A stretch of DNA of 64,000 nucleotides from Patiria pectinifera (taxonomy: Eukaryota > Echinodermata > Asteroidea > Valvatida > Asterinidae): the NCBI GenBank assembly GCA_029964075.1, contig CM057142.1:1627770-1691769 (forward strand), written 5' to 3'. A model generated the notes under the pieces. That model saw only the letters and a list, made by a program, of their open reading frames with translations. It was not told where the DNA came from and did no database searches. This document shows positions 1 to 64,000 of the stretch, in pieces; within the stretch, counting starts at the first letter, position 1; each line of letters begins with the position of its first letter. The position numbers and the translations under genes were made by a program.

Positions 1-2562
1 CAGTTCCATATTTCCAGTTTCCTCACTGGTGAAGTGACGAGTGGAATCAGCTTGAGGAGCTGCTGAGTCCTCAGGAGGATGCTGCATGATGCTCCTGCTG
101 TCAATCCCTCCAACACATGTTGTAAGCTCCATCTTTCCTGTAACATCTTGAGCAAAGATGCGTGTCTGATCTGAGGTTTGAAAAAGATGAAGCTCATTGG
201 CAGATTGTGGCATAGACTTATCGTTTATCCCACCAAGGCAAGTAGTCATCTCCATGGATGCAGTGTTTTCCGATGTAAAGATACGGGTGTGGTCTGTTGG
301 AATTCGGGCTGTGGTTTGAGAGACCTGACATTTATCAGGAGACTGCGGCTTTGTCTTCTCATCAATCCCCCCAAGGCAAGTAGTCATCTCCATGGATGCA
401 GTGTTATCCGATGTAAAGATGCGCGTCTGATCTGAAGGTTGGCGGCACATTGTTTGAGACAGATGGTCATCAGGACACTGCAATGTAGTTTTTTCAGTTA
501 ACCCACCAATACACGTTGTCATTTCCATGGATGCAGTGTTATCTGATGAGTAGATGCAGGTCTGGTCTTGGGGATATTGTTGTTGAGACGTTGAACTGAT
601 CACCAAGTTGGTATCTCTTGGTGACAATTTTATGTTCATCCCAAGTGAGCGATCTGGAAGACCATTATTTGTGCTGTCAGCAGCAGTTGATGCTTCTTCT
701 GGTGATTCCTTAGAGAGGAGTCCTCCGACACATGCAGTCATCTCCATTCCTGTAGTGTCATCTGAAGTGAACACTTGTGTGTGTTCACCAAGGTTATGGG
801 ACTGAGGTCTGGCTGCGAAAGTGGGTAGCTGAAGCCCGCCGATGCACTTTGTCATATCCATTCTTGCTGTGTCGTTAGAGCTGAATATCGTGGTATGGTC
901 TCCAAGTTGTCTTGTGGTCTCCGCTCGACAAGAATCAGCTGACATCTTGGGAAATATCCCACCAATACAAGCTGTCATTTCCATTTTAGCCGCCATTTCC
1001 ATTTCGGCCATCCCATCTTCAGAATTGGTTCTCTGTACTCTCCGGCTGGATGAAACCAGTGATGGAAATGGTTTGAGAGAGCCAACACAAGTCGTTAATT
1101 CCATCTGTGCTGTCTCATCTGCAGAGAAGACTTGCGTCTTGTCAACCTGCTCTATTTGACGAAGTTGTGTGCCCACCATCTTAGAAGAATCCATAACCAT
1201 GCCTCCAATGCAAGTTGTCATTTCCATTCTGCCCGTGTCATCTGAAGTGAAGTTTCTGGTAAGGTCTTCTATTTGGATAGATGGCATTGAAGGTAGGGGT
1301 TCAAAAGATCCAACACAAGTTGTCAATTCCATGTGTGCCGTCTCGTCTGCGGTGAATATATGTGTCTTATCAACATGTTTTGTAGAAACCATTTCAGTGT
1401 CTTTCATCTTGGAAGCATCGACCAGCACACCTCCTAAGCAAGCTGTCATTTCCATCCGACCCGTGTCATCTGAAGTGAAGTTTCTCGTAAGGTCTTCAGG
1501 TTGGACTAATGGCAGAGTACTAGAGGCCACTCCGCCCATCCGTTTGACTGCCGCAGAGGATGATTTTGGTTCTACAACCAGACCACCAATACATGTCGTG
1601 AACTCCATACAACCAACATCTTCTGCCTTAAATATTTGGGTTTTATCCGATCCAGCTGGCTCAGCAACAATAGACTTCTCAAGCGGTTTATCGTCATGTT
1701 TTATTTGAACTTCACGAGATGGACCATCAACATAAGTGGTCTCATTTCTGATGGTATGGTCAGTAGCAAAAGGTTTAATGTTCTCTTGTTGAGCTACTTC
1801 TCTTTGTGACATGGAGGTGCCTAGTTTTGTGAAGGTTGTTTTCTCATCCAAGCATTCTGTCATCTCCATGGCTGCCATGTTATCGTCACGATGAAAGACT
1901 CTTGTCTTGTCTCCAGCAGCATCTTGGTTGCCGGTGATGGATGAAATTGAACCAACGACAGATTTGGTTACATTTCCTTGATAATTTAGGCAAGTAGTCA
2001 TCTCCATTGCAGCAGTGTTATCATTATAATGAAAGATCCTTGTTTGCCCCACGTTAGCCTCTGGTCCTGGATGGTTTGAGGAGTCTACAATGTGAGGACC
2101 AGCACAAGCGGTGAGGTCCATTTCTCCGCCATCAATTTGCCCATGAAAGGTTTGGGTGATGTCTGCCAGTGGTCTAACAGCTCGACTGCGCTTCTGACTT
2201 GACGGTTGCGGTTGCTCTTGCTGGTCTTGCAGACCACCAACACACTGTGTAAACTCCATGCCTCCAATGTCATCTTCGCCAAACCTGACCGTCATATCTG
2301 AGTGCTTGACTGAGATGCCAGATTCGAGTTTTGCTTGAAGCATCCCACCTACGCAGGTTGTCAGATCCATTCCTGAATTCACATCGTCATCCCGACCAAA
2401 GACCTGAGTTTTCTGCTCATCAGGAGGATACTCATTCACTTTGTTTGGTATTCTAGAATGCCCAGTAAGACCAAAGTCATCACTTGGGTTAGACTTGGCA
2501 AGGGATTTCAAGAAAGCGCTGCCATCTGTCTTTTTGAGACTGAGGCAAGCTGTCAAATCCAT
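1..2562 (-). repeat. KNL1: MELT repeat array of KNL1
   Basis: There are eighteen complete repeats and one cut at position 1, spaced 75-260 bp apart. The core is M(E/D)(M/L/F)T, usually with TTC or TAC after it and then IGG, VGG or LGG. Repeats at 1093/1216 and 1321/1444 alternate two subtypes (…DETAQMELT and …DDTGRMEMT), which points to duplication of a two-repeat module of about 228 bp. Repeats at 244 and 382 are nearly identical in DNA. Confidence 0.93.
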
Positions 2563-3572
2563 TTCTGCAGCAACGTCGTCCTGCCCAAATATACAAGTTT
2601 CATCTGACACTGATGTTGCTTGTGACGGTTGACCATTGTTTCCATGTAGGGACTGTGAGAAGCTCTTGCCATCTTTCTTCTCTGAAACTTTTGACTCATT
2701 GTTAGCGCTACTGTCAGCATCTGGGAATGATTGTGCAGAATTGCCAGACCCAGTGAAGGACTTCAAGAACTCTTTGCTGTCCAATTTGGCCTCCCGATCC
2801 TGATATCGATCCCCATCTGTGTAGGCTGGAAAGGTAGAATGCGCAGGCTGGTTAAAGCTATCCCCACCTGGTGCTGTCGACATGAAAGATTTCAAAAATG
2901 AATTTGCATCTTTCTTCTGGACAGGATCATTAGAGCTATCCTCACCAGGTGCCATCGACATGAATGATTTCAAAAATGAATTTGCATCTTTCTTCTGAAC
3001 ATGCTCGTTGAAGCTATCCTCACTCGGTGCTGTTGACATGAAAGATTTCAAAAATGAACTACCATCTGTCTTCTGGATGGATGGCTCTGTTGTCACTGGC
3101 TGATCATACGATGTGTATTCCGGATCTTTCAAGCCAGCGATAAACTTCTCTCGGCACAACGTGACCTCAAAATTGGCAGTGTCCAGATCGACATCTGGGC
3201 CATCATGGAGTTCGGAGTGACTCATCGAGGAGATGAAGCTACTACTGTGGCAGGAGCTACTAAACGAATCAGTCACGGGGAGAGAACAGTGATATCTTGG
3301 TCCAACGAGGCCGACACCAAGGCTGTCGTGAGTAGCAGTCATCCCTGGCCAATCCTGCACCTCATCTGATTCTAAATCGTTGGCATCTGATGCCTCTCTT
3401 GCACTGCTCTCAACTTTGGTTTCAACCACTAGCTCGCAAGTCTCGTCAATCATGGGTAACTGAACAGCGCCCTCTTTTGGTTGCAAGTAAGCATGAGGAA
3501 TCATTGGCTCATTAACAACGGCTTCTTGATGAGATTGGCTCTTTATGGGGCCGGAGAGAAGGGTTTCCAGAC
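1..3572 (-). CDS. KNL1: KNL1 giant exon: KI-like array and MELT repeats (partial)
   Basis: One open frame runs from acceptor TTTTCAG (3573) to the window edge, about 1,190 codons with no stop. Six KI-like motifs sit at 3040-3072, 2962-2994, 2884-2916, 2755-2787, 2647-2679 and 2500-2532. MELT-type tetrapeptides lie at 2551, 2359, 2248, 2110, 1996, 1858, 1596, 1444, 1321, 1216, 1093, 973, 850, 736, 517, 382, 244 and 121 (left coordinates), with a cut one at 1-9. Most are preceded by a threonine and an aromatic residue about 9-12 residues upstream and followed by TxC(I/V/L)GG. The serine/threonine- and acid-rich linkers look disordered. In this family MPS1 phosphorylates the MELT threonine to bind BUB3. 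Confidence 0.95.
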
Positions 3573-6500
3573 CTGAAAATTGATTTCACAAAAAGTTGAC
3601 TTGGTGTTAGAGTTTTGTTTCTTTCATTCCATTCTATACAGACCAAACCTTTGAACCAATATTAGTTCAGAGTTTTCAGTCAAGTGCAACACATCTCTTT
3701 CTGTCTCAAATCACGTCATAAGCTATTAAAATGAACTGTGACAAACTGCACTGATTTGTCTTTGTTTGTCCCACATTACCTGTAACCTGGCTTGTGATTG
3801 ACCTGTGATGGAATTGACGAAAATGTGTGTTCTTTTTAGCCTTTTAAGGCAAGTGACAAATCTGGGGTAAACAAACTGCTGATGACAAAACAAGGCCTTA
3901 CAATGACAGAGAGATAAATGCACATACACTCAGGTTGCTTAAAACAGCACAACTAACTGCATAAAGTATAAAATGCTGGCAAAGAATGTTAGATGGGATA
4001 CCTCGTATACAATGCCCTGGTCCCACCGAGATGTCGGGCTGAAATGACTGGCTGGCAGTCGCATCCTGCACGGAGCTGGTTTTTATTTAAAAAGAGATAG
4101 GACACAAAGAAAGAGCCAATCAGTTTACAAATGCTCAAAGTTTTCTCAATCCACAAATAACCAGAGTAGTGTCCTATCGTAAATGCCATCAATTACTATA
4201 AGGGTCCTAAACAATGACTGCGGAGACTTTACTGTGGAATACCGAGACAATACACTTTAGTGAATTGCTGCTTTCGTCTACAAGGTAAAACAGTCATGAA
4301 TCTGCAAATGGTGTTTAAGATTTAATATTGCTTCATTGTGAAAATATTGGTAAGAATTTTGTAGTTATTCTATATGAACTTGGGCTGAAATCATTGATTA
4401 ACTCAATTAACCCATTAGCACCTATTCTACAACATATTACATTGTGTTTATTCACTGAAGAATCAATAAAACCATAGTGCTCGGGCAGATTTGGGTGCAA
4501 CAATGATAGGCAGGAAGGTTTCGGGTGCTACAGTGACTAAAGGGTTAACAAGTAATCCCTTAATGGTTACAAACAGAAAGATAGGATAAACACTTGATGA
4601 CGTCCATGCAAAGACACAAAAGGTTTGCACAGACCGGGGTGTCCCATATACTGGAGCTCTCGTGACAGGCAGGAGTGAGATTGGGAGGAAACAATAAATC
4701 CACGAAAAAATTGGCAGAGGGTTTGAGGGTCCCTGAGTGCCCCAGAGCTACTTATGGTCTACATGTATGGTATATGTATGCATTTGCCTAAAGGTACCAC
4801 TGGCAATGCCCATTTCTTTTGCTCTAAACTTTCATAGGTAAAAACACCTTTACGGTAAAACATTACGTGATAACTTTATTCCAGATTTCAAAACGGATTC
4901 TTTAAAAATCCTGAAATCAGGAAAACTCCCAAACAATATCCAGAAATCAGAAAGAATCCTGACAAAAATCCTGAAATCAGGAAGAATCATGAAAAATCCT
5001 GACAAAAAATTGTGAAAATCAGAAAAAATCCTGACAAAGCTCAGCCCTAGAGGGTCCTCAACTGTTGATTGGGAATTCCTACCTGGTGTGTGCTGTTGCT
5101 TCATCTACCTTCTCTGGTGAGAACAGCTGGGTGGAGTCTCTCTCCACATTGGTGTCCTCCAGTAATTTCAGCTGGTTAGCTGTCAAAAATTCCCTGCATA
5201 GCACCATGGAAAAGACACTCAGAAATCAGACACACTTCCTGCACATGCATAAACTGCAATCTAACTGTATCTATTCTTTAATCTAGGGTGGTGCCGAATA
5301 TAGAGGCCGTGCACAAAGTACCCCCTCAACGGCAAGAAAAGGAGAGTTGGGGGAGACCACTGGGAAAGACATTTGAACATATTGCTGACGATGCCTGACA
5401 CTCACGCCAAGATGCTATGGCTTGGTGTACATTTAGAATAAAATAAGTAATGCGTACTCTCACTCTTGAAAGTGGTAAACAGCGCCCTCTCTTGTTTGCG
5501 CATGGAGCCCCCAAGGTTTTTGAAGAATGAAACAGACTGGACTTGAACCTGGACCTCAAGAATGTTGTAACAGCGTTCTACAAACTGAACTATCCAGTTC
5601 TTTGTTGGAAGCCTCCCACATTGTCAACTAGTCAACGCCTTCTTCAGATGGCACCTTTGTATCGACAATAATTTTAAGGATAAAGACTAAACGTGAACAA
5701 AAACTTGATCACAACTCACTGGACTTGGTATGTGTTGGCAAAGCTAACTCTTCTTGAGGAACGTCGTTTCTTCTTAGCGCTGTTTGGCAAAACAAAAGCA
5801 AAGAAAACATTAATTTGTAAAATAAGATTCACACTTTATGAATATTAATGGAAAAGTGAAAAATGGTAATAGTAAATTTTTTTCCAAACTTTAATTCCTT
5901 TTTTCAAATGACTATTTTAATAATATTTTCCCCTTTTCAGCCTTACTTTGTAGTGTCTCGCTCATCTACATTCGGATCCAAATCTTGAAGGGCATTTCTG
6001 GACGGCGACTTCAATATCTGTCAAACATTAAATAATATTATTTGTCAATATAAATACTCATTTAAATTAATGCTTCAAAAGTATTTTTCAGATTTATATT
6101 CACAAATACTGCAAATGTGAAATTTACCAAGATAATGTTTAATAATCAAGATACAATAAATTAATCAGTTCCATTGCCACACAACCTAGAAAATGCCTAA
6201 GAATATGAACAGGAGGCCTAATTATTTTGATAACACAGTGACTTTAAGATCAAAGAACTTACAGAAGAGCGTCTCTTCTTGGGCCTGGGTCTTGACCCCA
6301 CACTGCAGAAAAGACAGGCAAACACGTCACAAAGTTAAATATCAAACCTCTGGCATGCGTACAGCTACAGCCAATTTCTAGCATCTTAAAAACCCAAACA
6401 CAAACTGGAAAGTAAGCAGATGACAATGTTAAGACATCTCTGCGTTACAATTCTTGCTACAGGTTGAAGGCTTGAGCTAATGAAATAAACAAGTGCAATT

Positions 6501-8760
6501 AATGATTTCTCAATACTTTGAATTATCACAGCCAGACTTGGCAAAAACGTAGTCGTAACTTGAATAACTCCTGGGACCGATTTCACGGCACTGCTAAGCA
6601 CAGGATTTTCTGTTAACAGAGCCTCTGTCTATTTCATGGAGACCGTAAGCAGCAGGCACAGCAAAAGGCATGCTCAGAGGAAAAAGTTGCTTAAATATTA
6701 GTGATATAACAATTTAAATCTTCATGTGCGCAGCCGTTAGCACATACACGCCATAAAATAGTGCTTACCTACATGTAGCCTTCCCAAATCCTCCAGAAAT
6801 CCTCTTTGTAAAATGGAGGATTTTGCAGGATTGAGGCTACATGTATAAAATATGGCAAAAGTGTGTGTCTAATTTCTGAGGATGCACTTTATCAAGGTCT
6901 TAGGCCGGACCATTGCTCAGCCATGCATACAATTATACTTGAAATCCTCCGCACTGCTCCAGGATGTCACTAGCTCTGCCTCAACATATTGACAGTGATT
7001 GCCGGAGGTTTTGCAGGATTGAGGCAGTGGTCACCCCTCCAAGGACCACATTCAAGAAATAACGGAGGATTTTGCAGGATTCAGGCTGTATGCTATTTTT
7101 TACATGGAGGCAGTTGGAAGATTTTGCAAGATTGAGGTTACATCCTTCAATCCTTGCAAAAATGCCTAGGGAGTTAGGGTGATTTGCACAATTTTCTGCT
7201 ATCCTGGCTATATAGTAATTGAGTACAACTTTTCTGCTAACTGTTAAGCAGCGCAGTTTATTATAAACAAATCACAATGGATCTTGAAGTGGACCTGTTG
7301 GTGTTAAATATAAAACAAAATGAAACCTTACATGTACATGTGTTCACATGTCAGTTTACATGTATCTCCATAAGGCCAAAAAAGAAGTTCTGCTTCCGAT
7401 TACATGCCATTTTAAATTGAGCGGGGAAAAAAAGAGTAAAAAAATTAATCCCTTGTAAACAGGTAGTGCCTGCATTTATATAATTCTGTACACACGAGGT
7501 TTGATTTCTCCAACTTTTCTGTTTATACAACCTTATTGTTCCCAACTCTTTTCCCATCATCTTCCATGCTTGTATGAGATCACTACAGAGCGTTTCCTTC
7601 AAGCATACTTACCCAAGATTTTCTCCCTCCAAAGCAAACCGGATTCCACTCATAGCGACAGTGAACAGATACTCCGTCAAGCCGAAAAATTACACGTACT
7701 TTGCCTGGAGAGTAAGACAAATGTGATTATCCTGTCAATCTGTGCACTTTTCTGTGGGAATTTCAACAAGAAGGTTCCTGAATCATCCAAACTCTAACAA
7801 TTTATTTTAATCTCAAACTCAAGAGCAGATTATTTTATTCACATTTCGGTGTTTGGCAGTAAATTTTGCAGGATTGTTTCTAAAATTGTTTTCATTATAT
7901 TGACCTTCAAGTTCAAGGCTTCATTGAGACGAATCAATGACATATGATGAAGAAAGAAAGTGAAAGTGGCGTCAGGTTGCAACATTTTTTTCCCAGTAGT
8001 CATACTGCCCTGGTTTGTGCACAGGCATGACAGGGTAACAAATGGCCAGATATGGCAATGTATGGGAATCTTGGTAATCCTTACTTTTAGGACCCCGTTC
8101 CTATATAAGGTTACAAGACTCACCAAAACAGCTGACTAAATGACACTCAAAAGTGACATTCTGATATTTCTTGTCTTATATCTGAACAGTATGACCCTTC
8201 TTGAATATCAGCAGGTTTAATTTTGTGGAAAGAGGCTGACAGGGATTTGATTTATGAGGGAAATTAGGGGGGGGGGAAACATGGCAATGACAAACAGTAA
8301 ACAGACTCAAAAACCAAGATGGCAAACTGCAAAAACACTGAAAAAAGGGTAGGAAAGTCACATTTTCTTTGAAAGTGCTTTCAAAATTACAACTTTAGAC
8401 CATTAATCAGAAGATAAAAGATTTCTTTAGCCTGCAAAGGTCACTTTGGTGCTGGACAGTCTATTGCCAAAGTCAGTTTTGAACAGAACTTGTGAAAAAT
8501 AGAGGTGTCCTAAAGATAAGGATTACCGGAATATTTATGTTTATGCCGGTGCCGGCGGTGCGGTAATATTGTATTATTGGGGCGAGTTGACACAATTTCA
8601 CAAAAGTAAGGCACAAAAGTCCACCAAACAATGCCGTATACAACCCAATTTCTATGTAGTTTTCGAAACTTAAAGTATTCTTAAAACATTCGTTATTATT
8701 TACATGATTATATGAATAAAAAGTTGCCACAATATAATACCTTGCATTAGATTTCGACAT
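1..8760 (-). CDS. KNL1: Kinetochore scaffold 1 (KNL1/CASC5/Spc105), 5' part, cut by the window edge
   Basis: KNL1 is the outer-kinetochore scaffold of the KMN network. It recruits PP1 at its N-terminus and BUB3-BUB1/BUBR1 through phospho-MELT repeats. Coding exons read on the minus strand are 8741-8760, 6263-6302, 5947-6017, 5720-5779, 5083-5193 and a giant exon 1-3572 that runs off the left edge. The predicted N-terminus has SILK at residues 20-23 and RRVSFANT around residues 53-60, both family hallmarks with PP1-docking roles. The giant exon has six KI-like motifs and at least 18 complete MELT-type repeats. The C-terminal coiled coil and RWD domains would lie beyond position 1. Exons 1-5 join in phase. 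Exon 5 leaves two bases over but the giant exon needs one, so a small exon between 3,573 and 5,082 is probably missed; 4002-4051 would fit but is weak. The start ATG at 8760 was chosen because its donor (AG/GTATTA) joins exon 2 in frame. Confidence 0.93.
2500..3072 (-). repeat. KNL1: Array of six KI-like motifs in KNL1
   Basis: Six copies have lysine at position 1, aspartate at 3, phenylalanine at 7 and phenylalanine or leucine at 11: KTDGSSFLKSF, KKDANSFLKSF twice, KLDSKEFLKSF, KKDGKSFSQSL and KTDGSAFLKSL. The register equals the vertebrate KI consensus K-I-(D/N)-x3-F-(L/I)-x2-L. The first three are exact 78-bp (26-residue) tandem repeats. The last lies directly after the first MELT repeat, where human KI1 lies. 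Confidence 0.75.
4872..5040. repeat. Degenerate short tandem repeat in KNL1 intron
   Basis: A unit close to AAAAATCCTGAAATCAGGAA recurs about seven times with drift. Inside the unit TCCTGA and TCAGGA form a short inverted repeat. It lies in the intron between exon 5 and the giant exon. Confidence 0.6.
5083..5193 (-). CDS. KNL1: KNL1 coding exon 5
   Basis: This 111-nt exon reads EFLTANQLKLLEDTN followed by an acidic segment ending TAHT. It is in phase with exon 4, with acceptor TATGCAG and donor GTAGGA. Its outgoing phase does not match the giant exon, which suggests an unseen small exon or an alternative splice site. Confidence 0.75.
5310..5405. repeat. Dispersed repeat, partner at 19,245-19,330 (inverted)
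   Basis: The stretch with GTACCCCCTCAA, GGAGAGTTGGGGGAGACCAC and TGGGAAAGACATT recurs in reverse orientation in DCAF4 intron 8. Only these shared cores are clear and the ends are not seen. Confidence 0.5.
5720..5779 (-). CDS. KNL1: KNL1 coding exon 4 (RVSF, PP1-docking motif)
   Basis: This 60-nt exon encodes AKKKRRSSRRVSFANTYQVQ. RRVSFA is the RVxF-type PP1-docking site. In this family Aurora B phosphorylates its serine to release PP1. Acceptor CAAACAG, donor GTGAGT. Confidence 0.92.
5947..6017 (-). CDS. KNL1: KNL1 coding exon 3 (SILK motif)
   Basis: This 71-nt exon begins ILKSPSRNALQDLDPN, which completes SILK across the junction and matches the conserved SILK-proline-LQDL context of animal KNL1. 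Acceptor TTTGACAG, donor GTAAGG. Confidence 0.88.
6263..6302 (-). CDS. KNL1: KNL1 coding exon 2 (basic segment before SILK)
   Basis: This 40-nt exon has an acceptor TTCTGCAG and a donor GTAAGTT. It encodes VGSRPRPKKRRSS and supplies the serine of the SILK motif at its last codon. A basic stretch before SILK is typical of KNL1. Confidence 0.8.
6783..7150. repeat. Interspersed GGAGGATTTTGCAGGATTGA repeats
   Basis: GGAGGATTTTGCAGGATTGA-like units occur near 6815, 7002, 7064 and 7115, separated by unrelated sequence, in KNL1 intron 1. They look like a decayed tandem or foldback element. Confidence 0.45.
8073..8527. mobile_element. hAT-like MITE, copy 1
   Basis: The ends GGTAATCCTTA and TAAGGATTACC are inverted repeats. 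The flanks GGAATCTT and GGAATATT form an 8-bp target duplication with one mismatch. The interior matches the copy at 28,870-29,285. There is no coding capacity. It sits in KNL1 intron 1. Confidence 0.8.
8741..8760 (-). CDS. KNL1: KNL1 coding exon 1 (start codon)
   Basis: ATG at 8760-8758 encodes MSKSNA plus two bases, then an AG/GTATTA donor. Joining to the exon at 6302 is in frame. This exon is short and rests on splice logic only, so it is less certain than the others. Confidence 0.55.
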
Positions 8761-9236
8761 TTTCACCACTCGAACTATCCCGAGACAACCGTCATTCTAT
8801 TTTTGAACAAACCGCTTTTGTGAAATTTGTATTAGTCTGGTAATTGGATAATTTGTATCCTGTTCAGTAATCTCTATTCACTGATTCTGCTTGAAGTGCA
8901 CGTCTAGAAGCTAGACTCATTTTCCCTGTTACGGTTTCACGTACCTTTGGACAAGAGAGGGCGCCCTGTCATTTAAAGGTAGAGAAGTTCCATGCATATG
9001 TTACACCGTTGCGTTGAGACATGCGGTTTCGCACTATTTTATGATAAGAAATTATGGAAAATCAATCATGAAAATGTAATTGTATGTTCTTGTTTTTTTA
9101 TACAGGGCCTATGCTTTTATTGGAGAAAATGTAATGTCTTGCGATACTGATCTTGGAATTTCGCTTCTGTGACTTGTCTTGTGTGACTGTGACAGTGTGA
9201 CTGTGAGCTAATTTTGCAATGTTTTTGTTAAACTTA

Positions 9237-9799
9237 AGGCAGTGTATATTTTGCCGGAGACGGCAAACCTTTAGTAAACGTTAGTTTGCCGGATGCTGAA
9301 CATGCGCAGTTACTGTTTTTTTGTACTTAAACATTTTCCGGTGACAAGTTTTAGTCTGGCTCCATGCCAAAATTATCGTTGTTACCTCGTATTCACAAGA
9401 TGGGATTCAGACCATTTTATAATTTCGGACTTTATTTCCCTTTAAAAAAAAATCCTCCAGAGCCACAAATCTGAAAAAGAAAATGTAATACTCTGCAAAA
9501 AATGTTTGAGACATGTTAAAATAATAAAAGAAGAATATTCTTATTTATTTGGGGATGAGAAAAAAAAACTTAAAAATGTGGTGCGGTCGGGATCGAACGC
9601 GAGTCATCCCGCTCACTAGAGCCTTTGCTTAACCACTACACCAAACGTGCTACACAACTTTTCGTGGGAATTTAATACCTCTTATAATTCAGCCCTATTT
9701 TAAAGAGTACAGTGCCCTCTGTTGATATGGATTGCCGCCGGCAAACCTTTAGTAATCGTTAGTTTGCCGTCATTACCTCCGGCAAAATATCCACTACCT
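9237..9799. mobile_element. Inverted-repeat element with internal tRNA-like segment
   Basis: The ends AGGCAGTGTATATTTTGCCG and its near-complement near 9780-9799 are inverted. AAACTTA flanks both sides (9230-9236, 9800-9806), a 7-bp target duplication. Subterminal GCAAACCTTTAGTAA is repeated inside both ends in the same orientation. A tRNA-like stretch at 9583-9660 (minus) may be an embedded SINE head. The element lies between KNL1 and DCAF4. Confidence 0.7.
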
Positions 9800-9807
9800 A
9801 AACTTAA

Positions 9808-10120
9808 AGGGAAGATACAACATTTGCAAACATCAAAAAACGAAATGATCAAATAATCACGAAATACCTTACTGAATTGTTATGGATGGACAGTTTAAAG
9901 CATCCTGTAAAATTGTGGCTCCAGGTGTGCTGACATTTTCAAGAAAAACTGTATTTTTCCAACGCTGGTCGGCTGACCAGCGTTGGAAAAAAAATGGCTT
10001 TTTTTCCAAAACTGCTCCTAACTGTTCACTTTGTTATTCCGCACTTTCTTTGCAATTGATTACACACCTGTGAAGGGGCACAAGCCTGCTAGAGTGATTC
10101 TTTGACCTTACAATTCCCCA
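9808..10120. mobile_element. TTAA-target MITE, truncated copy
   Basis: It begins AGGGAAGATACAACATTTGC directly after TTAA and aligns in reverse with the right half of the copy at 49,882-50,397. It includes a 36-bp hairpin (9955-9990). The far end is missing. Its TTAA lies in the right target duplication of the element at 9237-9799, so it inserted later. Confidence 0.7.
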
Positions 10121-10276
10121 AACATGGTTAATGAATATACATTAAAGCCTAGATTAAGGCTCTGTCACACTGTTGCAAATAGAAATTTGGGTGTAAGTTG
10201 TCATTCGTTTGTGACACGTTTGGCATAAGTTGTATTCGTTAGCGGTTCGTAGGGGTTCGCAGAGGTGCGTGGGGTT

Positions 10277-10625
10277 TAGTCCCATAAATGTGACTGAAAT
10301 ACTGGACTACCTCCGTATATCAGTCACAGAGCCACGTACGGCCTGTGAGCGGAGCGTCCCGTTGTTAGGGGCCCTGAAAATTAATTAAAGATCGAAATTA
10401 TTTTGTCAGCAGAAAATCAACCCAGCTATAGTATGACTGCAAAAGCACAAAATCGTTTAATTTGGTACCTTCAGAGGTCTAGTTATCCAAAAATCGTGGT
10501 AATTCGTCAAAGAATGCAGACGGTTTTGAGCAAGCATGACGTCGCTGATATGTTTCCCGGCCACCCTAATAATAGTCAAGAGGCCAAAGGGGTCAGGGAA
10601 CCAAACAAGAGCTTTAATCATGCAC
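10277..10625. mobile_element. Relic of the Mutator-like element found at 18,147
   Basis: It starts with the same TAGTCCCATAAATGTGACT end and shares the interior through about 10,620, including CCCGGCCACCCTAATAATAG. It has no right terminal repeat. The following A/G-rich stretch (10,625-10,712) is unrelated. Confidence 0.75.
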
Positions 10626-11457
10626 AAAGAAGAGAGAAAGCAAAAGAAGAAAGAGAACTGTCACTTGTCTTTGGCAGACAAATAAAACTAAAAGAAGAAA
10701 AAAAAAAGAAATTTTAGGAAGAACAAATGAAAATGCAAGTCTTTGCATCCAATTGAATTGAAATTATTACCCCAGCCAAGGGGTTGGGTTGGTTTGTCTG
10801 GAAGAACTGACAAACTTTTTGATGTTTTTTGTAGAAAATTAAAAATAACTGAAATTCTCCATTATTACTTTGAGGTAGTGTTTTATATTTAAGTTCAGTT
10901 TAAACCAACGAAAAGATTCACCAGGTACAGATTAAACAAAAAAATCATTTATTGAATTTGGTGTCCATGTTGCATCCATTTGTTAAGATCCATTTTGTGC
11001 TGCTGACTGACAAGTTTCCCTGCAAGAATTGACCAAAATTTGATGAGTTTATGAAAATTCAGAATGTCCCAATTCAGGAAACTGTAAAAGATATCATTTT
11101 CACGAATTTTCAAATTTTGACCTTGTCGCACACTGTGTCCCAACCTGTATGGTGCCAGTTTTCACCTGTTGCGATGAGTTACCATTCAACAGATACACCA
11201 GACTCAAGACCAATGTAGCTGTTACGGTATAGCGTTTTACTGAAAGGGTCTGGGAACTAGACGGATGCCCACACCTACCTAAAACTTGACTAGTTGCTCA
11301 ACCATGTCCAAATGTTAACAAAAAGGTGATTTGGTCTAAAGTAACTTGGACTAGCCTTTAACAATTTGTTTGTGTGAATATGTTTTAAAAAATGACACAA
11401 ATTGTCTAAGAAACTGTTGAGTATTGAGGTTTTTCTTCTTTCTTTCAGCATATCAAG

Positions 11458-11481
11458 ATGGATCGCGATAGATCATTGTAG
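11458..11481 (+). promoter_or_regulatory. Upstream ORF in the DCAF4 leader
   Basis: After the acceptor at 11,448 the first ATG opens a seven-codon frame (MDRDRSL, stop) that closes six bases before the DCAF4 start at 11,487. Such a short upstream frame could lower translation, but this is inference only. Confidence 0.45.
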
Positions 11482-11486
11482 CTAGA

Positions 11487-11951
11487 ATGTCTGAAACACC
11501 ACACAGAAATCAAAGAGGCTGGAGTTGGAAAGAGAAAAAGCGGAAACAGTCCAAGAAGTACCGACACCGCCATGACAACCAGGCCGGCCCGAACCATGAT
11601 GGAGTTCAAACAGAGGGTTATCGTGCAGAACAAGGCTGCAGCAGATCAAACAGGATTCCAAATTCCATAAACCCTGGACCTTCCTGTTCTAATGAAACTT
11701 TGCCAGCAAGACTCAATCGTTGCAGTAGGACAACCAACCCTAGTTTAAACAGAAACTCATTAGTGTGTGGTCAAAAAAGGATTTGTAGTGATAAGAAATC
11801 AACAAGTACAGCCTACAGGACAGTGGATGCGTGTTTAACTCCTCAGTTTAAGGAAGGAAACAGAAGCAATGCCGGCGTTAGTAGTTGTGGTTCGGAGACA
11901 GGACATAGTCCATCACACTCGGGAACATCCTCATCTACAAACGGCAAAACT
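11487..11951 (+). CDS. DCAF4: DCAF4 exon 1 (disordered N-terminus)
   Basis: The start ATG follows a short upstream frame. The 155 codons are rich in K, R, S and N. The donor ACT/GTAAAAG is in phase 0 with exon 2. Confidence 0.85.
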
Positions 11952-14900
11952 GTAAAAGATATCCTTTTTCTGATACATTGTAGATTTTAGGGGAGAATGC
12001 AATATTTGAGGTTTCCTGGGCCTGTCCAATCAAGGGCAATAAATCGGTATTTCAACAGAAAAGAAGACATTACAATTTACAACATATTGAAAATATTGCG
12101 AGTCGATGACTATTATAACATTAAATTTGTTGACCTAAACTTCCGTTCAATCGATCATGCAGATAACAATTGGGTAAATTCAAACACGGGAGTATATGAA
12201 TAGACTAGTCAGTGTTTGGTACCAAGAAAAAAGTGGGCACGTACTGGCGAGACTTAAACGCTCTGTAAGAACTTGAGTACGACTCCGCTTGTTGGTTCAT
12301 TTCCAGATTGAAACATCAGCAGACCACCTTGCAAAAAAAATATCAGTTCAACTTTAACCACTCTCTATCCAAGACAATTTTCTAATCTGTCCTCTCAGCA
12401 AAGATAAACCCCGTAAAATGCACCCAAATAATAAAAACTTGACCATTTCTATATTATTTCTGTTCAAATAAACCTTGACTTCAGTGCACAGATTCCAGGT
12501 TTTTATTACGACCCAGACAAGAAGCGATACTTTCGCCTGATTCCTGGCCACAACAACTTCAACCCATTGACCAGGGAGAGTCTGGACAAGAAACATGCTG
12601 AGACGAAGAGACTAGAGATGCTTGAGAATAATCTCACAAACTCTATAAAACCAAAGGTATGTAGTGACTATACGGATCAAGATTTGTAAACAGTAGAACT
12701 AGCCAGCCGATCCCGGCAAACTCGGTGGTTGAGTGGCAAGACGTCTGCACTAGACAGGAGGTCGTGGGTGCAAGTCCCATCAAGTGATTTTTTTCTTCTT
12801 CTCACTTTTACTTGAGGGAACACACTGAGTATCGGGGTTTATATGTCGGTGAAGGGCAAAACCTAATATTGAATTACGTCACCCAAACGTAAATTCCACC
12901 TTATGAATACAGGCATGCAACTTTTCCTCAGATCAGCTGATTTCCTCTTTTTTTACTTCCCATGTGTGCCATTGAAAATAGAAAAATACTGTACAAAGTC
13001 TGTGAAAAATATGAATTTCCTCTTTTTTGTGTGATTTCCCAGTTGCATGCCTGTGAATAGTAGACACCTCTCTCAAAATTTCAAGCTTTAAAGGTATAGT
13101 CCATCATTTGTAATTTGTGCATTTTGTTCGTTTGAAGCAACAAACATGCTCAAAATCTAAAGAAGGATTCTGTACAACCAGTCTGATGAAGTTTCAGCTT
13201 AGTTTCAGCTGCATTTTTTGAGAAAAACAACATTCTAGGATCTCGTTTTCAAATCAAACATTGCTGATTCATGTTTAGAATAGGGCCTGAATCCAGCGTC
13301 CGAGACACCTTCTCACTGGCCGATTGCAGCTACGCGATGTCACATACTGATCCAACGAATTATAGCGTGCGCGTGTGCGTCGTGCCAATGAGGGTGCGCG
13401 CTTCGCTGAATAACAAAATTAACTACTAATTTGAATTTCCTACGGTACTTCTTAAGAAGCACCGTTGGAAAGGCCTTCTTTCGTTGATTTCTTCAAAATG
13501 ACAGCTTGCCAGAAAGAATAATTTCACAGGGAGTTTAGTCCCCTTACTATCTTTCAACCAAGTATGTTTTTCAACAATAATTACGCCAGTTACCTTTTGG
13601 ATAGCTGCAAATGATGGACTCTGGCTTTAATGGCACTTTCTCCTTTTTAAAAGAAATATTAAAAACAAATTTTAAAACGCTGTATGCTTTATATATATCT
13701 CCTTTTTCAAAGGAGCACAAAGGATGTCTGTTAGGCTGCAACGACGACTTATGGTGTCAATCTTGTGGAATTAATTTCTGCATCATATTTACCATGACTT
13801 TGTCAACATGACTGTTTTACAAACATAACAGACTTCTTTCTTTTTTTCTTGTCTTTTTTCACTTCAGGTTGGACAGTGTAAACAGAACTTGTCACTCTGT
13901 CCCCTCCAAAGAAGTCTCCAAACTGGTCAAGTAACTTCAAGACAATTCACAAGGTATTTAAAACTGGCATGATAAGGAGTTTTTGATATGACCAGGGCCT
14001 CCTTTTTGCAATTTTTGTGGGTGGTGGTCTTGAAATTTCTTGAGCTTGTCTTTCTTTTCTTTTTTTCTGGACAACAATTCTCCGTTACTTTTCTTTTAAA
14101 TGGAACATGGTATAAACGTGAAACTTTGAACAAAGTGTACATGTTACTCTGACATCATGATGACGTTATCGGGTATCAAATTACACGCAAATTTTTTTCA
14201 AAGAGTGATCATTTTCTTTCAGTGGTTAGGGTTCTTGAGTCGTGATCAGATGGTCAGGGGTTCAAATCCAGCTGCTGGTCATATGAACAATCAGGTTCAT
14301 ACATTGTTGAACATTTTTTATTAGTTGCCTGCCCGGGGTCACCTTGCGTTTGTTACTCAACAAAATGCAAATCTCTGGTTCTTTTTAGAATGTGCCAAAG
14401 TTGTCGAATTTTATGCCTCCCCAATCCCCATGAAACTAAATTAATATCTTCACGAGGAATTATCCACAGATCTACATAAGTTTCCTTACATGTGGTTGTT
14501 TTAGGAAATAAAGTTGACTTTACTGCCCATCCCCCCATCTTACAGATATGCTCAGGAGCAAGCCATCAGTAGTCTTAATCTCAGGCCAAGAAAGCTGGGC
14601 AACTTTCCCGATCAGTACTTTGATGGAGAGTCAGGAGATATAAGCTTCCTACAGGCAAGTTAATTTAGTTGTTATTATGTGGCAGTGTGGCCGAGTGGTT
14701 AGGGTTCATGACTCATGATCAGAGGGTCAGGGGTTCAAATCCAGCTGCTGGTCATATGTTGTGTCCTTGGGCAAGCCACTTCACCCCCACTTGCCTCTCT
14801 CCACCCAGGAGTATAAATGGGTACCAGCATTAGCTGGGCAGTAACCTGCGATGGACTAGCATCCTGTCCAGGGGGAATAGGAACATTCTCAGTCATTTCA

Positions 14901-17900
14901 TGCCAAGGAAACGAGAGATGAATGCGGGCCAGATGGGCCATATTGGCTGTGACAGACTTTACTTTAGTTAGCATCGAAAGACTTAAGACTTTATACCAAC
15001 GAGGCTTCGCCTCAACTGCTATGCAGGGTTGGCGGCTTTGCGGCCTATCCCCCGTTTTTATTCATATATATCTGAAACAGTTCAACCATTCCTATTGGTC
15101 GAGAGCCACCCACATGGGTGTTCTTAAACTGCTGTTTTAACATCAGCCAGCAATGTTTAAAACCGGTTGCAAGACGCTGCATCCCATGCCACATGTGCGC
15201 AGTACGCGCCGTTTATGCCTACTACAATGGGGTACAGTTGAAAACTACTGCTATGATTTCCATATAAGCAGAATGAGATGTTGCGCAAAAAAAAATGCAC
15301 GTTCACCATACAAGTAACCTAAACATGGAGTAAAATTGTTGAACGAAACATTGTCAAATTTTGTTAATTGTCCGACCTTTTGTTTTCAAGTTTTTTTTAC
15401 CAAAAAGGCATTTATGAATGAGAATAAAAGTGTGATGGAGCAGTTTTACATGTCTGGTTTAAAACCAGGTAGGGGCCTGGTCGCCGAAAACTGCTCCAGC
15501 ATATTATTGATTTAATATCAGTGGATTCCTGTCCAAATTGACACCTGTCTGCTAAATACTTTGAATATTCAGGTGGATCGTAAGCTGCGCAGAATCTTGA
15601 TGGTCTTGTCACATGATTCCCTCAGTAGGTCAGTAACTCTTTACAATTTACGATTGTGTTTGTGTTCTTTTTTTGCCATTGATGTAGCGCCACTGTATTT
15701 TATATTATTATGTAATATTTCTATTTATTTTGTTTCATTTTTTTTTGCTTATTCATTATTTTGGCAATGCTGTTTAAGAAAATATTTTTCCGTAATCAAC
15801 TTTTTTTGTGTGGACAGAATGTGGCAAGGTACCATTACATGTGATGGTTCTAACCCAAGATCGATAAGTGTATCTGACTGGAAAGTCCTCAACATCATCG
15901 GGACCAAAAGTACAAAGGTAAAATCAAGAAAATGCTCACCTCTATGATATAAGGCCAAAAAGAAAAGTCTCCGGTTTCTGGTATGGAGCTTGCCCCAAAA
16001 GTGGTGCGGCGACGAGGCCTTTTTTTAAAAACTTTTTTTCTTCAAATGTCGGCTGATGACTGCAAATGGTGCCAGACTAAATTTAGTGCAAAATATATGG
16101 GAGTCCAGAGAGGCCACATAAAGCTTATACTCGATCGTAACCCCATCTAAAAACACGTTAAAATTGTGCAGCAGCAGGATTCCAGTCAAACCAGTGAGTT
16201 TGGCAGTTTTGAGACATCATCTTACATTGAAAAAAAAACTTTTTCATTTTGCCGACGCGCATGGCTACGGCGATGCGCGCGCATACCAGAAACCGGAATT
16301 TTTAAATATTTTTTGGGCCTAACACACAAGCGAAAGAAATCAAAAAGGAAAGAGATAATGTAAAAATAGTTATTATAAGATGGAATTTTAAGATGGAATT
16401 TTTGCGTCGGGGTGATATAAATCAAATTAGGTTTTGCCTTTCACCAACGTTTGAACACTGTATACTCAGTGTGTTACCTCCCGAGTGAAAGTTGGAAAAA
16501 ATCACTCGGGTGGGACTCGAACCTGCTTTCTAGAGCAGATGTCGAAACCACTCGACCACCGAGCTAACGGGATCGGTTGGCCGGTTCGAATCTGATGTAC
16601 ATAGCAGCGGGTACCGCATAAACTATTATAAGATGGAATTTTTGCATCGGGGTGATATAAATCAAATTAGGTTTTGCCCTTCAGCGACGTTTGAACACTG
16701 TATGCTCAGCGGTAACCGCTGCTATGTACATCAGATTTGAACCGGCCAACCGATCCCGTTAGCTCGGTGGTCGAGTGTAAGACATCTGCACTAGAAAGCA
16801 GGAGGTCGCGGGTTCGAGTCCCACCCGAGTGATTTTTTCCAACTTTCACTCGGGAGGTAACACACTGAGTATACAGTGTTCAAACGTCGGTGAAGGGCAA
16901 AACATAATTTGGTAAAAATAGTTTCACCATGGATTCTGTGCACGTATGCCCTCAGTGTTAGAATCAGCGGAACAGTTCTTCAAGGACATCATACAGCCAC
17001 AATGAGGTGTATTTCTCATACGGCATATCACTGCTACACTATACTGGACCTGTGAACAAAAGAGAGCTTAAAACGTTAGGTGCCATTCAGAATAGTTAAT
17101 GTTAACAAATTCAATTTTTTTTCGAAATTGTGGGTGGGTTGGTCAAAGGAAATAACTGAATATCGAAATTCAGTTTTCAATTAAAGTAATAGAAAAAATA
17201 ATAATCCAAGAAGAAGGAAAAAAATACCCAGCGGCCTCTTCGAGATCATCTGTCATGTCTGTCATGTCTGTGCTGTTCCATTGTCATTGCTAGCCAAACT
17301 CCTTGTCTAGATAGTCCACCTCGTTTCAACGGTAGATAATTTGAGAGACTGAGTGACCCTTCGAGCATATGGGGACGAGGTTGCAGGTTTAGCGTGAACA
17401 TTGAAATAGACTTAATTACAAGTCGGGAATGGTCAGTTTTTTTCTTCAGTACAACGCGTGCAGGCCAATATGGCAGTAGCCGCGCTTCGCGGCAAAATAT
17501 TGCAGTCAGGCAAGATAGCGTCGTTTGGTCACCCCCAACTGTACTTTCTTTGCTGGTGAGGGGTGAGGGGGTGATATGCCACAACCTAACTGATAAATTA
17601 TGAGGGTTAGAACACAAGAATCGCAATCTTCACGTTTAACATTAGCGTTGCATTTTTGTTATGTATGTTTTAGATCACCAGTGCATCGTGGATTTCCACA
17701 GATGACACAGACAACCTTCAAGTTATGTATCCTTTGAAATAGAAAGGTTGTCAACTAACAACTGGGCAAGCTGCATAGACCTTAAGCATAGCGGCCATCT
17801 TAGAGGACATCTTTTGCTATTTTAATTCAGTAACAATGAATGCACACAACGTTCACTCATGCATATCCCATTTAAACAAAGGCATTGCCCTCCAAGATGG

Positions 17901-20900
17901 CTGCTACGCATAAGGGCTATACCACAAATTTCTTTTAATTTATAGACCCTTTGCACGGTGCGCCATGACAGTGGGCAGGTTCTGTTATTTAAAATCAGTT
18001 ACAATGAAAGGACAAAGTGCCTAATCAGGTGTATCACACAGGAACAAAGATCTGCCCACTGTCATGGAAACTGTGCAAAGAGTCTATTAGGCATTTCAGT
18101 AGTTCATTTTTTTATAGTACAAGTTTGACAATGTCAGCATCCAAGTTAGTCCCATAAATGTGACTCAAATACTGGACTACCTCCGTATATTGAGTCACAG
18201 AGCCACGTACGGCCTGTGCGCGGAGCGTCCCGTTGTCAGGGGAGCCGAAAATCAATTAAAGATCAAATTATTTTGTCAGCAGAAAATCATCCCAGCTATA
18301 GTATGACTGCCCTACTTCTGTGAAGTACCCGGATGCAATACGCAGCCGCGGATGAAGAGCGCACACAAGAGGGCGCGCTTCACTGCAGAGGGCTCAAATA
18401 TTTTGGAATGACAGGCAACAGCCGCGGTGCGCTTTGCCAAAGTTGACACACGCTCAGTAGATGATTAAAGCTCTTGTCTGGTTCCCTGACGTCATTGGCC
18501 TTTTGACTATTATTAGGGTGGCCGGGAAACAGTCTGCTAAATATCAGAGATGCTTTTTCAACACTGTGTGAATTCTTTGCCGAATTACCATGATTTTTGG
18601 ATAACTAGACATCTGAAGGTACCGAATTTAACGATTTTGTGCTATTTAGCAGTCATACTATAGCTGGGTTGATTTTCTGCTGACAAAATAATTTCGATCT
18701 TTAATTGATTTTCGGCTCCCCTAGCAACGGGACCATCCACGCACAGGCCGTATGTGGCACTGTGACTTAATATACAGAGATAGTCCAGTATTTGAGTCAC
18801 ATTTATGGGACTACATCCAAGTGGGTTGTTAGCACTTGTAATAATGGAACCATTATGCGATTTTGTATTGTTTGTATACATGTGTTGAGTCAATTAAAAT
18901 AAAAACTGCAGACATGTTGGTAATGCAAGCTCATGCCATTCTTGGTTTTTCTTTGCTGTAAGATACTTGCAGTCCTTTTTTTTTAACGGAGTCACTATTT
19001 CCATAGTGACCCAATGTTGGATATTAAAACTGTAAAGTTTCTTAACTTGTTTGTCCAATCAGCTACTCCATCAGCGGTGGTCCGATGAATACTGTACAGC
19101 TGATGAAGTGTCCGGATGAAGAAGGTAGATATACACATTTCTTTTGTAAAATTTGTGAGAGTTAAAAAAATGGCAAATAAAAGAGACAGTTTTGTTAAAG
19201 GTTACTAGTGCACAAAGCTATAGCGTCATCACGGAGCGCTAGGCATTGTTGGCAATGCGTTCCAATGTCTCTCCCAGTGGTCTCCCCCAACTCTCCTTTT
19301 GTGACCATTGAGGGGGTACTTGTGCAGGGAGACCATAACCGCGTTCATTCATCAAATACTATATTCTAAGTGTATTCTTTTTTTGTAGATGGTCGCAATC
19401 AAATCACATACAGCTATGAGAGTAACCATGAGCTGGCTTGGACTTGTGCATGGAGCAACAATCCTCTAACACCAGGATATCTCAGTATAGGTAAAGACAG
19501 TTTCTGAAAATGTAGTCTGGATTGATTTGTTGCCTTTCCAGCAGTAATAAAGCCATCAAATTTTGAATAAAACTGTTAACATAAGACTGCCGACAATTCA
19601 CTGTGTGATAACAAGTCCCATGCTAGTTCCAACGTTTTGTGACTAGAATGAGGGATGACACTCCAACGGCTAAAATTTTGAGGTCTGAAATTTTGTATAT
19701 CTACACTCATTCATGCAATAATTACACAGACACCACTTTTCAAGGTTTTGTTGTTTGAATGTTTATATTCTACATTTCTACAATCTTTCCAATTGTTTTG
19801 TGAGGAAATGAACTTCCAACAAAAGTGTTCCTCTAATGAAAATTTGATTTTTAAAAAAAATATTATTATTCAGTTGTATATGCTAGCACTTCATATATTG
19901 ACATGCAAGTGGTAGGAACCCCTTTTATCTTCTATAATCCAGTTTAATATCTCGCTGAAGTAGTCCAGGTCAAAGGTCATTTGGGATAAAATCGCCGACG
20001 TGATGTTACGCGATAATACGCAAATGCCCATTGTGCTCATAATTATAACGCGCAAGCGTCTTGCAACCGTCTCCTTGAACGTTCACGCGCCTTCGATGAG
20101 CGTATGATAATCCCGAATGACCCGTGGACCATATCATTGTGCACATGCGCAGTTGAAATATTGAACTAGCTTATCGCGAAACAATTGAGTCTAAAATTCA
20201 GTTCATTGCCTGGCCGGGGGATTTGCCTCCTTACATATTGATTCATGAATCTTTGTGTTGGTCTAGGTTCTAATCACAAAGCCTTAGTAGTGGACACAGT
20301 CGCTGCGGAGAAGTGGAAGGTCTTCAGCAACCACAGCGATGTCTTAGCACAGGTCTTTGCCACAACGGTAAGTTTATTTGTAAATCATTTCATTTATGAG
20401 TTCTAGTATTCTTAAGGACGATAAAAGTCGATGACAATTCGAGACAAGATGTAGGAGGGAGTTTTTCTTTGGAAAATTTCATCCAACAACAGCAAGGCCT
20501 TACATGTATCTATTACCCTGAAAAAAAGAATTTTTACCAACATGACTGTAACTAAAGTGCAAAATGTTGTTAGTCATTGAGTTAGTCCTGAAATACCTCA
20601 ATCGTAAAAAATAATTGAATTAAAAAAAATTGAATCATGATCTACCTGTACACATTTTTCACACTTATTTATGTACCTGACTGCATTTTAAAGCACTTAC
20701 AATTCAAACTTTTGTGGTTTGCATTAACTTAATCTTTAAGTATTTGGCCCATTACATGGTTTTGTTTGTTTACCAATCCCAGAATCCCTTGCTGTATAAT
20801 GGAACACGCCGTGGGGAGATATTGGGTTGCGACCTTCGAACTTTGACCGGGACAAGGTCAGACATCTCGAGGAGGCTGCGACATAAAGTGGCCGTGTGTT

Positions 20901-22351
20901 CCATCCGACTCCTGAAAGATGAGAACTACCTGGTGGCTAGCGATATGAGTGGACAGGTATGACCCCTGACCCCTAGTGACCTGTACATGACCTGCTGGTA
21001 GTAGACGCCAAAATGTGGAGAATAAAATGTATTGGGATCAGTCGATGAACGGTTGTGTTATCCAAAAATGTATGATTTTTGTTTTGATGTAGATCCGACT
21101 GTGGGACCTTCGCCAATGCTTGTGTGTGCAGGAGTACAAGGAACATCATAACACCCATTCTTATCTGCCTATCTGCATTGATTCAACTGAAAACATCTTA
21201 TATGGAGGTTGGTTGACACAGATTACATGTATTCCATCCCGTAGGTTGGTGGTCGCTTAAAAGAAATACCCAGTACATGAGAAAAACTATAGGTATTGTT
21301 ATCACCATAAGACTATGGGAGTAATTTCATAATTTATTCAAGTAAAAATTTTCTTATTTTCTCCAAAAAAAGAAATTTCCTATACATCCCAGCTTTATAC
21401 TCATTACTACCAAACCCTGCCACATCTCTTAGAAATAGCTGATGTTAGTTTGCCAAAGTTATAGAATCATATTCCATGTGGGGCAAACATCTTCCAAAAA
21501 TGATAAAATCCAATTACAAAAAGCTTAAAATGGGAACAAATGAAGCCTTTTGGTTTCCACCTCGGCATTTCCATTGAAGACGACAGAAAGGGTGGTCTCT
21601 TACGATGGCAAACATTTTCAGTGGTCTTACTCTTTAACAGTAGGACCATGTCAATAGTCGGAAAGTTGACATCACCTAATTTGAATCTGGTTTTGTAAAT
21701 TTTTTCAATACTTCGTCTCCCGAGTTCAATACAGTATATGGGTCACTGACAGCATCGTTCACTTTCTCCTGCACTTTTAATTCATTAATTCAAAATTGTT
21801 TCAAACAATCACTTTCTAAAAGAGGCTGGTTAGAGGTCAAAAGAACACAGGCTTCTTCTGCTTCTGCAGGAAAAAGCAGGGGAACAACTTAAGCCAAAAG
21901 GTGGTTTTTGCAATGTCTCACTGACAGGCATGCAACTGGGAATTTAGGGGGAAAAAAGAGGAAATTCCAAACCACACAAGACTTTGTACAGTGCTTTTCA
22001 ATTTGTAATGACATTCACGAGAAGTACAAAACGAGGAAATCAGCGGATCCGAGGAAAGGTTTCATGTCTGCACTGAGGAGAGCAACGACCTTACAGAAAA
22101 CAGACTGTTCGTCTGTTAGAGAATAATCACAATTTATAAAATAGGTATTTGTTTCTTTTTGTATAGTGGGAGAGGACAGATACACACGACTCTGGAGTCT
22201 TAAGGATGGTCATCTCTTACGAACCATCCCGTGTCCAAGGCCTCTTACTCGTATCGCCCCATCGGTGGTATACTCACAGGAATGGCAGAGTGGAGCACGC
22301 GGTGGCTTACTCCTGGGTGTCCAACGAGATTTATATTGGTATTCCTTATGA
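11487..22351 (+). CDS. DCAF4: DDB1- and CUL4-associated factor 4 (DCAF4/WDR21)
   Basis: DCAF4 is a WD40 receptor that brings substrates to the CUL4-DDB1 E3 ligase. Thirteen coding exons join in phase to 1,773 nt (590 aa): 11487-11951, 12492-12656, 13868-13953, 14546-14654, 15573-15628, 15818-15917, 17674-17726, 19063-19124, 19389-19490, 20267-20367, 20783-20956, 21093-21207 and 22167-22351. The family signature GFYYDPDKKRYFRLIPGHNN begins exon 2. WTCAWS, NHSDVLAQVFA and ASDMSGQ follow in the order of vertebrate DCAF4. IRLWDLR (residues 492-498) fits the DWD box used to contact DDB1. GEDRYTRLWSLKDGHLLRTI and DLYWYSL form the C-terminus. The first 155 residues are basic, then serine- and asparagine-rich, longer than in human (495 aa total), and probably disordered. 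Intron 4 starts with GC rather than GT. Confidence 0.95.
12492..12656 (+). CDS. DCAF4: DCAF4 exon 2 (family signature)
   Basis: This exon encodes IPGFYYDPDKKRYFRLIPGH and NNFNPLTRESLDKKHAETKR, the most conserved block of DCAF4 outside the propeller. 55 codons, phase 0, donor AAG/GTATGT. Confidence 0.95.
12703..12868 (+). mobile_element. tRNA-derived SINE, family S1
   Basis: A tRNA-like head (CTCGGTGGTTGAGTGGCAAG as A box, GGGTGCAAGTCCC as B box) is followed by a T-rich part, AACACACTGAGTAT and GGTGAAGGGCAAAACCTAA. Copies at 16,430 and 16,710 share head and tail. It has no acceptor-stem pairing as in a working tRNA gene. Confidence 0.75.
12910..13053 (-). mobile_element. CAGGCATGC MITE, copy 1
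   Basis: A 144-bp element with inverted ends CAGGCATGCAACT and AGTTGCATGCCTG. TGAATA flanks both sides as a 6-bp target duplication. In reverse it aligns over its full length with 21,925-22,070. Confidence 0.8.
13092..13626. mobile_element. TTAA-target MITE with AGTCCATCATTTG ends
   Basis: It is flanked by TTAA (13088-13091 and 13627-13630) with ends AGGTATAGTCCATCATTTG and its near-inverse. 535 bp, no coding capacity, in DCAF4 intron 2. The TTAA target suggests a Kolobok or piggyBac type. Confidence 0.65.
13868..13953 (+). CDS. DCAF4: DCAF4 exon 3
   Basis: 86 nt encoding VGQCKQNLSLCPLQRSLQTG and a short basic end. Acceptor CTTCAG, donor AAG/GTATTT. In phase with both neighbours. Confidence 0.85.
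14219..14290 (+). mobile_element. SINE S2 fragment
   Basis: It shares AGTGGTTAGGGTTC, GATCAGA, GGTCAGGGGTTCAAATCCAG and CTGCTGGTCATATG with the copy at 14,686. Only the tRNA-like head is kept. Confidence 0.6.
14546..14654 (+). CDS. DCAF4: DCAF4 exon 4 (GC donor)
   Basis: 109 nt encoding YAQEQAISSLNLRPRKLGNF and FPDQYFDGESGDISFLQ. It ends CAG/GCAAGT, a consensus GC-AG donor. Phase fits exon 5. Confidence 0.85.
14686..14960 (+). mobile_element. tRNA-derived SINE, family S2
   Basis: The head has GTGGCCGAGTGGTTAGGG (A box) and GGTTCAAATCCAG (B box). The body has TGGGCAAGCCACTTCACCCC, TATAAATGGGTACCAGC and CCTGCGATGGACTAGCATCC. A reverse copy lies at 57,640-57,855. It sits in DCAF4 intron 4. Confidence 0.8.
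15573..15628 (+). CDS. DCAF4: DCAF4 exon 5
   Basis: 56 nt encoding VDRKLRRILMVLSHDSLSR. Acceptor TATTCAG, donor AG/GTCAGT. Confidence 0.85.
15818..15917 (+). CDS. DCAF4: DCAF4 exon 6
   Basis: 100 nt encoding MWQGTITCDGSNPRSISVSD and WKVLNIIGTKSTK, an early propeller strand. Donor AAG/GTAAAA. Confidence 0.85.
15952..16320. mobile_element. Foldback MITE, family C, copy 1
   Basis: Inverted ends AGGCCAAAAA and TTTTTTGGGCCT surround inner inverted blocks CTCCGGTTTCTGGTAT and ATACCAGAAACCGGA. The interior (GTCGGCTGATGACTGCAAAT and others) recurs in reverse at 37,332-37,695. No clear target duplication was seen. Confidence 0.75.
16370..16905. mobile_element. Inverted pair of SINE S1 copies
   Basis: A minus-strand S1 copy (about 16,370-16,620), a second minus-strand 3' fragment (16,623-16,708) and a plus-strand copy (16,710-16,905) lie back to back. 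The arms 16,435-16,620 and 16,722-16,905 could form a long foldback. It lies in DCAF4 intron 6. Confidence 0.75.
17674..17726 (+). CDS. DCAF4: DCAF4 exon 7
   Basis: 53 nt encoding ITSASWISTDDTDNLQV, matching the conserved position of a tryptophan-containing propeller strand. Donor AT/GTATCC gives the correct phase. Confidence 0.8.
18147..18813. mobile_element. Mutator-like non-autonomous element
   Basis: The outer 33 bp of each end are perfect inverted repeats beginning TAGTCCCATAAATGTGACTC. The inverted arms extend to about 165 bp. CATCCAAGT is directly repeated at 18138-18146 and 18814-18822, a 9-bp target duplication. Long arms plus a 9-bp duplication point to the Mutator superfamily. The interior has no transposase. 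In DCAF4 intron 7. Confidence 0.88.
19063..19124 (+). CDS. DCAF4: DCAF4 exon 8
   Basis: 62 nt encoding YSISGGPMNTVQLMKCPDEE. In phase with exons 7 and 9. Confidence 0.85.
19389..19490 (+). CDS. DCAF4: DCAF4 exon 9
   Basis: 102 nt. ELAWTCAWSNN aligns with the WSCAWS block of vertebrate DCAF4. Donor ATAG/GTAAAG. Confidence 0.92.
20267..20367 (+). CDS. DCAF4: DCAF4 exon 10
   Basis: 101 nt. FSNHSDVLAQVFATT matches the conserved NSDVLAQ block. Donor ACG/GTAAGT. Confidence 0.93.
20783..20956 (+). CDS. DCAF4: DCAF4 exon 11
   Basis: 174 nt. NPLLYNGTRRGEILGCDLRT is followed by VCSIRLLKDENYLVASDMSG, two propeller strands. Phase 0 on both sides. Confidence 0.94.
21093..21207 (+). CDS. DCAF4: DCAF4 exon 12 (DWD box)
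   Basis: 115 nt starting IRLWDLRQ, which fits the DWD box (WDxR). The donor GGAG/GTTGGT is weak but in phase. Confidence 0.93.
21925..22070 (+). mobile_element. CAGGCATGC MITE, copy 2
   Basis: The ends are CAGGCATGCAACT and a drifted TTTCATGTCTG. CACTGA flanks both sides (6 bp). It aligns full length with the reverse of 12,910-13,053. It lies in DCAF4 intron 12. Confidence 0.75.
22167..22351 (+). CDS. DCAF4: DCAF4 last coding exon
   Basis: 185 nt. GEDRYTRLWSLKDGHLLRTI leads to QRDLYWYSL and a TGA stop. The C-terminus aligns end to end with the family. Confidence 0.95.
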
Positions 22352-23045
22352 CGAGAGGATGTAGTATGGACTTGGTGCATCAGTACCTTGTAAACTGCGT
22401 AAAACCAGCCTTAAAGCCGGTTCATTATTTAATGCAAATTAGAATGCTAAGCTAATTTGATTTCATAAAACATTCACCGAGAAATTTCCCTGACTTGAAG
22501 GTGCTTGACGTTTGCAACTTTGCAGTGCAAAAACTTATCCTGATGTCACAAATTTGCATATGCTTCCTCACAGAGTATGCACTGGTGTCCTGTGTAATTT
22601 AGATTCCTATGAAATCTGGTCTCTTTTACCTAATATGGATTTTAACCCTCACTCATGACCTGTCACTCTCCTCATTATCCTTATTAGGCATATGCAATAC
22701 AACTAACGAGTCCGTATTTCATCGGTTCCTAACTTCACACCACACCAGCATTGAGTAACAACTGTTTGTACTGTTCAGTGCCTTTTGAGTTGTTCTTGTT
22801 TTTTCTCCCCCAATTCCTTTTTTCTCTCTTTCTTTTCTGATGGGGGAATCCCCTCAGCAACACAATATTGGTGGGGGGGGGGACATTTTAATTTATTAGC
22901 TGCTGTATAATGCATTGAGATACCAAGATAAAAAAAATACATTCACCCTGAAATTACAGTGTGCAAGAGAAAATATATAATTATAGATTGGATTTGGATT
23001 CAGATAATACGTATCAGTTAGTTGATGTTTAAATCAATGATTTAA

Positions 23046-23476
23046 AGGGAATATACATCATTTGCTTTTGCTGCAATTTTCAGAAATGGATGGAATTGGG
23101 GGGTTGGAAATATATAGCAAATATAGTTACACTGACTTTTTTGAGGTTTTGGGTTCGAAAATGCTATAAAAACCAAGAAAAACGATCATTTTCCTGTAAT
23201 CTGGTTCCCTGACTCCATATAAGAAGAAACAGAGCAGTTTACATACATTGGGGAATTGTAAGGTCAGGGAACCAGTCTAGCTGGCTCGTACCCGTTCATA
23301 GGTTTGTAATCGATTGCAAACAAGTGCGATGGTCAATTGGGGCCAGTATTTGAAGAAAAAAAAGCCAGTGATTTTACAAGATGCTTTACACTGTCATTCA
23401 CTAACAGTCCAGCAAGGTATTTCAAAATGATTTGGTAGTTTTATTTTTTGATGTTTGCAAATGTTATATTTTCCCT
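23046..23476. mobile_element. TTAA-target MITE, copy 2
   Basis: It is flanked by TTAA on both sides with ends AGGGAATATACATCATTTGC and the inverse GCAAATGTTATATTTTCCCT. It aligns with 49,882-50,397. It lies downstream of DCAF4, possibly within its 3' untranslated region. Confidence 0.8.
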
Positions 23477-23807
23477 TTAAAACAGAAATTGTACAACATT
23501 TTTGCTGTAGTAGAAATCAGTTCAGACAAGTTTGTTTATTTTACTGTTATTTATTTTTCAGTTACAAGTAACAGCTGAACTTTTGAAAATTTTTAGAAAT
23601 AAACTATATTTCAATAAAAAAAAAACCCCAGCTAATAAGCTTCAAAATGATGTTTTTCATCTGTGGCATTTAGGGGAGGGAATTATGGGTCCAAAACGGT
23701 ACCCCCTTCTAGGGCCGTGAAAAAGGAAAATAGAAACAAAACAACTGCCTGCTAAAGAAGCCTCTGCTTGACAGCTAGACCCTCTTAAATTGTTCCAAAC
23801 TTCAAAG

Positions 23808-24068
23808 ATGAGAGAAAGACCGCTCATATTCGTCGGTCACACTTTTAGAAGCAGAGAACCCGTATCTGAATTACTTCTCTTGGAACCCAAGCAAAAGACA
23901 GGCGGTGAGGAAGACCTGCAATCACGTTCATTGACATACTCTCGCAAGACACAGGGCTACACCCAGAAGAATTACCTAGAGTCACGAGGAAAGAGAAACA
24001 TGAAACACCATCGCATCTCGAGACAGGAACATCAGGCTCAACTAAAGCAAAGTAAGCAAGTAAAGTAA
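23808..24068 (+). pseudogene. Decayed C-terminal tail of a non-LTR retrotransposon ORF2
   Basis: The frame reads MRERPLIFVGHTFRSREPVS then ELLLLEPKQ, followed by a basic tail ending in a stop. This pattern (RxLxFxGHxxRS…S.LLLWEP) is the usual end of the reverse-transcriptase ORF in several non-LTR families. The rest of the ORF is absent, so it is a 5'-truncated relic. It lies between the 3' ends of DCAF4 and SRD5A. The call rests on a remembered family pattern. Confidence 0.5.
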
Positions 24069-24130
24069 GGTTTTTTTCCACAACAAGAAAGAAAACAATC
24101 AATTCTTAACAAGATTAAAACTTAGTAAAA

Positions 24131-24136
24131 TTTATT
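24131..24136 (-). terminator. Possible polyadenylation signal of the 5-alpha-reductase gene
   Basis: AATAAA on the minus strand about 870 bp past the stop codon at 25,006. No transcript evidence. Other signals could be used. Confidence 0.3.
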
Positions 24137-25005
24137 GAATCTTTTTGGCTCGACTTACTCAATTCATTGCACTTGTTAATTTTAGTAATGCAGTTTTGGC
24201 AATTTTTTTTGTTACTTTTCAAAACAAAGTAATCAACATTTAAAATGAAGCCATCTATAAAATTCAGTGTTATCTGTAACTAGAGTAATAGTGTTTTGCA
24301 ACAAAAACCACTTTGCAAAATTATCTTGTCCACAAATAGTGTTTGGTCATTAGTAAATATTCTCCAAATTTTAATTCTACAAAACTATCCAATGGTATGA
24401 TTCGGATAATAGTGGCACACCTTGCCAATTAAGTATGGTGACGACAAACAAGTAGCAAATACAATGGTCAATTAAATTTCGTTTTTGTAGAAAACGGATT
24501 GGATTTAGCCTTTTGAAACTGAATACAGCTGAAACCCTAAAATCTTTGCTAAATTTGTTTTCAAATAATGTTAATCCTAAACATAATTTATAGACTGTAT
24601 TTTTGTGGTGTTTTTTATGCTTATTTTGAAGAAAAAAAAAATCATTCCAGAAGAGTTTTCAACCATTTTATAAGATCTCCCAGAATCTTCATGGTAACCA
24701 TGGAATCTAGGATCTTCACAACAGCATATTCTTCCAAATTTTGTAACTAAAATAACTGACACTAGACTAAAACAAAAATAACGCAATTGCACTCGAATCA
24801 TGCTGACATCAGCGTCACACAGCATTCAGTTCAGATCACAAAAACTACAAACTTTTAATTTGTACACTTTGGTATCAATTAAAACAACTCAAATTATCAT
24901 ATATCAAATGGAATTGGCAGACACAGGTGTTATATATTAATTTAATAATTCCAATTTGAGGTATGAACCTGAGTAATCATCCATTATCAGCCACTGTTCT
25001 TTGCC

Positions 25006-25072
25006 TCAAAGCAGAAATGGGATGAATGCTTTCCTGGTCTTCGGGTAGTCGTCAAACTTCTGCTTGTAATAC
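25006..25072 (-). CDS. SRD5A1: SRD5A last coding exon
   Basis: 67 nt encoding YYKQKFDDYPKTRKAFIPFL and a final leucine, then TGA. The ending resembles the KIIIPFLF tail of vertebrate enzymes. Confidence 0.95.
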
Positions 25073-28000
25073 CTGGAATAGCAGAAATGGGAGAAATCTA
25101 TTTCACCCACTGACAAAAATTGGGTCCATTTTCCGGGAGTCTTCTAAGGTGCTTCATTTTTGGTGGAGGGGATGTCACTCAAAGTGTTGAAATAATTAAA
25201 AAGCGTGTTTTTGGTTTCCCATAATTTTTTTTTTCTGGGGGGGGGGGGACTTCAGGCTTTGAGTGGGGTGAATGCTTCTCCCATGGCCTCCCTCTTATTA
25301 ACACAACTAATTCAATCAGATAACCCAATGTAACTTATTTCATTCCAAATCACTTCAATTAACATTCACCAATCTTCTTTTTCTGTTCATCAAATGCTAA
25401 AGTACTTTGATGTATTAATCCTAAGCCCCTGAGTGATTTACTAGGAACCTTCCACACTCTTGTAAAATCCAACACCATATGGTAAACTCAACACCCAAAC
25501 TGTTGGACTCTGATTATAGTTGTATGCCTGACACCATGTGAAGGATAATCAGTTTACTAGTGCAGTACTCATCCCAACAGATTCCAACAAACCCTGGTGT
25601 TGGAGTTTGACTAGATGGGGATTGGTACATGTAGGGTTAAAAGCCCTGCTGGTCAATTTCAAGTGCAGGGATATGAAGTGTTAAAGTAACTGTCACAGTG
25701 CACCAAAGAACTGGACTATGGAGAGCAGTGAAGCGTGACTGAATCTGCCTGCTTGCCCTGAGCTTAACCACGAGAAAGAACTGTGCAGGGATTTGAAGTG
25801 TTATCCATAAACAGAAGATTACCTCAATGGAAATTGAAGTGTGGGTGCTTACTCTTAGAGCAAAAGTGATTTTGCAAAACTTGAAGGGTTGTGAAGTGCA
25901 GAAGACTAGGAGAGTCAATACTATTTTTGTGTGTGTGTGGCAAAAATGAACTTGGAACTAGTCGCTAGCATTGAGCGTAACAAAACATTTTTGCTGGTAC
26001 AATATTTTTGTATGGACTTGAATAAGTAAACACAATGTACTTTCACTGGTTGTGAATTTCACAGTGAGTAGTGAATGAAGACCACAGGGTCTAGGTAGAG
26101 AAGGTTCTTGTATACATACCAATGGTGACGATAAGCTCTGGGTCCAATGTTACTTGCAGTGAAGACAAGGAATGCTAAACTCGGCAATGACCAGCATGCC
26201 AGGGCAAACCCCGTCCACTCGACTACCTCACCGAAGAAGTTAGCCCCTGAGACGTACTCAAACATACCACCTGTAACAAGAAATATGTGGCAGAGTCTAC
26301 CCAAAGCAAGGATATAGCAGAAACACTGAGCAAAAAGGTTTACTTACAAAAATTCTAAGGGAAAACCCTGAGGCATTTTATTTTTTACTGAAACTTTAGT
26401 GTCAGGTACACATACATTTCCATATTGGATTTACTCTTCACTGACCAACATTTAACTCTGGAGGTCTAGGGTTCAAGTCCCACCCAGACAACCATTTTTT
26501 TTGGGGGGGGGGGGTGCTTTCCCCCTTTCTTTCTAAAAAGCTGAAAGGACTGAGTATGCAGTATCCATAAAGTTATGTGGGTAAGGTGCAAAAACAAATA
26601 TTAAAAGTTATATAAAGCATGTGGGCAATTCCAGCGTTGTGAAAGGAAGTGTAAAGTCCATGACAGAACAAATTACCATTATGTCTAATGAATGATTCAA
26701 AAAAATGATCCCAAACTCCTAGTCTGTAATCTCCTTAACCATTACCAGATGATGGATGTTTAAGATTTGAAAAATACATTTTCAGGTTTTTTCACTGAGC
26801 TCTTAAAAGCTCTGTCACTGACCATATATATTCATTTACATATCATATAGGTAAATAACTTTTGTTTAAAAAAAAATTGAGACCAATTATTAAGTGTCAG
26901 TGCTTCTATTGAAATGTGTATATTCAGGTCTCTTACAAAACGTATTTTGATCATAGTGTCACAAATGCATGGGTCTTGAGTAGATTTCAAGTAACATTTG
27001 ATTGGATAACCTCTGACCTTTGGGTATCTTGTAGCCCGTTTCTCCTGGTTTTCTCAGGTTCCTGAGAATGGAATCTGACTGGATGTTGATGGCCATTCCA
27101 GTAAAGAATAGTATCACACCTAGTTTGATAAAGACAAAAAAATACAAGCTCTTTGTATTCAAAAATATTTCAATCATGAGAGGACACCACAAAAAGACAA
27201 TGAAAAATTACTCTGAATTCTCTACCAAATTATTTTTGCTCAAGGTATCAAAAAGAAAAATTCTCTCCCACACGAGTCCCACTGTTTCAATATTTGCATT
27301 AAACAACTGTACTGACAACTGTTCCAAAGAATATAAACTGCGGGATATCTAAATATAGGATTTGTGACAATAATTATGGAACTCCTATCAAGGCACGCTG
27401 GTCCAAAGTCCAAAAGATAAAACATTTCAAATTAATTCACACAAAGCTCTCCATTTTGAGATATGAAAGAATGCAGGACTAGTCAAGTTAACCATACTTG
27501 TGCTCATGACTTAACAAGACAATTAAATACACTAGTAGTATTGCCACACGCAAATCAGTTATGGAATCACTTAATGACATTTTCTTTCAATTAAACCACA
27601 GATCATAACTTGCACACCAAACTGAATGACTATATTTGAATGTAAGTCCAAGTAAAAAAACAAAAAGTAGTTTTTCAGAAGCACATGAAAGACAAAATAT
27701 ATTCCAAATGTATGATTTAAAAAACAAGAAAATTAGAAAAAAGGAGGCAGCTGAGAAAAAATGTAGACCATTAAGCCAAATAAAAAAACAACATGTTTAG
27801 CATCCTGCTTTTTTGAAAAAAAGGAAGGAGGCCCTTTTTTTCAAAAACGACCGGCAGGGCTATTTTTCAAGATGGCCACCAGCCCTTTTTTTCAAATGGC
27901 CGCCACTTGGACTAAGGAAATTACATACCATTACCAGCCTTTATTCCTCCATGATATAAGCTAGATGCAATAGACAAAGACGCCAAAATGTTGTCACTGT

Positions 28001-29863
28001 TTAAAATTTATCATTTTGGGGTTTTTTCCCACAAAAAAAAGGAGGTGGCCTGTAAAAACGAAGTGGGCGGGATGCTTAACATGTTTTTTTATTTGGCCAT
28101 TAGATGTCTTTTCACAAACACCTTATAGTGATCTTACCAATGATAAATCTAGGATCACGTAGCCAACTGTGCTGGTAGACAGCGTACTGTGTCAGGTAAC
28201 GGCCTTGTAGATAACCATTGGTTATGCAGAAGACAAACGCTAGGAAAAAGGCGAGAAATGTTGTCGGCTTGCCACCACGGATCAGAAAAGTGAAGACAAA
28301 TGTTCTGTAGTAAATAAATGTTAAAAAGAACAATAAAGTCCATTTCTGAGAATGTTTATTCGTAGTGGTGCATATAAAAGCAAATACAAGAATATTTGGG
28401 AAATATTTCCATATAAGAAGTTTACTAATTTTCCTCTGTATTGACTAACAAGCCCCCAGATAGCAATTTCATGTCATCAAAGTCAATTTGAGCAGTCAGA
28501 AAATACAAGCATTTTCTTAGAAAACACTTAGAATTTTTCAGTCCACTCTCATAGGGTTTGTACACAGGGTGTTGAGCGAACTTCTTATATGGAAATCTTT
28601 CCGAATATTTGTCTTAAAGTCACAAAGATGGTCCAGAAATATTAAGCTTAAAGGAATGATTGCTTAAAAAATACTGGATTTATATAGGCAGTTTTTCAGA
28701 TGTTGATAAGTTACAAACATACATATAAAATACATTGTATTTGTAACATGACACAATTGACGTCAATACTACTACCTTCCCACTTCCAGTAAATTTGAAC
28801 TGATTTATTTCCTCCCCTCCCCTCCCAACCATATCTACACATACCATACTACAGTACCACTGTCCACCTGGTAATCCTTACCTTTAGGACCCCATTCCTA
28901 TATAAGGTTAAAAGACTCACCAAAACAGCTGACTAAATGACACTCAAAAGTGACATTCTGATATTTCTTGGCACGTTTGACATGTTTGAATATCAGCAGG
29001 TTTAATTTTGTAGAAAGAGGGCAGGGCTTTGATTTATGAGGGGTAAAAGACGGCAATGACAAACAGAAAATATATTAAAAAAGCAAGATGGCGAACTGCA
29101 AAAAAAGGTAGGAAAGTCACATTTTCTTTGAAAGTGCTTTCAAAATTACAACTAACATGAGTTTATCTGAAGTAAAAAAGCTTGTTCTAGCCTGCAAAAG
29201 TCACTTTGGTACTGGACAGTGATCTGCAAAAGTCAGTTTTGAACAGAACTCGTAAAAATAGAGGTGTAGAAAAGTAAGGATTACCGTCCACCTGACATGC
29301 CTGACCACTGCCAGCTCAAATCAAAATTCGCAATTAATTATGAAGTCTCTAGTCCCACTAACTGGGTCGCTAGAACTCCTTTTTTGACATTTGGGTACGA
29401 CACTTACATCCCAAATGTCCAAAAAAGAGTTCTAAACTTAAGTTCTAGCGACCCAGTTAAGTTATTAAATAGTGGGACTATGAAGTGTCAGTTTGTGCGC
29501 AGTTTCCTTTCTCTATATGCCAAATTACCTCTGGAAGTAGTGGATTATCATGAGACTGATGAGGAAATTGTTGATGAAGCCCCGTTGTCCTCCACTCACG
29601 ATCAGTAGCACACTTGGCACCAGAAAGCTCGGGAGTTCCTGAATAAACCAGGCAGGTTTCCCCGGTACGAAACACCCGAATCGCGAATCGACATATCTGC
29701 CGTACGGAGCGCCAACAAACTGCAAAATGACACTGACTATCGCACCAAGAAACATGAAACAATATGCCAACTTATCTAACAACTCGTCTTCCTTCATCCC
29801 CAGCATGTCCGTCAGGGGTTGTATGAGGGGCAGGGGCACAGGGGATGCAACCGGCGCAGCCAT
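25006..29863 (-). CDS. SRD5A1: 3-oxo-5-alpha-steroid 4-dehydrogenase (SRD5A1/2 type)
   Basis: This enzyme family reduces the 4,5 double bond of 3-oxo-4-ene steroids with NADPH in the ER membrane. Five exons join in phase to 822 nt (273 aa): 29529-29863, 28138-28304, 27018-27119, 26120-26270 and 25006-25072. GKPAWFIQELPSF (residues 68-80) holds the glutamate and HYFQRTF (residues 108-114) the tyrosine that correspond to the active site. RGGKP, NGYLQGRYL and DPRFIIG follow. Cofactor-region blocks are SDSILRNLRKPGETGYKIP, GMFEYVSGANFFGE and the C-terminal WYYKQKFDDYPK…FIPFLL. Several hydrophobic segments fit the seven-helix fold. Length is close to human SRD5A1 (259 aa). The first exon encodes a slightly longer N-terminus. 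The symbol marks the type, because SRD5A1 and SRD5A2 cannot be separated here. Confidence 0.95.
26120..26270 (-). CDS. SRD5A1: SRD5A exon 4
   Basis: 151 nt. GMFEYVSGANFFGEVVEWTG is followed by a hydrophobic segment and AYRHHW. Acceptor GTTACAG, donor GTATGT. Confidence 0.95.
26465..26595 (+). mobile_element. SINE S1 fragment
   Basis: It keeps the B-box end (GGGTTCAAGTCCCACCC), a G-run, ACTGAGTATGCAGTAT and GTAAGGTGCAAAAACA, matching the second half of S1 copies. It lies in SRD5A intron 3. Confidence 0.5.
27018..27119 (-). CDS. SRD5A1: SRD5A exon 3
   Basis: 102 nt. INIQSDSILRNLRKPGETGY is the best-conserved cofactor-region block of the family. Acceptor AAACTAG, donor GTCAGA. Confidence 0.95.
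27770..28105. mobile_element. Inverted-repeat MITE with CCAAATAAAAAAACA ends
   Basis: The ends CCAAATAAAAAAACA…CATGTTTAGCATCC and the reverse GGATGCTTAACATG…TTTATTTGG match over about 30 bp. CCATTA occurs on both flanks. The interior repeats GGCCGCCA-like and poly-T blocks. It lies in SRD5A intron 2. Confidence 0.6.
28138..28304 (-). CDS. SRD5A1: SRD5A exon 2
   Basis: 167 nt. TFVFTFLIRGGKP and ITNGYLQGRYLTQYAVYQH match the family core. Acceptor TTTACTACAG, donor GTAAGA. Confidence 0.95.
28870..29285. mobile_element. hAT-like MITE, copy 2
   Basis: Ends GGTAATCCTTAC and GTAAGGATTACC are perfect 12-bp inverted repeats. GTCCACCT is directly repeated at 28862-28869 and 29286-29293, a perfect 8-bp target duplication. 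The interior aligns with 8073-8527. In SRD5A intron 1. Confidence 0.9.
29350..29480. mobile_element. Short palindromic Mutator-like MITE
   Basis: A 131-bp element whose ends TAGTCCCACTAACTGGGTCG and its inverse, then AGAACT and ACATTTGGG blocks, fold back on themselves. The flanks TGAAGTCTC and TGAAGTGTC are a 9-bp duplication with one mismatch. It lies in SRD5A intron 1. Confidence 0.8.
29529..29863 (-). CDS. SRD5A1: SRD5A exon 1
   Basis: Starts MAAPVASPVPLPLIQPLTDM, with two hydrophobic segments and the QELPS active-site block. The donor AG/GTAATT lies 39 bp from a transposon in intron 1. Confidence 0.94.
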
Positions 29864-31337
29864 TTCGCTCGATCTTGAATAAAATTGCTGGCTAAATAAA
29901 AACCAAAAAAGGGACCTTCCCCTGCACTAGACTGCACTGCAGTTCACGTGCGAATTATCGCGCGCCCTCTATTGATTATTGTGTAAGCTTTTATCAGAAG
30001 GGGCGGGTCCGAGTGATAGGGGCGTAATTCCGGGGGGGGGGGGGCTGCCAACCCACCTATCCCAATAGATTTTTTTTTGCAGTAAACAATGTGGGCCTAT
30101 CATCACGGTATCCTCTCGTGCACTACTGTGAAAAAAAGGAAAAAGAAAAAGTAAATTAAGAAAAGAAGAGCACCCGAGTTTATTTGAAAATTATTGATTG
30201 TCGATACATTGTATGTCCAAATTAATTAAATAGACCTTAAGCTCACATTCATAATTTATTAAAATGTGAATAGGGCAAAGTCTTTTATTGTTAAAATTGC
30301 GCCCTAGATACACCACTGCCGGCCACAGGCGAAGATGGGGTGGGTTTTTTTGGGGGGGGGAGGGGGTTTCTCCTTGTATGCCTGGCGTGGATTCCCCTCC
30401 AAAGGAACTCACATCCGAATTGAATCTTTTTCTTTCTTTCTTTTTACAAAATTTCATAGCTTCTGGGCCTTACATTTTTCTTTTGAATTAAAATAAATAT
30501 TCCTTAGATTTTGTTTTAAATAAACTTTACAATGTTCCCAATAAAACAAATGTTCATAGACTTATAAAGTTTTCAACACTTTCAAATTTTGTCCTTCTAC
30601 TTTCTGGTGTAAATAAATTAATTATTTAATAAATTAATGTTGACCTCCGCAAATTCAAAGTTCCAATCCTTTCATCACCGAACGAAAAGCTGAAATACAT
30701 GAGGGTTTTTTTTGTACAAGACTTGAGTAATCCAATAAATCACATCTCAGAAATAATATTTTTAATTTGGGGGATGATGTGAAATTGTGTACCTTCTCCA
30801 GATCCACTACCGGGCCTGCAAAGAAATTAATCTTCCTATAAACGACTAAAAACAAAACCACAGAAATGTACCCCGTGGGCCCAGTGTGCATGTTGTATAA
30901 ACAAGCCAAGTTAAAAATAAATAAAGGATAAAATAATGTGAGAAAGCAAGTAAACTGGTTCTAGAAAGTTTAGATAAAATTGGCCTGGAGAGGGCGGTAT
31001 ACGCACTGACCACAAAATTAAAGATCGAATGCAGTATCTCGCATGCATTGCTATTGCTATGCTGCATACATGGCATATGGTTATCAGTAAGTGGTCATTC
31101 CGCCTCTGTTGCTCGCGTTTTTGTGGATATAATTTTCATGGAATTTACTACCTTTACTTAAAAAAGGGTAAGTCACTTCTACATGTAATATCAGCAATAT
31201 CTGTCACTAAAGCATGTCGAGATATCTGTCGAATTTAAGTTAATGTATCGATATATTATAATACAATGTTTTTAATTTTAGGAAATGTTTGCGGTTTTTG
31301 TCTCGAATTTCCAACACAACATAGGCCTACATGTACT

Positions 31338-32150
31338 GCTGGAGGAAAAAATGTTCTGACCTGACGCTATTTTCGAAACAGAAATAATACATTTTTTTGC
31401 TTATCTTGTACCTCAGAGAGTATACTTTCATGTGAGAACTGTGAGGAAGATGTTGATAAAGTCTTTAAGAGAGATATTTGTAGGCGAATGTGTGGCCAAC
31501 TTAGTGAATTTTAGCACCATAAATGTGGCCTATTTACTGGACTGCCTCCGTAAACATAGGCCACACACCGACCATATACAAAAACGTGTCGACGGAGCCA
31601 AATTTTGATTTTTTCAGATGTCCATTTTTCGTGAAATTTCCAGATTCATTTTTACACGTTTTCGTATCAAAATTTCAACATGAAATTTCACAAAAATTAG
31701 ACATCTGAAAAAGGCAGCACTTTCTGATTAGCCTATATAGAGGGTGAGAATGCTTCTAAAGCCAAAAAAACCTACAAAGTAAGCCTAAATGTGAAAATCA
31801 AAATTTGGCTCCGTCGACACGTTTTTGTACATGGTCGGTGTGTGGCCTATGTTTACGGAGGCAGTCCAGTAAATAGGCCACATTTTGGGGCTAAGTGAAT
31901 TTGTACATGTCACGCGTCGGTACGCGGTTGAGGGCTTCAACATGCAGTGGATACATCTGGACATGTAAAAAATTCACTAAGTTGGCCACACATTCGCCTA
32001 CAAATCTCTCTTAGTCTTAAAGACTTTATCAACATACTCCTTACAGTTCTCACATAAAAGTATACTCTCTGAGGTACAAGGTAAGCAAAAACAAAAATGT
32101 CTTTTTTCTGTTTCGAAAGTAGCGTCAGGTTGCAACATTCTTTCCGCTGG
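31338..32150. mobile_element. Large foldback element carrying a younger insertion
   Basis: The left arm (31,338-31,510) and right arm (about 31,969-32,150) are inverted repeats: CCTGACGCTATTTTCGAAAC against GTTTCGAAAGTAGCGTCAGG, then CTCAGAGAGTATACTTT and TAGGCGAATGTGTGGCCAAC blocks. The element at 31,512-31,893 lies inside. Exact outer ends are uncertain. Confidence 0.7.
31512..31893. mobile_element. Mutator-like palindromic MITE, related to 18,147
   Basis: The ends TAGCACCATAAATGTGGCC and GGCCACATTTTGGGGCTA are inverted, with arms over 100 bp. AGTGAATTT is directly repeated at 31503-31511 and 31894-31902 (9 bp). The subterminal CTGGACTGCCTCCGTA matches CTGGACTACCTCCGTA of the 18,147 element. 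Confidence 0.88.
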
Positions 32151-33195
32151 TTGTGTGTGGGAAGCTACGTGATTAAACATATAAAAACAAAATTAAACAT
32201 GAAGAAAATAAATATCTTGCAGTAAAAAAAAGTCTGGGGAAGAATGCTGTATCCTGATGCCACTTTTTTCATCTCAATGAACATGAAGCCTTAATGTCAG
32301 TTATGCAAAAATGTTGGGGAAAAAAAACATGAGTCTGGGAGAAAAATGTTGTTGGTTCTGTATTCAAATACAAATGTACCTTGTCAAATAAATATTTCCC
32401 AGTCAGTGAAACCCACTACTTTTTTTCCAGATTCAAATAATTAGGCCTATGTACTGTGGGTTTCTCCGATGGTATTCTTTGATATTTTAACAATTCATAA
32501 AAAGGTTTACTCATGCATATTCAGCAGATACGAAAGCATTGTCCTCTAACTCCGCCTTAATGCATCACATCAAATAACAGCACTCAAGATCTCCACATCA
32601 CGAACCAAAACAAGTGAAATACCGGTTCATGTACCGGTATTGGAAAAAAAACAAGCCCAATGTTTTCATCAATGGAAATAAATGTGATATGCAGTGTACT
32701 GGGTTTTTTTTGCAAGCAAGTCCTGTTTTGTAATCAAAATAATCCACAGTTGATTTTCTCAAGAAAGTGTTGATAATTTTTTTGGAGTACATTTAATTGC
32801 AATGATCGATCGTAAGGGGTTTTAAGGCTGAGTAAAAAAAAAATAAGTAGCTTTGTGTCCGGCGTAAACAAAAATGAAAGGAGGCGGGCACTCCCCCCCC
32901 CCAAAGGCGGCTTTTTCACGATGGCGAATGGTTTCTTCAATTTTCTTCACCACATTGTATTTCGCTGATAACCCTTTCCACATACTGTAGGCACAATTTT
33001 GTTGGAAACAAATAAAAAGAAAAAAAGTTGAACAGGGAGGCGGCCAGGAAAAAAAGGAAGCGGGCGGGGACAATTAACTGGTTTAGTCACATGGCCTTAT
33101 TGTCCATTTGTACTTGGCAGGTCAACGCTTTTCAGTCAAGAGTCTCCAATGGTGCCAATGAGTGTCCTTAGAGTGGCGAGGCTTGTGCACTAAGC

Positions 33196-43330
<10,135 letters not shown>

Positions 43331-46300
43331 CGTTGCATTGTGGGATACTCCTGTGTCTATCGTCATGTCTCCCCCGAACTATGTGCCCACACTCTAGGAG
43401 CCGGACGTGGTGACAAATGGGGAGAGCCAACCACCAATATGCAAAAAAAAAAAAGATTAAAAATTAACCAACTTTGGATTTACGGAAATGAATGCCGAAG
43501 TTGAACGTCACTGCAGTTTGTTTTTTAAATCATCGTCAAGTTTTGAGATACAGTGTACATGTATGAAATGCGATGTGACGCGTGAGGGCGACGTTTCAAG
43601 ATGACAGAGCTGTTGTCAGAAATGGACGGCGCATTTAAAAACATTGCACAGTGACAGTGCGTGATTTCAAGTTGATGGTACCACTTCAAGACGACTAGAC
43701 ACCATCTAAGAAGCAAAAGTTAGCGTGATATTGGAGGAGCCAACATTTTCTACAGTGTATCCTTTGACAGATTGTGTGATGAAATTTTGCATCAAGGAGA
43801 TTTACTTTTTTTTTTAATATTGGGTCTTTCTCATCACTGACGTAATTTCATTAACACTGCATACACAATGTTGTCGGAGTGCTTGCGAGAATAATTTACA
43901 AGCTTGGAGGGGGGGGGGGAGGCGAGAATCAAACCCACAACCTCCTGCCCCCCACTGCAGAGGTCTTTACCACTCAACCACCAAGCTTGTCGTTGTCAGC
44001 TGGCTGGTTCAAATTTAAAATAGCAGCGGGTAGTCCGAATCCAGTCGCTACCGTGTTTGTATGTGTATGCAGTGTTAATGAAATTATGTTAGACACGACC
44101 CAATTAACAACAAATCCTTCAACAGTGTACTAGTAAAGCTCATGGTAATCCCAGGTTTTCAACTTAACTCAGATCTTGCTTTATTTCTCCATTGTGAAAA
44201 AGGAAATTTATATTTAACAAATTTATAAAAATTGTACTCCTATATATTGGTAAAGGAACAGTAGGTGCACCTTCGCTGTAACGATTGTGTAGTGAGTGAC
44301 ATCGGACTAGTTAACGAATATGTTACACCTTTAATACAAAACAATTTTCTTTTATTTTGTATCTAACATGATGATTTTATTTAACCTAGGATGAAAACTG
44401 TTGCTTTCCCTAGAGAACCCTAAAAACTTGCCATGCTTGAAAGGAAATGAGTTTGCTATGGAGTGCAACTTGCAACTTAATATTTCAGTCATTTGATTGC
44501 AACTTGAGAAATGCAACCAGAATAAAAAGGAAGAAACGGATGTAATAATGCAAGATGAGATTCCTCTCTGCAATTTTCCCCAAGATTGTGACATCAACGA
44601 TTATCGTAGGTTTATTATTTGTATTTAGACTTACATGTGTAAGTTGCTATCAACTATCCTCAGTATCATATGTACATGTAGGATTCAGAAACCGTACAGT
44701 CTGAGTAAATTGAAAAACACACCTGTATCGATACGTATGCACATAATCAGCTGGCGCTATGACAACATACTTATCGCGCCAACTACATGTACATAAAGCA
44801 CTGTCTGTTCACCAACGATGGAATCTTCAATCAGTCGCTGGACCATGACTCATCATATGATATCGGTACACCCATCCGTGTTACCATGGCAACTGGTCTG
44901 CGGAGAAAAAACCTCCAGTGGCGCACGTTTTCCTAAAATGCGGAATATGTTGATCTTGTAGTCAGTGAACAGGTATATAATTGATCATTTAACATTGCAT
45001 ATTGAGGTGTTTTACTTTTGAGGACAAAAATCCAGTCCCTTTCCAGTTTCCATACAAAATGCCGAATATAATGAAAATCAACAAATTATGCCCAAGGTCA
45101 CTTAAATGCAGGCATGCGACTACATATCTGTGGTACATGGCTATATAGACTCATTAGGGAGAATTAATTAAAAAAAGCATCTGGTTCATTAGAAAGTTAA
45201 ACCTTAATTAGAAATCCATTTCAATCGCTCTGTACCGGTACACTGTACCGTGTAGTAATCAACATGTACACTTACATGTACATGTACACATGTATGTGAT
45301 ATCCAGCGCTAATTTATACATGTACACAGCATCTAGTGTGCATGTTATGAGAAATTACACTTGCCTAATTTTTGATATCAAACTGCATTGGAATGCACTG
45401 TTATCTCTACCATGCACTAAATCTGTTTAATTATACGTCCAACATCTGTCTTTGCAGCATTTTGATGATTTAGGAATGTATGCACCGGTATGCAGCCTAG
45501 CACTATTGTATTAGGTACTATACTTTGGGCTTTGGGCCCAAATTCATAGTGCCAAACAGAAAAGCATGCCTAGAACCTTTGAGAGCTTAAAACAAAAAAT
45601 CCACTGGTAACCAGTCACATGCAAAAAATGGCATGTTGGCCGGTAACCCATTCTGTGCTTAGTAACATTCTGTGATTTTGGCTTTCATCTGGAAAACACA
45701 CAGCCAGTTCAATTGAACTTGCTGGTGTTTTCTTAGACGTGTTTGTATTATTGACTTCACCGCAATCTTATTATCATCTTCCTTCGAGCCATTTGTAGCA
45801 TGGCTAGGCTTGTATGACTATAAAGCTCTCTCTCTAATACTCAGCCATGACTGTCATTGGTTGAAGCATTGAACCAAAGTATCCGAATGCATGTCTGAAT
45901 GCACAAATGTACATGTACGCACAGTGCATGCAGAACAACCAGTACGTAATATTGCGTCAATTAGAATGGTGTGAGAAATAATCTCCAAGAGTGGGCACGA
46001 AAGACAACGGTACATGTCTCCTGAAAATCGCCGTGACTGTGCAATGAAATGCGAATGAGTGACAAAACAGCAACCTTTTTGTGCCTAACAAACATGTACG
46101 ATATATTGACATGTACAATATGTATATTATTAACAGTAAACATTTGATAACCATGTATATAAAGACTTGTTTGGTTTAATTTATTAACACGTTTCAGGTT
46201 TGAAGTTGTAGTTTAAACATTGTACAAGCACTTGTTCCCTTAGAGGTCAGTATATATATTTTTTGTCATTTTCAGTATATTTACTTTTAAGTGTCAACTG

Positions 46301-49190
46301 TTCACCTTGTCGGGTAGTGTACATTTAAATTTAAACCATTTCATATAACCCTTTATAGAATTTTGCTTTAGAAAAATGTATCAATTTACCATTGTTTGTT
46401 GTTACATTTCCAAACCTTTTATCATATTTGTAACAATTCAATTACCTAATTATGACCTTAATTATAAAAATGTAAGCGTTCTTGGGAAATTAAATAATGA
46501 ATTAATAATTAGGGAACATGAGTGCTACTCTCTTTATGGTAGATCTTTTTTTGTCTTTTTCTGACTTACATATTTGCATGTAATCTAATTAGCTGTTTAC
46601 TAATTTGTTGTGTAATAACGTATCATCGGAGAATAATACAGGGTTGTATAAGAAGAGTTTTTTTTTTAATGTGATATATCCATTGACAAAAAGTGAAAAA
46701 GTTGTACTGTTATGAAAACTTATAGAACAGCTGTTTCGTATGTTTTTTGAATTCTTGCGTTCTTAATTTATGATTTATGATATAACGGATGTCAAAACTG
46801 TCTGGGCAGCCAAGAGAGGGTGGGATATTCCAAAACGTGACGAAAATGGCATTTATCACATTTCTGAATAAACTCTTATCTATTTAATATATCTATCAAA
46901 GCATCAATTCTCCCAAATTTGGCCAAATTTCAACCTCATCAACCCATCTGTAGGAAGTGACATCATTTGAGAGAGACCTATAACAAATGTAGCTAATAGA
47001 ACTTTTGACCAACATTAGCTGAAGTGAAAGGTAGTTGCAAGATTATCCGATTATCTTTTTTTTTCCTTTTTATTCTGCTCACTTTTTTCTCTGCAATGGG
47101 CAAAGGTTTGATGAAAAATTGACATCAACATTTTGTAATATTCATATTCATTCTGGTTTTTTTTAGTTAAAGAGCTTTCCCTTTGGGAAGTTGCAAATGT
47201 CTGTGTATCTCAATTGCATACATGTGTGAAAAAGTTTTTAGAAGACATGATACCGTACCTCTAATATCGGTAGATAATACATTTTCTGAAATTTGAAACA
47301 CATTTTTTACAGTTTTGCAAAGTTTGGGAAGACAATTGATGTCTTACATACATGTTTATTAGGTATGAAACGTTTCATTTTTGGCTTTTGATGCATTTTT
47401 GGTTTTGTTTGTTTTTGGTTTTTTATAAGGGTGACGTAAACTTTAATATCAAGTTTGCCCGCTGGCTAAAAATGTTGTAAGCACTGTACATGTACACAGG
47501 TATGCTTTGTGCTTTTAAAATGCTTGTGTAAAACAATTATAATGCTGTCTTCATTTCTGAGCCAGCCCTTCAACCCTGACAAGCATAGTTATTCAGTTTC
47601 ACAAACATACGCTGTACGATAATTTAAAAAAAAAATTCCATGAAGGGCAACAAGAGTGATAAAATGCGATCCGCTCCTGTTTCACTACTGTGGATATTTT
47701 TTCATTGGCTGGTTACTAATACCTTGAGGATTAAAGCGCACAAATGTACCGGTAGTACGCTGAAGACGCTACATTGAATGTGCATAAAAAAATTACGTGG
47801 CCAATCCCTTGCACGATAATATAAACCTTTTACTTGTACTACACGTAGATACCTTTTCTGCATGGAGGCTAGTGACACACGCTAGTGTATTTATTTTTTA
47901 GGGTTGAAATATTGTATACATGTAGTCTAAATAGTCTATTTTTGAAAGATTTTCCTTTATTTATAGTCCAATACATATTATTGACACTAGTACTACATTA
48001 CTTTTGCAATATACTTGTTCCGCTTGCATATGTTACTTTTTATTTTCTCTTAGGTGTGCAATTTCCTGTTATTAGGGCCTACCACATGACCAAATTAGCA
48101 GTACTCCACATGTAGCTGACCAAACATTTTTATTTTTTTCTCTTCAATTTTCTGAATTAGAGTACAGATAATAGAATCATGTGATGACCTGATACGACCA
48201 GTGTCTCTTGATACAGTGAAATATATATCAAGTATGGTAATTTGCTCCATGTTGTGTCGGTACAGCTTACGCTGAAGACGGCAGTAGCCATGGCTGATCT
48301 TCACAACTGCAGGGCATGAAAATATACAGGGCAACTGTGTGTTTTGCTAATGTCGGTCACTATGTACATGTTGTACACTTGTATGTTATTACAAATGTAT
48401 GTGTTTCAGTGGTAATGGTATCTGAAGCTCATTTTTTATCGGCTCAGGATCATTGTGATTGGTCCTTCTTTCTAACTTAAACAGTAGCTTTTTGTGACTT
48501 TCCTATGTGGTATCAATTCATGACTTCTTTCAAATATTTTTTTTTTTAATGTGATTGCTAAGACAAAAACCAAGGAATTATCAAAACTGTAGTGCGGTGT
48601 AGAGGGTAGGTGTACCAGTAGTTCATTTAGGAAAAGTAAACTTCAGACTGAATTTGGTTTAAAACTTGAAATATTTGTAACAACTCTCTGAATGGTTGCG
48701 CTAATTTTTTTCCAAATTTGGAAAAATGCATTTATCAAAAGTAGAATTCTAATAACTCATCTATTGTTCGTTTTCTGAACGAAAGAATTAAGAATTTACT
48801 TCACTGATATCAAGTAAAGGCATCTTGAAGTTGGACATCTCTGTTGTAACAAAAATTGTTTAGCTCAAATAAATGTAGTGTATGCTCAGATTAGTTTTGG
48901 ATATAAACTGTATATTTCAATTATGTTAATACATATTTTCTCTGCGAATAATGCACTAATAGTACCTATTTTTATAAAGACATTTCATATATTCATTGAA
49001 GGAGGGAAGTTGATTGATTTAATTATTAATATATTAAGGGTGTTCATTTGTTGTGCACTGATTAGTGTAATATCCTATTCACTTATGGGAATTCTGATGC
49101 TTAATAAAGAATTAACACAGTTCAAATTTCACATCCTGTCGGCACTAAAATTCTTATTATTTTGATGTATGATTTATTTGAAAATACACC
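43331..49190. other. Region downstream of INAFM, no gene recognised
   Basis: It likely starts with 3' untranslated sequence. It holds a minus-strand tRNA-like SINE (43,895-44,045) and AT-rich unique sequence. Short open frames show no family resemblance and no splice support. Confidence 0.5.
43895..44045 (-). mobile_element. tRNA-derived SINE, S1-like
   Basis: On the minus strand AAGCTTGGTGGTTGAGTGGT gives an A box and GTTGTGGGTTTGATTCTCGC a B box. CAGCGGGTAGTCCG resembles the segment beside other S1 copies. A G-run follows the head. Confidence 0.6.
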
Positions 49191-49194
49191 CACC

Positions 49195-49425
49195 CAGGGT
49201 TCGCCCTTAATTTTTTGTTTTTACTAGCTAGCCGGACTAGTGAAACAGATTCTTATCTAGTCCACGGGCCTTTTCACTAGTCCCCAATAGATTTTTTAAT
49301 TCTTGCACCAGAATATCATAAACAAAAGTTATTTACACAAATTTGGACTCTCCAGGAATGGTTTTGACTAGTCTGCTGTTGTTTTTACTCGCATTTGGTG
49401 AGACTACTGCTGAGGTTGAACCCTG
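49195..49425. mobile_element. Possible hAT-type MITE with CAGGGTTC ends
   Basis: CAGGGTTCGCCC at the left and GGTTGAACCCTG at the right are short inverted ends. ACTAGTCC-type blocks repeat inside. No target duplication was seen, so this is weaker than the other calls. Confidence 0.45.
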
Positions 49426-49881
49426 TACTAACCCCATCCAATTCCCATTGACGCTTTAAATTTAATACTGTTCTTCAAATACATGTACATATCCAATCAC
49501 ATCAAAAAACATTCCTCTTTTAAGAACCAATAATATTTTTTGGGGGGATTTCTACATACACTGGCGTCCTTCGTATTTATCTGCCTTACTTGTGTACAGC
49601 GAGCTACATGTATGTACTTCTTTACAACGTTCTAATTCGGGATCTTCAACTGTTATCGTGCTCCGACCTTGGCCCAGATGACAACATGCAGTATGCGGTA
49701 TAGCAGCTGAACGTGATACACTTGATAATGACATTGTGCACTTGTGTTTATGTTGGCCTGCATTTAACCTCTTCTCAATACCAACGCTAATCAACTGATG
49801 GTGATGACAGCCTCCTTGTAAACAAGGAGATTGTCTTAATGTTATTACGCTCAACCGAGCAGATGTGCACATGTAGCTTAA

Positions 49882-50397
49882 AGGGAATGTACAACATTTG
49901 CTTTTGCTGCAATTTTCAGAAATAAATGGGTTTGGAGGATAAGTATGTTATAGCAAATATTGTTAAAATGACTTGTTTCACGTTTTGGGCTTGTAGATGT
50001 TGGAAAAACCAAGAAAACCAATCATGTTCTTGAAGTCTGGTTCCCCGACCCCACTTAAGATGAAACGGAGCAATTTATAGACTTTTGGGAATTGTAAAGT
50101 CAGAGGATCAGTCTAGCAGGCTTGTACCCCTTCACAGGTGTGCAACCAATTGCAAAGAAAACAATGAATAACTAATTATGAAAAATTAGAAGCAGGTTTT
50201 GAAAAAAGCCAGTTTTTTCCAACGCTGGTCGGCCGACCAGCGTTGGAAAAATACCATTTTTCTTGAGAATGATAGCACACCAGGAGCCACGATTTTACAG
50301 GATGCTTTAGACTGTCATTCCCTAACAATCCAGTAAGGTATTTCATGATAATTTGATCATTTCGTTTTGTGATGTTTGCAAATGTTGTATCTTCCCT
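49882..50397. mobile_element. TTAA-target MITE, copy 3 (full length)
   Basis: Flanked by TTAA on both sides, ends AGGGAATGTACAACATTTGC and GCAAATGTTGTATCTTCCCT. It contains a hairpin at 50,215-50,250 that is perfect about its centre (GGCC). It aligns with 23,046-23,476 and with 9,808-10,120. Confidence 0.85.
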
Positions 50398-53233
50398 TTA
50401 AGTAGGAGGGTCAGCATATTTTGTGTATGTGTGTTCCTTCGCTGATTTATCAAATCTGTGGTTCTTGTGTATGTCATTCGATAAATTGCGGGTCCACTTT
50501 TTTCCTGTCCCTGTTACATCTGACATCTATGATTTCATAATTGGGAATGCACTCTTTATAATGCAGTCATCTTCCCAAGAGTGATTGTGAAAACCTTCCT
50601 ACCCAACAAACAAAACGACATTTGAAGTCATTCTCAATGACAAATGGCAAATTACAAAGTTCAGAGGTATGCAACAGGGACAGGAAAATGTCACACTTTG
50701 GACCATAAATGGATATAATAACCCATACGTGAATGCTACATGTATTTCCGTTGCTGGACTTTTTGTCGATATAACATTTTGGACTTTGGACTTTGGACAT
50801 TTCCTTCCTGTTTGAATTTTTCTGTTATTTTTAATAGTGAATCTCCAATTATTTCGAGTACTCAAAAGTGTTCTGCTAAAATAGTTTTTTTTTCTGCTGG
50901 TATGTCAATGATTATTTTGTATCTTAATGACAGTGGTTATAATATTTGTCACGTACATGTAAGTACGTGGCATTTTTGTCCATACTGAACAGTGACATGA
51001 AAACTCTTTAATGAAAGTTTTTTAAAACTTTAACAGTTTTCTGTGAAATAATGAACCCTCCGTTGTGTCCATTTACAAATTTTAAGAATGACATAAAGTG
51101 CACCTATTGTGAAAAGGCGTGGCTTATGTTCTCGTAACAATCCCAGGGCAAAGTCTGCTTTACAGCAGTCACGACCAAGAACACGTCATCAGACTTTCCA
51201 TTATTTAATCACACAATTTTGAGTATTGGCCAATATGTTCTGTCTTCCTATAGGCTGTTTAGAAGCACTGAGGGATTGTATGACCAATCAGCATCAGCTA
51301 CTAAATGAAAATAATAACTCTGGTATTCACTTACTTAAAGTGTAATATTTGTATTTGGTTGTATACTCACAAAATGTCATTTGAGGGGGCATGTCCCCAG
51401 CAGAGCTCTATCCCCCTGTCCCCCCCCCCCATTTCAAATCTTGAATTGCACAAAACAATAAATCAGTTACCTTCTAGTGCCCCACTTGAACATTGGTACA
51501 CCACAAGCCCCCAAGTTTAACCCTGGTTACCCCGCTGCCCACATGTAGGAACAAAAATCAAGCAAACTTTGCATGCACACTTGGCTTTCCCAATAACTCG
51601 ATCAAGCAAATGAGCTTCTTTCCAGTACCACATGGAAGACTAGTATAATGAATGGTTTTTAATCAAGTACACATGAGACTGTTCCACATTCTCTCAGTCA
51701 CGGATAAAGACAGGCCTTGAATATATTGACCCATTCAGTAAATTGCCTCAACATAATATTCTGCCCCGGAGGCAGGAGATACACAAGGCGTGTCAGCTGT
51801 GGACTCTTCATCCGATAAATGCTTGACTACCCCTCCCCTGTTTCGTCTAACACAATCCCGGATGCCGGAGACCAATTCTGTATTGCTGCTTATTACCGGG
51901 ACATTCTGTGCTTAAAACCACCATTCTGTGCTAACAGTGGCAATGCAAAAATCCTGTGCTAACCATGTAAGCACAGAATCCAATTAGTTATGGGATAATT
52001 CTTCGCTAATGGAATATGCTCGTCACTGCAACAGAATTTTCTGTTTCTCTCATATTTCAAAACAGTAAAACTTCCCTCTATCCAACTAGTTGACTGAATC
52101 TAGGGACAAGATGTTTAGAGCAAAATGTATTCATTTGAATGGAATGAGTTTCCACTTGATTCATTTTTGCCCACAATTTTTCCATGCAATTGTTCACTCT
52201 CAATCACGGTGGTCCCACTTTCAGTGGGCAATATAGTGAAATTTCATTTTGGAATTAGTTGAGAAGCTACATTCATTCTTTGCTTATGGTAAGGAGAGCA
52301 ATGAAACTTAGTCATGAACTTCCTCAAATATCTTCACAATTTCTTGAAGCCCTCCCTCATTATACTGATCCACATTTGCCGTCGTTGTCATAAAGTGTAG
52401 AGCAGTGTCCATGTATCAGAGTTCTGACCATACCCCCTTGTGGGGTGATGTTCCTTTCAGGACACGTCACCCCACTATTTTCACAATAGAGCGGAGCGTC
52501 CGCCTGTAATAAGATGCATCTGATCAGGGGTACATTAAAGACACACCAGTCTGCTAAGTGCTATTCAGTGGCAGCATCCACCTTGGGGATTTTGTAAAGC
52601 ATTAAATATAAATGTTTTAATTAAGTCAAAGACAGCATCCATGGAATATGAGATGATATATGACAAGGCGTTAAAAGCACGCCCCTCACACTTTGTTGAA
52701 GTACATAATTGTGATGACAGGGTTATAAGGCACCACATGTACTGTGTACAAGAGGCTTGTCAGTTCCACCTGCAACATTTAGTGGATTCTAGCTGTGGGG
52801 TAGGAGAGGTTGAACTTACAGGGATGTACTTCTTGGTTGCAGAAGGGAGAATAGGACAGACTGCACCAATGTGAACATCCAAAGTATCCTTAATCCATGG
52901 ATCTTTAAAAAATACATTTTATTTCAGCGGGGGAAATTCAAAGGCACTGCTGGAAGCACAGAAAGTATGTAAATACAGAAACAAATATGAGATTTTGTCA
53001 CAATGCATGTAAATTGACAAACTCGGGGAAAAACAGGTTTTCTGCTATTCGTGGTTTAAATTGGTTTATTTTACAATTTACACTGCCATGTGTGCACATT
53101 TATATTGACTCATGAGCTTAATAACACCAAAATTGTGTCCTCTGTTGTCATTGAACGCATGCAAACCTGAGTTTTTTGCACAAGTCAGTGGGATCCTGAG
53201 CAGGATTCTAGCGCTAATTATTCATGGTGTGGA

Positions 53234-53306
53234 CCAATCACAGCCAAGAGTTTTAACCAATCAGGTGCAGGAGTGAAGCCCTAATTATATGCAACTTTGG
53301 ACCAAT
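53234..53306 (+). promoter_or_regulatory. Cluster of three CCAAT boxes
   Basis: ACCAATCA occurs at 53,233, 53,256 and 53,301, all in the same direction, between two AGCGCTA sites (53,210 and 53,328). This could be an NF-Y-type regulatory site, but no gene start is visible next to it. Confidence 0.3.
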
Positions 53307-54446
53307 CAGGGCACAGCTTTGGAACCCAGCGCTAGTTTAGGTGAGAACATGCACATCATGCACATGTGTGTCTCATTCTGTCAGCCTTTTGAGCAAGCTG
53401 ATATATGTTTAAGCAAAAGCAGGTTAACAACCAAGATGTCATATTGTGTAGCTGATTTTTTTATTTTTGATTGGCGCTGAAAAGTTCTCAGCAAAAGGTT
53501 CTGTTGAGCAGGCCTTGGTATAGCTTGATATAAATTAAGCACCGCAAAAAATAGTCGTGTTTGCATGCTGGTTGGCCTTGTTTTTGGTAAAGCTCACCAA
53601 GCCACGATGGGTACTTTTGCCATTTTAAGTCCAGGGCAAACAGCTCACCTTTCGCAGTTGCTTTTCACGAGTCCATGTGGTTCTGGCCAATTTAGACAAA
53701 CCGACAAACACTCTCAAGCTTTATGAGTAGCCAGCCAGCTAGTTCATGGCTGGTACAACTTTTTGACAAAGCTATTGGGAATTTCAGCTGCATGCATTAG
53801 CAGCTGATATACAATTTGCCGCAAGGCTCTTTTCCAGACTTGCTTCTCCCCTATGAACATGTATCTATAAAAGCAGAGTAGATCATCGTAGGTAATCACA
53901 CACTACCAAAGTACAGCCTGAAGGCTTGTTAAACTGACTTGTCTGTATTCATTTCCAGGTACTAGTACTCAGCAAAACTACTTGTCTACTCTAGCATGGA
54001 GAATCATGTAGAGAGTGTTTTCGTTCCCTGATGATGAAAGCGTTATATAAACACTAGTACTATCTTTCAAAGCAACACTCACACTATAGATACAGCTTTG
54101 CTAGCATCTTGTTCAATCCCGAAGGCATGAGATAAGTGCATATAGTCGGTTGGAAGTGACTATAATTTCCCGGCACGCAAATACTAATGGCACAGCATGA
54201 GGCTTTCATGAAATATTAATAATGGACTTATAACTGCATGGTTTATTAACTACACCAGCAATTTTGTCAGCAAGAACTTGCTGTACACTTGCTGATTCTC
54301 TGGTCAATACAAACTGAACTTTTCAATATTGGTAAAAATCAAGCCAATAGAAAGGTCAAATGGGGGGGGGGGAGGGGAGGTAGACAGTGCTTCTACCTTC
54401 TCTAGAAAAAGCAGAGGATTAATTATGATGTTTTGAGCTTTATGCT

Positions 54447-54468
54447 CAAGTCAAGTCAAGTCAACTAA
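54447..54468 (+). repeat. TCAAG tandem repeat
   Basis: Four copies of TCAAG(T) precede a T/A-rich stretch with CTTTATTATA. It resembles simple tails found next to some retrotransposon ends, with no body visible. Confidence 0.4.
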
Positions 54469-57400
54469 TCTTTATTATATCTCACAGGGGTAATTTAAAA
54501 TGCTACTCCCATTTAAAAGTTAGGTTCAAATTTTAAAGGAAATATTGAATGAAATATAAAGCAGTTCCTGCAAGTATTATTTGTTAAAACATTACACTGA
54601 TGCACTGTATCGTTTGAAGACTGAAAAGATTGTGGCTGAAATGAAATAAGGCACAGAAATTCACTAACTGGCATGAATTTAACAAATGAAACACACCCCT
54701 TGCTTGTCTCCTTGTTTTCAATTTAACAATGTATTTAAAAAAAAGTACATGCCACCTCGTAATCTTGTTGAATGGTTTGAGCTGCTAGTATGAGACTGGC
54801 AATTATGATCAGGCACGTAGGACAGTTAAAAGCTGCATAAGGTTCAAATACAAAAAAAAACCACCTCATGTCATCAGTCAAATTGCTAGAAACAATTTGT
54901 TTGGATACTTTGAATCGAAATTTTGCAGGTAGTTTTTTATGCACATTTAGGTAGGCCTACATATTGCACAGCCTGTACATATTTGTTTCCTTTATAGTTT
55001 ATGGCATTTGTATACCAGCTTAATTTACCAGAGATTTATGGTGTAAAATAAGTAATAAACGAAACAGACTGCCAGTAACAGCACACCATACTGTCACAGC
55101 TCGATGTCCAATGAATAAATCATTATTTAATGACGCCCTGGAACAGCATTTTCTAAAAACATACTGCCCCTGGACGATTTACTGTCGAGCTGTTAATTCT
55201 CTATTTCCCCTGACATACATTCGCACCAGTTACCATAAGACAGTAGTCACCAGTTGTGGCCATACATCAAGATCAACTTATAGTAGTCTCCATTTAACTT
55301 GAAATGAATCGTTCGGGTTCACGGGGTTGACATATTTCAGTCATCTTTTTTGTAACTTATTTGTGCATCTTGTCTGTTTTAGCCAGGAACATGGACCAAT
55401 TTCGTGCAGTTGCTACATCAGAAAATGCAATTTTGGCTGTCAATGGCATCACACTTTTGCTGAACAAAATATTTTCTGTACTTTTCAAATATCTGTGCTG
55501 CAGCTCCAAATGACATTTGCTGGAAGTGTTCATTGTGGCCATTGTAGTTAATGTCGAAAGCTGTCTGAAAATTGCAAAGATAAGTTTTTAGTTTTAGTTT
55601 TTTTAGGGTGTGGTGGGAGTGGGGCTGGGGTTGGGTTTGGTGGTTGAATTGCTTGATGTTAAACCTTGCTTTTGCCTATAGATTCACACACATAATGAAT
55701 TCTGTTCAATATTTTGTGCCATAGACAACACATTTGTTATTGTTTGGAAAAAATGAGACTGTTCCATATCCTTGAGTACATCAACCATGATAAGCCAGTG
55801 ACAAAACAGTTATGGTCGATAAGTAAGAAATGTTAAGTATGCCACTTCACATGTGACGTCCTCAGAGACACATAGACCTCACCACGAAATATTCCGAGAT
55901 TTTGCGGCATGCAAGTCTGCACGTGCACTGCGTTATACGTCAATTGCTCTGCCAGATGCTAACTGCTGAGGCAGAAAGCTTAGGCTTATATGATGACTTT
56001 TATTAACATGGATCAACTTGGCTTGCGTCAAAAAGCGCTAGAGCAAGTACCAGTTTCGTACTCACAAGCGCTGCACCATGTGCGCTTTTGTTTAAATAGC
56101 CGCATTTGAGCATCTCTAATGACAGAGGCAGTTAACACTGGGTTGACTTTCTGGAGGCAGTGTCTGTGTTTCATCCCAAGGCCATCTTTAGGTTACTATG
56201 GCAACCATGATGCTGATGGTCGGTATCATGTGTGATGATGCACCGTTGTTGATCTCAATTAGGCGGTGTGCACTGTGCACACACTGTTGGAATGTGTAGT
56301 GCTCATTTTACGTTTCTGTTGTTTTTATGATTGTGCTTGGGCAAGATTATTGTTGTGTTTTGCATTCCCAACCGTAATGTGCACACGGTTGTATTTTACC
56401 ATTATGTCCGAGTACAAGGCATTTCCTTTCCCATTGTCCCTATAATGTAACACTCTCCCATAGGCTAAGCACACACACTCACATTCGAGAACCGTTTTCA
56501 AATTAAAAAAAAATAAATGCACTCCCAAGGACAACAAAGAATCGTTTCTCCTGAAGATGATCAGAGCATACTGATCAAAAAGTTTCACAACCAACCCAGT
56601 CTATTCAGAACCAAAAGAGATTCTTTCACATGGTGTTACAGCAAACCCTCACTAGTTAACCAAGAATTCTGTTGTTCACTCTTTTTGTGTCTGTCCTCGG
56701 GATGTATATACAAGAGCGTAAAGTCTTTCTCAGATATTATAGTGTGTACATATTAAGATGGTTGGTAAACATAAATATGTTGGAATATACTTTTACTAAA
56801 TTGTTTCAGATTGATTTAGATAAATCTGTAATAGTTGGCTTACAATTTTTAACTGAAACCAATTTAATATTTGTTCAGCTTTATAAACTACAACCATTTC
56901 TTTTCAAAACCTACAATTTGAAAGCACATAAAAACACTGAATAACTTGTGTTTGAGTAAAATTCTGGAAACTTCTAACAGTTACAAAAACAAAATTGCTG
57001 GTCGCAGAGGGCCAGCCTATAGTGTCCTCATTGTACCTATCTCCTGACTGACTGTCATGCACTTTCGACTTAAGTCCCAAATGGTCTGGCATTAGCTTGA
57101 CCATTCTTGCCTTTTCTTGTTTTTCATTTTTATGCATCCTGTACAATTTCATTCTTGAGAAGAAGACTTCGTACATTCTTTTATCTATCAGCCCTCAAGC
57201 ATCAGATGCATCATGCACTCCTGCAGGATTAGTGATGCTCCTTGCGTCATATCAGATGTGATTCTCAAGATGTTTTTGTCTGAGTATATCCTTGAGGCAT
57301 GGAGAAATGAAACACATTTCTCCATGCTTGAGGTAACTGGAGGTTTACAGCCGAGTATGGAGTGAAAGACCCTACAGACATTCACATCAAACTGAAAGCA

Positions 57401-57639
57401 AAACAAATCACTGGTAAATGTGTACAGGTTCAAATCAGCGCAAAACCTGGTTGAAATTAATGCATTTGTAGTTTCATTTTTAAGAGTTTTCTGGGCTTGA
57501 ATTCTAGAAGATGTTCTATTCTCCTCTATTTTTCTTTCTTGCGGCGTGGCATTGTCAAAATGATTCTGTTGTATATCCCTCATAAGTAAAGTCTGTCACA
57601 AACCAATGGCCAAGCAGGCCGGCATTTATCTCCGGTTTC

Positions 57640-57855
57640 AGTAGAATGAAACGACTGAGAATATTTCTATTCCCCCTGGATAGGATGACAGTCCATCGCA
57701 GGTTACTCCCCAGCTAATGCCGGTACCCATTTATACTCCTGGGTAGAGAGAGGCAAATGGGGGTGAAGTGGCTTGCCCAAGGACACAACATATGACCAGC
57801 AGATGGATTCGAACCCTGACCCTCTGATCATGAGTCACTTTACCACTAGGCTACA
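57640..57855 (-). mobile_element. tRNA-derived SINE, family S2
   Basis: Reverse copy of 14,686: CCATCGCAGGTTACTCCCC, GTACCCATTTATACTCCTGG, GAAGTGGCTTGCCCAAGGAC and a tRNA-like head with GATTCGAACCCTGACCC. The A-box end (CACTAGGCTACACTCC) is near 57,850. Confidence 0.8.
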
Positions 57856-57859
57856 CTCC

Positions 57860-60800
57860 TCCAAAGTTTATAAGTGAATCGTGATCAAAATTAATTGTTC
57901 GCCCATAGGAAATTCTCCTATCAATATTAACATGTACTTTAACTTGGCACTAAACTGCAACTTTTTGTTACGCAATCGACCATTGTTAAATCCAGCGAAT
58001 TGTGTAGACCAGATGCATGAAAAGACGTCCACTCGGGACCAGCTTTACTTAAGGCTTGCCTTGTTACACAAACATCATCCAGCTGCATTTTATTGTGCTT
58101 GCTGCCTAAATATATTGAATAACAGCCTCAAAGGAATTTATGTATCTTGTAGTATCTTGCTAATTGCACAAACAACGCTATGCTTTCCAGTGATAACTTT
58201 CAAATTTTTAATTGAATAGTGTGAAGTACATCTTTATGAGGAGAAATTAACCAGCAGATATGAGCATCTACAAGAATAATGAGAAGTCTTAATTGTAAAT
58301 TACCATGGCCGAGGGAAGGATATATATACAGTCCTTGGGCAAGTTTGAGGAAAATGAGTATGTGGATAGCTTAAGAACTAGTAACTAGTATGAAGGGCAA
58401 ATATTTCATATAGTTGATGCAGGGCTGTTGATCAGATATGGAATGCTAACGAAGTATTTATTGCACTCCATAATAACCTGATAAAAACATAACCAGATAA
58501 AAATACTTCGCGGTTGTTGTAGGAAAGGCCACAGCAGTTTGCGGATGTCAACCAAGTAAATGATTCCGTGAAGATGATCTTTCCCGGTTGGACGCCGACT
58601 CACCACTGAGTGAGTTATGTCGCCTATGCCAGGCAGTGACAGTTGTCCAACTTATGTCAATCTGTGCAGTGAAGGAACGCATCCAGTTTTGCCTTGTTGC
58701 TAAATCATTTCATTCAGCTGAGGGATATGTCTAGTATTTGATCTGAGACCCCAGCTTGATACACGAAAGCGCGGTGTTGTCAGATTTACTGCCTTGAATC
58801 CAGAAACAAGATTCTGATATACTGCTGGAAGTGTTTCAGAACAAGCAACTAAGCCCAAGAATTTGTACTCCGCTGTTTTCTGAAACACTGATGTGTATTT
58901 GTAAGAAACTTGTTACAGAGCACACAATATTCTATGCTATTGATACACTGGAGGTCTTTTCATGCTCTCTGTCTCTTTCTTGGATGTCCTTCGAACGAAG
59001 ACGACGTCACTGTCTGCGCAGCTGTCTTTGATGAAACCACGGCATGCAGCCAGATTCTTGAGCCACATAATCTGCCGCAAGTTCTTTTCATGCATCTGTG
59101 TACGTATTTGGGCTTAATTTGGCTCATTCATTAGCATTACAGGGTAATCCTATACAACAGCACTGCCCGGCTCACAAGTGACAGTCAGTGAGGAACAAAG
59201 TGGACAGGACTATAAGCTAACCTCTCAAAAAAAAACCACCAAGATTTTATAGCAAACAATGTTTTTGCGGCAAAATCTTTAAGAACAAAGATCACCATCT
59301 TTCATAAAAAATAAAACAGGTTGCTAGACAATACTCGTCTTGTTTGCATAACTGGCAGATCTTTATTTCTTAGCTTGTTTAACAATCCATTCCAATACAG
59401 CAATAATAAGTGCAATAAATAGCCCAAGGAATCAATTTGATTCCTTTCAATTTTAAGATTAAGTACACTTTTTTTAACTACACTTAATTTTCCAGAAATT
59501 AATTTTATTTAAAAGTCACCAATCACCGTAATTACAAAAATTCATTTGTAAAAATTTTATGTAAAAGATGTTTTTCTAAAATTCTATTCTAATATTGCCC
59601 CAAAGTAACTCTCAGATGTATTCATCAACTCAGAGAATACAAATCAGATTACATAATGAAAAAGAAAAAATTTACCAACGCGCTCGCTAATTTGGAATCT
59701 TTTCACACAATGGTTAGATCAAGTAAAAGGTTGTTAGATATACTGATAAAAATTTTGTCATTTTCATGATTTCATCAAAAAGACTTTAAAAGAGATAATT
59801 ATGAATGAAGGATAAATTTAAGATATGTCCCTTCAAGAAACAAAAACTCAAAAAAAAACCTAGCCTTGAAAGTGACATGAAAAATGAAACACAAATGCGC
59901 ATAAAATATATAACAAGGGAAAAGTAATGTTTTTACACATAATCAGCTGTCCAACATGGCTGACATTATAATATACTTTACATCATCAAAAATCTTTAAA
60001 ATTAATTTCTCCACAATTGCATCATATCTGTTTGATAGTTGTTAAAAAATGGTAAAAGAATGCCAAAAGTACATTACACAATAAAACAGTTATCCACAAA
60101 TAACTGGCAGAGGAAAATCCTTACTTAAAATTGAGGGTCTTTTTAGGCGTATTTTGGCGCTAATAAATATCCATTTTTATTATAATTATTAAAATATTTG
60201 CTCAAGTTAGTATACCGTAGTTGTACATTACAGTGATTAATATTCATAACCATAATAAGTTATCCCAAAACACCGAGTGACATAAACTGATTTTACAAGG
60301 CAACGCTTTTCCGCTATTACCTGCGAAATATACTTAAGGCCAAATATTTGGTTTGCAAGAACATCATTTCAATTATACATAATTTTAAAAGTCACATTTC
60401 ATTTGGTACTTTGGGAATGAAGGGCAAAGATACGTGGGTAAAGACACAAAGTATTTGTTCATCCAACACAAACAATTGGAAATGGAATTTCTGATGGTAA
60501 AGTTTGCTCTTAATGCAATCTTTTAAGAAAAAAATTCCAAATTTTTCTCAAAGACCAGAAGTTCTTGCTTGGGGATTTTTTGGGGGGAGGGGTTTCTCCC
60601 AAAAACTGGTTGAACCCTTCCATGCAATTGATTTTCAGAGGACTACATTCCTCCAATCGTTAAAATTTGGTAGATTTTGTTAAAATCTATTTCTAAAAAA
60701 TTGACAGGAAATCATCTGAGCAGCATCTCATATCAAATTTCTATTGGCTTTTAAATGCATCACGGTGCGATAATTCTTTTTCATAAAGGCACTATAAGTA

Positions 60801-63170
60801 TATCATTATATCTCTTCTGTTATCTGATTCTTAGAAAAGCCCAGATAGGCGCTGTTTTTTGTGCATGATTGTGATTGTCTGCTGTTGTCATATGGTTGTC
60901 ATTACAATCCTCTAATAGAGCATGAAGATCAAACCAGGCGATTGAAACTGATGATGTCTTACAGACACAGAAATCATAAGCAGTTGTGATCCACTCCATT
61001 TAGTACACAATTTACAGCAAATTAGTGCGCACATCTCGTTTGGATTAGTCAATGTCCCTTCTTCTTGAAATGTACTTATAATTTGTTTGCCAAATCAAAC
61101 TTGCTATAACTGTGCTCTTCAACATTTTTGTTTTGTTTTGTTTATTTAAATGGAAAAAGCTACTTTTGTTTTTTTACATTTCAACCCACAAAAATACCTT
61201 TTTACGATATTTTGGTTACTTTTGCACCCATAAGGCACAAAAGATACCTCCACGTTATTGTTGGGTCGCAAATAATTCAAAATTGAAAAGTAAAGTTTTC
61301 CAAAACTAAATATTTTACATTGCTGCGAAATTAAAAATTTTAAAATAAAATGTTTTGTGTGAGTGTGTGAAACTTGAAAATAGCATGAGAGAGCAGCTTT
61401 AAGCAATCAGCCAATTATTGATGTCATTCATCTTGTTGGAAAACCCCTTACAACAGCTGCTCCATGTCTCCTCCATTTCGAATTAAAAGACATTTTAGTT
61501 TTGACATCTGTTTGAACAAACCAGCCCTTGTGATGAGTCACCAGAATGTATTTACTTTAGACTTAACATGCATCCAAGCATAGCCAGGTGCAACCAAAAA
61601 TGTACCAATGTAAACCAATATAAGTGACTATTTCTGTCCACCGGACCAGGAGAGTTTTCTCAGATGCCTGTGTAATGGACAGAGAACACAGCAAACCACT
61701 CGGCCTGATGTCCTGCGTTCCTATTGGCTGCTCATGCGTGCATATCACCATGGACCGCTAGTCGCGGCTGCCAACACACACACACAGGCAGATGTGATGA
61801 CATCAAGACGACGCAAGTTAACAAGTTAACCATGACATCCAGCCATGCGTGTGACCTGCCATGCTACGTGTATATCGCAGGTAGCCCGCGATGATTAGCG
61901 TTATTTGTGACAACCTTAAATGCTATCAACCAATCAGAGGAGCCGATTAGGCTGATATCCCACGGAGGCCTACCCAACAGGGGGTTATATCTAAATTGGG
62001 AGTCAATGTTAGTTTGACGAAGCAATATACACAGAAACCTTGCAATAACATGACTGCAATGTTCATGTGCTTCACACAATCATTCAGCATGATTGCCGAA
62101 CATTAGTAACATAAGGCTAGGCCTTGTGATGCTAGGTATTGATTCTAATTATAATCCAGTAATTTATCACTCAAGGTGAATGTTCAGGCATCTCGGCTCA
62201 AGGTTGAGAACCGTGAACCTGGCTTTAAACAGTACATACATGTAGCCACGATCCGTTCATACTGTATCTCTGCACTTTCCAAAAATGTCTACAGTAAACA
62301 TTCGTATGGGCTCCATTTTTGCCTCAAATTTCTTTGGAATGACAGATCCTATACCACTGTAAGTTCTTGGATAAGCTCTTCTGAACGTACTGAACATACA
62401 GTGCCCGTTAAATTTCGAGATGGTAAGCGGAAGGTCTCCAACCGGGGTTTTGAAAGTGTCGAAAGTCCAGTGAATATTACAAACCAACCGTGGCAATGTA
62501 GTCACGTTCACAGGTCTACTCAAGGTTAAACTTTCATATCAAATAATTGCCCTTCAAGTCTAACATCTGAGTTATGCAAATTAATAGGTATCGCTTTACA
62601 ACATCACAAAAATGAGGTCACTATATCAATTGCAATAATATACCATAAAATAGCGCAAATGCTGTCAAGCGAAAACAAAACAAAATGAAAAAGGTTTAAA
62701 ATGCCAGCTGGAAAGCAACATTTGAAATTAATGAAATAATCCATAATGATCAAAATATAAAATGTTAATCAAATTAGCAAACCATTATATTTCAGCAAAA
62801 TATACAGAAAATAATATCAATCGGCGAAAACACAAATTGCTTTCATATTCATAATCTTACTGAATGTTGCGAATAAGAAATGAGTTACAAAAGAGTTGGA
62901 ACAGAAAATTGCATTAAAAAAAAAGAAATAATTTTGGATGGTTTCATGGGAAATAGAACACACGTTTCACTCCTCAGTCTCTTATTTCTATCTGCGTAAA
63001 TTCCTTTTTGATTATGTTTTGTGCTCTTGAATAGGCTGCCTCTAGTTTAATTCAAAGTTGTTTGATTATTAATTTGAATTTCCTTAATGGGATAATATGT
63101 AGCACTGCATTAGTGATTTTGAATGAATGAAACAATTCACGTCCTGTTTAGCGTTTTGTTTTTCACCACC
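57860..63170. other. AT-rich noncoding stretch, no gene recognised
   Basis: 59,200-60,700 is especially AT-rich, with many A and T runs. A CA repeat lies near 61,773. No splice-supported open frames or known domains were seen. It may be intergenic or the intron of a gene outside the window. Confidence 0.5.
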
Positions 63171-63175
63171 AATAG

Positions 63176-63622
63176 AGCTGTCCCGAATATTCAATCAATA
63201 ACTGAATATTCAAATAGATTTTTACCGGTTTGAATATTTGAAGGAAACAACCCCAAAACCCCACGTATCTACACACAAGCCTGTGATGTTATATTAATCG
63301 TAAAGTTGCTGCGCTTTTTAGTGCCACTTTTTTTGGTCAACGGTAACTTTTTATCGTTGGTGGTTTGTTGTTCCCATTTTGTTTAGCAGATTGAAGCTCT
63401 TGACAATTATAAAATACTTACTGCATAACAGTCCAGGAGCCTGATATTGATCGTCGCATGCAAATTTTAACTGGTGCACGTTACGTGCAACTTTTGATTA
63501 GCACGGCATGCAGTTGCAGCTGGCATGTGCACAACTTCATTAGTGAGTTTTGAATATTCAAATATTCGGTCAAACACAGTTTTGAATAATCGAATACTAA
63601 ATTATTTGAAATGGACAACCTT
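63176..63622. mobile_element. Possible hAT-like MITE with GAATATTC blocks
   Basis: AGAGCTGTCCCGAATATTC at the left and a drifted inverse ending GGACAACCTT at the right, with GAATATTCAAAT blocks in both halves. The ends are degenerate. Confidence 0.35.
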
Positions 63623-63662
63623 AACCACCAGGGCTCAAGGTTCAATGTACACACACGTACTC

Positions 63663-63842
63663 CAGAGGTGTAAGTGAGCACTGATAAAAATAGCTGAAAA
63701 AAAGGTGTAAAAAAGCTGAACTTTGGAAATCTCCTATACTTTTGTACACAGCAAGTGAGGAAAAAAGCTGAAAACAAGCTGAAATCCAAAAAAAGAAAAT
63801 AAGCTGAAATCAGCTTTAAAGCTGAGATTTCACACCCCTGGT
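63663..63842. mobile_element. hAT-like MITE with CAGAGGTGT ends
   Basis: The ends CAGAGGTGTAA and TTCACACCCCTG are inverted. GTACTC flanks both sides as a 6-bp duplication. The interior is rich in AAGCTGAA repeats. Confidence 0.65.
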
Positions 63843-64000
63843 ACTCATACCTTGAAGTGATGCCTCATCAGCATTGGAAGACAGTCACAGATCATTTTTG
63901 GTGATCTGTGATGATGTTTATGAGTCTGTGATGCAATCATAAAGTGTAGAATGGTGGAATTTGGCGGATTCTGGAAAGCTCCTAGCAAAAAAACTCCCGA

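Follow-up and report, generated by a model that had tools for sequence, protein, structure and literature searches.

An array of KI-like peptides beside the first MELT motif of KNL1 in the sea star Patiria pectinifera

The KNL1 gene and its exon layout

The window, that is, the whole stretch of 64,000 nucleotides analysed here (C14:1627770-1691769), contains a minus-strand gene that is KNL1 (Table 1). This identity, already proposed by a sequence-only reading of the same DNA, follows from the MELT array and from the exons encoding the SILK and RVSF motifs. The large KNL1 exon is an open frame of 1,420 amino acids, counted from position 3585 on the minus strand, with an acceptor AG just above 3572 (splice site read by eye) and with matches to the Pfam families MELT (E 2.3e-20) and MELT_2 (E 1.5e-15). 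The array is composed of 19 M[E/D][L/M/F]T motifs and one degenerate MEVS (20 matches to the regular expression); 18 of the 19 are located entirely within the window, the 19th spans its edge, and MEVS lies beyond it. Human KNL1 is drawn with 19 MELT motifs in a figure legend (PMC7614552).

Several small exons precede the large one and join in frame in the order MSGIRFALEGENLG / GSRPRPKKRRSS / ILKSPSRNALQDLD.. / ..KKKRRSSRRVSFANTYQV, their ends having been placed by eye on the genomic sequence only. SILK is assembled across an exon junction from the serine that ends the preceding exon and the start of the ILKSPSRNALQDLD exon (S|ILKSP, in frame), and together with RVSF (as RRVSF) it constitutes the N-terminal PP1-docking feature of KNL1. 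As to the coiled coil and RWD domain at the C-terminus of KNL1, two joined downstream exons returned the human KNL1 RWD chains 4nfa, 4nf9 and 8q5h as the first three of four PDB matches, all weak (E 0.041-0.093); no Pfam family matched these exons, and a further search gave no KNL1 match.

Table 1. Features of the KNL1 gene in the window, with positions counted from the first nucleotide of the window
Feature	Position	Strand	Basis and remarks
Large KNL1 exon	1..3572, runs past window start to about -677	(-)	open frame + Pfam
MELT array	1..2562	(-)	motif regular expression + Pfam
Core 6, KTDGSAFLKSL, KI-like	2500..2532	(-)	pattern; human-KI matrix score 22
MELT1 (MDLT), first MELT of the protein	2551..2562	(-)	regular expression; between cores 5 and 6
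Core 5, KKDGKSFSQSL, weak	2647..2679	(-)	pattern; matrix score 14.0, inside shuffle range
Core 4, KLDSKEFLKSF, KI-like	2755..2787	(-)	pattern; matrix score 23, highest of the exon
Tandem array, 78-bp (26-aa) unit	2852..3077	(-)	2.9 copies, 84% matches
Core 3, KKDANSFLKSF, KI-like	2884..2916	(-)	pattern; human-KI matrix score 22
Core 2, KKDANSFLKSF, KI-like	2962..2994	(-)	pattern; human-KI matrix score 22
Core 1, KTDGSSFLKSF, KI-like	3040..3072	(-)	pattern; human-KI matrix score 20.5
Possible seventh KI-like site, TLCREKFIAGLK	3127..3162	(-)	fits [ILV]....F[LI]..LK
Exon with PP1-docking motif RVSF, KKKRRSSRRVSFANTYQV	5720..5779	(-)	exon ends by eye
Exon starting ILKSPSRNALQDLD	5947..6017	(-)	exon ends by eye
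Exon GSRPRPKKRRSS, upstream of SILK	6263..6302	(-)	exon ends by eye
Putative first coding exon, MSGIRFALEGENLG	7613..7653	(-)	start codon + exon end by eye

Six KI-like segments around MELT1

Six minus-strand segments with the register K-x-D-x3-F-x3-[FL], all of them reported by the sequence-only reading, jointly span exactly 2500-3072, and this array is present at a single locus of the genome. MELT1 is residue 341 of the frame; cores 1-5 are located before it, while core 6 follows at residue 351, 10 residues past the MELT1 methionine. FLKS occurs in five of the six cores, as had been noted, and is replaced by FSQS in the fifth. At positions 8-10, which lie outside the search pattern, L is found in 5/6, K in 5/6 and S in 6/6 cores. 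Position 2 reads T/K/K/L/K/T from core 1 to core 6, in agreement with the claim that its isoleucine is replaced by K, T or L, and position 4 reads G/A/A/S/G/G. Position 2 is hydrophobic only in core 4, and core 5 has no L/I at position 8. The three tandem copies had been described as exact 26-residue repeats; their spacing is indeed exactly 26 residues, but the copies themselves are inexact (84% matches), with identity limited to cores 2 and 3, with which core 1 shares 8/11 residues.

A possible seventh site, TLCREKFIAGLK, lacks K1 and D3 and contains L2, F7, I8, L11 and K12. The pattern that it fits was formulated post hoc and occurs in 3/1000 shuffles, and the score of the site in the human-KI matrix described below is only 13.5. 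By its contact residues, this site is the most KI-like of the exon, albeit one found post hoc.

Comparison with human KI motifs and related systems

The KI1 (KIDTTSFLANLK) and KI2 (KIDFNDFIKRLK) motifs of human KNL1 dock on the TPR domains of BUB1 (4A1G) and BUBR1 (3SI5). For human KI2 and BUBR1, the affinity is 9 micromolar (PMC3267040). According to excerpts of the KI2-BUBR1 study, I213, F215, F218 and I219 of KI2 are essential, while K212, D214, N216 and D217 have no contact with BUBR1 (PMC3267040); K1 and D3 of the sea star register are thus not contact residues in the human complex. The strict consensus KI[D/N]xxxF[L/I]xxLK has no match in the exon, and the hydrophobic contacts I2, F7, L/I8 and L11 do not occur as a set: F7 is present in 6/6 cores, L8 in 5/6 and F/L11 in 6/6 (L in 2/6), with I/L2 in 1/6. 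The copies are therefore called KI-like rather than KI, because five of six have a substitution at contact position 2, whereas F7, L8 (5/6) and F/L11 are kept. A phmmer comparison of the array with the PDB returned no KNL1 peptide and no match of any kind at E up to 10.

Shared with the human motifs are K1, D3, F7, L/I8 (5/6) and a hydrophobic position 11, the location next to MELT1 within the disordered N-terminal region of KNL1, and three repeat-spaced, lysine-rich peptides weakly predicted to be helical. In contrast to the human protein, the copies number six rather than two, none has the human isoleucine at position 2, position 4 is small, and K12 is absent from the six cores. The order also differs, since five cores precede MELT1 and one follows it, whereas KI1 and KI2 both follow it in human KNL1 (8ppr_K), in which MELT1 M177 is succeeded by KI1 at K202, 25 residues apart, and then by KI2. 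On this point the sources conflict: an excerpt of PMC7614552 places the KI motifs upstream of MELT1, while the sequence of 8ppr_K has KI1 after it. Finally, the sea star appears to have one MadBub, compared with BUB1 and BUBR1 in human.

Among invertebrates, a putative BUBR1-binding, KI-like segment has been described in fly Spc105R (K202-L214; excerpt of PMC3267040). The likeness to the sea star cores is drawn from that description, and a single motif is proposed in the fly, compared with an array here. KNL1 MELT repeats are likewise short BUB-recruiting modules that are arrayed in one exon and evolve by tandem duplication, but they act via phosphothreonine and BUB3. A derivation of the cores from the MELT unit was considered and rejected, as the two have no MELT residues in common.

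Statistical support and conservation among the copies

The pattern occurs six times in the 1,420-aa exon, compared with a mean of 0.023 in residue shuffles; none of 2000 shuffles reached six, and none of 5000 local shuffles reached even four. This test is optimistic, since the pattern was drawn from the same data. An independent test therefore employed a BLOSUM62 matrix built only from human KI1 and KI2, which was scanned over all 12-mers of the exon. Cores 4, 2, 6, 3 and 1 occupied ranks 1-5 with scores of 20.5-23, while the maxima of shuffled exons averaged 13.7, with a 95th percentile of 18.5 and a largest value of 27.5 among 2000. Five 12-mers of the exon scored at least 20, as opposed to a shuffle mean of 0.029 and at most one in any of 2000 shuffles. 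Core 5, with its score of 14.0, is not distinguishable from shuffles.

The proposed likeness to KI motifs is thus borne out in part: five of six cores outrank the other 12-mers of the exon and core 6 is located beside MELT1, but no core fits the strict consensus, and in copy 5 the second hydrophobic residue is missing. The KI-like array may represent a variant of the known KI motif, with a putative function.

A pattern of this kind could arise by chance in a disordered, lysine- and serine-rich protein. Good KI-matching 12-mers do exist in random frames, where 6 of 138,642 background 12-mers score at least 20 and one of them, at 24.5, exceeds every core; a lone matrix match would accordingly mean little, and what counts is the presence of five in one 1,420-aa exon. 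Copies 1-3 are, moreover, not independent of one another. Since neither six pattern matches nor five 12-mers at or above 20 were obtained in 2000 shuffles, and local shuffles stayed below four in all 5000 cases, chance is already disfavoured and hardly credible as the source of the array.

A second explanation regards the region as a disordered, fast-evolving linker subject to ordinary repeat turnover, in which one ancestral segment, KI-like or unrelated, was duplicated and dispersed, leaving extra copies of little function. Three of the copies belong to a young 78-bp tandem, and within this trio the advantage of the core over the spacer is slight (27/33 versus 28/45 identities; Fisher p = 0.08, not significant). 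KNL1 itself reportedly undergoes rapid repeat turnover, to go by the title of Tromer 2015. The dispersed copies speak against this explanation. Among the 12 pairs involving copies 4, 5 or 6, which are not independent and in which 4/11 core positions (K1, D3, F7 and F/L11) are set by the search pattern, identity amounts to 77/132 in the core, compared with 9/144 upstream and 19/180 downstream. Copies 4 and 6 keep the core between flanks nearly without likeness, and codons within the cores differ synonymously. Such a combination is not expected from neutral decay, and repeat turnover leaving copies of little function is considered distinctly unlikely.

A single MadBub type as candidate receptor

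The Pfam profile PF08311 was searched over the 613.5-Mb assembly of 1020 contigs, and the best candidates were scored. TPR exons were found at two places on the contig that also carries KNL1, at 18.39 Mb on the plus strand and at 18.08 Mb on the minus strand; the 133 residues encoded by both exons are the same at the two loci. A third, inverted and frame-broken TPR copy lies beside the 18.08-Mb locus. The 18.39-Mb locus also contains kinase exons with IIHADIKPDNFLL and LVDFGRS, while none were found in 40 kb around the 18.08-Mb TPR locus. As far as found among the best candidates scored, there is one MadBub type, combining TPR and kinase, with one complete gene; the extra TPR copies may stem from a partial duplication of the gene or from the assembly. 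A genome search with Mad3_BUB1_II (PF08171) returned nothing at E up to 1, so that the GLEBS part of MadBub was not found. A further PF08311 match on contig C2 was not counted, as its 20.3 bits fall below the cut-off of 31.4 and its 417-aa frame has no evident TPR likeness by eye.

The sequence-only reading had suggested that the amplified motifs could change the number or preference of the BUB proteins on the scaffold. A preference between BUB1 and BUBR1 does not apply here, because only one MadBub type rises above the PF08311 cut-off among the best candidates scored, with no sign of a BUB1/BUBR1 pair.

The MadBub TPR domain scores 132.7 bits with BUBR1 (3si5, the best human match) and 84.7 bits with BUB1 (4a1g). 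At 13 groove and contact positions taken from excerpts of PMC3267040, 5/13 residues are identical to BUBR1, including W125, L128 and N133, and 10/13 are identical or similar. Corresponding values for the remaining TPR domain are 54/119 and 78/119, and the partly conserved groove therefore does not clearly stand out from the rest of the domain. MadBub has F at 139 and 141, equivalent to F86 and F88 of human BUB1. In the alignment with BUBR1, L131 is replaced by F beside a one-residue insertion, and E107 and Y116 correspond to S and K. The same excerpts describe L131 of BUBR1 as contacting the KI isoleucine and E107 as pairing with R221 of KI2 (PMC3267040); none of the six cores has R at position 10. 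Judged from these alignments, a co-change of the KI-like peptide and the TPR groove is possible.

Proposed mechanism and rival partner

The six segments, perhaps with the seventh, would form an array of KI-like peptides that is specific to this lineage and lies within the disordered N-terminal region of KNL1. On the MadBub TPR domain, each core would adopt a short helix and make contact chiefly via F7, L8 and F/L11; since position 2 has lost its isoleucine, any one contact would be weak. Close to MELT1, several copies could provide multivalent docking and, by avidity, retain MadBub-BUB3 in the vicinity of the MELT array. Weaker sites arrayed in this way might raise the local amount of MadBub at unchanged MELT phosphorylation, with a corresponding effect on the checkpoint, and would resemble an amplified version of the "MELT enhancer" role ascribed to human KI1 and KI2. 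That the array serves as a multivalent zone of weak TPR docking beside MELT1, boosting MadBub recruitment, is modestly favoured. Even true TPR binding may matter little, since human KI mutations are described in part of PMC7614552 as not abolishing checkpoint function.

AlphaFold2, run on the single sequence of residues 129-378, gave a model with a mean pLDDT of 40.9 and a pTM of 0.16. At this very low confidence, helices are placed on cores 1, 2, 3 and 6 and on one spacer, with none on cores 4 and 5 or on the seventh site; the helix of cores 1 and 2 begins at position 4, which is also where that of KI2 starts in the human complex. The model allows, at most, for a disorder-to-helix transition.

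The cores could instead be conserved short linear motifs that dock another partner, for example a phosphatase, a kinase or a microtubule factor, their KI likeness being a partial convergence on a helical F-L-x-x-L/F. Relative to human KI2, the hydrophobic residue is missing from position 2 (isoleucine) in five of six cores and from position 4 in all six, the TPR groove shows no special conservation, and the dominant common feature FLKS (5/6) includes K9 and S10, which are not residues of the KI consensus. A different partner would, on the other hand, turn both the ranking by a matrix built only from human KI motifs and the adjacency to MELT1 into coincidences, and no alternative candidate was identified. 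This explanation is regarded as rather unlikely.

Under TPR docking, a wider evolutionary proposal can be formulated: KI-type docking would not be a vertebrate invention but would predate the BUB1/BUBR1 split, and echinoderms would possess it with a single undivided MadBub, while this lineage would have amplified it into a multivalent array with the altered consensus K-x-D-x3-F-L-K-S-F/L. Isoleucine-2 would have been lost together with a change of the TPR loop that contacts it, in which F with one inserted residue beside it takes the place of L131; E107 has become S, and KI position 10 has lost its R. This proposal is tentative, and on balance slightly doubtful.

Relation to published work

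A literature search found no account of a KI array or of echinoderm KI motifs, in keeping with the sequence-only reading, which knew of none; its coverage did not extend to the study of KNL1 evolution by Tromer 2015, the likeliest place for one. Elsewhere, KI motifs are described in excerpts as not conserved beyond vertebrates (PMC6657678) and, in a figure legend, as unique to some metazoans (PMC7614552), and part of a further source calls their significance in human cells unclear (PMC4337726). In other contig sets, which contain no related eukaryotes, the array pattern had 23 matches among genomes and 2 among viral sequences, none of them in a relative.

If TPR docking holds true, the echinoderm would naturally combine many KI copies with only one receptor, MadBub. 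It would allow one to ask whether KI docking preceded the duplication into BUB1 and BUBR1, and whether the number of docking sites tunes checkpoint strength.

Mitochondrial COX1 gave no match in the same assembly, but a bindin exon (PF02084, E 1e-33) with LGLLLRHLRHH and LLARIG is present and marks the animal as an echinoderm, probably a sea star; the narrower assignment relies on a primer and on the urchin sequence. According to an excerpt of PMC4063459, sea urchins and sea stars do not differ in LGLLLRHLRHH, and the sea-star primer for the core domain is called LAR.

Sequence features of KNL1

The MELT units of KNL1 follow the consensus TxxF...MEMT-[T/A]-C-[I/V/L]-G-G, and most of them carry a cysteine at position 2 after MELT. 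The Ser-His-Thr motif described after MELT in human KNL1 is absent from the units found here. A possible additional KI-like site, TLCREKFIAGLK, lacks K1 and D3 but agrees more closely than the six reported cores with the hydrophobic contacts made by human KI motifs. The spacers of tandem copies 1 and 3 contain EDSFN/GDSFN, with EDSSN at the equivalent place in copy 2. The E-x-S-F form resembles the consensus of a Polo-like kinase site.

MadBub copies and an open frame

Three copies of the 5' portion of MadBub lie within approximately 0.3 Mb on C14, the contig bearing the window (assembly G000; loci L010-L017). One copy is the complete gene; the second encodes TPR exon proteins identical to those of the complete gene, with no kinase found within 40 kb, and the third is inverted, indel-rich and frame-broken. 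The extra 5' copies may reflect a partial duplication or an assembly effect. The open frame on the minus strand looks like exon 1 of a gene for steroid 5-alpha-reductase type 1, although a Pfam search with an E-value limit of 1 assigned it to no family. On contig C11, a bindin core exon identifies the animal as an echinoderm.

Coordinates of the features described
Feature	Position	Strand
MELT units	window 1-2562	-
Spacers of the tandem	window 2858-3039	-
Possible additional KI-like site	window 3127-3162	-
Open frame, MAAPVASPVPLPLIQPLTDMLG... to ...IHYFQR	window 29525-29926	-
MadBub 5' part	C14:18.39 Mb	+
MadBub 5' part	C14:18.05-18.09 Mb	-
Bindin core exon (locus L018)	C11:9439569-9439766	-
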